This document shows positions 1 to 64,000 of a DNA stretch of 64,000 nt, piece by piece. A program made the position numbers and the translations under genes. The stretch is from positions 6,684,641 through 6,748,640 of the forward strand of contig NC_092705.1 in the NCBI RefSeq assembly GCF_964275005.1, written 5' to 3'. The DNA is from Diadema setosum (lineage: Eukaryota; Echinodermata; Echinoidea; Diadematoida; Diadematidae). The notes beneath the pieces are model-generated. The model made no database searches and had not been told where the DNA came from. It saw only the letters and a list, made by a program, of their open reading frames with translations. Position 1 is the first letter of the stretch. The number at the start of each line of letters is the position of its first letter.

Positions 1-1775
1 ATGGAAAAACTGAAACAAATAAACAAATTACGTGAACAAAAACAGGCAAAAACATTACAACAAAAAATGCAGAAACCATTCAGAAATAGAGACACTTATT
101 ATTCTTTAATGTCACTTCAAGCAAACCTAAACTCCCCCCTCTCCCCGCACACGCTGTCATTTTCAATCTCATCAACCAATAATATTACTCATTGTACTTG
201 CGTAAACTATGTTGATTATGCATGATGGGGAAGAGGAGGGGGGCGCTCGGGGGGGGGGGGGAGAGAAATGAGACCCCCCCCAAAAAAAAAAAAAATAAAA
301 ACTAGAGACGGCATGAATGTGTTGTGTAATTTACATTTTACGGAACAGTGTGTTCATTCGAGCTCAAGTTTTTATGCTCTGTCGATAATGACATAAGTTA
401 TCATTACATCTATAATTAAAAGAAAAAAGAACACCCATACATGGCATTGTAGTTGCAGAATGACACACTGCAAGGGCATCCAAACGAAAAATTATCAGCT
501 AAGCGTATAAAGTTTTATGCACCCCGGCTTCATTAAACAAGCATATTTTCACGCTTCATTTTTTTGATCGATTAATCGAAGTAGATGGTCTCACTCTCAT
601 ATAAACACTGTTTCGAATTCCCGATAGGCGCTTGAACTGCTAATTCTCCACGGTAAACTGTATAGCTTTCTCCTGTCTGACGCCGCCGTTACAGGGAAAG
701 ACGTGAATGATGCACGGAAAATACACAGTCATCAGACATCTCCGCGGGTTCGTATAGTTCTGCAATCGCCAACAACATTAAAACTATGAGACCAACCACG
801 ATGCGATACTGGCAAAAACGCGACTATACGTAACTATACTATCTTAATTTAATGTAAGTGTTGGATCAAATTCAGCTAGAAGGAAGTGAAGTATAATTTG
901 TAAATGAAATCATATTTATCCACTTAAGACGTGACCAAAACATTATTATCTGATCAAAACATTATAAGGATATAAAACATTACAAGCCCATACATGCTGC
1001 CTGACGAGCTGCAACACAATTGATTCGACATCAGATGTATATATTTGTTCTCCACTTTCAAACCTCTGTTCAACTGTACGTTATCAACTTTTGTTTGAAA
1101 GTACAATGTATAATGCTCTCAATCCGCCAGCGAAAACGTCTTGATGCAAGCATAAGACATTGTATACATCGTCTGTGCCTCTTCAAAGAGGCAAAATTCC
1201 TGGTCACCGTGTTCTATGATCACACGAGCTATCAATTACAGTCTAAGCCACAGATGTCTTGGTGTTGCCGATTTGGGGACTGAATAAAAGATTGTATTGA
1301 CGCTCAACGCACGTAAACAAACAAGCATACCCAAATTATAACACTTCCATTCTTGTTTATTTGCTTGTTTGTGTTACCCGTAAGTTTTTCATTGCAGTGT
1401 AGGGTGACTTTGAAGAGTCTTAATGTTATCCACAAATGTAAACACACATCGCTAGGAGTAAAATCCTTTGAAGGAATTGCGACTGACTGTTAAAAAAATT
1501 ACATCATTACCGATCAAGGAACTGGGTAACCACGTTTCTCACGTTAAAAGCAGGAATCTTTTTTCTTACTGTTTAATAATTGACTTTCGTTCTTACCCAA
1601 GCACCGCCCACAATATGCTACATAATATAGAGCATAAATTCTGTTATGTGATTTCTTTTTTTTTTCTAAGACTTGATTCTGTCATTTTCTGATCATTTTG
1701 AACTGAAAAGGAATACCTCAAACAAGCAAACAAACAAACAAACAAACATAAAGCCCACACAAGAAATGCGATGCT
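1..1775. other. Intergenic, no gene recognised
   Basis: AT-rich DNA with homopolymer runs, including a G run at about 249-261 followed by C and A runs. The short open frames show no domain, no codon bias and no usable splice context. A CAAA-type simple repeat lies at about 1,722-1,746. Confidence 0.6.
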
Positions 1776-2165
1776 TTAATAGGATCGTATAGTTTTGGTT
1801 GAGACATAATTTCAAGTTTCTAACAATTTTTTTTTTTTGTGAGATAATGAGAAATCTCTTATGAAACATGAAAGAGCATGTAATTCTATGAGGAATTCAA
1901 CGTTTATTTGATGAAAATTGGTTTTGAAATGGCTGAGATATCCAAAAAAGAGCGATTCTAAATAAGTGTTGGACCCACACTTTATTAATATCGGTTTGTT
2001 TTACTTCGTTTTTGGATGTTTCAGTCATTCCAAACCCGACTTTCATCAAATAAACTTTGAATTCCTCTTAGAATGGTATGCTCTGTATTATATCATAAGT
2101 GTTTTCTTGGTATCTCGTAAAAAGTTAAAAGGCCAATCTCCACCAATACTGTGCCATCCCTTTAA
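1776..2165 (+). mobile_element. Foldback MITE family A, copy 1 (TTAA-flanked)
   Basis: A 390-bp non-coding element bounded by TTAA. The left tip reads AGGATCGTATAGTTTTGG and the right tip is its diverged complement, GCCATCCC before TTAA. The whole element is a long imperfect palindrome: the left arm carries TGAAATGGCTGAGATATCC and the right arm the complement of a relative of it. TTAA target plus AGG tips is typical of T2/Kolobok-type MITEs (family knowledge). The other copies are at 5,389, 18,893, 28,565 and 46,716. Confidence 0.85.
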
Positions 2166-3620
2166 CATACATACTAAGAACACCTAACCCCATTCAGGTT
2201 GAACTGCGAATCATGAGCCATAACAAATTCAAACTGAAGGACTATAAAGATTAATGTATATAATTTTGATTACATGTTGCACAATGATTTCATTAGATTT
2301 ACCAATGTCCAAATTGGCAACGGTCACGAGTCAAAACATTCTGGCTTGTGCAAGTCAACAATGAAACGGAGTCCTAGCTCGAGACTGGTAATCAATAGTA
2401 CTTACGTAGCGGCGCTATTACCTAACCTACTGCGCATGACTCCCCAGCAACACATTTGCACAGAGATCAACTCGTGGCAGAAGTTCAGAGGAAAATTATT
2501 TCATAGCTACCGACGACGGCCGTTTCTTGGCAGAGCAATGTTGTGTTTGAAATTTTTCTCACTAAGCCTATCATATCTTCTCGCTAATTGAGTTCACTGC
2601 CTGGTTTACTAGAGGAAGAGCGTTAGTGATGGCAAGCAATTTGTTCAGTGAAACTTTCATCTGCAAGACGGGCAAGAAGAAATAGTGGATAGAAGTGCCG
2701 TTCATTGCTGAGCTGCGTGCGGCAGATCAGACCTGACAAAAACAGGCAGTCAAAATCTAGAGGTAAGTACTATACCATCCGGCAACGAACCGCTAACTTC
2801 CAACTTCGCCTTTGTATTTACGATGTAAAAGTCCAGTCAGAATAGGCAAACTTTTATGTATCAAACGATATTTTGTTACTGTTATTATAAGCCATCTATT
2901 AGGCCCATTGAAGGCCGACAATAGATATTTTCGAAATAATATACAGGAGTATTAAAGGTTTATATTGCAAATGCCTTGAGCGTGTTGGTTCTTTATTGTG
3001 GGAGTGGGGTGGCTCAATAAGATTTTGTCAGAAAACCTTTTTCGCCCAAGAACAGTTGCGACTATAGTATCGAGAGAAAAAAAAATAGTCAAGCGTTGAT
3101 ACATATGTGATGGCAAATAATTTGAAAGTTTTCGCTATTGATTGCAATTCAGCATGTACATTTTCTAAGGCATCGAGTTACAAAATTATGGGAATATAGC
3201 CATAGGGACGGGACGTTGAAATACTTAGCAGACGACGGATACCTTAAGAAGCGCCACATCTGTTGGATTTTTGTTTACTCGTTTGCTTTACGTGTTTGCC
3301 GTCGAAAAACAAAGACTATTTAGTCCGAGATTCACTTTGAGATAGACCTAATGCTTGCACGTTTTGTCCAGTACGGAGATATTTCCGTATATCGAAGTAA
3401 TAATATTTTAAAACACCGTACATTGACTGCTACTGTGCAACCCCGAAAAAAGATGACATGTTGAAATAATCTGAAGTCTACTATTAGAGTGTAGGTCACT
3501 ACTAGTAGTGCTTAAATTCATTTCGTAACATTTTCTCTTTTGATTTGAGGTCACAGTATTAAAGTCAGGAAGATAAATTAATAAGACAGCGTACACGACG
3601 TGCAATATATATACAGTATA

Positions 3621-3658
<38 letters not shown>

Positions 3659-5388
3659 ACAGAATATGATTATGTTGCCATATAGGATTACTACCTTTAA
3701 CATGGCTATTTATAGTACAGAAGTAAACGTGCTAAACATTCCTTTTTTTTCTTAAAAAAAGTTACCACAATGAAGTCGTGGCTTGCATATAATTGCCAAA
3801 TTTATTAATAAGTTAATGCCTCAGCAGCAAGTGTGAATACGATAATCCTCTCATTACCTAAATCATGCCTTGATTTAGTTCATGAAGAAATTTACTTCTT
3901 CTCTCATTTAACTCTAATTATCATCAAGAGATCTATTTCTTTTTTTGGGGGGGGGGTGTGATAGATAAAAAAAAAATAATATTCCATTTGTACCCCATCA
4001 TGGCATTTGTTGACTGATTGGAGTCGACGGCGGAAAGAATGATTAATGAACAAAATTGCCTCGAGTGGAGACTATTCAACGGACTGAAGGCAGCCATCTT
4101 ATAATTCCGGTTCATGATGAAAGTACACACGCCTGCATGCAGCAGGAATGCGATGGCGTGTGTTAGTCATTAGTCAGATATTTCAATTATCTCGACCGAG
4201 ACGGTGACAACCCTGATTTTGTGCGTAGAGGACAGAGCCAAACAGGCAACACAAAAAGCACGTACAGCCATTATAGCTGCCATTACGTCACTGTATTGGG
4301 CAACTTACCTAACAGCTGAGGTATAGCACTATATACCCAAAGGTTAATACCAACGTACTTATTTTATTCTGATCAAGACTTGTGAAACAGCTAATTAGCA
4401 TTCACGTGACGTCATTAATGCGTGCAGAAAAGCAGTTCTCATAATCACTCAAACTATCTTTGCAATGTAGAGTTATATCGATGTAACACGAACACTTCTC
4501 AAGAAAGGTTAGAAACATTAATTTTCATACAAGGCATTTCAGCAAAACATAATGATTCATGAAATATGGGATAAGCTCCTTTCATTCGTGTTCGCCCCCC
4601 CCCCCCCCATGTTGTGACGCTGATCGAAACTCATTTGACCCATAGACCATGAACGGGAATAACCCTTTTGATGGGGTGCGACTCGATACACTCACGCAGT
4701 AGAAAACACGCGCACATTCAATGTACATGTAACATGTTTTGTTGAAAATTGAGCTCATCGTTTGCTGTAGGTCATTGGATTGTAAGAAAGTTGTTAATTT
4801 TTTTGTTAAGTAGAAGACGTACTGCATGTATTGAGAACTTGAAAAAAAGAACTGAAATACATGTACAGGAATTGTCAAAGGAAAAACTGCTTCCTGCTGA
4901 AAGGAAAGGAAACGAAATGTTGAAGGTTATAGCATCTAGCCTAAACTGATTAACAATTCCAGAAAATCGTAAGAGATTTATATATAACATCACTAGAGGG
5001 GAAACATAATTGTTTCGAATACTCATGTGTTTTGAAGAAGTCCAGCGTGTTTTCCATAGTCTTCGGTAGATATGAATATTGCGCACATTTTTCCCCGAAA
5101 GGAGAAACTCCATCCCCGGGCTCCGTCCCCAAGCTCCGTCCCCGTCTTTTCGCCGGCCGTTTATCTACTCCGTGGAATCAAATATCATAAGAAATTACTG
5201 AGTGCCTCATTAATTGAGTTATATATATATAGGGTGATTAGAATTAGTCGTGGTAGTTTCTTGCAACAGGAGAAATAAATAAAAGATATGGCTTGGTGAG
5301 AGATATGGAGAACTGGAGTCACTACAAGCATTTATGAAGATGCAACCTTTGCAGATAATGTTGCATTAAACAAGTTTCATAATAAAAG
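2166..5388. other. Intergenic, no gene recognised
   Basis: No coding exon or RNA gene could be supported. It contains a (TA)n tract, a C run at about 4,595-4,608 and A/T-rich low-complexity DNA. The frames of about 60-110 codons have no recognisable domains and overlap one another on both strands. Confidence 0.55.
3605..3656. repeat. (TA)n microsatellite
   Basis: Almost pure TA dinucleotides interrupted by CAG and TG variants. Confidence 0.95.
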
Positions 5389-5777
5389 TTAAAGGGATGG
5401 TACAGTATTGGTGGGGATGAGAATTGGGCTTTTAACTTTTGGCGAGATACCAAGAAAACACTTATATGAAATAGTACAGAGCATACCATTTTGAGAGGAA
5501 TTCAACGTATATTTGATGAAAATCGGGTTTGGAATGACTGAAACATCCAAAAACAAAGTAGAACAAGGCGATCGTAATAAAAGGTGGGTCCCACATTTTA
5601 TTAGAATCGCTCTGTTTTGGATATCTCGGCCATTTCAAAACCAATTTTCATCTAATAAACGTTGAATTCCTCATGGAATTACATGCTCTTTCATATTTCA
5701 TAAGGTTTCTCATTATCTCACCAAAAATGTTAGAAACCTGAAATTAGGTCTCAACCAAAACTATACGATCCCTTTAA
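5389..5777 (-). mobile_element. Foldback MITE family A, copy 2 (TTAA-flanked)
   Basis: A 389-bp copy in reverse orientation to copy 1, with both TTAA flanks intact. It starts AAGGGATGGTACAGTATTGG after the TTAA and ends CTATACGATCCC before the second TTAA. The palindrome centre is near TGGGTCCCA. This is the best-preserved copy and a good reference for the family. It has no coding capacity. Confidence 0.88.
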
Positions 5778-8150
5778 AGTGGGATAAGTAATGTGAGCCA
5801 TGACGTTAACATTATTACGTAAACCTTCTACACTGACGTGCGCCGCGCCGCTATAAGTAGACACGCATTACTCGAGAATAATACCTGTATTCATTGTATC
5901 GTCTCTTTAATCAGGGACGTAGAAAGGGCAGTGGGTATTATATATCATGAACATACACCTGCATTCGCATTGGATGGAGATAATGAAGTGATTTTGCAGG
6001 GTCGCATCCTTTGCCGTATTTCTGGCTCGTTTATTAACTGATTATCCTCCTGTAACCCCCTCCCCATCTTCCCCACCCTAATCTCTATCCCTCCCCTCCC
6101 TCCCTCCCTCCCCCCTCCACTTCAAACCTCTCATCCGATCTCGCTGCCGAGAAGTATACTGTTTGAAGCAGCGAGCTCGGTCGAGTGTGGCGGGGAGGCG
6201 GAACATTCGTGTCTCGGCTGCTTGAGATTTCTTGGACACGGTCCAGCAAGGCGAGCCCCAGGGTTCATGTTGCGCTGTCAACGTGCACTGATTCAAATGC
6301 GACGGTCTTATCTATATTTTATAAACAGTGTAAATATCGATAAATGTGGTATGTATAGTGATAATGATGGCATAATTACGGGTAATTTTCAGCTTAGAAT
6401 AACTGATGGGACAATAATGATTATGACGACAATGATACCAGCAATTCTTAAGACGTTGTGATAATAACCTTAAAAAAAATCATTATAATTCGCCTACATC
6501 GTTTTACAACAATTTGATATTGTTAAACGCAGATTGTTTATTCATTTTATTTATTTATGTATTTATTTATTTTTTGCCAGGACGCATTGTCGTTCAACAG
6601 CTTTGTTAGAGAATAGGGGGCTGGCTTTTATAATTATGTGGTAAATCGAATAACACGTTTTGACATGAGTTAACATGGCAGCGACGTGAGTACGTGCCTA
6701 TCCGACGAATTAATGCAAAAAATATAGATAACTTCGAATTTTTATCATAAATTGCTTTTTTGTATGTTACCTTTAAATAATGCATCCGTGATGTTAGCGT
6801 CAAAAGTCATATACTGAAGAAAGCTCCTGTTTCACTTGAAACTATTTGAAATGAACCAAGATAAGTTCGAATTTATTATGAAATGCGTTACATGATCTTT
6901 GTTTACGTAACGTGTATCTTCATAGAGGACGTAAGGAAGGTTAGAGTCAATGTCACATGTTGAAGACGGCTATTGCATCATTAAAACAAATAATAAAACA
7001 TTTTCAAATACACCTGGAATAAGGGCATTGACAGAGAGGAGAGGCATCATCTTCCCCAGTTTTATCAACTTTTGCCAATATACATCATTCCGGTGACCCT
7101 TTAAGACAAGCAGGAATATAAATTGAACTCGCAATCTAAATTGATATAATAAACATGACATGTAAAGAATACATTGTTCTGATATCCTTTCAGAACATGT
7201 AAAGGTGCCATCATCCTTTAACACTGTTTGTAGTAGTATCTATTAGTCATGCAGTTGTTAGATTTTTTTTTTAGTGGCTCATCTGCTGCAATATTATTAT
7301 TGACAAAATATGCGATAGACTGCGATCAACATTCAGCATTTTTCATGCAAATGCAGAGCAAAATAATAGACGATTATTTGCCCCAAAATGTTGTCCTGGA
7401 ATTGATATAGACATCTGAAATTCAAATCGTGAATCCTTAGTTGCTGTCGAGAAAATAATGTTTGTGATTGCAGAGTCATAAGGAGTGGGGAGGGGAAACA
7501 GTATTACATGAGCATGGCAAGTAGGCTGAGTAACTAAAAGGAATATTTCTCTGGCAAAGACTTTATACAGCTTTGAAATCATATTCTGAACAATGAGGAG
7601 TAATTAGCAAGCTACAATTTCGTTCATTGTCCACTTTTCTCAATGTGAGATGGTTTGCCGGTACTTGAACAGTCACAGCTTTTTGATTATTCACAAATTA
7701 AGTTCATTGCATTTTTTTTTCATTATTTTAGTTTTTTCTTTCTTGTCAGAGTTAAATCTTCGCTGGACATAATGTAGGACGTTTTGCTAAAAGCCCCCGA
7801 GAGCATCACTGTTCGTTATCAAGAGGGTAACATGGACTGTCCAGGTACCGTCGACATAGAGACGCATCTACGTGCTGAATCGATCAAAATAACTTCCGAA
7901 ACAATAGCAAGTTCGCTTCCTTCCGATTTTATTACCGCGTTGCCGCGCAAGACGTCAATCCAAAGCCATGCTATACGGATGCAGGTCTGCAACGACGCAC
8001 ATCACCCCTGGGCACTTGCGTCTTGCGAGGAAATAAAGCTCGCGCCAAGTAAACATGCCCGAGATTCCTGGGGCATTCCTGCACATGGAGCTACGTGCGC
8101 TGCGGAGGCCTTCCTTCTCCCGTCTGATTACTTGGAGATATCGACAAAAA
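5778..8150. other. Intergenic, no gene recognised
   Basis: It includes a CCCT-rich tract at about 6,055-6,118. An open frame of about 120 codons at 7,784-8,155 begins at TTG, has no domain and runs into simple repeat, so I do not call it. Some of this interval may be upstream regulatory DNA or 5' UTR exons of the kelch gene, but nothing in the sequence proves it. Confidence 0.5.
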
Positions 8151-8280
8151 GATAGAGAGAGGCACGAAGAGGTAGAGAATGAGAGAGAGAGAGAGAAAGT
8201 GAGAGAAGGGAGGAGAGGGAGAGAGAAGGAAGCGTGGGAATAGAGAGAGAGAGACAAAATAGAAAAGAAGTTCGAGAGAG
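8151..8280. repeat. GA-rich low-complexity tract
   Basis: Runs of GAGA with interspersed AGG. The apparent Ser/Leu-rich frames on the other strand are by-products of this repeat. Confidence 0.85.
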
Positions 8281-8656
8281 AAAACAAATGCTCGTACATG
8301 CAAATACAAATACAAAAGTTGATCCATTTGCACTGGTATAACCCACAGTAAGACATATTTGATGGTTGAAATAAAGTACGACTCGTATCTTAAACAATAG
8401 TAAACGGACAGGAATTAGAACATAAACAATCTGGAAGGTAGTGATAATGGTAAAAATAGATCATCAATCCGTTTAAAACAAGTATAATGAAGGTGACATT
8501 TCGAATGCTGAGTCAATAAAATAAAACGACAACCAAAATCAAGAAAATACCATAATGGGTTGAAAATACAAAAGCTATACAACAAAAGGAAAAAAGAAAT
8601 ATCAGTGGGGTAGGTCGATAGGAAAATAAAGATGAAGATAGAAGAGAAGCAAGAGA

Positions 8657-8846
8657 AGTATATAGAGTATATAAAGTATATGGAGTATATGCAGTATATG
8701 AAGTATGCGAAATATATGAAGTATATGAAGTATACGAAGTATATGAAGTATGCGAAATATATGAAGTATACGAAGTATATGAAGTATATGAAGTATACGA
8801 AATGTATGAAGTATATGAAGTATAATAATATATTATGAAGTATAAG
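8657..8846. repeat. 9-bp minisatellite, unit GTATATGAA
   Basis: About 20 head-to-tail copies of GTATATGAA with variants GTATACGAA and GTATGCGAA. It follows a related, less regular stretch. Because the unit is a multiple of three it stays open in all frames, giving spurious Tyr/Met/Lys-rich and Tyr/Thr/Ser-rich frames on the two strands. Confidence 0.92.
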
Positions 8847-9114
8847 AATATACCGTCAAAACACATACAGAGAATATAATCTAATATATATAATCATAAT
8901 TTATAATCTATAATCTGAGTGAGTTACAAGCATTATCACGCTTCTGCGATCGATGTTCCCGGACTGACCATTACCAGACTTGACAATGATGCTGATAAAG
9001 TCATATTCCAAAACAGTGATTACATGTGAGGATACCGCTAGCGGGAGGAAAATAAGAGACAAAAAGGGGGAAAGATTTCGCTATAACTACTAATTACAAA
9101 ATAATGATTAACAG

Positions 9115-9345
9115 GGCTCGACATTAGTGGTTGCCCGGTGGTCTGATGGTCCGGAGCCCTAAGAATTGATGTCGGGCCATCAAGTTTCAAATAGAAAGAG
9201 TTGTCTGTTGGTGGCCCGAATGGGTAACTAAGATTCAACATGGATTGCTATAGTTATGTTTCGTTTTATTTTGCCAATATTTCATATCTAAAGATGTTAG
9301 TGGCCCGAACGGACAACCTGAGAAGAAAATTAGTGTCCAGGCCTG
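9115..9345. repeat. Probable interspersed repeat with GGCCCGAA motifs
   Basis: It starts with AGGGCTCGACATTAGTGG and contains repeated TGGTTGCCCGG, GTGGCCCGAATGGG and GTGGCCCGAACGG modules, ending near GTCCAGGCCTGG. Its GC content and internal repetition differ from the flanks. I recall similar GGGCTCGACATTA elements in echinoderm DNA, but the ends are not defined here by a second copy. Confidence 0.45.
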
Positions 9346-9589
9346 GTTAATGTAGACCTGAAAGTCATTGTTGAAACATGCAATAGAGAATGATCGTTCA
9401 TCCACCTCTTTTTATGTCTGCCTTTGACAGGATAATCAGATTGGCTGGCACTTTCTGAGGAATCTCATTTGGTCGACTTCTAGATTTACATCCTGGACAA
9501 CACATTGGAATCTTAAGAGGGAAAGACGCTATTGGTGCTATTTCATCGAACCTCTCTTCTCCAACTGCAATATCATTCAGGCGGCATTG

Positions 9590-9631
9590 ATGAGAACGCC
9601 GCGTGGCCAGACTAAACCAGACGGTGATTGA
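9590..9631 (+). promoter_or_regulatory. Possible upstream ORF before the kelch start codon
   Basis: ATG at 9,590 opens 13 codons ending in TGA at 9,629-9,631, 14 bases before the main ATG. If the leader is unspliced and reaches this far it could dampen translation. No transcript start is visible, so this is inference only. Confidence 0.3.
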
Positions 9632-9645
9632 TCACGACCGTCATC

Positions 9646-12600
9646 ATGGCGGAAGGGAGCAGCGAAATAGACGGCGGCAGTATTTGCCCGCCGATCAGCG
9701 ACTTCGAAATGGACATGATGCGCATGGAGCAGATGGCGTGCTTTCTTGAAGAGGAAGGGGACGGGTCGCTGAACCTTTTCTCCGACACGTCAGCAGCGGA
9801 TAGTCTGGATCTTCCCAACCCTTTGAATCGGCTCTACTGGAACGAGCCGCGATACGACCGCAGCCAGGTTCCAAGCATTCTTGTGTCTGGAATTGGAGAC
9901 GACGACAGGTCGGAAAGCAGCAGTCTCTCCCGGGGAGGCGTTTCCAGTATCAGACCGCTCGCTCCGGCTGTCGTGGAGCAGCAGCAAGATGGGGCAGGGA
10001 AGCCACCTGGGGCGCGATCAAAGCTGGAGAGAAGCGAATCTATAGAGAGTCAACCTTCGGGGTTGGCGGAATCTGTCGGGAGTGGCGCCGCCATGGCTAG
10101 ATCTGGGTTTCGTCGTAGCGTATCGTGTGAGAGCTCGTCGTCACTCGGAGGTGAGTCATGGCAGCAAGCACCGATCCTAACAAAATCAAGAGCACTTTAC
10201 ATAAAATGAAAGGACAATCTTATAAGTTGAAGTATTTTTAAAAGAATATGACATTATTGCTCCAGCGACAATTGCACGCTAAGCAAAACATGAATTCTAC
10301 CCACTATTAAACATACCCCTAACCATAATCCTAATCCTCACATCAAACTAAACCTATAACCCTATCACAATCCTAACCCTAAGTCCTTTGAGAAAATAAG
10401 AACGGAGCAATCGTCGCGGAGCAAATGTCTTGTCACCAGAGAGAAAATGATATCAACCGTCAAGTTGACTATTCAAATATGTTGCATCTTTAAAGGTAAA
10501 TCAAAATCAAGAAATAAACGATGCTAGAAAGTAGCTGAAGAGTAACACAGAACATAACAAATAAATTGCGTCTACATCATGTTGCTCCGAGTAATCTGCT
10601 TTGAATTCCCCACAGGTACCCGGGATAATTCTGAAGCCAGCTACAGTAGCTCTCTCCACAGGCACCGGCCTGTCATGCATCCTCACCATGCTCTGGAGCT
10701 CATGGCCGCCCTCAACGACATGCGGCTCGCAGGGGACATGATCGATCTGAAGATTCTCTCTGCCGACCAAAAGTTCCAGTGCCACCGCGCCATCGTAGCC
10801 GCGGGTAGTCCCCTCGTCATGAACCTGCTCGAACAGCAGCACATCAAGCTGCGGAAGAAGAGCGACAAGCTCGTCGTCGACCACATCCGCGCCGACTACG
10901 TCGGCCAGATAATCGAATTCGTGTACACGTCCAAGATGGGTATAGGATACCAGAATGCACAGGATATGCTCACCCTGTGCTTCGGACAGTCAGCCTTCTT
11001 GAACAAGTCCGTGGAGCTGGCTTGCAGCGACTTTCTTGTCGGACAGTTCTGCCTCGATGCGGGTAGCGAGACGTCGTCGCTGAGCGCCGTTCCGTCCTCC
11101 ATCCTCTCGGGGGAAGAGGATACTTCTTCCTGTGGGACGGAATGTAGCTTCAAGGAGCACAACTACCCCCTCGAGGTCCTGCACGTGTTGAATGAACATC
11201 GCCGAAGTCGCCGATTCACCGACCTGATCTTGACCGTCGAGAGCATTTCCTTCCATTGCCACCGTGCGGTCATGATCGCGGTCAGTCCGTATTTCAGGGC
11301 GATGTTCACGTCCGGAATGAAGGAGTTTCGAGAGGAGGAGGTTGAACTCAAGGGTATCCACTCTGATATTTTCAGTATCCTGCTGGATTTCATCTACACG
11401 TGTAGGCTTAATATAAATGAGGACAATGCTCAGGAACTCCTGGAGACCGCCAGCTTCCTGCAGCTCGTTCCAGCTGTGAACGCGTGCAGTCAATTCTTCA
11501 AAGACCAACTGGACATTCATAACTGCCTCGGTATCATCAATTTCGCCAAACTGTACAGCTGCGATCAGCTCTTTGACCGCACATTTATGTTCATACTGAC
11601 TTATTTCAAGGACATCATGCTCACGGAAGACTACCCACACCTTTCCGCAGACGATCTAGCCTCATTCATCGCCGACGATCGCCTCAATGTGAAAAACGAG
11701 GAGGTTGCCTTCGAGGCGGCCATGCAGTGGCTCAAACACGACGTCGACGAAAGGCTACCGTCCATGCCCAAAGTCTTGCGTCACGTCCGGCTGCCGCTGA
11801 TCGAGCCCGATTATGTGGAGCAGTACATCAAAGGCGACCCCGTCCTCCAGGGGGACGCGGCCTGCCAGGCTCTGATCGGAGAGAGCCAGTTGCTGAGGGA
11901 GCGGGGAGCGAGCTCGCATCACGTGGACGATCCGCGTCTGAAGCTCCGCTACTCCATGACCACAGAAGTACTGGTGACTGTCGGTGGGTTCGACGACCGA
12001 CAGAGGTGGGTGCGGGATGTCTGGTGCTTCAACCCAAAGGACAACTCATGGCATTCTCTGGCGCCGTTCCCGGGCAAGAACAGGAGATTCGCCGCCGTAG
12101 CAATGGACAACGATATCTATATCATAGGAGGTCAGGTGCGTTTCCAATAGCATTAAATCTGTCATATTCCTCGTATAAAAATTCAGATCTTTATTGTTCC
12201 TCTAAGCTGTTATTAAGCCTCTCTTTATTTCATTCCTACCCTTCCATGCCTGTGGTCTTTGAATGGCATAATGCGGAACCTACCAGAGTGTCAAAGAGGT
12301 TACAAGACAGAAAGTATCTCTCAATGATTATAGGCTGCTACCCACACCACCAAAAACAGGCATGATAGAGAGGTTGAGAATAGAAATGCCAACAATCCTT
12401 CTTTTGCGACAACCGCGTGATAAGGATTTGGCAAGTGCTGGCCATGCAGTATTGGGGAAAACAGTTTAGTTCATTTCACTTCCACCCTCCTTCATTTAAC
12501 TGCACTACTATACTTGTGACGCTGTGACGGGCACGCCCGACGGTGGCAATGCACGCCGTTGGATACTATTGAGGACGAAAGTAAAACATGACTTCCCAAG

Positions 12601-15231
12601 TAAATCTAGTATGTACATGTCTTGACCTGCTGCTGGTGTAATATTGTCTTTGTGAGAACAGCAGAAGGTTAAGAAAAATGAATAGTGAATTTTAGACATG
12701 AATTGGCACTTCGTGACTTTCACTGCTTTTCTTTGTCGGTTAGTTGTGCACCATAATCACATCACATGCGCAAAGAATCAATGTAATGAATACAACGTGT
12801 ATAGTATTTATACAGATATAGTGAAACAAATTATGCATGCTAAGTCTTTCACTTTGTATGGGCTATAATTTGCATTCTAAAGTCCAAAATGTTTTCACCT
12901 TGTCAATATGTTTAGTATTAGTATGCACTTGTCTATCAATTATATACGTACATGATTATAAACTCAAGTTGTGCATCATTTACATTTTCATAATAATAAA
13001 GATTATTGCCAGGTATACTTTATGATACACTATTCTATCTGATTGTAGTTTATTTTGTCTGGACACTAGGCTGATCATGGCGATCGTATGTCGGAAACCC
13101 TGCCCGACGTCTGGCGATACGACTCCATCACCAACCGCTGGTCGCAGGTCGCCAGCCTCAACATGCCGCGCTTCTCGCATGGCGCCGGGGTCGTCGACGG
13201 CTTCATATACGTGGTCGGCGGCAAGATGGGCTGGGCGCGGCGCTTCAACGACGTCGAGCGCTACGACCCAGCCAAGAACACATGGACGCTCATCACACGC
13301 ATCAAGGGCAGTTACCTTGAGAAGCCAGTTGTGTCGTCTCATGAAGGTATTACATGTTTTTCCTTGTCATGCATACATCCTTTGCCGTAAATCCGCCTCC
13401 AAATTGTCCTGGTACTGTCTCTCCGTTCAAACACGCGAGGTACACAAATCCCAAAACAAAACAAAAATACTGTGGGCTCCATGGAAAATACTGTTTTCCT
13501 AAATTGAACTGTGGTAGTAGACTTTTCCAATATTCGTACCGCATTCCTTATGATGAATATGAATTACAAATATTTACTAGGATCAAATGTAAAACTATTT
13601 TCTCTCAACAAAAAGTCGATGTAGTTGTTTTCCTTTTTACCCAGTGTCGGCGTGTCCAAAATGTGTATTTATTTCTTACGATAACGTGACATTTTTACTC
13701 TCGCCATACTTATGATGATGATACAAAACCGAGAAATGCAAAATACTGAGATAAAGAGCTCTCCCTTTTGTTACTCTCACGCCACCATACATGCGGTACT
13801 CATCCATGCAGGGAAACTGTACGTCAACGGGTATTTCTTTCGGGACCCGGATATCATGCACTGCTATGACCCGGAAGAGAACAAGTGGATTCAGATGTTC
13901 AGCTTTCAGCGCATGCAAGGGGACGGGATCGAGAACGCCGTGGTGGTCGACGACTACGTGTACTACCTCGTCTTCAGGGGGTACGACAACTACGTTGTAG
14001 TCGTCAACCCGGTGACTGGGGAAAAGATTAGAGGTGATTAGAACAGGGGGGAGAGGGGTTCTGTTTTCTCTTTGTTCATTTTGTATAACGGTAAAATATT
14101 TACGGATCCTGTACATTCCATTTTGCGAGCACATACCTAATCTCTGTTGTTGTTTTGTTCTCACCTACATTCGTTCAAGAGGTTTGTTTGTTTGTTTGTT
14201 TGTTTGTTTGTTTGTTTGTTTGTTTTAATCACGGGGTTAAAAGTCCTCAATCAGCCAAGAGGCTGTTTTTTTTTTTCAAGGAGACCGTGAAACAAAACAA
14301 TTGACATAACCAGAACAAATCAAAGATACAGAACGAAACAAAATCGATTAAAAAGTAGAGGTGAAACCAATATCAACAAAGAAACAAAACACATCATAAC
14401 AAAACAAAAAATAAAACTAATAGGAAAAAGGTTTGATGTGAGGTTTGTTTGATATAACCTTAACCACTGTGGGACTGTGATTACCTTTGCCCAATTTTCA
14501 GGATAGCCTCGTCATTTTTGAAATTAGGTTTGAACTGCATTCCCTTGACAATCCTACGATTTGCAATTCTAATAACACATTCTATGAAGAGTAATGTATT
14601 TTAATATTTCAAGTTTTCTTTTACAGTTTTGTTAGGAAATCAAGGATGCCTTCACTTTTTTTCTGCCATTCTTCGAGTTTGCCAATTTTGTTTGAGAAGA
14701 AGCAAACATGTTACATTGTGGATTTCTATGACATTTCACTGTTAAGTAGCTTAGTTCAAAGTTAAATTTATCAGATAGGCCTATATCAAACTGGAAACGC
14801 AATTACACGGATCTCTTGATTTGCCATAAAGTTGGTATGAATTATGTGTGCTGCCACATGACTGGTGACTGTGCAATTGATAAGGTTATGATATACCTTG
14901 GTATAGATGGCAGAAGTATGATAAGTGCTTGAAAGTGCACTGGATTATTTAAAATCGTGACTCTTTAAGTATACTGTCAATACCTTCTGTCCTTTACATA
15001 GAAAACAAGATGATCGACGGAAAGTATCTGTATTCCTACGGCGCAACGGTGGTTGGCGACAAGATTTACATTGCCGGCGGCAGCAAGCTGGATGCCAGTG
15101 TGAACGTGCCCCATCTCTTCTGCTACGACCCCGCCCTCGACTTGTGGAGCGTGGTGGGAATGCTGCCTTCTCCCCTGTGTGAACACGGCTGCGTGACCAT
15201 CGAGAAATACATGCCCCTCAAACACACATAG
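9646..15231 (+). CDS. Tandem-BTB kelch-like (KLHL family) protein
   Basis: Five exons join in frame: 9,646-10,150, 10,616-12,135, 13,070-13,346, 13,812-14,033 and 15,002-15,231. All have GT/AG introns, giving 2,754 nt and 917 residues. ATG at 9,646 (ATCATGGCG) is chosen; the frame continues upstream only from a TTG. Residues 1-200 are Ser-rich and low complexity. BTB 1 is at about 205-310 and BTB 2 at about 365-465. BTB 2 carries the SPYFRAMF signature and an MKE motif matching the phi-x-E used for Cullin-3 contact in KLHL proteins. BACK follows at about 470-590, with kelch repeats from about 616 to the end (FDDRQRWVRDVWCFNP, FNDVERYDPAKNTW, IMHCYDPEENKW, HLFCYDPALDLW). Known family role: CUL3 E3-ligase substrate adaptor in the cytoplasm. 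Two BTBs before BACK is unusual, since most KLHL proteins have one. Both BTBs and BACK lie in a single 1.5-kb exon. The substrate is unknown and I do not assign an orthologue. Confidence 0.9.
10313..10386. repeat. Degenerate telomere-like CCTAAC repeat in intron 1
   Basis: Imperfect CCCTAA/CCTAAC units (CCCCTAACC, CCTAATCCT, ATCCTAACCCTAAG) over about 75 bp of kelch intron 1 (10,151-10,615). No other feature was recognised in that intron. Confidence 0.6.
12136..13069. other. Kelch intron 2, no repeat recognised
   Basis: GT at 12,136 and AG at 13,068-13,069 with an in-frame stop soon after the donor. The 934 bp hold no recognised mobile element. Introns 3 (13,347-13,811) and 4 (14,034-15,001) are similar apart from a TTTG microsatellite in intron 4. 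Confidence 0.7.
14180..14225. repeat. (TTTG)n microsatellite
   Basis: About ten head-to-tail TTTG units in kelch intron 4. Confidence 0.93.
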
Positions 15232-16968
15232 CAAGACGCCTTTTCTTTTTACACCACAATATGATGGTCCTACCATGGCCTACCAGGCCCACCATATTCA
15301 CAGTGATATCATGATGATCAATGACTTGTCATTAATGCCCATTAACCACTGACTGTCTAATGTGATAAGGGACTTATCTCGAGAATGCTGACAAACTGAT
15401 CAAAATCATTGTTTCGTTTACCCTGTTAATATACTTCTTCATGAACCTTCTTCGCTGCAACAGAAGGCAGAAACGAACACCACGCTAATGACACAATCAG
15501 GCAATAAGCTTTAACTCAATCATAAGATCACTAAGTACAGAGAGAAAAAAATAAATTAATACTACGAAAAGGATCTTTTACTCTTTTGTTTTTGGTGATC
15601 AAGGCTTACGTGAACGTGGAAAAAATTAAATAAATGATTTGTTTTTCAGTGGCCTTTCCGAAAATAAACATAACTTATCAAAGATCGTCCTTGCGTTGGG
15701 AATACACAGTCATCCAAGACACAATAACATAATTTCTTGTCGATGCCGTGTGTTATAAATTCAAGGACTTTTTTTTTTCAATAGAATTTAGGGCATATTT
15801 TGGGTACGAGGCAAATTAACAAGTACGCAAGAAACTTCCTCGTTATGGGGCCAAGGCGGTCATTTGAAGTCATTATAAATGTACACGGGCTTCCATGATT
15901 ATGTCATCTTTTTGTTTTGCCTGATTTTGTTCAGATCCAGTCAATCTTCTGCTGAAACATAGCTGACTTCGAATAAGCAGGCGTCAAAATCATGCCTTTG
16001 ATGTACAGCCTTATTATAGAGTTGATATCAACGCCAAAGAACTATGCAAGCATCGATCCTTAAGAAAGAAAATCTGGATCACCATCAAAAGCTTATCAGC
16101 TAACTTGTTCCCTTTACCACAACGGACCAATCTCCAGTTGATCTCAGAAGATTTCACCAAAATCCTCACATAACTTTTCGATTGATATTGCTAACGAACA
16201 GACAAGCGAACAAAAGAAAAAATGCCAGTAAGATTTTAATCTCCTTGGCGGAGACCCCACTTAGGGCTGATTGACAAGGGCAAGTAAACTGCCTTGTTAT
16301 TATTACTGTTAATATCCTATTGTTTTATCTATATTCCAGATTGTGGACAGCAGGTATACGCTGAACGTTGCTGAAGCACCATTATGATTGAGATGCAGTA
16401 TGATGACAGATTAATACTTTAATTACATGAGTTGTTTTACAACAACAACAAAAGAGAAAAGATGTGTTCTGCCTGTATATGAATTTGGGCTGATTTGGAC
16501 GGTGTACATCGCGGGCTTGGTGTCTCCGTAAAGCAGGCAATGTCTTCGTAAGACACCAGTTTGCGACAAGTAGGCCTATACGTAAATTTTGGAATTGTAA
16601 TATTTCCCCTTGGCCAAAATGTGTACAAGTTGAGAGAAACTTTCACATTCATTGCGACATTGATGGCATTATAAACATGTGTAAATTTATGACCACAAGA
16701 TCTTTGCTGATAAAAACGAAACTAATGTATTAGTGTCGCTTTGATCCTTTAATCAAGTCGTTTAATAAAGCAATACACGTAGTCCGTTGTATGGTCATAG
16801 TCTTGAATGCCTTCTCTCCATTCGATGGTATTTATATAAGACACTCATTGACGGTGAATGTGACTGTGATGTGACTGTGTGACTGTGCATGTGAGGATGT
16901 GTGTGTGTGTGTGTGTGTGTGATCAATTAGCATGTGTGTGTGGAAGAGTGTAAGGTTGAACATACACA

Positions 16969-17011
<43 letters not shown>

Positions 17012-17400
17012 TTTTCTAACTTTGATGTAAATCGGGAATATCGGGTAAGATTAGAAGGTATTCGAAACACTACAACATACATGGAAACAAACATTACGTT
17101 TAAGTATACCTTCCCACTCATAAAGGCATATATTGTGACTATATGTTCAAAGTGAATATATCAGACTAAGCAAAGGAATGCAATTGCTCAAAGAAAGGTA
17201 ATGAAGAGGATATATGGCAATGAAGAAACTGTATTGCTGTACATTCTAAAGGTAATGAATAAACTTACCTTGCTAGCACTTAATGTTTATGTACATCCAT
17301 TTATATGTATGGTACCAACAATGATATATGTGTATGTATCTGCATAAGCAATGATATAATGCAGGAACCAATAAATCAAATCAAATCAAATCAAATATAT
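15232..17400. other. Probable 3' UTR and intergenic DNA after the kelch gene
   Basis: Non-coding. AATAAA-type signals occur at several points (near 15,547, 15,628, 15,662 and 16,762), so the 3' end cannot be fixed. An AATAAATCAAATCAAATCAA tail near 17,370 resembles the 3' end of a retroposed element, but no body was recognised. Confidence 0.45.
16897..17011. repeat. Two (GT)n microsatellite tracts
   Basis: GT runs at about 16,897-16,921 and 16,971-17,011, separated by non-repetitive DNA. Confidence 0.92.
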
Positions 17401-17404
17401 GTAT

Positions 17405-17408
<4 letters not shown>

Positions 17409-17461
<53 letters not shown>
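17409..17461. repeat. (TA)n tract at left flank of a Tc1-type element
   Basis: About 50 bp of pure TA ending exactly where the element's CAGTATCC tip begins. Confidence 0.93.
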
Positions 17462-18839
<1,378 letters not shown>

Positions 18840-18892
18840 GTATTCCTTCAGCTGCAAGAAAGTAAACGAAAGATAGAAATTGAATCTATAAC

Positions 18893-19255
18893 ACTAAAGA
18901 GATGGCATTCAGGTTTCCAAATTTTTGTGAGATGATGAGAAACCTCTTATAAAATAAGAGCATGTAATATTAAGAGGGATTCAAAGTTTATTTGATGAAA
19001 ATTGGCTTTGAAATGGCTGAGATATCCAAAACAAATGGATCCTAATAAAAGGTCAGGGATCCACCTTTCATTAGGATTGCTTTTTTTTACTTTGTGTTTG
19101 GATATCTCAGCCATTTCAAAACCGATTTTCATCAAATAAACTTTGAATTCCACGTAGAATTGTTTGCTCTGTGACATTTCATAAGTGTTTTCGTAGTATT
19201 TCGCAAGAAGTTAAAAGCTCAATCCTCACCTCAACCATGCAATATTATTTTTTAA
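18893..19255 (+). mobile_element. Foldback MITE family A, copy 3
   Basis: It shares the arms (GGCTGAGATATCCAAAAC and the complement GGATATCTCAGCCATTTC) and the hairpin centre with the other copies. The left tip is eroded (CTAAAGAGATGG) while a TTAA remains at the right. More diverged than copy 2, so probably older. Confidence 0.8.
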
Positions 19256-20350
19256 ACAATTTTATATACAAGTGATGTCTGTGCCGCGTACTCACCAAGG
19301 CATCGTGATGTAATAATTGAAAGGCTCTATTCAGGAAGGTGGTCCACGTCCCTGCTCTATCATAGGGTTTTGTGTATTTCTGCTGTTTTCTCCCCTCCGT
19401 ACCTCCACCCCTCCCCCGATTAATCACTCTACATCACTCTCTTGCGTACATCCTCCATAAAGAAGCGATTTATTTTTCCGCGCAAAGGGCGCCGCATCCG
19501 CGACGGCACGTTTTCGCCTGCGAGCCCCCTACCTGTGCGACACGACAAAATTATTCATCATCTCCTTCAACGCACGTAACGCTTTCTCTTACCCCCTTAC
19601 CCTTTTCGTGACCTCTTTGACCCCGACATTTCCAATAAACAGATAAAGTTACCCACAGAAGTCAAACTGCTTGAGACGAAACATCCCCGGCATTTTGTCT
19701 GAACACTTTTTTTTTCTTTTTCTTTTTTTCTATTTTGGATGACTTTCTGTCAAAGAAGCAATCAGTGGGACGTATCAGAGTATGTATTATGATATTCAGG
19801 CTTGAGACAGAACTTTAATCACTTTGCCCCCCTCAGGGAGGTTAACCCATACCCTCTAATACATAACAAGTTCCTATAGAGTCAACGATCGGCACATCCG
19901 TCTCCCACAGGCAAGGTCAAGCTCAAAATTGTCTCATATATCAATCAAACATTAATGTTAATATCTTTCCTTTCATTTCTCTTAGCATATTCCCTCTCCT
20001 TTCCGAGCATGATTTATACATTGTTATAGTTCCACTTCGTATTCTCCATCTTTGTGCTTACTATAGTCACGTAATTGCTTTAATGTTCGTAGAATATTAT
20101 ACCTCTCCTTTACTTTGTTGGTGAATTCAAAATTATAATGTCTCCATTCAGTCTCCCAAGTTCCTCGAGAACCGTCTTTTCTTTCTTGTCACGACTCCAG
20201 ATAATCTCATTATGTTTGTTATGTTTGTTCTACGAAACATCCTCCAAGACATATCAAGATAATTCCTCAATGAATGAAATAAGCACAAACCAAAAACATT
20301 ATGCATTTTGGTATGTAAAGCGTATCGAAAATAATATATACTGCACAAAT
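19256..20350. other. Intergenic, no gene recognised
   Basis: T- and C-rich stretches, no domain-bearing frame and no copy of the repeat families found elsewhere in the window. Confidence 0.5.
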
Positions 20351-20359
20351 GAAAAGCCC

Positions 20360-20720
20360 GGATTAAGATCATTTCATTTTCGGAATGACAAACCTTATCT
20401 CATTTTCGAAATTACAAACCTTATTTCACTTTCGGAATAACGACTCGTGGTTTATTTCATTTTCGAATTAACGAACCTTCGGGGAGAAAAAAAGAACCCG
20501 AAACTTATTTCATTTTCAGATGGGCGCACCTTCTGAATAAGAACCATACTGATATTTCATTTTCTGATTAACGATCCTTCGAAATAACTTACCTTTATTC
20601 ATGATCGGATTAGCGAACCTCCGGAATAACGCTTTCATTTTCGGATTAACAAAGGGCCAACCTGTGGAATAACGAACCTTATTTCATTTTCGAAATTGAG
20701 AACCTTCGTAATTACGAACT
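20360..20720. repeat. Diverged tandem array, core TTTCATTTTCGGA
   Basis: Around ten irregular copies of a module of about 25-45 bp built from TTTCATTTTCGGAATAACGA and AACCTT, with many point changes and spacers. The spacing is too irregular for a young satellite and too repetitive for unique DNA. No coding frame. Confidence 0.75.
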
Positions 20721-22236
20721 GTATAATGAACAGAGCAAAATTACTCAAACAGACATTTACAGTTAACAACAAAAAAAAATACCGAAGGTTAAGCAAGCCT
20801 GTATTATGTGTGTCTACATGAGACAACGATTTCGGTTGCATAAATCACGCAAATTTGAAGAGGTAATTACTATTATCACCCCATAGCTCTGAAATATGGT
20901 TTGTGGATACATTAGCATAATTCTTTGTAAAAAGCTTCTCTTTGAAAGAGCTTGTCATGGCTCAATCAATACAACTTTTACAATTTAGCAGCAAAATCAT
21001 TGACAGTCACGTTTAACATGAATAAAGCTGAAGTACAAGTAAGCCTATTACAAAACTGCCATTTTCTTTTTCAATAAAACTTTCAACATGAATTGATCAA
21101 TCTCAAAAAAGAAAAGGGTTAAAGAGTCATAAAAATCAAACTTTAAATGATTATAACCAAATAGTTCTGTACATGTTGTTCCAATGATGCACTCACAAAA
21201 GATGAATAATTATTGTATGCTTCTCATCAAACAGTCAAATCATGAATAGCTGAAATGCACTAACATTGGTGACTTTTTTAAGTAGATGCGGTTCTTCTTT
21301 CTTAGTTTGTCTAATGCACTTGTATTACATACATATTTAGCAAAAATGTGTTTTTTTCTTTCGTATCATTATACTAACAGCTGCGCATACATCACAGGAA
21401 TATTGTGAGGTTACAGTGAAACGCCATGTCTTATTGCATAATGTTTAGAATTTGTGACCGATATAAGTTTCCAAGCTCTGAAATAAAAGAATTTTTAAAA
21501 ATGGTTATGACAGATGGTATTTTTCATAAATCTTCTACCCCTCTCAAACTTGGGTATGGCGTATGCAAGTAGTTCAATTTTAATCATGTAAATAAACACA
21601 CAAAACAAAAGAGAAATGTATGGCAGGGGCAAGTTGCTTCTTTGTAAACTGGCAATGCGGATGGGGAGTCAAGATACTGATCTCCTATATTGTAATAAAT
21701 GAGTCAGACAAAATGATCCACGTAAAAAGAAAAAAAATGACCGTCCTTCTCTATCCTCAAATTGGCGGTCTCATATTTTTCTACGATGATGGTGATTCAC
21801 CAAGCAACGAGATGGACGGCAGAGGGAGAAAAAAAGACTTACACACGACCCCTGTGGTGTTGTGTGTGTGTGTGTGTATGTGTGTGTATGTGTGTCTGCG
21901 TGGAAAGCCTGTGTGTGTATGTGCAATGCATGAACTTCGCTACTTTGTGCTTGTGGTGTGTATGTGTGTGGTTTTGTTATGAATGGTGAGCAGCGGGCTC
22001 GGATACCAGCGTTGAATACACGAAATGGGGATGCACTGCATACTTCACCAGCGACGTACATTGTACTGTATGTTGAATTGTATGTAGAGGTCTGGCCGCT
22101 GCGCAGCGCACCATCAATCACTGAAAAGTACAGTGTGCCCAAGCTCTGGCTACTGTATGTACTGGCAGCTAGCTTCTCCCGCACTGATCTTGTACACTTC
22201 GATAAACTCAAGACATTGACAACGAACGTTGCAGCC
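20721..22236. other. Region upstream of RYK, with (GT)n tract
   Basis: Non-coding upstream DNA with a GT-rich microsatellite at about 21,859-21,894. The reading frame entering the RYK start is open for 93 codons upstream but has no protein-like features; the stretch nearest the ATG is probably 5' UTR. No TATA or initiator element could be assigned with confidence. Confidence 0.5.
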
Positions 22237-25200
22237 ATGGCTTCCAGGATTTTATACGTGATTTTCCTCAAATGTGTGGTTTTATTCACATGCATATACT
22301 ATGTGCACGGTTATATGAACCTTTTCATCAGTCCAAGTGAAGTGCAGCGTTTAGTAGGTAGGTACAAACCTCAGAATAAAATGCGTATAAATTGTGATGG
22401 AAATAGTAAATCTGTATAGAAGCCCATACGATGTTCTAAATAAATTAACCCTTGGAACTTTGAGAAGATGAGTAGTGTAACGGGAGTGTAACAATGAACA
22501 TGACAAATAATAGTAATATTTTTGAGTGCCTACGGTAGTTCAGAAAAATTCTCTAAACGTTTCTCGGTCTTACCGCAGACTTTCTTGAGAGAGACCAGTA
22601 GGAATATTGGCATGATTATTGCGAGTTCATGACACCAGCAAAAGCTTATGGCCAGGGCCGGGCAGGGGCTTCGCTGGTGGTCCGGTATTGCACGTATAGT
22701 TACTTATGAGTATTGTGTATTGCATTGGGGATCACTATCATGGTGCTATTGTTGATGTTGTGGCCTAGCTGCTGCTGCTGTGACTGTGACTACTACAACT
22801 GTATAATGTACAATTTGTGCTTGACCAATGCAAATGGCACTGCAATGCCATGGCATTGACATTCATTCTGTATATAGTATTAGTAATTAGTAGGTGTTCA
22901 ACACGTCATCGGCACTGTACATTGAAACTGACACCCCTCTATTTTTAGCATTGCGCGTAAAGAATTAACATTCATGCATGAGACCACGTGCAGTATTAAA
23001 GACCAAAAGTGGTTTTGCATTCTTTATTGGGGATTTGAAAATGTCCAGATATTACTGAAAAACCTGATAGTAAACACGATCAACAGCAAAACAATGATAC
23101 CGTACATGTAGCTTATATAAATGCACATTGGAAAAGCATTGTGTGCATTTCACACATAATTGTCAATAGAGGGTAGTGGCATTGGTTTCAATATTACGTC
23201 TGAGACTGAGTGCATAGAAGTGACACCCTACGCGTTCAAGCAGTTAGCCTACAACGACAATGTGTCTGGGAGTGTGTACCGCAAATTGCATTTTTTATGC
23301 GCGCTTGTAAATTCAGAGTATTTTCTTTGTTCTTTACAAACATGTTAGTAAAATTTCAGGAAAATTGTGAGATATTTTAAGGGACAAGTCCACCCTTTAT
23401 ATGGATTGAGTGAATGCAGCAATATTTGTAGAGGACATCAGTGAAAGTTTGGGGAAAATCTGACAATCTGTTAAAAAGTTATGAATTTTTTAAGTATCTG
23501 CACAGTCACTGCTGGATGAGAAGACTACTACTAGAGTGTATGATGTCACATGCGTACAATGATATAAGGGAAATATAGAGAGAATTTCACAAAATGTTAC
23601 TTTTTGAAAAAGGTGCACATTTCCTCGACTTGTCACTGATGTATGTTAAGGGTAATATTATTCCCCTTGCCTTCTGAAAGAGAGAAATTCAGCGTTCTTT
23701 TATTATGCAAGAAAAGTGAAAATATGTTGAATTTTCCTTATAGTTTCTTTATATCGTTGTACTCATGTGACATCACAAGTTGTTGTAGTCTTGTTATTTA
23801 GCAGTGACTGAGCAGAAACTTTGAAAATTCATAACTTTCAAACGGATTGTCCAATTTTCCACAAACTATTGCTGATGTGTTCTATTAATATTGCTGCATT
23901 CACTCAATCCACATGTCTCTGAAGGTGAACTTGTCCTTTAAGTTTTGATTGACAGAAAAACATTAGGGTGTCACTGTATTGGACACCCAACTGTACCATG
24001 TCCATGTAACCAGACCTTTCCTCACTCGTCCACTTCTGTTAAAGGCATAATTTACCATTTGCAGATGAAAGCATTGGTGCTATAAAATAGTTCTAAAATG
24101 TGAGTTAGGGATAGAAACAACCACTGTCAAAATTTGAATCCGTATAATCGATGTTAAGTGTTGTTAAATACACAAAATGTGAACAATAGTTATAATAAAA
24201 AATTTTCCAGACTAAACCGTATACAGTTACGGTTTATTGAGAAAAACCCTGATATCTCCTTATATCTTAGGTTTTATTGCAAATATTTCAGATGGTAGGA
24301 TGTTTTATGATACAACAGACCTACACATATGCATCAAATATGATATCTTGAAAATTTTTGAAATCACTGCTCCCAAAGGTAAACTGGACCTTTAAATGCT
24401 TTATCGCTTTGAATTGAAGTAATCTGTTCAGTTGTTCACAGGGTTGGCATGGAAATGCTTTCCAAATATTAAACATTAGAAATTCTACTGGTACTGCCTT
24501 GCTACGCTGTAACCAGTCTTAAATTGTAAAAGTGGATAATGTAATATTTTCATTGCAGCACGAAGTCATGAGCATGTCTAATTGTATGTTACATGCATCA
24601 GTACAAACTGTGTACACTTAAAGCCCCAAAAAAGTTCTGGTACGCCTGCAAAAGTTGTCAAATTTTGCTCCAAAATGTGAACGTATGCCTAGGAAATGTG
24701 TGGAATAACGCTGTAATAACAAGATATTCGATGGGTAACGACGAAAATGGGAAATATCAACCAAAAAACGTTCAGTCTCAGAACTTACCCGAACGGGGTC
24801 AGGCTAGACTCGGACTCGGGGATAACTCGGCCTCGCTTTGCTTGACGGCGGGATGAGTTGTATTGGTTGTCCCTCTGGATTGTGCAGTGTGGTGTACTAT
24901 GCATATGGGAGCGGCCTGTATAAACTACATTGGTCATTGTAGCGTTCTGGCTACTCGCAGTAATGGTCCGAGTTGTTACAACGCGCGCATCAAAAACCTC
25001 TTTGGCGCGCATGCAAAATTAGCGTGCGCCTCTCAAGCACCTCTAAAAACAATCAAAGACGCTTGATAAACAGCAACAAAAACTTCAAAGACCGCGCGTC
25101 TCAGCAACTGAGGTGATGTGCGTATACTAGTATAGGCTTGAGGACCGCGCGCTGTCCATTTGTTTTGTACAGGATTAGCACGCACTTTCCTGTCTGCTCA

Positions 25201-28200
25201 GTTTTGGTACCCGTAGTATTATAGATTACTGATGAACATGGCGATCACGAACTGTGTGTAAATTGTCTGAAATAGGGTCGAGTTTTCCCTGAGACCGAGT
25301 TAGTCTGGAGCCTTCTGGAATAAAAGTCGGTCTACCGACTTTTATTATTTTTCTCAAAATACTCCAAAACGACTCATCATTCTGGCAAACCGCGTCAGCC
25401 AGGTAAGTTTCTTTGTAGACTCTTTCGATATATTGCAAGCAAATATGAAATGGTGCCAGACGGGTTCTCAAGCCCTTACCAGAACTTTGTTTTCACTTTA
25501 AGTCTTTTTTGTGTAACTGAAGTACAGCGCAGTCATTGCAAGACAGGTGAAGTCCACAGGGAGGCTGGCCTCCAGGGGATCACTAAGCTTCTCAAGATTG
25601 AGTAGGAAGTTGTGCTTGCCAGTACAATTTATTTATTTATTTATTCATTTATTTATTTATTTATTTATTTTTATCTAGACTGGATAAAAATACAGGGATT
25701 CAAAATTCCTTGAGAGCATGTTGCCTGGTCATGTTTAGTATGGAAGGTACAGTCGTAATGTATCAGTGTAAATGCATGTACGATGTACCGGTATGTAGAA
25801 TTCTACCCTTGTGGACTACAAACATGCATCACACAATTTTACTTCTTTTTATTTTCCTGACTCTGTGTACAGTATGGCTGCCTGAAAACATAAAGAGAAT
25901 AAAGTTTTAAAGCCCCCCCCCCCCCCAAACCATTCTACCTGTGGATCAAGATGCAATGTAGCACACTGGTGCAGTGTACACCGTATCTCTGTGATTGCTG
26001 GATCCTCCCTGAGTCTTTTGTGTTCATGTTGGCACCCCTGTGTTGATATGATTTTTGAGAAAAGTTTGTAACATTTTTATCAAAATGTGATATATGGTTA
26101 AGTACAGATTGAGGTGACACTTCTCTTTTTCATTCAATAAAATATTTATTTTCCTAATTGCATGCACAGGTGTGTCTGCAGAGCTGTACTACATTCGCGA
26201 AGGGAAAATCAACAGGGCGGCATTGAAGTACCCCCTCGCTGTGCCAAAAGGAGTGAACGAGCTTAACTACACATGGTACAGTGAAAAGCAGGTGAGACAT
26301 ACAATGTACATGTACTCCTACGCTGTGCACATTCAGGACTTATCATGATTACAAACAGTTCTTCTACTTGCCCAAATTTGCACCTTGGTGCAGGCCCCAT
26401 ATCATTTCCAAACACAATTCATTCTTCTTGCCAGATACTAAAAATGTTTGAAAGGCTTTTTAATAGAATAGCAATGTGCAATTTCTAATATGATGTGGTG
26501 GCATTGATTAATTGCACTTTTTGGGGGGCATATTTTCGAATAATGTGCAATGTACACCCCCTTCAAAGACTACATTATGCTAGCAGCATTCAAGTTATCG
26601 TTTACATAGCTGAATAATAATGCTTTTAACTCTGCATACATTGTCTTCTTCAGGTTTTCTATTCAATGTCAATCAAATCCAAGAACCCAAGGATACTTTA
26701 CCATCCGAGGTTGAACATAGACTTGGGTGGAACCGTACCCTCCAAAGCATCGGGTAAGTCTTGTGTCACATGTTGCAAAGGCATTAAAAATCTCTCATAC
26801 CATTGAAAATGTATCGATGACATTTAATACTGTAATTCTATGTGTTGTTTTGCTGTGCTCTTGAAGCAGTGCTGTGTTGAAGTCTTTGGTCCAGATTAAA
26901 GCCAGTGGTTTTGATTGAATGAGTGATTGAAGCTTTTATGTACATTTGGGTTTCCTGTCCATGATGATGGGATGTTTTATGTGTGTATGTTTTTTATCCA
27001 TCCATTTGACTTACAGTATCTGGCAATTTACTCTCTCTCTCTTGTGCAGTAGTATGTAGTAGTAAATGTTGGGCAGTAAATGAAAGTGAAATGAAAATCC
27101 CTTTTGAATTCTAGATCCCTTGCCTTAGTCCCACTTATTGTTTATTTTGGGTTTACATGTACACACTGTAAGCACCCAGCCCCACAAATTTACCAGGATT
27201 AGGCTACATGTGAGCAAAAGAGTTCTACATGTACAACAAGTAGCTAAGAATAATGTCTTTCAGGATCATCATCCATTAACAAGTAGATGACAGTTACGCA
27301 AGTAAAATGGTATTATGTAGATGTGCACCAAATTAGATTTTGAATCCCAAAGTGAAAAAGCTCCCTCCTGTGTGAAGGGATAACCCCCCCCCCCCCCCCC
27401 CCCACCACCACCACCACCTCCTTGCCTCGTTCTCTCACAGTAAACCCACTCCCAGCCAGTTAGGAAACTTAGCACTTCTGGAAATGTGTGTGTCCCATTC
27501 TTTTTCTTTGACATGTTGCACTGCCTATAATATTTACCAGGCTGTAGCAATTGCAGAAGTTGCTCTCAACATGTAAACAAATAACGCAGTTACCTAGATC
27601 TATGTTTACACTAGAATAACGCAGTTACCTAGGTCTATGTTTACACTAGAATATGCAGTTGGTACAATTTGACTGTAGGTATTGGTACAGGTAGGTCTTG
27701 TAGTATATAATTCACTTACTGGTGAATAATGCGTTTAGGAGACAGACCCTGACCTCTGTTGGGGTCAGAGTATGAGATGTTGACACAAGTTGATTCGTAC
27801 AATATTGCTGTGACCTGGAGGCAAAGCTAAAGAGCTGTAGCATGCTTCTAGAATTTTGACTCAGACCCAAGGGAATACAGTGTACAAGCAGTCAATATTT
27901 GATGCATTTAATATTTTTTAAAAAGTGCCAAAGGTCTAAAGAAGTGAATAGTTGACTTCTATGCCAATGGCCAACACTACCACCATCTGACTTCAAAGTA
28001 AACACCAATCAAAATGTGCAAATCTCTTGTTCCCATTCCCTTGTGTTATAGACTTGTCTTCCTGCACACATTCTGCAAAAGTATTGTGAACCACTTGTGC
28101 GTTGTACAAGTGCATAACAATGCAAGATGAACAATGAGGTCTCCTGGGGGAGGAGGAACTCAATAGATTTAATGTTTTGTGGTTTTGTATAGAGTTATTG

Positions 28201-31200
28201 TTGCTATTGTAATACTTCAATTGACCAGACAGATGTCAACATGACTGAATACATATGACAATGACAGTGATGTGCCCATCAAGTAGCATGCATACATACA
28301 ATGCATCCCTTTGTGCTGTACAAGTCGACATTTGTAATACAATTAAAGAATGATAAAAGGCAGACATTTTGATTCTGATTAAATATTTTGCTATGTAGCA
28401 GTACCTTCCATTACCCTACAGTCGAGACAGTACATCAATTTGTTGAACCAACCTGGGATTTGAACCCATCACCTTCTGCTTACTGTGTAGTAGTACAATG
28501 TATGTGTGTATTTCTCTTTGTGTACATGTAACTGAATGTTTTGTAGGAATTGTAATGTTTGCATTGAAAGGAGTGGTATAGTTTTGGTTGAGATGGGGAT
28601 TGAGGGTTTAACTTTTTGTGAGATGATTAGATACAAAGTATATGAAATATTAAAGGGTGTACAGTACTATTCTAAGAAGAATTAAAAGTTTATTCGAATA
28701 AAATCTGTTTTGAAATGGCTGAGATACTGTATACGCCGAATATTTCACAAGGTTTTTATTTTCGCGAATTTCGCGAAATTAAAGACCCGCGAAAATATCG
28801 ACTCTGATCGCGTGTACCTTTCTCCGTTCAGTGCAGGACTCCACGATCGTGAATTCAACCACTCGCGAAACTGTCGGGAATTCGCGAAAATTTAGACTCG
28901 CGAAATATATGCCGTATATACAGTATCCAAAAACAAAGAGATCCGAACAAGTATGTAGGTCCCACCTTTATTTATTAGGATCACTTTCTTTTTCTTTGTA
29001 TTTTGATATCTCAGCCAATTCAAAACCGATAGTAAAACTATACCATCTCTTTAAGCTTTTGAAACACAAATGGTGTTTATAATGGCAATGTTTGTGTGTG
29101 TCCGCTCCCTTGTCTCAGTCTTCCAGGTAAACCTGATGTGTACAGGCCGGGAGGGTGGGGAGGCCACTATTGAGATGCAGGTCAACTTGACCCTCTACTC
29201 GGCCAGCAACATCACCACCCTCAACACGGTCAGGACCAAATTCTGCGACGGGGGTAAGCCACTTTGAATTCTCCCCATGTTCTATCGGTAGTTAATTTAC
29301 CTTTAAAGCCAACATGTATGTACTTGCACTACAAATTGTAATATCAGGCAAAAAAAAAGCAATGATTTGTTGTTGTTGTTGATGTTGTAATGACAGTCTA
29401 ACTTACATTGTAGAAGGGGTAGAGATGCGGTCACAAATATGAAAAAAAAAAAAGAAAGGTTAGTTATGAAATGTTTATTTCACATGTTTTCATGAAACAC
29501 ACATTGACATCTATCAGTCACAATTAAATTGTAATTTCCAAATAAAATGTGGTGATGTTATTGCCTCACAATTTTGCCATTTCATTGCATCTTTGTCTTC
29601 ATTAAAGTTCCCTCTCTGAAATGAATTCAAGAGAAAGAAGGTATATCCTCTGCATGAAATTATGCTGTAAGCATATGTAAGCAATGATAACAAAATACAT
29701 CCAGGGGCAATGGGGTTATTGTTGCTTAGTTATGACAAAATATGATTTTTCTCCTTACTCCATAGCATTATCAGAAAATTTAACATCCAGAAGAGATTTT
29801 TGACAGATATTTATCGTTGCTGGGGTGACAAGACCTTGTATCTGCAAAATAAATATTGCTTTCAAGACATACAGCAGTACTGTATGCTCCAATTCCCAAA
29901 GAAATTGAGGCAGTATTTATGATCCATTGATGACCAAAACACAGTAAGGGTCAAGTCCAGTAGCAAAATATACGGTAGGTCATGGGCCCTTTGCCAATGT
30001 ACATACATTGTACATTTTATACAATGTAAGTTGGAATCAAGAAGGTTCTGCTGCTTTTATACACATACAACACTGTACACTGTATAGTTCTTCATACAAT
30101 GTCCAGTGTGCATGACGCATGACAGGTGATAAGTTTGATTCACTGTTTCATTCAGAATGATGATTAATCTTTTTTGTCTGTGTAATAGTGTTAAAATATG
30201 TTATATCTATTCTTGTGGTCTTTGGCTCTGCAGCTATGCCCAAACTTCCAGTTGTAAGGGAGGATCCCATAGAAAGGTTGCCAAATCCATCACAACTCAA
30301 CAACTCAGTTCTCGTCAGTGAGTATTTCATTTGTTGTCGTATCACCATGTTTTTGTTGGTGTGTGCGAGACATACATGTAACTTGTAAAGCAAGGTATTT
30401 CTAGATGATTTCCTTGTACATGTACCTGTATGTATACCTCTAGTATATCATATTTAAAGTTCACCATGGTTATGATATTCACAACCATTTTTGCCATCTG
30501 AAGCTAATTTGATTGTTTATATTGTGAGTTTGGGTCTTCTGCCTTGCATTAATGCATTGGGATAATTTTCATGTAAATTATTTTTGTAGACTGCATAAGA
30601 TGTGATATTGTCATGTACCCTGGTAATTGGTATATACTTAAAGATCTTATCTTAGTAAGTACATTTGGACACCTTCTGTGTGTTGACATTTTTGATGTGC
30701 TTCAATCTTGTGAATTCTCACACGCGAATTCTCACAGCAGAGTCGAAGGTGAAGTCGGTGACCTCTACCAGTGTCTTCTACATAGCGGTGGGCGTGGTCT
30801 GCGGCATCATCCTGCTCTTTGTGGTGGTCGTGGCCCTGATACATCTACGGACAATGAGGGGAGCGGACCCAGCCAGGTAAGATGCCCCTTATTGAATAAG
30901 CATCATACATCATCACTGCCTGATGTGTGTTCACACTTTCCCTGACATCTGTCAACGTTATTGCTCTACTCTCTTTAGAGACAGCTTGTACCCCGTTTTA
31001 ATAGAGTCCCGCTAAACCCTGCACAACCTCTGACGGTCATGTCGTGTTTACCACAGACGATGGGACTCTAGTCGGTCACAGCACAAAGCACAAAGCACTA
31101 GTCTGGAGTGAGTCTGGTGTGAGTCTAGCATGAGTCTAGCACAACCTCTAAAGGTTGTACCGTGTTTACTGCAGATGAGGGGACTGATGCCCACCTCATA

Positions 31201-34200
31201 TTAGATGACGAGGGAACTCTAAATGGGGGCCTCTCTCGTCCCCTCTTGAGTTAGTATTAAAAAAATAAATGTGTGTTTTTGTGTGGTATGTCATCCAGAG
31301 GTTTTCCTAGTGAGGCAACTCTAAATGGGACATTAGTAGGGGGGTTGATAAGTGTCATTTCGTTCCAATGTTTTTCCTATTATACTTTCTATTTGTCATT
31401 ATATCACTGAAATACACCTTTACAACTCTACCATGGGGCTCTCCCTCCCATAAACAAAGGCAAACGAGTGTGGTATAAAGACCATGTCGGTATTACACCT
31501 CATCATGCTAGGTGGATCATTCCTGCCCAAATGTTTTTTGACATGTGCAAATGCGTTATCTCGTGCTTCTCTTTGCAGCAGCGACGCCAGCAGCACGGGC
31601 CTCATCATCCCGCGGCAAGCAGAGCATCCTAATTTTGCCAAACTTCCGGCGCCGAAGGCCAATGGCCTCTCCAGTGGCGGCGGCGGAGGCGGTGGTGGTG
31701 GTGGTGGTGAGTGTCTTCAGTCACCTAGAGACATCCTTTCATTTACAAATGATAGATATGTGGTTGAGATCTATACTCTATTATGCACAGTTTTATATAC
31801 CACTGCCAGAGGGGAAATCTTTGGGAGGAGTATCTGAAATGTAAACCACATCGGTTCCCCCCAGTCATCCCAGCATGCATCAAAAGCAGTACTAGTCGCC
31901 ATTTCCCGAGATTTTACAATTCCTTGTTATAAAGTAAAAGCTTTATAATAATTACATTGCTCGTTTGGGAAGATGAAACCATTTCTGATTGATTTTATTT
32001 CTTATACATGTTTCCTCAGGCTGCAAAGGTAGGAGCCTCAGCCAGAATTCACAAAAGGCTGTTAAACTTGAGCATGTAAAGCACACGGTTCAGCACATAC
32101 AATAATAATGGCCTAATAATGAATGTGCTCATGCACTCAAGGTTTGCTTACTCTGTGTACACAACCCATAAGTTTGATTACACCACCTTTGTACCTTATA
32201 TGCCATCTCCTTCTCATGTTCTGTGCAATCATTGCCCATAACATTGCTGGGATGGTCATACAAGCATGAGGCAAAATGTAACATTATGGCAGTGCGTGAT
32301 CAATTGAGCATTATACAATATCAACCTATGCAGATTATATTCCCATTGAATTACCTCCTCCTCAACCTATGCAGATATATTCCCATTGAATTCCCCTCCC
32401 CCCCCCCCCAAAAAAAAAAAAAACAAAACAAAAACAAAAACCCAAACCAAACCAAACAAAAGTGAGAATATAGCAAACAGACAAATAAAGGATTTCATTA
32501 GAAACCATAGATACTCGTGGATGAAGCTAAATACTTTTGTAGTTTGCATTGTCTTGCCGAAGTGAATGGTTTTCATATCTTGAATTCTTTGTTTCACAGG
32601 TTACAGCGCCCTGCAATACCAAACGTGTCCTTCTAGGGTGGAGGCAGAGGATCTGCAGCTAAAACTGGCCCCCTACGCCATCGAACGGTCAAGAATATCA
32701 CTGGGCAATGTTTTGCTGGAGGGTAAGAAAAGTTATATTTATTTTTTCTCTTTAAGGAAAAAGGATTTGAGCAAATTTTTATGCCTCTACCATGGAGTGC
32801 CGCTGGAGGCCTGTTTTCAAGTTGTCCGTTTGTCCTTAATGTACAATTGTATTTTGTTGACAACGTAACTGAAGAACTGTTTGAGTTGTCACAATAAAAC
32901 TCGGCATGCATGTGTATGTATGTATGAGTGGACAAAGCTGCGGGTAACAACTTGTGGGCGCCCACACTCAAGGTCAAATTCTAAAATTCCACTACTTCCA
33001 CCTAGATATGTATGTTTGCAATTCCGGAAGTGTCTTCCCGACTGCACCAAGAAACATCTCTGGGGGGCGTTTCATCAACGAGTTCGTCGGAGATTTCACC
33101 GACAAATTTGCTATCAGCCAATCAGACCAAGGATTTCATTAGCTTTTAACAGTTGTCAGTGTAAATCCTTGCGTCTGATTGGCTGATAGCAAATTCGTCG
33201 GTGAAAACCTCCGACGAACTCGTTGATGAAACGCCCCCCTGATTTCCATGTGAGAATGTTGGTAGCGTATTGACCTTGAAGTGTATGCATCCTTTCTTTC
33301 CTCACAAAAGGAACATTTGGCCGTATCTACCAGGGCATGTTGCTGAGCGGCGAGACAGGGGAGGCAGACAAGGAGGTCTTCGTCAAGGCAGTTACGGGTA
33401 AGCTTGAGTGCGAAATTTTGTGCTTGGTAGGTGTTTGCTACTTGTTAGTGAAGGGAGAGACATGCCATGCCATTAAAGGGGAATTCCAGACTATATTTTC
33501 ATAATTTCACATCATGTTGTACATAGGTCCATAGTGCCATGTATGGTTTTGTGAAATTCATTATGGTTCATGAGCAGATAAACCAATTCTTTGAAAAACC
33601 CAAAACATAATACACTGAATAAGGAGGATGACATATGAGGCTCACATATTTCAGAAATGTAGCAGTGTAATTCCATTACAATACAGCTTTCTTGCGAGTT
33701 CACCTGTGTTTGATCTATGCATGCTGTCTTCTTTTGTTCTGCTTCCTTGAGCCCCAACTCATGCATTCTTATGGTGACCCTGCCATGCCATCATCCTTGT
33801 TCACTGCAGTTTGTGATAAATTTCTGAAATATTCGTATTCTTCATCCCAATTATCATAAATTCTGAAACTCCGTCCTCAATATATCTAATTTATAGTTGT
33901 TCAAATGTAAAAATCTGAAAATCATCCAGAGGTATTCTTTAATTCTCCCTATCGCATATAACTGTAAAAACTCGATTGCCAGTGGCGCTATTTAATTTCC
34001 ATAAAAATGTGTCGACAGTGCTGTGCGGGTGCACAACATAACTACTATAGTTTTCTAGATTTTCTCAGCAATTTTTACATGTTGGGAAAAGAAATATCAG
34101 GTTATATGCTCTGAAAATGCATTTCTATCGTGATGTGACAATGTTGTAGTCATGATAAATAAAAGGAAAACTTTGTTGTGATTCACCAGCAAGAGTGAAT

Positions 34201-37200
34201 CCTCCCATAAAGATATTTACTTGTAAGATGAAATGATGTCATAATGATACAATAGCAGAATAAAATTTATCATGGGCTGTGTGATGATTTGTCAGTCTCT
34301 TTGACATCAGTCATGAATTTTCATCGAGTAAGTATTTTTCAAAAATCATCATGCTCTCTTAACGTGACATAACTGTAGTCATCTTTATTACTGTATTAAC
34401 CTGTTGAGGACGGACTGATTTTGCTACGACACGTATTCCCCATAGACACCTGCTAGAGTATACGCGAGACTCGTCTTCAATGGGTTAATGAATTGAGGGA
34501 TAAAAGAGGTGACATTTGTTTTGGTTTGCAGACCATGCGTCGGAGGAACAGCGCCACCTACTGCTGAAGGAGAGCTGCCTGCTGCAGGGGCTGAGCCACA
34601 AGAACATCCTGCCGCTGCTGTACGTGTGCTTGTCCGCCGAGCCGCCCCTGGTGCTCCTGCCCTTTATGAAGCTGGGCAACCTCAAGCAGTTCCTCAAGAA
34701 CGGTCGCATCGGGCCAGGCGACAAACACCAGGTGAGAAGTTGGCCATGAGAGGGGCTCGGGGAGGGGAGGGGAGGGGAGAGCTGCACATTTTCATCAAAA
34801 GGCATGCTGTACGTGTGAAGTTCAGTGAGTTCTGTGTACAAGAGCCTCACAAGGGGCCAGTGGTGACCGTTACAGACAGGTGTCTACTGTATGCAGGTTG
34901 GCAGCCATTTTTAACCCAATACCTTGTCATATCATCAGTAACAAAAGTGTACTTGTGCTTGTTTGCAAATTCACAAGTGTTTACCAAAGCTGTCATTATT
35001 AAAGTGACTTTCTGCCAATTTTCAGAAATAAATAAGCATGAACATGTACATGTAGGATGTAGTTGTTTTTATCAAGTGTTGCTCATCATTCTATTTTGCC
35101 CTTACAAGGAGGGCCATCATTTGGGATTCAGAGCTTGCTTAATATGCGCAATTTTCTTATTTTCAAACCATGATGTGATTTTTGTATTATTTGTATTATT
35201 ATGTCTTGGATCTGCATAGGTTGTAACCCTTACCTTGGCTATTTACTGGCTGTAATCCAGCCAATAAGTTTGCTGCTACCAGCATTATTACCCCTTGTCG
35301 CTGTATTTTCCAGTCATTTGAATAGCATGTTTGGCTGGTTTTGTCTTGTACTTTGACAGACGATATCAACAAGAGATCTGGTCCACCTTGCCATACAAAT
35401 CACTCATGGTATGATGTACCTGGGCAAGAAGAGGATGGTGCACAGAGACCTTGCCACTAGGAATTGTGTGTAAGTATCAAATGTGAAAAATCCCTGTCTT
35501 TTGGAAGTAGTCTTCTCAAAGGTGTATATTAACCACCCTCCCTCTCCCCCCCCCCCCCCCAAGTAGTTGTATCCCATAACAGGTCATTGCCTACTAGATA
35601 ATTACATTCCTGGACAACTCCCCCTTACCACCCTTCCCCTCAACATTCTCTGCCAGAATTATACCCCTCCCCCAACAGATACAGGTATATTTCATCACAA
35701 GAAACAGTTACATCCGATAACAATTCCACCCCTGCCACATCTCTCACAGGACACTTGTCCCCAGGGTCAGTGACCGGGGAATAAATTCCCAAGGATTGAT
35801 AGTCCTGGAGGTTAAGCCTCACTAGGGGCAGCCGTCTGTTGGCTGAAATGATAATTTGGGGAGCACCAAGTAGTCACCCTTGAACCAATTTCATCCCCTC
35901 CAGGATCGACGAGGACTACAACCTGAAGATCACGGACAATGCCCTGTCCAGGGACCTCTTCCCCAGCGACTATCACTGCCTGGGGGACAATGAGAACAGG
36001 CCGGTCAAGTGGATGGCCGTGGAGTCCCTGGTCCATCGTAACTTCTCACACGCCAGTGATGTGGTCAGTGAAAATTTTCGTGCTGGACATAATCACAACA
36101 CATTTCTCCTTTTTCATTGTTAAATGAAAGTTCCACTAATTCCTAATGTTTAAAGAAATCAATATTCATAATGACATACTTTGTAGATATCAATTCAGTT
36201 ATGACTGATATCAGTATTACAATCTATTATGATTGTCTTTAAGAGGTTCCTGTTCATTATTTTTTTTTTTCCTGTTTACTTTTTTTTTTTTTTCATGAGG
36301 AGGTTGAGTTTACTTTAATTCGTGTTCATACATCTCAAAGATACTGGTAGGTCCTTTCATGTGGCAAAAGCATTTGTAGATAATCCAGTACTGTAGTCAC
36401 TGCCTTGTTTAATCTGCATTTTATTTATTGTGTGCATGATATGCACACAATTCACAATTTGCCACATGGTTATAGTAAACAGACACTTGGTGAAGTCACA
36501 TTGATGTTCACTTTCTAGAAGGGTCTCTGCAGTGGTAAAGATGGAGTTTTTGTCTCAGTCACTGCTTCATAGGTGAAGACAACTGGATAGCTTTGGGATT
36601 TTTTCATTTTCCTCTTCTTTTCTTTTCCTGGCCCAGTGGTCATTCGGGGTGTGTCTGTGGGAGTTGGTCACTCTTGGTCAGACCCCCTACATGGACCTGG
36701 ATCCATTTGAGATGGCGACGTTCCTCAAAAGTGGCTACCGGATGCCGCAGCCACCGAGCTGCCCGGATGAACTGTAAGTTACGATATTTGTACTCTTGCG
36801 CCAGTAAGCAGTGGAATAGAGCCCCCCAAGTACCGTAATGAATACATAGAGACATGCACAAATATCAAAGTGTGATAGAATATTTTGCATATTACAAAAC
36901 AGGTGACACCATTTTAAGTTTATATGAAGGTCAAAGATACAGTTGAAATAACCATGTGGACAGGAACAAACGAGCTACTTGTAGGAGTAGTGAAATAAAA
37001 GGGCTTATACTCCTGACCTGAAAATGTCTCGTGGTTACATTACTGAGAAATTGTCATAAGTGATCCAGTAAAAGTTTGATTTTGACATTGAGGAGGCTTC
37101 AGGTATATGTTCTTGATTCACCTTAACAAAAGCTTGATGAAATCACCAGACATCAATTTTCTGATGTTGGTGCCAGTAGATTCTGTTGACTTTTAACATT

Positions 37201-37822
37201 TTCAGCAATATATGATTTGTCCCACTTTGTACCACACAAATACATGTAGTCTAGGTGTTTGCTAGATAAGCATTGTTTTGAGAATATCAGCCTTGGAGTT
37301 AAAGTGCAGTCAAATGTGTAAGAGATTAGTTCCTTAGAAAATAAAAGTCCACATCAGAAGACAGTAGTTACATGCTGCATGAAAACCAAAAAGTTTAGAA
37401 TTTCAAATCATCTATAGACCAGCATATTTGGACAGAAAGTAGTTAACATTTCTTAACTGCCACATTTCAAACAAATTTCATGGTATTTTTTGACCAAATC
37501 ATCTGTTCGTGCCATTTTCCCTAAAGGTTTTATGTCTGTGATGCTATCGGGCTTTCATGGTCACTGAAGACATTATCTAAAAAGATTTCGTTCAAAACCT
37601 GTCAGAGAGGGATTATAATGAGTCACATTGTAAGCATACCCATGAACATCTCAAAATTGCCTCTGGTGTCAAGTTTTATCCTTGACTCGTTTTGTGCCGT
37701 CTCCTTGCAGCTTTAACCTGATGGCGTGCTGCTGGGCTCTCCTGCCCCAGGACCGACCCAAGTTCAGCCAGCTGTGTGCCGCCCTCACAGACTTCCACCG
37801 CACGCTGGGGATCTACATATAG
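22237..37822 (+). CDS. RYK: RYK, Wnt-binding receptor tyrosine (pseudo)kinase
   Basis: Complete gene. Exons: 22,237-22,357; 26,170-26,291; 26,654-26,753; 29,119-29,253; 30,234-30,317; 30,738-30,876; 31,579-31,706; optional 32,020-32,028; 32,600-32,722; 33,311-33,397; 34,532-34,731; 35,360-35,469; 35,904-36,063; 36,637-36,773; 37,711-37,822. Phases agree throughout, giving 585 residues, or 588 with the microexon; human RYK is about 607-610. A signal peptide (1-25) leads into a WIF domain (about 27-155; LFISPSEVQRLVG, AELYY, LMCTG), which binds Wnt in this family. A membrane helix lies at about 201-225, then a Gly/Ser-rich juxtamembrane region. The kinase domain (about 312-585) has loop EGTFGRIYQG, Lys346, HRDLATRN at 444-451, and DNA (464-466) replacing DFG in ITDNALSRDLFP, the RYK hallmark of a weak or dead kinase. 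Vertebrate RYK has HKDLAARN as I recall it. The C-terminus IYI could be a PDZ ligand. Long introns carry many transposons. Confidence 0.97.
23377..23941 (+). mobile_element. Foldback MITE family C, copy 1, RYK intron 1
   Basis: A 565-bp TTAA-flanked palindrome. The left arm begins GGGACAAGTCCACC and the complement of the right end begins AGGACAAGTTCACC. Arms of about 250 bp share TGGATTGAGTGAATGCAGC and TGATGTCACATG motifs. Non-coding, T2/Kolobok-like. Other copies are at about 44,810 and 62,333. Confidence 0.88.
24039..24395 (-). mobile_element. MITE family F, copy 2, RYK intron 1
   Basis: A 357-bp inverted copy of the element at 18,094, with both TTAA flanks kept. It starts AGGCATAATTTACCATTTGC and ends GGTAAACTGGACCT. 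It lies only about 100 bp after the family C element. Confidence 0.86.
24618..25501. mobile_element. TTAA-flanked element I, RYK intron 1
   Basis: An 884-bp element bounded by TTAA. The left tip is AGCCCCAAAAAAGTTCTGG and the complement of the right tip AGTGAAAACAAAGTTCTGG. The interior is GC-richer than its flanks (GGACTCGGGGATAACTCGG, ACCGCGCGTCTC) and contains a short palindrome, AAAAGTCGGTCTACCGACTTT. No transposase frame. The only copy in the window, defined by its inverted ends and target site. Confidence 0.72.
25628..25672. repeat. (TTTA)n microsatellite
   Basis: Ten or so TTTA units with one TTCA variant, in RYK intron 1. Confidence 0.92.
27582..27651. repeat. Tandem duplication of about 35 bp, RYK intron 3
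   Basis: Two adjacent near-identical units beginning AACGCAGTTACCTAG and ending TTTACACTAGAAT. A long C run lies upstream at 27,384-27,403. Confidence 0.85.
28565..29054 (+). mobile_element. Foldback MITE family A, copy 4, with nested insertion
   Basis: It starts near GGAGTGGTATAGTTTTGG and ends TACCATCTC then TTAA. The arms are split by a family B element at 28,727-28,923. The right half is shortened compared with copy 2. RYK intron 3. Confidence 0.8.
28725..28925. mobile_element. MITE family B, copy 1 (TA-flanked), nested in family A
   Basis: Its 197 bp run from CTGTATACGCCG to the complementary CGTATATACAG, flanked by TA on both sides. Removing it and one TA restores GAGATATCCAAAAAC of the host A element, so the ends and the TA duplication are certain. 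The body is rich in CGCGAA/TTCGCG. A TA target suggests the Tc1/mariner group (inference). Other copies are at 40,197, 47,013 and 55,447. Confidence 0.92.
31018..31190. repeat. Imperfect direct repeat, RYK intron after the membrane exon
   Basis: Two diverged units sharing GCACAACCTCT, CGTGTTTACC/TGC, CAGA and GGGACT, about 120 bp apart, with a small GAGTCTGG/GAGTCTAG array between them. No coding content. Confidence 0.55.
32020..32028 (+). CDS. RYK: Candidate 9-nt RYK microexon (GCTGCAAAG)
   Basis: The acceptor TGTTTCCTCAG precedes it and the donor GTAGGA follows. It enters and leaves in phase 1, so inclusion adds three residues (Gly-Cys-Lys) in the juxtamembrane region without shifting the frame. 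Skipping joins the flanking exons equally well. From memory, human RYK has two isoforms differing by three residues here, which would fit. Existence of the exon is inference until transcript data are seen. Confidence 0.45.
33062..33239. mobile_element. Near-perfect 178-bp hairpin element, RYK intron
   Basis: The left arm GGGGGGCGTTTCATCAACGA and the exact complement at the right end continue inward through CGAATTTGCTATCAGCCAAT with few mismatches; the loop is about 30 bp. It lies between the exons encoding residues to 320 and the glycine loop. I recall this hairpin as a common echinoderm repeat. Superfamily not clear; no obvious target duplication. Confidence 0.85.
33473..33942. mobile_element. 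Possible TTAA-flanked element related to family H
   Basis: The left tip TTAAAGGGGAATTCCAGACT matches the tip of the element at 41,467. The proposed right end at 33,939-33,942 is diverged (complement TTAAAGAATACCTCTGG). The interior shares little visible sequence with the other copy. The right boundary is uncertain. Confidence 0.45.
34396..34488. mobile_element. 93-bp TTAA-flanked hairpin, piggyBac-like tips
   Basis: TTAA then CCTGTTGAGGACGGACT, ending with the complement of CCCATTGAAGACGAGTC then TTAA. Very short, in a RYK intron 43 bp before the exon at 34,532. Tips starting CC next to TTAA resemble piggyBac-derived MITEs. Confidence 0.7.
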
Positions 37823-40196
37823 AGTCAAGTGCGTGTTGAAGGCAAACTTCAAAAAATGAATTAAAAAAAAAAAAAGCTCTTAATCAACTCAGGCCCTCGT
37901 CAGTAAACAAACTCTATTCTTGTGCTGCACATCCATGTCCTTTTTTTTTCTTGCCTCTCTCTTCTATCTTTATTCCTGTTTTTCTTCTTCATCTCTCTCA
38001 CTCTCTTATATATTTCTCTTTCTCTCTTTCTCTCCCTGCCTTGTTGTCAAAAATCATAACAAAGAACTACACTTGTTGTGAGATAAGTTTGATGAATTCT
38101 GCTTTTCAGTCTCAAGTGTCAGATTAAGCATATTGTACATGGAAATTACAGCTTGTAGAGATAGTTTTCAATGTGTATATATTACTGCAGCATTATTCTT
38201 GAAAATGTGATATTTTGTGGGATTGTTCTGCTTTTATGTCAAGATACAATGGCATTATGAAAGACATGTGTTATATGCAGTAAAACTGTCAAAAATGAGC
38301 CACAAGAAAATCAAGGCCATGGAGCTCTCAAAACAGAGCCTTCGATGGATTAGTTTTTAGTCTTATTCCGGATCTGGATCTGGGGATCTCAAGCTTGTTC
38401 TCAAGTTTTTACAGCCATATTCGTGAATGTTCTTCAGATTATACAGCCAAAACAGCAAAAAATCAGAGTATGATGTTGTGTTCTTCAATTTTTTTTTTGT
38501 TTTAAAATCAAGATCAATTCTGCCTTTCTGTGTTGTACAAAGAATGCAGTTTTGTTTATCAAGGTACAAAAGATGTATCCTTGAGGTGGGGGGGGGGGGG
38601 GGAGGGATATGTTTTTGGTGCTCATAGTGGAAGGTGCATTTACCACTTGTTGGTAGATTCATTGAAACTGATCGTTTTTATTTCTGCATCCTTTCTGTTT
38701 GAATTAGGTGCTCTCGATTTCTTTTTTCACTTTTCTCTGAAATGCTTATATCTAGACGAATAGAATTATGATGATTTCTATCATTGTTATAATTTTTTGA
38801 AAATTTTCAGGTCCTATTCTTAGTTAATCCATGTACATGTTCTGATATGTTTTTCTTTGAATATGATTATTGTGAGAATAACATTTTTTAATATTCATTT
38901 GATGTCGACTGTAGTTTTTGTTATCAACTGTATTCATTTTAGTCATTTTTGTGCACAGGGTATGGTAGGAAAGAAGAAAAATCTCTATTTTGACCACTTT
39001 AGATCTTGCAGTATTTAACATTGTTATAGATAAGTGTATATGCAAATATCTTTACCAGACATATTCAAAGCTTATGAAATTTAGATAGCAGTGTCGTGAT
39101 GTGTATAGAATAGCAAGTACTAAAAAAAGTACCTGTACATTTAGTTTGCATGACAGAGCACTAAGAGTGGTTGTATCATGTAAGACTGTTTTTGTCAAAA
39201 GAAAAATGTACTATGATAGAATAGATAAGAATAGTACTATGTGATGTAAATGCTGATCATGATTCTCAATGGAGTCGACCCTTTCAGTATTCTTTCTCTT
39301 GCACAATGAAGCATTAATGTTTTCAAAGTAGAGTATTGGCATGACGTTTAAATCAGAGTCTGTACACGCGCCATCGTAGTTGAGAAGTATCTTTGCCACA
39401 TACTGCAGTCTGGCAAGATGCTAGTTGCGTACACATTGCGTACTAGGCAGAAACGAGATTGTATTCTTAAGTGATACTTTGTATACATATGAGTTTAGTA
39501 GGTGATTCGATGGAAATGTAAGATATTTGCTGTGTATTATACGCCGTAGGAACTATTTATCTGTATTTGCCGAGTGCAGGTCTGTAGGATGCAGGCAATG
39601 TTTTGTGGCAAATGAGGAGAATGTGTGCTAATGGAGTGAATTCTGCAAGTTCTCCACTGGTGCTTGGACCCCTATACATGTACTTGTATATTTGGTCAAG
39701 AGTGAGAACATTTTCCGAGACAATGAGAGATTTCACATGAAGAAGTACAGAAACTTGCAGGACAAGACATGTCCAACTATTTGCATCACAACTCAGTTCG
39801 GCATTTGTAATTTTTCTTTTTATTCAACAAGTTCAAACTTTGAAGTGTTCTCTAGAATTCAGTGGAGAAAGAAAGAAATGTTAGACTTGGGGAGGAAAAA
39901 GTCAGGATCCGATTGCATGAAGTACTGTGTACTTGTTGTTCGAGTAACAGCCAATCAGCATTCATAATTTGTTGCTTTAAAGTAAGTCTTTCATGCAACA
40001 GACCCAATGCAAAAGTCTGGGAAACATATTTGATGTTTTTTTGTTACAGAAGAATGATGTTAAGCGAGAAATTATTGATTTGTCTGAAATTATATTCATT
40101 GAGAACTAAGAGGATAATGATTCCTATCCCTTCTGTATTCAAACTCAATGCAACAGTAATATTGACACACGCTGGACTTCTATTGTGCATTTGGCT
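37823..40196 (+). other. Probable RYK 3' UTR
   Basis: Non-coding DNA after the RYK stop, T-rich on the + strand, with no recognised transposon until 40,197. A G run lies at about 38,588-38,602. No single polyadenylation signal stands out, so the end is unknown; it may stop earlier or continue past the family B copy. Confidence 0.4.
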
Positions 40197-40440
40197 TACT
40201 GTATACGCCATATATTTCACGAGTCTAAATTTTCGCGAATCGGGAATTCTTGACGATTTCGCGAGTGGTTAAATTCGCGATCGTGGAGACCTGTACTGAA
40301 CAGAGAAGTTTAAATGCATACGTCACATTCACATCGGGATCAGAGTCAATATTTTTGCCTGTCTTTAATTTTGCGAGTAACACCTGACTCGCGAAATTCG
40401 CGAATATAAAAACCTTGCAAAATATTCGATGTATAGAGTA
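40197..40440. mobile_element. MITE family B, copy 2 (TA-flanked)
   Basis: It starts TA CTGTATACGCCATATATTTC and ends GATGTATAGAG TA, with the internal TTCGCGAATCGGGAATTC and CGCGATCGTGGAG modules shared with the other copies. About 240 bp. Confidence 0.88.
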
Positions 40441-41466
40441 TATGATGAGGTCGAGTGCAAATTTTTATGAAAATGAAGGTAGGATATATTAGTGTAGTTC
40501 CTGTGCCAAATTCAAATTTGGGCAAGGGTGTTGAAAATGGTTTTCAGTTGCTCTAAGGATACTGAATGCATCTAGCTCAGGTATCCTGCAGAAAAATATT
40601 AACTTTTTGGTGGTTGTTTTCATTTTAGGTGATAATGTAGTCAGTTTGGGTCCTATGTAAAATATGCTCTAACTGCTGAAAAATGCTATTTCATTCATAC
40701 GGTAAACTTGTCTTTCAATTTGGAAGTTTACATAAAAAAGAGAAATGTGTGTGTTGCTATTCACTGCCCCTTTGAGTGGCCACCACGCTGAGCAATCATA
40801 AATGGTCAGTGCACTTTTGATCAAACACCAACCTGTTGGTATTGAGCAATTGGAAGGGAATCTTTTTACAAGATCATAGTCTTGAAACTTCCCTGCTGGA
40901 CATTCATCTTTCTTGTACTGTAAGGGCTGAATGTTTCTTTTAGGTACAGAGCACTGAAGTTGTTTGAATTCATGATGTAGTATTCACAACACAAAGTTAA
41001 AACCTTGAGCGCTGTATTGGTGCATGGAGTTGTTAAACTTGCCATAACTATAGCTTGGAATATTCATGCAAAATGAGTTGTCAGGAGGCGGAAAGTGCAT
41101 ACAAAAATAAGCCTTTTGGCAAAAGGGTTCTCCACATGTGTTCTTCATGTGTACTTCACAGTCTGTGTGATATTCGGGTGAAAACTGGTGAAAACACTAC
41201 GTATGTTGTATTGGAGCACACAAAAAAAAACCACAAAAAGAACTTTGACTCTTGGGGCACACATATTGGTTTGAAATAATGATGATTCAGATATATCAAT
41301 ATTCTCATATCATGAGTCCACTCTTTAGATTTTCTGGTGGCATTTCTTCTTCTTCTTTTTTCAGGGGGGAGGTAATTTTTTTTTCTTACAGTGCAGTGTG
41401 AAATAGCTGACAGATACATGTGTGTATGTCTTTCCAACTCTTCCTGTGCATGGATATTCACAAGTG

Positions 41467-42084
41467 TTAAAGGGGAATTTCCAGGCCAGTTTGAATTTAG
41501 CTTGACAAAAAAAGAGTAAAATATTACAAGCACACCAGTAAATATTTAGTCAGAATCAGACTAAAAGTGAGGAAGTTACTGAATTTCAAGGCTGCACTAA
41601 TTCTCGCACGACAGTTCTTGAACAGTTGATATGAATATTACGTAAGTTAGTGAGCTAGATGTCATTACCTCACAATTTTCCATAAATCAGTACAAAAAAT
41701 AACAAAAATATTAATTTTTGTGTTGAAAAAAGTATAAAACATAATGTTATTCCATGATGAATAACTTCAAAATAATGATCAGTCAGATATATCAGGATTT
41801 GAGACTAGAGCATAGTCATGTTTGAATGAGGAACTGAAAATTGTGAAATTTTTGTACAAACAATATGGCAAGATATGAGGGGGATAACGTCGTCACTTCA
41901 CTATTTGCATACTCGTATTGACTGTTCGAAAAGTGTTTTGAGAAAGAGTAGTCTTGTGTAAATTTTCAAAATTTCATAAATATCTTATTTTTTTGTACGA
42001 TTTTGATTAGATTTTCATTGTTGTGATAAGAAAATTTTACTCCTACTTTTCAGAACTTTCAACTGCGCTGGAATTCCCTTTTAA
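41467..42084. mobile_element. TTAA-flanked element, family H
   Basis: A 618-bp element. The left tip after TTAA is AGGGGAATTTCCAGGCCAG and the complement of the right end is AAGGGAATTCCAGCGCAG. Non-coding. Its right TTAA is also the left TTAA of the hairpin that follows. Confidence 0.75.
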
Positions 42085-42161
42085 CTCTTTTGCCTACGGG
42101 ACACTGGCAGATTGCGTATAAAGTCTATGGAGATGTCAGAATCTCATAGGGAAAGGGTTAA
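42081..42161. mobile_element. 81-bp TTAA-flanked hairpin sharing a TTAA with family H
   Basis: TTAACTCTTTTGCCTACGGG at the left and the complement of TTAACCCTTTCCCTATGAGA at the right. Abuts the larger element with one common TTAA. Confidence 0.65.
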
Positions 42162-44809
42162 AGTCTTCTCTGGTGTACAAATGTGTACATATCAGTTGTA
42201 GCACAAGCAATTTGAAGATTGAGTGTAGGTTAAAAAAAAAAATCATAATGATAATTATGAGGTATGAAGTCTGTTCAGAAGCAGAGCTAGCTGCCAAGTG
42301 AGTTTGAGTGTTAGCAGTGTTGTGTGAAGTTGTAGAACAATGGTTGCCAAAAACTTTTGTGAAACAGAAGAAAAAATGGATGGAGAAACATAAAAAATGA
42401 AAATAGATGGAGTTCTTCCAAGACATATTTCTAAAATATTTGAACTGAAATTTCCCGTTTTTGTATTCTTCTTTTTTTTTTAATGTTCTAGCCAAGATTT
42501 CTGAAGCACCCATCGCACATGATTTTGTGAACAACTTTAAATAATTGTCATTGTGTTGATCTTTACAACCTTGAGCACCTCAGTGATGCAAAGGACTGAA
42601 TTAATGAATTTTCTCTTTTGTAATCATATACCTGTATGTGTTATAACATAATGTATACCGCTTTCTGAATCCATGCTGCTTGTGTCTAAATGATTTTGAT
42701 TGGAAGCTGAGAGCAGGAAAGAAATAGACAAATATAAGAAAGCATTCTTCCGTTATGATGTGTTAAGCAGTATGATGCAATGTAACATAATATGTTATGG
42801 GGGCTCCCCTTTGCCTAGACTCTTATAGATTGAATTTCTTATAAGCCTTTCTGGAGAATGGAGTTACACATTGTACACTGTATTTACTGATTCTCTCAAA
42901 TGTGTGGTCATTTTCTTTTTCCCTGTTGAGGACCAAAGAATGAAACCATTCGTCTGGCCCTTTCGACTAGGGCATTTTCCAATATTTTGAATCCCATTTG
43001 CAGAGGTACTTGGGCATTGCTATGTGAGGCGTGCCTCGAGCAAGGCTTTCTGGTTGCTGGGAGCAACCTTTGTTGAAACAATATCGATACAATAATGAAT
43101 GTGTAAACCAGTTTCTTTCCATCATAATATGTCTTTGCCAAAGATACCATTTTATATGAAAGTGTGTAGTGTTGAATGCTCTGTGCGGTCACTCGCTTGT
43201 CTGTCAGTGAGATCTGAATTGTTTTCCTTGAATTCTTACCTTTTTTCCTCATTTGCTTTTAAACCTTATTTGCAATTCTGAGAGCATCAAAAAGAGTTGC
43301 AGTTATAATGTTACCCAGTTTGAGGATACCTGTAATGTAGAAATGTATAAACTGTATAAACACCAGGTAAAGGTAAGGTAGCATCACAGTCCTTTTGTAA
43401 TCAGATTTGTATCGCAGTGTCTGCAAATGTACCCTGAAAATGGAACTTTTAGCGCATTTCACACAATGTGAAACTAGCACAAAAATAAAAGCATGCAAAT
43501 TTGTTACTTGTTATTACTTGTACATTTCAGTGGGATTGAAATTCCCCAAATTTCATCTTACCCGGTCGAGCACGAAAAATCACCTGTGCGAAAACTTTCA
43601 CTTTAATTTCATTTAGTGTACTGATGACAAACCATGGAAGGCATTGCCAGACACTAACATCAAATCATGTGCATGGGATTAAGTCAGTATTATGTGTGCT
43701 TGTCAAGAGGCTGTGGTGTGATGACATAATGGTGTAATGTAGGATGATGCTAGCTTCAGCTCTCAACCGAGAGTCATAATCCAAGTCATTTAATTCTCGA
43801 TGACATCCGTCACTTGTAGCCTCTCCGGTTGTAAACGCAGTTCGTGATGTAGCGTTTGTTCGCCATCATTGCACTTATGCAGATATTCTCTGAATATATC
43901 CATGGGACCATGGGAAAACATCTTTTCTCTTCCTACCATAATCCAAGTTCCAACCCTCACTAATGTCACATTGCCATAACTTTAAATATCTTTAAAAATA
44001 TATGCAAGAAAAATATCTTCAGTACAGATAAGATACAATGCCAACTATATACGTACATATACGATATGTTACGATGCTTTTCATTACTATCTACTTTTGT
44101 GTAGGGTTTCATGGATTAGTTATCACTTTGAAGACTCCATTGGTGGATTGTCATATTATGCAAATTTATTTTTTACTTTCTCATCTCACTTTAATACTTT
44201 TGTTGCATCATATCTACGGTTGTATTTCTCATGAAAACTATGTTACCCTTGACTATAATGTATTGACAGTACTTGTTTTCAAGTCCTGCTTGAATTTGTA
44301 GTTTTCAATCCTTGAATGTATGCAAGAGTTAATGGTGCATCTCTCCTGGATTTTTTTTTTTTTTTTTTGTATGAACGAACTGTATCGCGTAATTTCCATA
44401 TGAACCTTATCAACCATTACAGATGCATGTTGGAAATTTTTGAGTGAACGTGTCGTTTATCGCAAGGTCTGTTGGAGCATGAATGATGCGAAGTTACGAG
44501 TGATTTAAAAAATGACTGCAGTGCATGTTAAGAGGCGATTCCTGTGGTGCTAAAGGCACGATATTAGGGGAGGGCATTTTGCACCACAATCGGAATGGCA
44601 GGACTGCTAACATTGATCGAGATGCGAGAGCGAGTCAATTCAGGTGAAGTGAGGGAATATATTTGGAGCTTTTGTATTTTTCATCATGAAACTGGAAATT
44701 GATTGCATTGTGTTAGTATATTTGACATAACACACTGGTAAATAGTGTCCTTTATCTCAACGGGATTCAATGTGGAGATTGAGAATCTACCAGAGTGAAT
44801 GCATGAGTG
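42162..44809. other. Intergenic, no gene recognised
   Basis: AT-rich DNA between convergent genes. No domain-bearing frame and no recognised mobile element. A T run lies at about 44,350-44,369. Confidence 0.5.
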
Positions 44810-45330
44810 AAATCCAAATATATTATGTGGATTAAAGTGAATGCAGAAACATCAGTGAAGTTTGAGGAAAATCAGGCAATCTGTTCGAAAGTTGTGAATT
44901 TTTAAATTTGTGGATCCCGCCATCTCTGGATAAGAAGACATTAACAATTTGTGATATCACAGCAGGGTAATGATATAAAGAAAATATGAAGAGAATTCAG
45001 CATGTTTTCATTTCTCTAGCAAAATGAAAGAGCATTTGGCTTATGTTTTTATGAAGGCTGGAGGAATGATATTACCGTCAATAAAGATCAGTAACAAGTG
45101 GAAGGAATGTGTACTTGTCATGTAAAATGAGATTTTCAGGAATTCTCTTCATAGTTTCTGTATATTATTCTCGTACTGTGCCATCATAAATTGTTGTAGT
45201 CTTCCCATCCACTGATGGTGGTAGCAAAACTCTAAAATTTGTGGCTTTGTAATGGATTGTCCGATTTTCCTTAAACTGCGCCATGATGTTCTACCGATAT
45301 ATGTTGTATCTGCATTCACCCAATCCTTGT
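44810..45330 (+). mobile_element. MITE family C, copy 2, old and diverged
   Basis: Shares TGTGGATTAAAGTGAATGCAG, the AATCTGTTCGAAAGTTGTGA region, TGATATCACAG and TGCATTCACCCAATCC with copies 1 and 3 in the same order. The left TTAA tip is lost and the right end is interrupted by the pogo-like element at 45,330. Confidence 0.7.
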
Positions 45331-45734
45331 ACAGTTCGACCTCGATTATCCGGCCATGTCGAGACCGGTGCTCATCCGGATAAGCGAATTGGCCGGATAT
45401 GCGAGACACAATGTTAATGTATATAATATAGCTGCCGTCCAAGCTGCCGTCCCAGTGCACTGGCAGCTAGGCAGGTAGCGTAACAGTGGTGTAATCTATG
45501 CTAGCCTGCGCAAAATTGTAGTCCCTTCTTCTCAGAAATAAAGTATATCTTTATGTGAAAATCATACATGTTTTACCTCAGTAGATATTGAGAAACCTAT
45601 CATGCACATCTTATGAAATTTAGTGAAATAGATCCATGAAAGTCACGTTTTTTTCTCAATTTTTGGATGAAAAAAAAAAGTCCTTCACTTCATTTCCGGA
45701 TAAAAGGAGGCCGGATAATCAAGTTTGAACTGTA
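45330..45734. mobile_element. Pogo/Tigger-like non-autonomous element (TA-flanked)
   Basis: The left tip CAGTTCGACCTCGATTATCC and the complement of the right tip CAGTTCAAACTTGATTATCC are both flanked by TA. The CAG...GATTATCCGG tip is characteristic of pogo/Tigger/Jerky elements (established knowledge). About 400 bp, no transposase frame. It appears to sit in the right end of the older family C copy. Confidence 0.85.
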
Positions 45735-45928
45735 TATATTTGTGTTTCACTCTCTTAGGTATGCGTATATATGTATATTCCTTGTAGGGTGGTAAACACG
45801 TGAAACGTAAAGTTCTATTAATCAGGCATTGGTACTTACAATCCATGTCACTGTGCCTTCCTCTCACGTGTGCAATTTTCGGCAAGTCAGCATGAGAGCA
45901 CAGAGAACACTTGAAATCTACAAGTGTC

Positions 45929-46719
45929 TTAACCCTAACTAGGCCGGGCTATTCAGGTAGATCATAGAGCCGGGGGGGGGGGGGGGGGGGGGGGGGGGGC
46001 CTCCCAGGCCCCCCCTCCAGATCTCGGCCGTTGACCGCGCAATCGTGACGAAAATTGGCACACACATTGCCTATGATGTAATCTAAAGTACTACGAAGTT
46101 AGATTTTTAAAAAATTGTCATTTATGCTAAATTATGCTAATTTATGCATAATGACGCATGAAATCGGACAATTTGGTATAAATCACTAAATAAAGCTTGA
46201 AATGGGCACATTTTTTTGTGTAAATATTCTTTTTAGTGTCCTAAGCAAATATAAGAGAAAAAAATTGAGCTATCCAAAAAAATTTCTTAAGTATTTTATT
46301 GTTTTTTGAATTTCTTATGTATTTCTTTGTTTTTTCGACTTTATGTTTTTCATTGTTTTTTCAATGAAACTTGTCCGCGACATTGTTCTGAACAAGAAAA
46401 TATGTTATTAATTGATTTTAATCAATAAAAACCCAAAATAATCATGCTTTTATGAAATTTGACTGTAAGCACAGTTTCCATTGAAATTGTACACAAATTC
46501 ACGTTTTTGAGCAATTTTTGGTCTGACATGCATGTACATATTTATGCGAAACTTCGGAACTGCGCGCCCGGGCATCGCAAATTTGGTGTCAAAAGATGCG
46601 GGAGACTTGACAGAAAAAAGTCATAAAACGTCGCGGCGATAGCTTTTCACGTTAGCGATACATCGCGCGGAACGTCGAGGGGGGGCCTCGGAGGCCCCCC
46701 CCGGCCTAGTTAGGGTTAA
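45929..46719. mobile_element. PiggyBac-like non-autonomous element, TTAA-flanked
   Basis: TTAA then CCCTAACTAGGCCGGG at the left, with the complement at the right ending in TTAA (46,716-46,719). Just inside both ends lie long G/C blocks, including a G run at about 45,972-46,000. The 791-bp body has TATGCTAAATTATGCTAATT and no long frame. CCC tips with TTAA duplication fit piggyBac. Confidence 0.87.
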
Positions 46720-46951
46720 AAAGGATGGTACATATAATTAAAGTTGTTGAGATGAGGATTCAGCTTTTAACTTTTTAACTGTTTTTTGATATCTCAGCCA
46801 TTTCAAAACTAATTCTCATGATTAATGAAAATCCCTCTTGGATTCATATGTATATTTCACATTAAAGGGATTCTCATTATCTCAAAAAATCATTAAAAAA
46901 ACATTAGAAACCTGAAGCCCCACCTCAACAAAAACTATATCATCCCTTTAA
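46716..46951 (-). mobile_element. MITE family A, copy 5, internally deleted
   Basis: It begins AAAGGATGGTAC directly after the TTAA that ends the piggyBac-like element, and ends AACTATATCATCCC then TTAA. Only about 236 of 390 bp remain; the middle of the palindrome is missing. Confidence 0.78.
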
Positions 46952-47012
46952 CACTAAATTCAAAAGACTTCGCAGTCCTGAAAGGATACACTCCTCCTCC
47001 ACATCTCTAACT

Positions 47013-47265
47013 TACTGTATACTCTGAATATTTTGTGAGGTTTTTATTTTCACAGATTTCGCGAGATGGATGCCATTCGCAAAATTAAAAACGTGAAAAT
47101 ATAAACTCTCATCCCGACGCGAATGTGACGTGCACGCATACATTGCATTTCTTTGTTCAGGATTGTACTCCACAATCGCGAATTTAAACACTTGCAAAAT
47201 CGTCAGGAAGTCCTGATTTGCGAAATATTAGACTCGCTATATACATGTATATGGCGTATACAGTA
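47013..47265. mobile_element. MITE family B, copy 3 (TA-flanked)
   Basis: TA CTGTATACTCTGAATATTTT at the left and TATATGGCGTATACAG TA at the right, with shared AATCGCGAATTTAAACAC modules. About 250 bp. Confidence 0.88.
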
Positions 47266-50200
47266 GAAAGACTGCATGATTTTATCCATATGTAACACAG
47301 GTTTATGTCACAGCAAATCTTCTCTCGGTATAACAACGCATCTCGACACTACTATTCGAAAAACATAATTCGATTTTCCCTCACACTGATTTCGACTTCG
47401 ACTCTGTCAAGACCCACACACTTCTCCAAATTTCAGGAGCCGTGTATCAGAACAAATGCTGCAGCGCGTACAAAAGAGTTTCTGCATTATATTGGGGCTG
47501 GCCTGTCTGTGACAGACACATAAATTCAACTGAAACTGACTAAAAACACTGCACACTCTAAAAGAGCCAAAAGCAAAGAGACTTCATCCGAAGACCGGCT
47601 CGTATTTTCTAATATAATTTGCTACATGTAGCAAGCTTTATTTACAGAGTGGAAAGTCCATGTGATCAATTTACAATACTCAGTATTTTTACATCTGCGG
47701 TGAAACAATACTATCATCAGTGTGTACCAGGATGCCCATTTTTTTGGTGCTACTTCCCACAGTCTCTCTCACTTCTACTTTAATTACTGTTCACAATTGC
47801 CTGTCACAGAATAAGAAGAAGAAGGAGGAAAAAACAACAACAAAACAACATCAAAGGACGATTGATACAAATTAAAGAAAAGGCTTCAAACTTACGAAAA
47901 CACATACATTCAAACATGTCCCTGTGTACGAACCCCAAGAATGCGATTTACTCTGTACAGATGTATATATTGCTCACTTATGAAACTCTTTTGAATCGTT
48001 CGAAACTAAAGAAACATCCAAAACACTACGATAGGCGACATACACACACATGAAAAGTAAATTTTACATTTGAGAACATCCAGATATGTACACATTGCAA
48101 TTTCAGACCTCTCTACTCGACATCCTGCAGAAAGTAAAAGACTAAAAAATGACAATTTTTTTTTTTCAATTTAACCTTAATACAACATAAAAAAAGATAT
48201 AAGTAATTTAAAGGCCCTTTGGGTAACACTGAGCAATGCAACTTTAATCTACAACCTCCATATGGCAAAAAAGGGGGAAAACACATCCTTCTAATAGCAT
48301 CTCCTGGCATATTGCTAATTTAGTTTAAACATGCAACTTTTTCACACAAAAAATGAGTCCCCTTGTCTTTGCTAATCACTTTTGTGGAGGTCATCCCGAT
48401 CACCCACAAGATGTACATACAAGGCAAACGGAATAAATAATATTCGGCAAATACCATGCAATCTGCTCAAGATCTGCACTATTGATTGTATGACTGACAT
48501 TGTAAATGTACAATGTAGCCAGTTACATTTGACAGTCCACAGTAAAAGGTAATATCCATTTGGTGAGACGAAGCGTTGAATGACAAATGTTCTAATCCAG
48601 AATGCACCCAAGGGCAGATTGGGAAATCGCATCAACCAGAAGCCCAAACCTCGGCTTGACCCCCACAGCTGTACAGTTCCAAAGCACCACTGAAAATGTA
48701 CAAGTTAGCCCTTGGGAGTGACATGGTTAATAGGCATGTCTTGTATTCCACGTACATTAACATCACAACACCCACAAGAAGACACACTCGTCAATTTTCT
48801 GGTTGGTCTTAAACAAAACAACACAAAACAAAGATTTTTTTGGAGTCAACATGGTGGATTTGACATTTGGGTGTTCTTTGTAAAGGGGCAACCCCTTTTC
48901 TATCAAAATTTGAAGCATAGCAGCAAATAACTACAGACACTCTGATACTTCAACATGGTCAAGCGGAGAATGTTAAAAAGTATACTGAGTTTATGTTACA
49001 TTGTACATCTGAAAAATCCCTTCACAGTGGTTGCAATGGAGTTATAACATGTCCTTTTGTTCCACACACAATAAAGTGTTTAAGATGGTACACTTTAACG
49101 AACCCTTGACTTCAAAGCCCCTTTTCTCATATATAGGTAGCATTCCTGCATATAATATTGGATTTCTCATCATTACAGCTCATTGGGAACATCTAATTTT
49201 GAGAAGTTGGTGAATATTTCAGAGCTTCTAATCTCCGCTATGAAAATGTAATCTTAACAACAACAAAAAATCTTATCTGGAATCTCTCTGTTGGTTTGTA
49301 ATGCAGGGCCACAATTACAAAAGAAGTGTAACATAAACATTTTTTTTTTTTTTTTTTTTTTTTTGTAATGAGCAACATCTTGTAGATATGATGCATCAAA
49401 ATCATACTGTACATTTTGGACACATCACAGAAATTGACATACCCTGCCCAGACACAGAAGTGGTTCTGTTTATGTCCTAGAAACATTGCTTTTCACAGCA
49501 CTCACAATCATGAAGTTTGAGGTACCTGGTACGCCATACATCATCTTTCAGGAATCACACCGACATACCTCTGAAAAATAAAAGTGGACTACGAATGATG
49601 TCGAGAAAAGAACTTGTTACATCATAAATAGAGAATGCAGTTTTCACGATCTACTGGATTATGTCACCTTTGGAACATCGCAAAGGAAAACGACTTGTGC
49701 AGTCTGTACAAGTAACATGGAAAATACATTGGCAAACCTTCGAGATTACAGTCGTCAGGTTGTGAATCCGCATCGCTCTCCGGCAACAGATGCAAGGATC
49801 CGTAACCACGGCAACTTCACCTTCAAGAGTACACTTACTACGCCTTTTGAGGGTATTGTTTGAGAAGCAATGTCCCTCCCGGTTGCTTTCCGTGACACAC
49901 CTAGTAATTACAACATGCACAAATATAACCTCCACAACATTGAACATATCAAACAAACTTACTGTACTGTCCAACACTGAAACTGACTCTTCCTTTCCAA
50001 ACCCATCCCCCACCCCACAAAAAAAAAGAATAGTAAGCAACCAACAATACACAGAACAAACAGACAACCCTAGCACTTTGTTTTTTTATAATTAAATATA
50101 TCGTATACATATATACATATCTACACTTTTGTTATTCCCAAAACATTTCTTTTTTTTCTTGGCATCAACTTGGTAGAAATCACACTTGGCCTCAAATATA

Positions 50201-53200
50201 GAAGAGACAACTTGCTTTAGAAGGCTTGGAGCAGGGAAAAAAACAAAAAACAAAAAGGAACATGACAGTCCTATAACTCAGTAACGCCAGCACTACCAAC
50301 TAAAGTGTGAAATCAAACGGCTCCTTATCCATTTTTGAAAGTCGATGCAAAATATACAACACGCACCGGTGACCATTCTGGTTATACGATGGCCAACGAA
50401 GCAATTCGGCCAATCAGTTGAAAAGCACTTAATACGCACAGCTCGTTTCAAAGGCAAAAGCACAATCCTGCGTTCACATCTCAAACACGAATCTGCAGCA
50501 GGCGTAAAATTTTCTGATGCCGAATTCCCCCCCCCCCCCCCCCATGTGCTCATTTTCCCCACAATCGACCAGCATAATCGTGAACTCATGCGTGGAGGAA
50601 TTAAGTACCACAGAAGTTCGGTACAATAATTTAGGGCACACACTTGAGTGCTGAGTGTCAGCCATCTTTATGTTTCAATGCCTTTGAAACAGGGCGCAGA
50701 TGTGATATGTATTTGGAACGGATGCCTACAATAGTTTGATAACACAATATACTTATCCCACACGTGCACTCTCCTATTAAAATTGACGTCCGTATGTTAA
50801 CACTTTTTCTGTGGGTGCGAAGTAAACTTGGATAAAGGCAAGCAGAATAGGTCCTAGAGATCAAGAGTTGAATGAAAGTCAATGCAAAACCAGAAACAGC
50901 CCGGTGACAAACAAACAAACAGAAAAACAAAAACTGATATCACACTGCCACTGGCTATAAGTTTCAACGATGTGATGGCCAGTAAATACACAATAAATGG
51001 CCTTTCGTATACTGGTAAACCCAAAATGACAATCACATCACTTGCTTATGCTAAAAAAATAAAATTAAAAAACAGTAACTATAAAAGCAAAGTGATAATG
51101 TACTATTTCATGAAATTTCATGGACAGAATCAACATCCTCCATAATGGAGGATTTTGACAGTATCAGTCGCTATGACTACCCATCGTGAAGTGCACAGGG
51201 GGTATCCACCACACAACTACTTCAAAGCTGCACAGGGGTTGTCCACCGCACAACTACTTCAAAGTTACAACTTCATTCATACCCCTTGCAATAACCCTGC
51301 CTGCAGTTAACCATCATAAAATATTTGTTTGGTTTTTCTTTTTAAATCCTTTACTACATAATTTGATGATGAAAAGATTCCTACTTACAGAGGCACATCC
51401 TCTAAAAATATGTATACTAAGAGCACAGATGAATTGATATATGTAAACAACAAGTTTATATGTATGCCAGAAAAATAGTACATTTCAAACAAAAGCAGAA
51501 TGACCTTTGACCTTTATCTCTGACCTACATATGTATCATTATGTTCATGTACCAAAATAATTGTGTACATTGTACTTCCTTTGACCCTTCTCACCTATTG
51601 AATTACATAACCACTGTACACCTTTTGCCCCTTCTCACCTTACTTTTATAATACTGGACATTTCTAGCTGAAGTAATAACTTCCATATGACATTTTGACA
51701 AAGTAGTGACCTTTAACATTTGACCTTTCACCTTTCACAACTATCAGTTCATGTGCATAATTGTTAATTTGTCTCTACCCTTCTTGCCAAGTGATACCAC
51801 CACTGACTATTCTCAGCTGAAGTTCAAGTTGAAAAATGCAATGTTTAGAGAATGTACTGGAACCTTTGACCTTTGACCTTGCAAGACTTTGCCCATGCCA
51901 GAAGGTAATCAGTGCATCTACATCTCGCACAGCATACTGGGGCCAGGTCCCAACTTTTTGTGTTACACCGCAAAGACGAGATCTGGCACAAAAGGACGTT
52001 CAGACGGACAACCAGAAAACACAACACCTCCAGCAGAGGAGAACATAAATAGCAGCTACAGAGCCTTTCTAAGAAATACAGCGACAACATGGCGTGAGGA
52101 ACGGAGATCGTTACACGGTAAATGTGCAATGGCTGGCCAGCAGCTTTCCCTTCTTGATTTTTTTCCTTTTTTTTTTCATAGATTGCAAAACATATTTCTG
52201 ACGCAACATAACAACCACACTCTCTGCATCGTAACGAAAGCAACATTGTGACATACAAATGTAGCAAGTATTCCACAGATGACTATATGCATTACGTATG
52301 ACAAATCTTACCTACACAAAAGACATTACAAGACATTATTGAACTTCTGTATCTGCATGAACTTTCAACAAAAAAACTCGTTCAATCTTCCCATACTTCT
52401 TTTTTGCCCTGACAAAAGAAGGTCATGCAGGCATTGATTGAAACATTCTTAAAACCTTTTCAACTATTTAAAAAAAAAAAGTGCTGTAGAGCCTCAAATA
52501 CAGGCTATGTTCCCCAGTCAAACATTGCTGATTTCGTGTGAATGGCACAAGTCTCTCTAATACTGCACTGAAACCATTCCGGTTTGAATACTTGTCTATA
52601 TTTTTTCACAGGCAAATCAAAACGTATGTTCCTTATTGAAGCGTAAACAAAAAAAATATCTCACAGGCTGACACATATTTGCGTATTTAAAAGGTACATG
52701 TAGCTTTGCATTCCACTTTGTAACTGCAATTCATATCATGAAGAAGTGGGCATGATCAACTTAAAATAAAGTGCCGATAACAGTTTGTAGCGGTTATCAA
52801 TTGTTTGTGCTTCTTTTGATCAGCAGATGCGAACATAACATAGCTTTGCATATTAAAAAATTGCGCCTAAAAATGAAAACAGAATTCCATACAAGTAATG
52901 CTACATATTTCCATATTATGTCTCATGTGCAAACAATGTGATAAGATCATGGAAAAACTAAAAAAAAAAAATTAAATCCACAGGTAATTTCAACATTAAA
53001 AAAAAACGTTCTACCTTACGATCACCCACTTAACAAATAACTGTTCGGTCAACCAGTGAAAGTTAACAGTCCTTCCCTGTTCATCCTAGCACCTTTCCAT
53101 AACACAGACAATCAACGCTATGCTGTAACTTGAAATTAATGTCCTCACTCGTCAAAAAACAACATTTCTCAGCTCGACAATATGCTACAGCCATGACTGT

Positions 53201-55177
53201 TACCTAGACACACATAAAAGTAAAAACACAATTTGACTGTCCTTCATTTCTTACACAACAGCTGACCTTTGACCTACTCTTTGAATAATTTGTACAGGTT
53301 TACATGTGCCCAAGGATAGCCACACTCTGGCACAAACGCACTTTTCTCGTCCAATCACGATGCTTTCATGATATGCAGTAACATACATTGTACTTGCGAC
53401 AATTCCACCCACATTAGGTCTCCATCTTTTCCCCATGCAGTTCTGCAAGTTTTCCTTGCTGTGTGCTCTTTAAGTCCTTGGTTCACGAGTGCCTCGAAAC
53501 ATTTAGCCACCAAATGTTCTTAGTCACCATTCATCACTGACTTGACACATTTTTCATACTCAAAATGTGCTTTGCGTCTTGTCCTTGAACTCTCTCTTTC
53601 TCTCCTTCTCTCTCTCTCACCATTCTTTCTTTCTCTCTATCTCTCTATCTCTCTCTCCTTTTCTTCTCCTATTTCCTCTTCCCAAACTTCCTCTCATTCC
53701 CTTTAAACTTCCCTTTCTAAACTGTACATCCAAATATATTATCATTGGCAACATCACATCAAATATCTATATATATATTTATATATATACACAAGTATTT
53801 TCTCTAGTTACATTTTCCTCTTTTTCTCAATCTACAGAATATGAATAAATAAGGAGTTGCCTAATCATTTCATTGGGAAACATTCGCTTGTCATCATCAA
53901 ACAATTTCTTCTCCCACTCTAGATTGTCACACCACACAGCGGTATTCTCATCTCTTCTATCAGATGACACGCCGATCAATGAGGGGAAAATGAGTGGATT
54001 CAAGGAAATAAAAAAAGACATGAATCAAAAGCAACATGGAGCAGTGAAAATTACAGCAAGGTGAGGCAATTAAATCTTATTTTAATTAAATTTAATCCTT
54101 CACATCATTTTGTGAGCAGACCAAACTGACTCACCAAAGAGACACATTTTCATGTGGCTATGAAATTCTGCAATTTCGGATATAAGCCACATTTCTTGTG
54201 CACATTAAAAAAAAAAAATAAATCACAAAAGAATAATCTTTCACAAATCTTTGTAAAAGAGTAAGGGGCGAACAGAAACACTGTAATATATTTCATGTAT
54301 TTTGATCATAGTTTTGTTTGTTTTTTGCATGCAATAAAAGAAGAGGTGAAAATGTTTATTAAAAAAAAGCATCAGAGTCATGTGAAAAGCTAAAGGATTT
54401 TGCAACTGATTGACAAAAGTCCTAGAGGACTTTGGCGCAGATCCATTGGAAAACATATCGGTATATTTTCATATTCTTTGTTATGCAGCAATAAGCAATC
54501 ACCTGCTGCTTTGATTTCACTGCTCTATGGGAGAATCTCCTCATTTGGGTTATTATCTCTTGTCCACTCTTATGAAAAAATAAATAATAATAAAAATAAC
54601 TGTCACAGATTTCCTAATATCCTTTCCTGGCCACATGCAGAATGACACAGTATTTCTCTTCGTGAGATCTGCCCCGGTATTCAGAAGGCATTCTCGTTCA
54701 ATCGTTGAACACAACCACGACACAATCTGCAGCCATTACTTACCTCATTGCTTGAATTTTGACAGAATGTACATCAATTGAAAGAGAAAAAAAAAAGAAT
54801 AGAAGCAGTTACAATGCACTGGAAGCTAATCTACATTTTCTCTTGTTAAGCATATTGAGCTCGAGTCATATTTTTAGCAATGATTCAGTGGCACGCATTT
54901 CAAAACGAGAATCAACCTGAGATATTTTTGGGCAAAAGGTACCACGCAATCACTCTGTATCACAATCATTGGCCAATTTTGCGACGCGGTGAGGAAAGCC
55001 GAGATGACTCCACAGACGTCTTGGTATGAATTCCTTGGATGGCTGGATGAACGGATGGATGACCATCATCTGTCCATATGCCTCATCACGCATAGATGAC
55101 CATCCATCCATCCATCCTCCCCCTGGTGGGCGTGTGCCGTAACCGTGGCAACCCTGTCTCCCCCGGGACGAGGGGCA
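47266..55177 (-). other. PABIR: Probable long 3' UTR of the PABIR gene, otherwise no gene
   Basis: None of the transposon families seen elsewhere in the window was recognised across this 7.9-kb interval. A minus-strand AATAAA (complement of 47,637-47,642) lies near its far end. No frame shows a known domain. A 36-bp tandem duplication lies at 51,191-51,263, CT-rich repeats at about 53,585-53,670, and three AGGTCAAAGGTCA-type sites at 51,501, 51,867 and 53,263. One continuous UTR is inference; it could also include an untranslated RNA or plain intergenic DNA. Confidence 0.35.
51191..51263. repeat. Tandem duplication of about 36 bp
   Basis: Two adjacent units sharing TGCACAGGGG, TCCACC and CACAACTACTTCAAAG with a few substitutions. 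Confidence 0.85.
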
Positions 55178-58100
55178 TCACGCGTGCGAGTTGGTGGAGA
55201 AGCTGAAGCAGGCAGAGGAATTCAGCCCGGAGGTGTCAAAGGTCGTCGTGGGGGAGAAGGAGGACGCGGCGGCGGCGGCGGCGGCGGCAAACGAGGAAGG
55301 CTGGGTAGCAACGATGCGCTGGGGTGGGCTTGTTTCATCCGAACTCATACTCGACATGCTGAATAGAGAGAAGAAGAAAAGAAGACAAGATGCAATGGTT
55401 ACAACACCATTATAAAGCTCACAAAATGTCACATTTGACAGGTAAATACTGTCTGATTTGCCATATACTCAACAAATCTAATTTTCGCAAATCAGGACTT
55501 CTCAGCAATTTTGCGAGTCGTCGAATTCGCAATCGTGGAGTACAGTATAAAGGGAGAAGTGTACATGTGCATGTCACATTCATGTCAAAGTCAGAGCTAA
55601 TAATTTCGCGTGTGGTTTAATTCCCGAATAGTAACGGACTCGCAAAATTTGTGTGAACAAAAACCTCACAAAATATACGGCAAATACAGTAGTTTCTTTT
55701 TATTCAATCTTTGTTTAAACAGTTTATATATTAAAGAGAATGCTTGAAACATTCTCAACAAAATCAGTGGACGATCACATCAAAATAGATCTGATTAGGT
55801 AATACTTGAGGAATCTAACGAATCAAAATCGTCCAGATTGAAAGGCTCTCTAGAATGCACATGTCAGTAATCACAAGGTTGTTGCAGAGCAACATTTGTT
55901 TCTGACAACCAGATTGCACTGCCCCCCCAAGGAAAAACGCAGTATCTAACATTTTTGGCGATTTTCACTTTTTTGCATAAATATAGTCAGTGGGCAATCC
56001 TTCTTCATATGACATATTCAGATTTTTGAAAAAATGTTTAGAAAGCCACTTTTCCGTAACTGCCAAACGCAGTATCTACACTCAACTTGCACTTTCCCCA
56101 AGGAAAAACGCAGTATCTACATGTTGAATATTTCCCCAAGGAAAAACGCAGTATCTACAAAGCTAGTCTTAATTACCAGACACTGTTATTTATATATGTG
56201 AATACTTTGCCGGTTGTTCTGTAATTTGAACGTAAATTACTTTCTTTAGATATACTTGCTAAATAATAAGACATAATGTTCAAAATATCTAACCGAAACA
56301 ATACTGATTAGTAAATATTTTGATGAGATCGTGATCCTAATATAAAACACAGTGTGTGATTAAGACTAACCGAGTGCACATTAAACAATACAACACAACA
56401 CTGACAGCTTGCAGCTATCTACTGCACTGATGCTGTGCATCAGTCAGCACAGGGCTGGGCCCGGCTAGTCAGCATACAGTGGGAGTGTGTACTTGGAATA
56501 AAACAAAATGTTGTCGTGGGGAAAATTACTCGTGAGCCTAGCCCTCAAGAAAAATTTATCTGCAGATAAGGAGTAAGTTATTCAAAACTATTTCAATATT
56601 GAAAGAATAAAGCTGATTGTTTCTCACACGAAGCGAAGTAAACACAATGCATGTTTGTCACACAAAGCGAGGTAAACACAAATGCATACATTTGTGTTTA
56701 CTTCGCTTCGTGTGATAAACGATCAGCTTTATTCTTTCATATTCTACCTCAATGATGAACATTATCCGTACTATAACTTGTTGTGAAGTAACTTTGTTAG
56801 GCCTAGACCGTTGTCAAAATTCCTCAGGCTCCAAATCCGAAAGTTTCTTCGAAAGGCAATAGATCTATTTGTGTTGTATCGGATAAACGTCAGGTTATGT
56901 AACATGTTACACCCTCCCTTAGATCTAAGTCTAAGTCTTTTAGTTTTAGACTTGTCTAGACAGTACGCTATGCCTAACGTTTGAGTCTTGCGTCTCTTTT
57001 CTAATGTTAGACTTAACGTTAATCAGAACTTTCAGGGTCCGTATTCCGAAAGTCTAAAGAAAGATCTAACAAGTGTAGGACTTGAATAGGCCTACTCTAG
57101 GGCAGGCCTGTAGTAAGAAGTCTAAAACTTAACCACTTTTTAGAATCCTAAGTCTAGTGAAGTGTCAATGTTCAATTATCTACTCCATACCATACTTATG
57201 TCTTAAAATTACAGAGTTGACAATACTATAGATTAGGGTCCATGGGAAAAATAGGTACCCACGGTAAATAGACAAAATAGAGAAAGTTAAGAATAAGTTG
57301 TATTTTAATTCTTATCGGATCTAGACAGTGTCTAGACCCTAACCGGTTAGTGAGACTGGGTTGCGTAAAATGCATGCATGATCCCATGCTGCATACATAA
57401 CTTACAAGTAAAAAAAGTTACATTACAAATTTACATGACGTTAAACTTAGGTTCAATCTAGAAGGAATAGGCCTAGAGAGCGGATGTCACTTCATTCTAG
57501 ACCGGTTCTAGATGTATTTTTTTTTTCTAATCAAAGAGTCCTGGCTCGTGTAGGGCGTAAACCTTCTGCAGTTCTATTAACGTTAGGCTATTTTTTTTTT
57601 CTGTGAGCATCGTGCATGTATAGCCTGAGGCGGTAGACTCGTGTAGCCTGCTACATAGCCAGCCTAGAATAAACGATATAAAAACTAGACCTAGTCTAGA
57701 TCGATCTAGGTCCAGACATCCGATTTAGATTTATTTTGGTCTAGACAGACTGTAACCTAGACTGTACAGATCTAGATCTAGTATTCTAGATGCTAGTTAG
57801 CGGCTAGGCCATGTAGCATCACATTACCGCCCTGGCAAGCTTCATATTAAACACGTATCGACGTAACGTTAGGCCTACAGCAAGATCGGTCTGGGATACA
57901 CTTTTAAGCAAAACGTTCCAAGAACGATCTGTTATTTAATAATCTTATGAAGCCTACAGGGCATAAGGGGGGGGGGGGGGGGGGGAGGGGGGATGGAGGA
58001 TGCATCCCCCAGGGCCAGAGAATACTTGAACAATGATGTATACATGCATACATAATTATGGCAGAAGATTAATCCTAGTCATTCCGCTGTAGATACTGCG

Positions 58101-58526
58101 TTTTTCCTTGGGGAAATTCGTTCCATTGTAGATACTGCGTTTTTCCTTGGGGAAATCAGTCAATTGCGTGGGGTTTCCCCAAAGTATCTACATTTTCATC
58201 AATAACTGAAAAACAAAACAAAAACACAAAATGATATCTTCCAGGAAAATTGGTAGCTAGATAGACTAAAGTTCCACAATGAAGGAATTTTTCAAAACAG
58301 TATATTTTCCAGGGGCTTTGGCAAAAAGATAAAATGGTGAATATCTCGGTTGTTTAGAAATGGAGCTGGATGTAGATACTGCGTTTTTCCTTGGGGGGGG
58401 CAGTGCAGTCCTGTCTGATGGTGCATCAACCACTGCATGTACACCAAATCCAAAGTATCAAAAGCAGCGAGAATATAACAGGTAGATGAAACAGCTTATC
58501 ACTAGGTCCAAGAATACTACATTTAA

Positions 58527-58583
<57 letters not shown>

Positions 58584-61500
58584 AAAACAAAAAATTGGAA
58601 AACCTTCCCAACATTCAGCAACAGCTGGTAAACAAAAGACACACGGTGCTAGCTACTCCCAAACTCCTACTTCCATATCACTGACACTTTTTTAGTGGCA
58701 GGGTTTAGGTGCAAGAAAAAGTAAAACTTCCTGTTAATTGTTGTTGTGAATTTGTTTGTTTGATTGTTGTTGCTTTTTTTAGAGAGAGAGAAGCCATCCA
58801 AATTATATTTTCTGAAGTACTGTTACAAAATTAATTGTAGGGAATGCGCTAAGTGTGAAGCCATCCAAATTCCATTTTCTGTAGTATTGATATAAAATCT
58901 AATCATAAGAATTGCAGCAAGTGTGGCAGCAATGAATTTTTGTTGGGGTGGAGGAGGCAACTGTTGCTTATTTTCACTGAAAGCAGCATGATACTCATTT
59001 GAACACACACAATCTTAAAATTTTGTATCAGAGATTTCTGCACGAACATCATATTCTGCTAGTCTGCTTTACCCTGGGAAAATCAAATTTTAAAGGAGGC
59101 GTGAGCTCTGAAAAGCTGACACGTCAAGATATGTGAAGACAAAGCGGTAACTTTGAGGTGAACTGCTGAAAAGACTTGTGTTTGATACCTGAGCGATGTG
59201 GGATGAAGTGGTGAGCTCAGTAGTTGCCGCTTCGAGGGTGTGTACTCCCCATCGCTGTCATCTGCAGGGGGAAAAAAAACCCCAAAACATCGTGCAAATA
59301 TACGCTGCTGATGCGCAACAGGATATCTATGACAAAATGCTCCTTACGCTGCTCCCTCGTACATAAAACGTAATTCCTACAAATGAAGGGAGATTCCATT
59401 TCTCATGAGCATTCAGTAGTACATGACAAACTGTAATACATGTATGCTTAATGATTTGATCTAATTTCTCACAAGCATCAACAGCACAATTTCACTGCAA
59501 AGTTTCTATTCTTTAATCTATTGTCATTTTACATTATTTAGAATTGTTTCATTAGCTGACATTAAATTCAGAGAGTAAAGACCTCTCAAGGAGAACTATG
59601 GACATCTCCAATTTCAGAGAGTATCAGGCCCCCATTTCATTCAAAAATGTTAGGATAGCAACTCTTGCTGGAATGGCAACTTCCCATAGCAACAGCCAAT
59701 CAGGAAGCTGGATTCTTGTCCTTACCATGACAATTGTCATTACAGCAAGACTTACTATCATATCAATTCTTTATGACATTGGGGCCCAGGAGAGTTTAGA
59801 AGCAATTCATCAGCATTCAATTTTATCTTCAGACCAGTATCCAATTTCATCTTCAGTAAAACATTCTATCTATATATTCTGTATCTCTGTCTATGGTGGT
59901 ACAGATAGATTTATGTCCATATATATCAGATATGGTCCACACACTGGTACAAATTGTGGTAATAGGGCATTTTCTATCATTGCTTTATTTCTTTGGAACA
60001 AACTGCCCTTTTACACTCAAAATGCTAAAGACATAAAAAAGTTTAAATAAATGCTTGAAACTTTGCTTGAAAATTTGTCTCTTCTTTGCTACATACCGGT
60101 ATAACACAGTGTTTGCAAACTATATTCTGTATCTAGATTCAACTTATCTATTCTGGACTAATGACTAATAAAAATGACTGTATTAAGCACTACACAAAAG
60201 TTATTTATTATCATTATTATCTTCATTATCTGAGCCAGGGCAAGCTACAGAACACAGATTTGTAGACGGCCCATAGAGATGCCGCCGCAAACTCACATTT
60301 ACGCTTGAGAGAGGAGGTGAGTGAGCTGGGCCGCAAGACGGGACTCATACTGCGCCTGGTGAAGTTGGAGCGGGTGGGGCTGGGGTTCGGGCTGGGCGAC
60401 ATGCACGGACTCCTCATCGAGATCTGGGGTGAGAAACATTGCTGGTAGGAAAAGACAATAAAATAAATGGGTAAATACAGCGAACACAAGAAATTATGAA
60501 CAGACAGTATTGTGGACAGAAATACAAACTGCAGATCACACTGTATGTACAGATAGTTGACAGATAGTAACAAATAATGACAGATAAAGATAGAGAGAAA
60601 AAAAGTGAGAAGAATATCAAAAGAATGAGAGTGTGTTGCATAAAATATGTTAAATCTTATAATTTTCTGAACTTGGCAGTAAAACATTCAGGGTAGGAAA
60701 AACTGGGGCAAAAAGATACAGTAAAAATACAACATAAGAGAAGACAGTAAGATAAACAGCAGATAGAAAAAGAAGGACGGATAGATGGATTGATAGATAG
60801 ATAGAACATATGGATAGAAATGGGGAGAAAAACAAATAAAAAGTGAGCAGAAGAAAGACAGAAAGTGTTTGCGTTGCAGAAAACAATATGAAAAATCCCA
60901 CAATTTTCTGAACATCTATTTTATATCATTTGTTCATTCATACAAATATCATACATTCATTTATTTATTCATTCATTCATTTGCTCATTCACTCATTCAT
61001 TCATTCTTGATCTTTTCCTTTCTGGACATTGCTACATGTAATACCATCAGTACTCACAAACAACTCACTGATGCATGTTCATTCAGATCATTAAAGCAAA
61101 CAAAAGGAGATACCAACACTTGACATGCTGACTAACAAAGTGCTCCTGTACCACCCAGACATATGCAATGAGATATAATAACATGTATGTTCATCACTTA
61201 CCTTCCCAGCTCTTGTCGGTGACGGAGATGATGCTGCAAAGGGGAGGCTGGGTACCGGGGTGATGATACTCAGCGGCTCCGTCAGGGAGGATCTGGTGTC
61301 CGACCTCAAGGCCTTGATACTTTCGTCCTGGAAAGAGTGGGCAGTGAGGGAGAAGTAGTTATAGTTACTTCCGTCAAGGAGGTTAATGTTTTTTGCCAGC
61401 ACTGATTTATTTGTCTGTTTGTCTGTCTGTTTCCAAAATAACTCAGCAAGTTGTGAATAGATTTCATGTGAAATTTACAGGAGAAATTGGTAATGACACA

Positions 61501-62109
61501 AAGAACAAATGGATGAATTTTGGTCGTGATCAGGACTGGTACCGTATGAATCCAGGAAGACTTCTTGAATGATTCTTATCACTGGCAAATAGGGCCAACA
61601 AGCAAGGGAATTAAAGCTGCACGAATTTGAGGTGTGCATACAGCCATACACGCAAGTGTGCTCTCAGCTGGAAGCCAAGGCACTATATCAAAAGGATTCT
61701 ATATTGTTGGGAAATATATGTAAGATAGGACCATGCTGCTTGGTGGAGGTCTGCACTCTCCAAATGCTTTTCTCGTTTGAAGATGTTAACGATGGACAAC
61801 AGAGGTGTTTCAGTCAAATTACATCCCAGTAAAGTGGTTTGTGGCTCCTAAGAATACATAAATGCAAAAAGTATGTTTCATTTTAACAATTTTGTTGCTC
61901 TTTAGCAACATTCACACTAAAGTCATTCCTGATTATCATGTGAGCACTGTGCTATATTTGAAAGACTCTTCTCTTTTTCTGGTAATAGGTATGTGCCCAA
62001 GTACCAGTATTCATGTGTGAGTTAGAGATCCATACATGTGGATGTTGTGAAACTCACCAAATGCAGTTCGTCACATGACTGGCTCATCCGAAATGCCGAT
62101 CTCACTTCC
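55178..62109 (-). CDS. PABIR: PABIR/FAM122-family PP2A-B55 inhibitor (3' part)
   Basis: Five minus-strand exons in reading order: 62,109-62,058, 61,327-61,202, 60,441-60,297, 59,261-59,189, 55,358-55,178, with stop TGA at 55,180-55,178. Every join has GT/AG and matching phase, giving 191 residues here. Upstream exons, with the start and the Arg-rich N-terminal motif, lie past the right edge. Diagnostic stretches: EVRSAFRMSQSCDELHL matches the B55-contacting helix region; SPSPTRAGKQCFSPQI and RRSMSPVLRPSSLTSSLKRK match the conserved Ser-Pro and nuclear-localisation block; EYTPSKRQLL follows. The C-terminal exon is Ser/Thr-rich with eight alanines from a GCC repeat. Family role: nuclear/cytoplasmic inhibitor of PP2A holoenzymes containing B55, acting in mitotic entry and checkpoint control. 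The repeated Ser-Pro sites suggest control by proline-directed kinases. From memory, one mammalian paralogue is intronless; this gene is spliced. Confidence 0.88.
55447..55691. mobile_element. MITE family B, copy 4 (TA-flanked)
   Basis: TA CTGTCTGATTTGCCATATAC at the left and ACGGCAAATACAG TA at the right, with TTTCGCAAATCAGGACTTCT and CGCAATCGTGGAGTA modules. Lies just inside the last PABIR intron. Confidence 0.85.
56596..56743. mobile_element. 138-bp foldback element with ATATT duplication
   Basis: The element 56,601-56,738 has 47-bp arms beginning GAAAGAATAAAGCTGATTG and its complement, flanked on both sides by ATATT. A third copy of the CACAAAGCGAGGTAAACACA motif sits in the loop. Inserted in the interior of the 2.5-kb element. 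Confidence 0.8.
57650..57800. repeat. CTAG-rich palindromic low-complexity stretch
   Basis: Dense TCTAGA, CTAGAC and GATCTAG words in about 150 bp. Each CTAG gives a TAG on both strands, which accounts for much of the missing open reading frame. Confidence 0.7.
58530..58579. repeat. (CA)n microsatellite
   Basis: About 25 CA units in the last PABIR intron. Confidence 0.95.
59627..59788. mobile_element. Short foldback MITE with GGGCCC-type tips
   Basis: The left arm GGCCCCCATTTCATTC continues through ATGTTAGGATAGCAACTCTT; the complement of the right end begins GGGCCCCAATGTCATAAAG and contains ATGATAGTAAGTCTTGC. The central CCAATCAGGAAGCTGG is characteristic. About 160 bp, PABIR intron. I recall this hairpin as widespread in echinoderm DNA. 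Confidence 0.72.
59895..60200 (+). mobile_element. LINE 3' fragment (CR1/L2-like reverse transcriptase C-terminus)
   Basis: The translation GNRAFSIIALFLWNKLPFY followed by KDIKKFK matches the usual end of CR1/L2-type ORF2, which runs RAFS...LWN.LP...SFK. It is followed by an AT-rich tail with TTATTATCATTATTAT. 5'-truncated and degenerate; the fragment opposes the PABIR gene in its intron. Confidence 0.6.
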
Positions 62110-62332
62110 CTGCACGGAAAAAAATAAAAATAAAAACACAAACAATCAATCATTGCTATTCAAAATGAATCAAAGAATTATCCTGGTAGATTTCACTTGT
62201 TCTCGAAACATGGAATATAGTCTTTCACGTCATTTTAATTATGAGTACTTTTGGGGAAACTTTTACGGCTTTATCACAGGGAGCGTCTGCTCGAAAGTGC
62301 TGGTTGCTATAAATGAGCTCACTTAAAGGACA

Positions 62333-63252
62333 AGTCCACCTTCATATATACACATACATGTGGATTGAGTGAATGCAATAATATCAGTGGAACACATCAG
62401 TGAAAGTTTGGGGAAAATCGGACAATCCGTTCAAAAGTTATAAATTCTTAAAGTATCTGCGCAGTCACTGCTGGATGAGAAGACTACTACAGTGTATGAT
62501 GTCATATGCGTACAACGATATAAAGAAAATTAAATGAGAATTTCACAAAACTTCACTTTTTGAATGAAGTGCACATTTGTTCGACTTGTTACTGACGTAT
62601 GTTAAGGGTAATATAATTCCCCCTGCCTTCTGAAAGAGAGAAGTCAAGTGGTCTTTTGCTATGCGAGAAAAATGAAAATATGTTGAATTTTCTTTATTTT
62701 TTCTTTATATCGTTGTACACATGTGACATCACAAGCTATAGTAGTCTTCTCATCCAGCCTTAAGTGAGCAGAAACTTAAAAAATTAATAACTTTCGAATG
62801 GATTTTCTGATTTTCCTTAAACCCTTACTGACTTGCTCTACTAATATCGTTTTTGTATTTCCTAAAACTGTTAGATTATTATTACCATATTAGATTAACA
62901 ATTGGTAAACTATTGTATGATTTATTTTTTCATTTAATGTTTCAGACTATATTTTTACATTTATTTTGTCTAATCTATTTTTTAATTTCTTTGTTCCCAT
63001 TTGACCACTGTGCAAAATCTTATACATCTTGTTTTTTCCCAGTTTGCTGTTATAGAGTTATCATACGTTTGTATTTGTTCACTGTTTTATATACGTTGTA
63101 TTTTTACATGTATGTGGACCCCTTTGGAAATCAGTCTTGAGCTGAAAGGGCTATCCACCCTATGAATGGAAATGAATAAATAAATGAAAAAAAAAAAATA
63201 TTGCTGCTTTCACTCAACCCTCATGTCTATGAAGGTGAACTTGTCTGTTTAA
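62333..63252 (+). mobile_element. MITE family C, copy 3, split by a retro-insertion
   Basis: TTAA then AGGACAAGTCCACCTTCATA at the left and GGTGAACTTGTCTGTTTAAG at the right. The arms match copy 1 closely (GAATGCAATAATATCAGTGG, TGATGTCATATGCG). About 570 bp of C sequence is divided by an insert at 62,848-63,196. First intron visible of PABIR. Confidence 0.87.
62848..63196 (+). mobile_element. LINE-like 3' tail inserted in family C
   Basis: A 349-bp insert ending GAATAAATAAATGA then a poly-A run. AATAT precedes it and follows the A run, giving a possible 5-bp target duplication. The end GGACCCCTTTGGAAATC and GGGCTATCCACCC resemble the untranslated 3' tails of L2/CR1 elements. 5'-truncated, no reverse transcriptase domain left. 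Confidence 0.68.
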
Positions 63253-64000
63253 GAGAACTCCATACCATGCCTGGGCTTACTCTGCTACATGACATGAAAT
63301 TAAAACAAATAAAACACATAAAGTTTCAACAAAAAAAATACAAACAAAACAAAAGTCAAAGAATCTTAAGGCTTCTTATTTCTCCATGACACAGCAATAA
63401 CACTGGTCATAGTCACATTAGCAGAATAGGTGAAGTGACATTGTCATCCCCTCGCAAGTGTAACCATGAGAATTCAGTAAAAATCATGTTTTATCAACAA
63501 TCATGCCATTACAACTTCCAGGTCAAATTATTAGTGCTAGATATCATTATATCTCTACTATAACAAAGATTCTAAGAGCATGAGTTTTTAATTCATTTCA
63601 TGTATGAAAATGTGACAAGGAAAAGATAATGAAATAGATTTATATGTGATGATTTCAAACTCTTTGGTCTTATGTCTTAAATGAAAAATCACATACTTGA
63701 CAATTAGTTTTAATTATAATGTATTCATTGAAGTCAACTTGCACATACAATAGGGGTGAAATTCCCTTTTAGCAGTCTTACAAGACAAATGTTTGTTTTC
63801 ACTGTGACATTGTTTTCTAATGAATTTTCTAACATGCTATATTCTTCAGCGATTGTCAAATTGTCAAACAAAATTAAGCACAACAGTTCAATGAAGTCTT
63901 TGATAATATGGGGGGGGGGGGGTTGTGGGGGTGAGGGGGGGGGTAGTCTTCAAAGTTCATTTACATGTGACCTTGCATCACACAACTGACCAAAATGTCA
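63253..64000. other. PABIR intron continuing to the window edge
   Basis: AT-rich with a G run at about 63,910-63,922 and GGGGG blocks after it. No exon with PABIR N-terminal motifs (an Arg-Arg-Ser-Asn-Ser type block) was found on the minus strand. Confidence 0.5.

Follow-up and report, generated by a model that had tools for sequence, protein, structure and literature searches.

The analysed window, a 64,000-nucleotide stretch of the Diadema setosum genome (bases 6684641-6748640 of contig C22, in an assembly of 912.7 Mb and 102 contigs), contains an interval in which one short motif recurs in two clusters of opposite orientation, and the locus raises the question of whether this arrangement marks the ends of a mobile element and, if so, where that element begins and ends, how it might be moved and to which group of transposons it belongs. 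An initial annotation, made from the letters of the window, placed a possible non-autonomous DNA transposon at 55916..58406 and reported no target duplication. Comparison with other copies in the same genome demonstrates that the interval does hold an element, the limits of which are corrected to 55919-58403 by the target duplication. With + orientation defined by the four-motif array standing on the left, and with A and B denoting two longer relatives on contig C3 that are discussed below, its features are as follows.

55915..55918, no strand: left target-site duplication TGCA, from flank comparison
55919..58403, + strand: whole element, 2485 bp; ends common to 20 fetched copies, A and B, and fixed by target duplications
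55919..55948, + strand: left terminal inverted repeat, CTG-C7-AAGGAAAAACGCAGTATCTA, containing motif copy 1
56061..56078, + strand: left motif copy 2, degenerate, with 3 mismatches; core also in A and B
56102..56119, + strand: left motif copy 3, exact match
56140..56157, + strand: left motif copy 4, exact match
56508..56576, + strand: possible relic first exon of 22 codons with a GTAAGT-like donor at its end; recognised by eye and speculative
56600..56739, no strand: near-perfect hairpin inside the element, with two 48-nt arms that are 96% complementary
58090..58107, - strand: right inner motif copy, exact match
58129..58146, - strand: right middle motif copy, exact match
58177..58192, + strand: partial motif copy CCCCAAAGTATCTACA, in opposite orientation to the other right copies
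58373..58403, - strand: right terminal inverted repeat, containing the outermost right motif copy
58404..58407, no strand: right target-site duplication TGCA, from flank comparison

The terminal inverted repeats share a 27-nt perfect inverted match (55922-55948 with 58373-58399), and the true tips of the element are CTGCCCCCCC...GGGGGGGGCAG. The 'GCA' initially assigned to the tips belongs to the 4-bp target duplication, TGCA, which is present on both sides. Being a palindrome, this duplication blends into the tips and gives the appearance of TGCACTG...CAGTGCA, and for that reason it was overlooked when the window was first annotated.

Six exact copies of the 18-mer GGAAAAACGCAGTATCTA are found in the element, at 55931, 56102 and 56140 on the + strand and at 58090, 58129 and 58373 on the - strand, while 100 shuffles of the window yielded 0.05 matches on average. 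The original description of six full and two partial copies in opposite orientations holds for all except the partial copy at 58177, which runs against its right-hand neighbours, and the inner pairs are indeed matched in spacing (38 bp vs 39 bp). On the left, 171 bp separate the outer copy from the inner pair, as against 244 bp on the right, and the arrays are not mirror images. Within the genome as a whole, the 24-mer CCCCAAGGAAAAACGCAGTATCTA occurs 994 times and its reversed control 0 times, which puts the arrangement far outside what chance would give. The motif pattern AAAACGCAGTATCTACASD, which is absent from the 23 loci compared below, has 11 matches genome-wide, six of which lie, by position, near listed family ends or probe matches (in one case at a distance of 4.5 kb from the end). 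Two of the remaining five were read and both belong to the family, one (L073) being a mutated right array and the other (L072) a left end whose interior runs into another common repeat; the other three are on C10, C19 and C24.

That the interval is multi-copy, and not a single-copy sequence, is evident from a search with a left-end query of 501 bases including flank, in which all 40 scored places (of 460 candidates) match, and all 39 non-self matches start at query base 116-124, corresponding to the first bases of the element. The 20 copies fetched for comparison, which rank directly below the window itself in the left-end match list, have both ends in common and are mostly ~2.5 kb in length; deletion variants measure 2.25 kb, and a single insertion variant measures 2.73 kb. 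Genome-wide, the 32-mer of the left end has 143 exact matches and the 31-mer of the right end 142, with none for the reversed controls. Among 100 left ends listed, 84 are faced by a listed right end within 30 kb, so that the two ends do co-occur at other loci, and 67 of these 84 listed pairs are spaced 2.0-3.0 kb apart; listed left and right ends within 3 kb of one another in any non-facing arrangement number 0. The 16 of 100 listed left ends that are unpaired may be accounted for by mutation, as a mutated partner would escape exact matching.

A 4-bp target duplication is present in 23/23 loci (the 20 fetched copies, the window, A and B), while a cross-pair control, in which left and right flanks were taken from different loci, gave 4-bp identity in 6/506 combinations. 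The duplications vary in sequence (e.g., TGGA, TAAT, TCCT and ACCA), and duplications of differing sequence make the element boundaries exact. Of 46 ends, 42 carry CTG/CAG tips, and the other four end in the C/G tract: two right ends (L015 and L017) and two left ends (L021 and L024) have no CTG/CAG and a longer C or G tract, with the duplication intact. Such tipless ends would result either from cleavage within the C/G tract or from loss of the tip before insertion.

Coding capacity was sought both in the window copy and in its longer relatives. The six frames of the window copy contain no Pfam match above cut-off, and the copy has no Rfam match at the gathering threshold; its longest stop-to-stop frame is 83 aa, and the best sub-threshold Pfam match, Sulfotransfer_5 (E 0.006, 16.5 bits vs a cut-off of 23.2), is taken as chance. 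Among the 84 listed pairs, 16 exceed 3 kb. The longer relative with a transposase, proposed earlier as a confirmation, was not found among the long pairs read, a reading that covered A and B in full and ten further pairs in part; the remaining pairs, of 3.2, 18.5, 24.8 and 26.5 kb, lay outside it. An autonomous copy sharing these ends may lie in the unread parts or be absent from the sequenced individual, and pairs over ~15 kb may each represent two different elements.

Both A (11.9 kb) and B (14.8 kb) were considered as candidate autonomous relatives and rejected: the ends of each match those of the short element, and the interior of each holds nested foreign repeats. The interiors of A and B do not match each other as interiors. 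In A (C3:12152300-12164600, read as L037 and L038) a nested repeat, here called T1, occupies ~1171-5464 and is followed by a second foreign stretch that extends to 10669, while the interior of B begins at another repeat, with six loci starting at B 1202-1205. T1 is itself bounded by inverted ends (AGGCCATGGGGTGA on the left and its complement on the right) and a 5-bp duplication, AACAT; in a search with its left end, 39 non-self matches start at query 103-112, the best 40 places are 97-100% identical, and an 80% palindrome of ~600 bp lies near that end. B sits inside a relative of T1, and an approximate empty site for B is provided by 11 of 12 T1 loci (that of A included), in which both B flanks lie close together without the 14.8 kb; the site is not exact, with ~20 extra or changed bases between the flanks in the T1 loci inspected. 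No transposase above the Pfam cut-off was found in the six frames of L038, L039 and L040 or in the + frames of L037; the sub-threshold matches in L037-L040 were Flavi_M (E 0.069), a VCA0040-like match (0.087), Phage_int_SAM_4 (0.064) and DUF6127 (0.37).

Samples from the other long pairs gave a mixed picture. One (L062) is foreign sequence up to consensus base 577 and another (L063) is element sequence; among eight 351-bp pieces, element sequence was found in L065, L066, L069 and L070, and foreign, mutually unlike sequence in L064, L067, L068 and L071. One observation counts against the reading of these interiors as foreign repeats, namely that L068 is 94% identical to the insert of an old copy, L061 (L061:233-575). 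Since the place of the shared stretch differs between the two elements (~1.2 kb in from the left end in the first, close to consensus base 2385 in the second), it is read as one unrelated common repeat inserted twice.

The age of the family and the conservation of its ends were assessed by alignment. When 21 aligned short copies are compared with their majority consensus, mean divergence is 1.0% (range 0.6-1.9%), a value that describes the youngest layer and is biased to young copies because the copies were chosen as best hits. Older layers exist as well, with interior divergence of 8.3% in B and 14.0% in L061. In these two diverged copies, differences from the young consensus are 3-4 times fewer in the terminal regions (the first 260 and last ~350 consensus bases) than in the interior: 14/578 vs 152/1832 in B (p 8e-8) and 18/551 vs 239/1707 in L061 (p 2e-14), in a comparison biased by the fact that both copies were found via exact motif matches. 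Compared with the other terminal positions, motif columns show no significant extra conservation (p 0.15 and 0.10); the young copy A shows no significant conservation difference (p 0.70 and 0.25). Conserved ends are what would be expected if only intact-ended copies move, and they fit ends that act in cis.

The interval 55919-58403 is present in many dispersed copies with facing ends and 4-bp duplications; divergence is low among the best hits, terminal regions are better conserved than the interior in the two diverged copies compared, and no coding capacity is recognised. We regard the interval with high confidence as a single member of a young family of non-autonomous, cut-and-paste DNA transposons. 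The number of copies, their facing ends, the duplications in 23/23 loci and the lack of any domain above cut-off support the initial suggestion of a non-autonomous DNA transposon carrying subterminal arrays; the accompanying suggestion that transposase binds the arrays is one that we infer by analogy with Spm, in which the TNPA protein recognises subterminal repeats and deletion derivatives are mobilised in trans (PMC2613891). Mobilisation of the present family would likewise be in trans, and probably by cut-and-paste rather than by another DDE-type route. A transposase encoded at another genomic locus, whether still active or only until recently, would bind the copies of the motif in both subterminal arrays, bring the element ends together and cut at the CTG/CAG tips; the element would then be inserted into staggered cuts 4 bp apart, and the filling of these by repair would generate the 4-bp target duplication. 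That the family is so young, its copies near-identical and their ends intact, points to a functional transposase in this lineage, either at present or in the very recent past, and such a transposase, if found, would reveal both the superfamily and whether the array is a binding platform.

Which superfamily this might be can be approached through the tips and the duplication. CMC elements in general have CAC...GTG termini, and the tips of the present element would exclude CMC. The hAT elements produce 8-bp duplications, those of Academ are 3-4 bp and those of Sola1 and Sola2 are 4 bp, Academ and Sola being alike with this family in duplication length. Chapaev elements have invariable 5'-CAC...GTG-3' termini and 3-4 bp duplications (PMC4079192); the latter resemble the 4 bp seen here, but 42 of the 46 ends are CTG/CAG with four in the C/G tract, 'CAC' appearing solely at loci, the window among them, whose duplication has CA as its last two bases, and Chapaev is rejected. 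Ginger elements share 4-bp duplications with this family and have TGTNR tips, with Ginger1 targeting CCGG or CCGT/ACGG (PMC2836005); such tips, and the Ginger1 target, are absent from the loci compared, and both Ginger1 and Ginger2 are rejected. The TNT...AYA or TGT...ACA termini of IS481EU (PMC10045372) do not occur at the loci compared, the TTAA target duplication of piggyBac (PMC7351741), the termini of which are CC..GG (PMC10045372), was found in 0/23 loci, and the 8-bp duplication of Merlin (PMC10045372) and other families of that kind differs from the 4 bp present in 23/23. IS256/MuDR elements, with duplications of 4-10 bp, and PHIS elements, with none or 1-4 bp (PMC10045372), are compatible with the family by duplication length alone. 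CACTA (En/Spm) deletion derivatives such as dSpm and soybean Tgm elements are alike in that derivatives kept movable by cis-acting ends are moved in trans, yet they differ in having CACTA tips in place of CTG...CAG and, in the case of Tgmt*, a 3-bp duplication (PMC2613891) as opposed to 4 bp; no tnpA- or tnpD-like gene was found here. A literature search on the motif core, the tip and transposons returned one paper, on fly neuroblasts, and says little, and the family may already be named in Repbase or Dfam.

These comparisons bear on two ways in which the non-autonomous transposon reading may be refined. The family probably belongs to an already described superfamily, of Academ, Sola, MuDR or PHIS type, and is possibly catalogued in Repbase or Dfam: terminal inverted repeats, subterminal arrays and a short duplication of constant length are ordinary cut-and-paste anatomy, and the lengths reported for MuDR and PHIS are compatible (PMC10045372), although no transposase has been linked to the ends and the signatures of Chapaev, Ginger, IS481EU and piggyBac fail. 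That it represents a group of DNA transposons still undescribed, distinguished by CTG...CAG tips, a C tract at the termini and duplications of 4 bp, is unlikely; no superfamily checked by signature fits both tips and duplication, but signatures were checked for a minority of superfamilies and an absent match is weak evidence. A more specific form of this idea, which we would call a long shot, is that of an undescribed superfamily whose transposase recognises the motif arrays, cuts beside a C tract of variable length, the CTG tip being only loosely fixed, generates 4-bp duplications at targets of no evident set sequence and moves mainly to new sites on its chromosome of origin. That the element encodes a transposase too unusual for Pfam to detect is highly improbable; a TATA-like string in 21/23 loci and the possible 22-codon exon with its GTAAGT donor, exact (with two bases left free) in 10/23 loci, speak in its favour, but the longest frame is the 83-aa one and six read-through frames gave nothing above the Pfam cut-off.

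The chromosomal distribution of the family is relevant to a reading outside transposition altogether. Among the exact left ends listed, 97 lie on C1-C13, with 30 on C3, 19 on C6, 13 on C12 and 12 on C10 as compared with one each on C1 and C5, an uneven spread by chi-square (p 6e-19 with six contig sizes interpolated; p 5e-8 on seven contigs of known size). Clustering of this kind could be taken to mean that the arrays have a regulatory role or form something like a satellite, or that the copies are segmental duplications, but matches stop at the tips in all of the non-self places scored and the 4-bp duplications are made of each locus's own flank in 23/23 loci, which contradicts such a reading and leaves it exceedingly improbable. 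For a transposon family, local transposition is the simplest reading of the concentration, and mostly intrachromosomal hopping would account for the accumulation on C3, C6, C10 and C12; concentration through selection, duplication or assembly effects is possible. The best 40 places of the comparison repeat T1, which are its top matches and not a complete tally, are less concentrated, with 5 on C3, 4 on C20 and at most 3 on each other contig. With copies so unequally shared among chromosomes, a single assembly would suffice to examine local transposition.

Several minor observations accompany these results. The hairpin within the element is predicted to fold strongly (56590-56750: -79.8 kcal/mol, z -16) and, as the old copy L061 is without it, may represent a foldback element that inserted here and has spread with the family. 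A pair of the same ends only 0.6 kb apart, at C3:42210256-42210878, is perhaps a miniature derivative. Tandem TACCATGGTA-like arrays adjoin T1, and the foreign piece L064 (C6:42682270-42682620), nested in an 8-kb pair, contains an open frame that by eye resembles the C-terminal part of a LINE ORF1. Elsewhere in the window, at ~9628-13499, frames are found that resemble, again by eye, a gene for a BTB-kelch protein.
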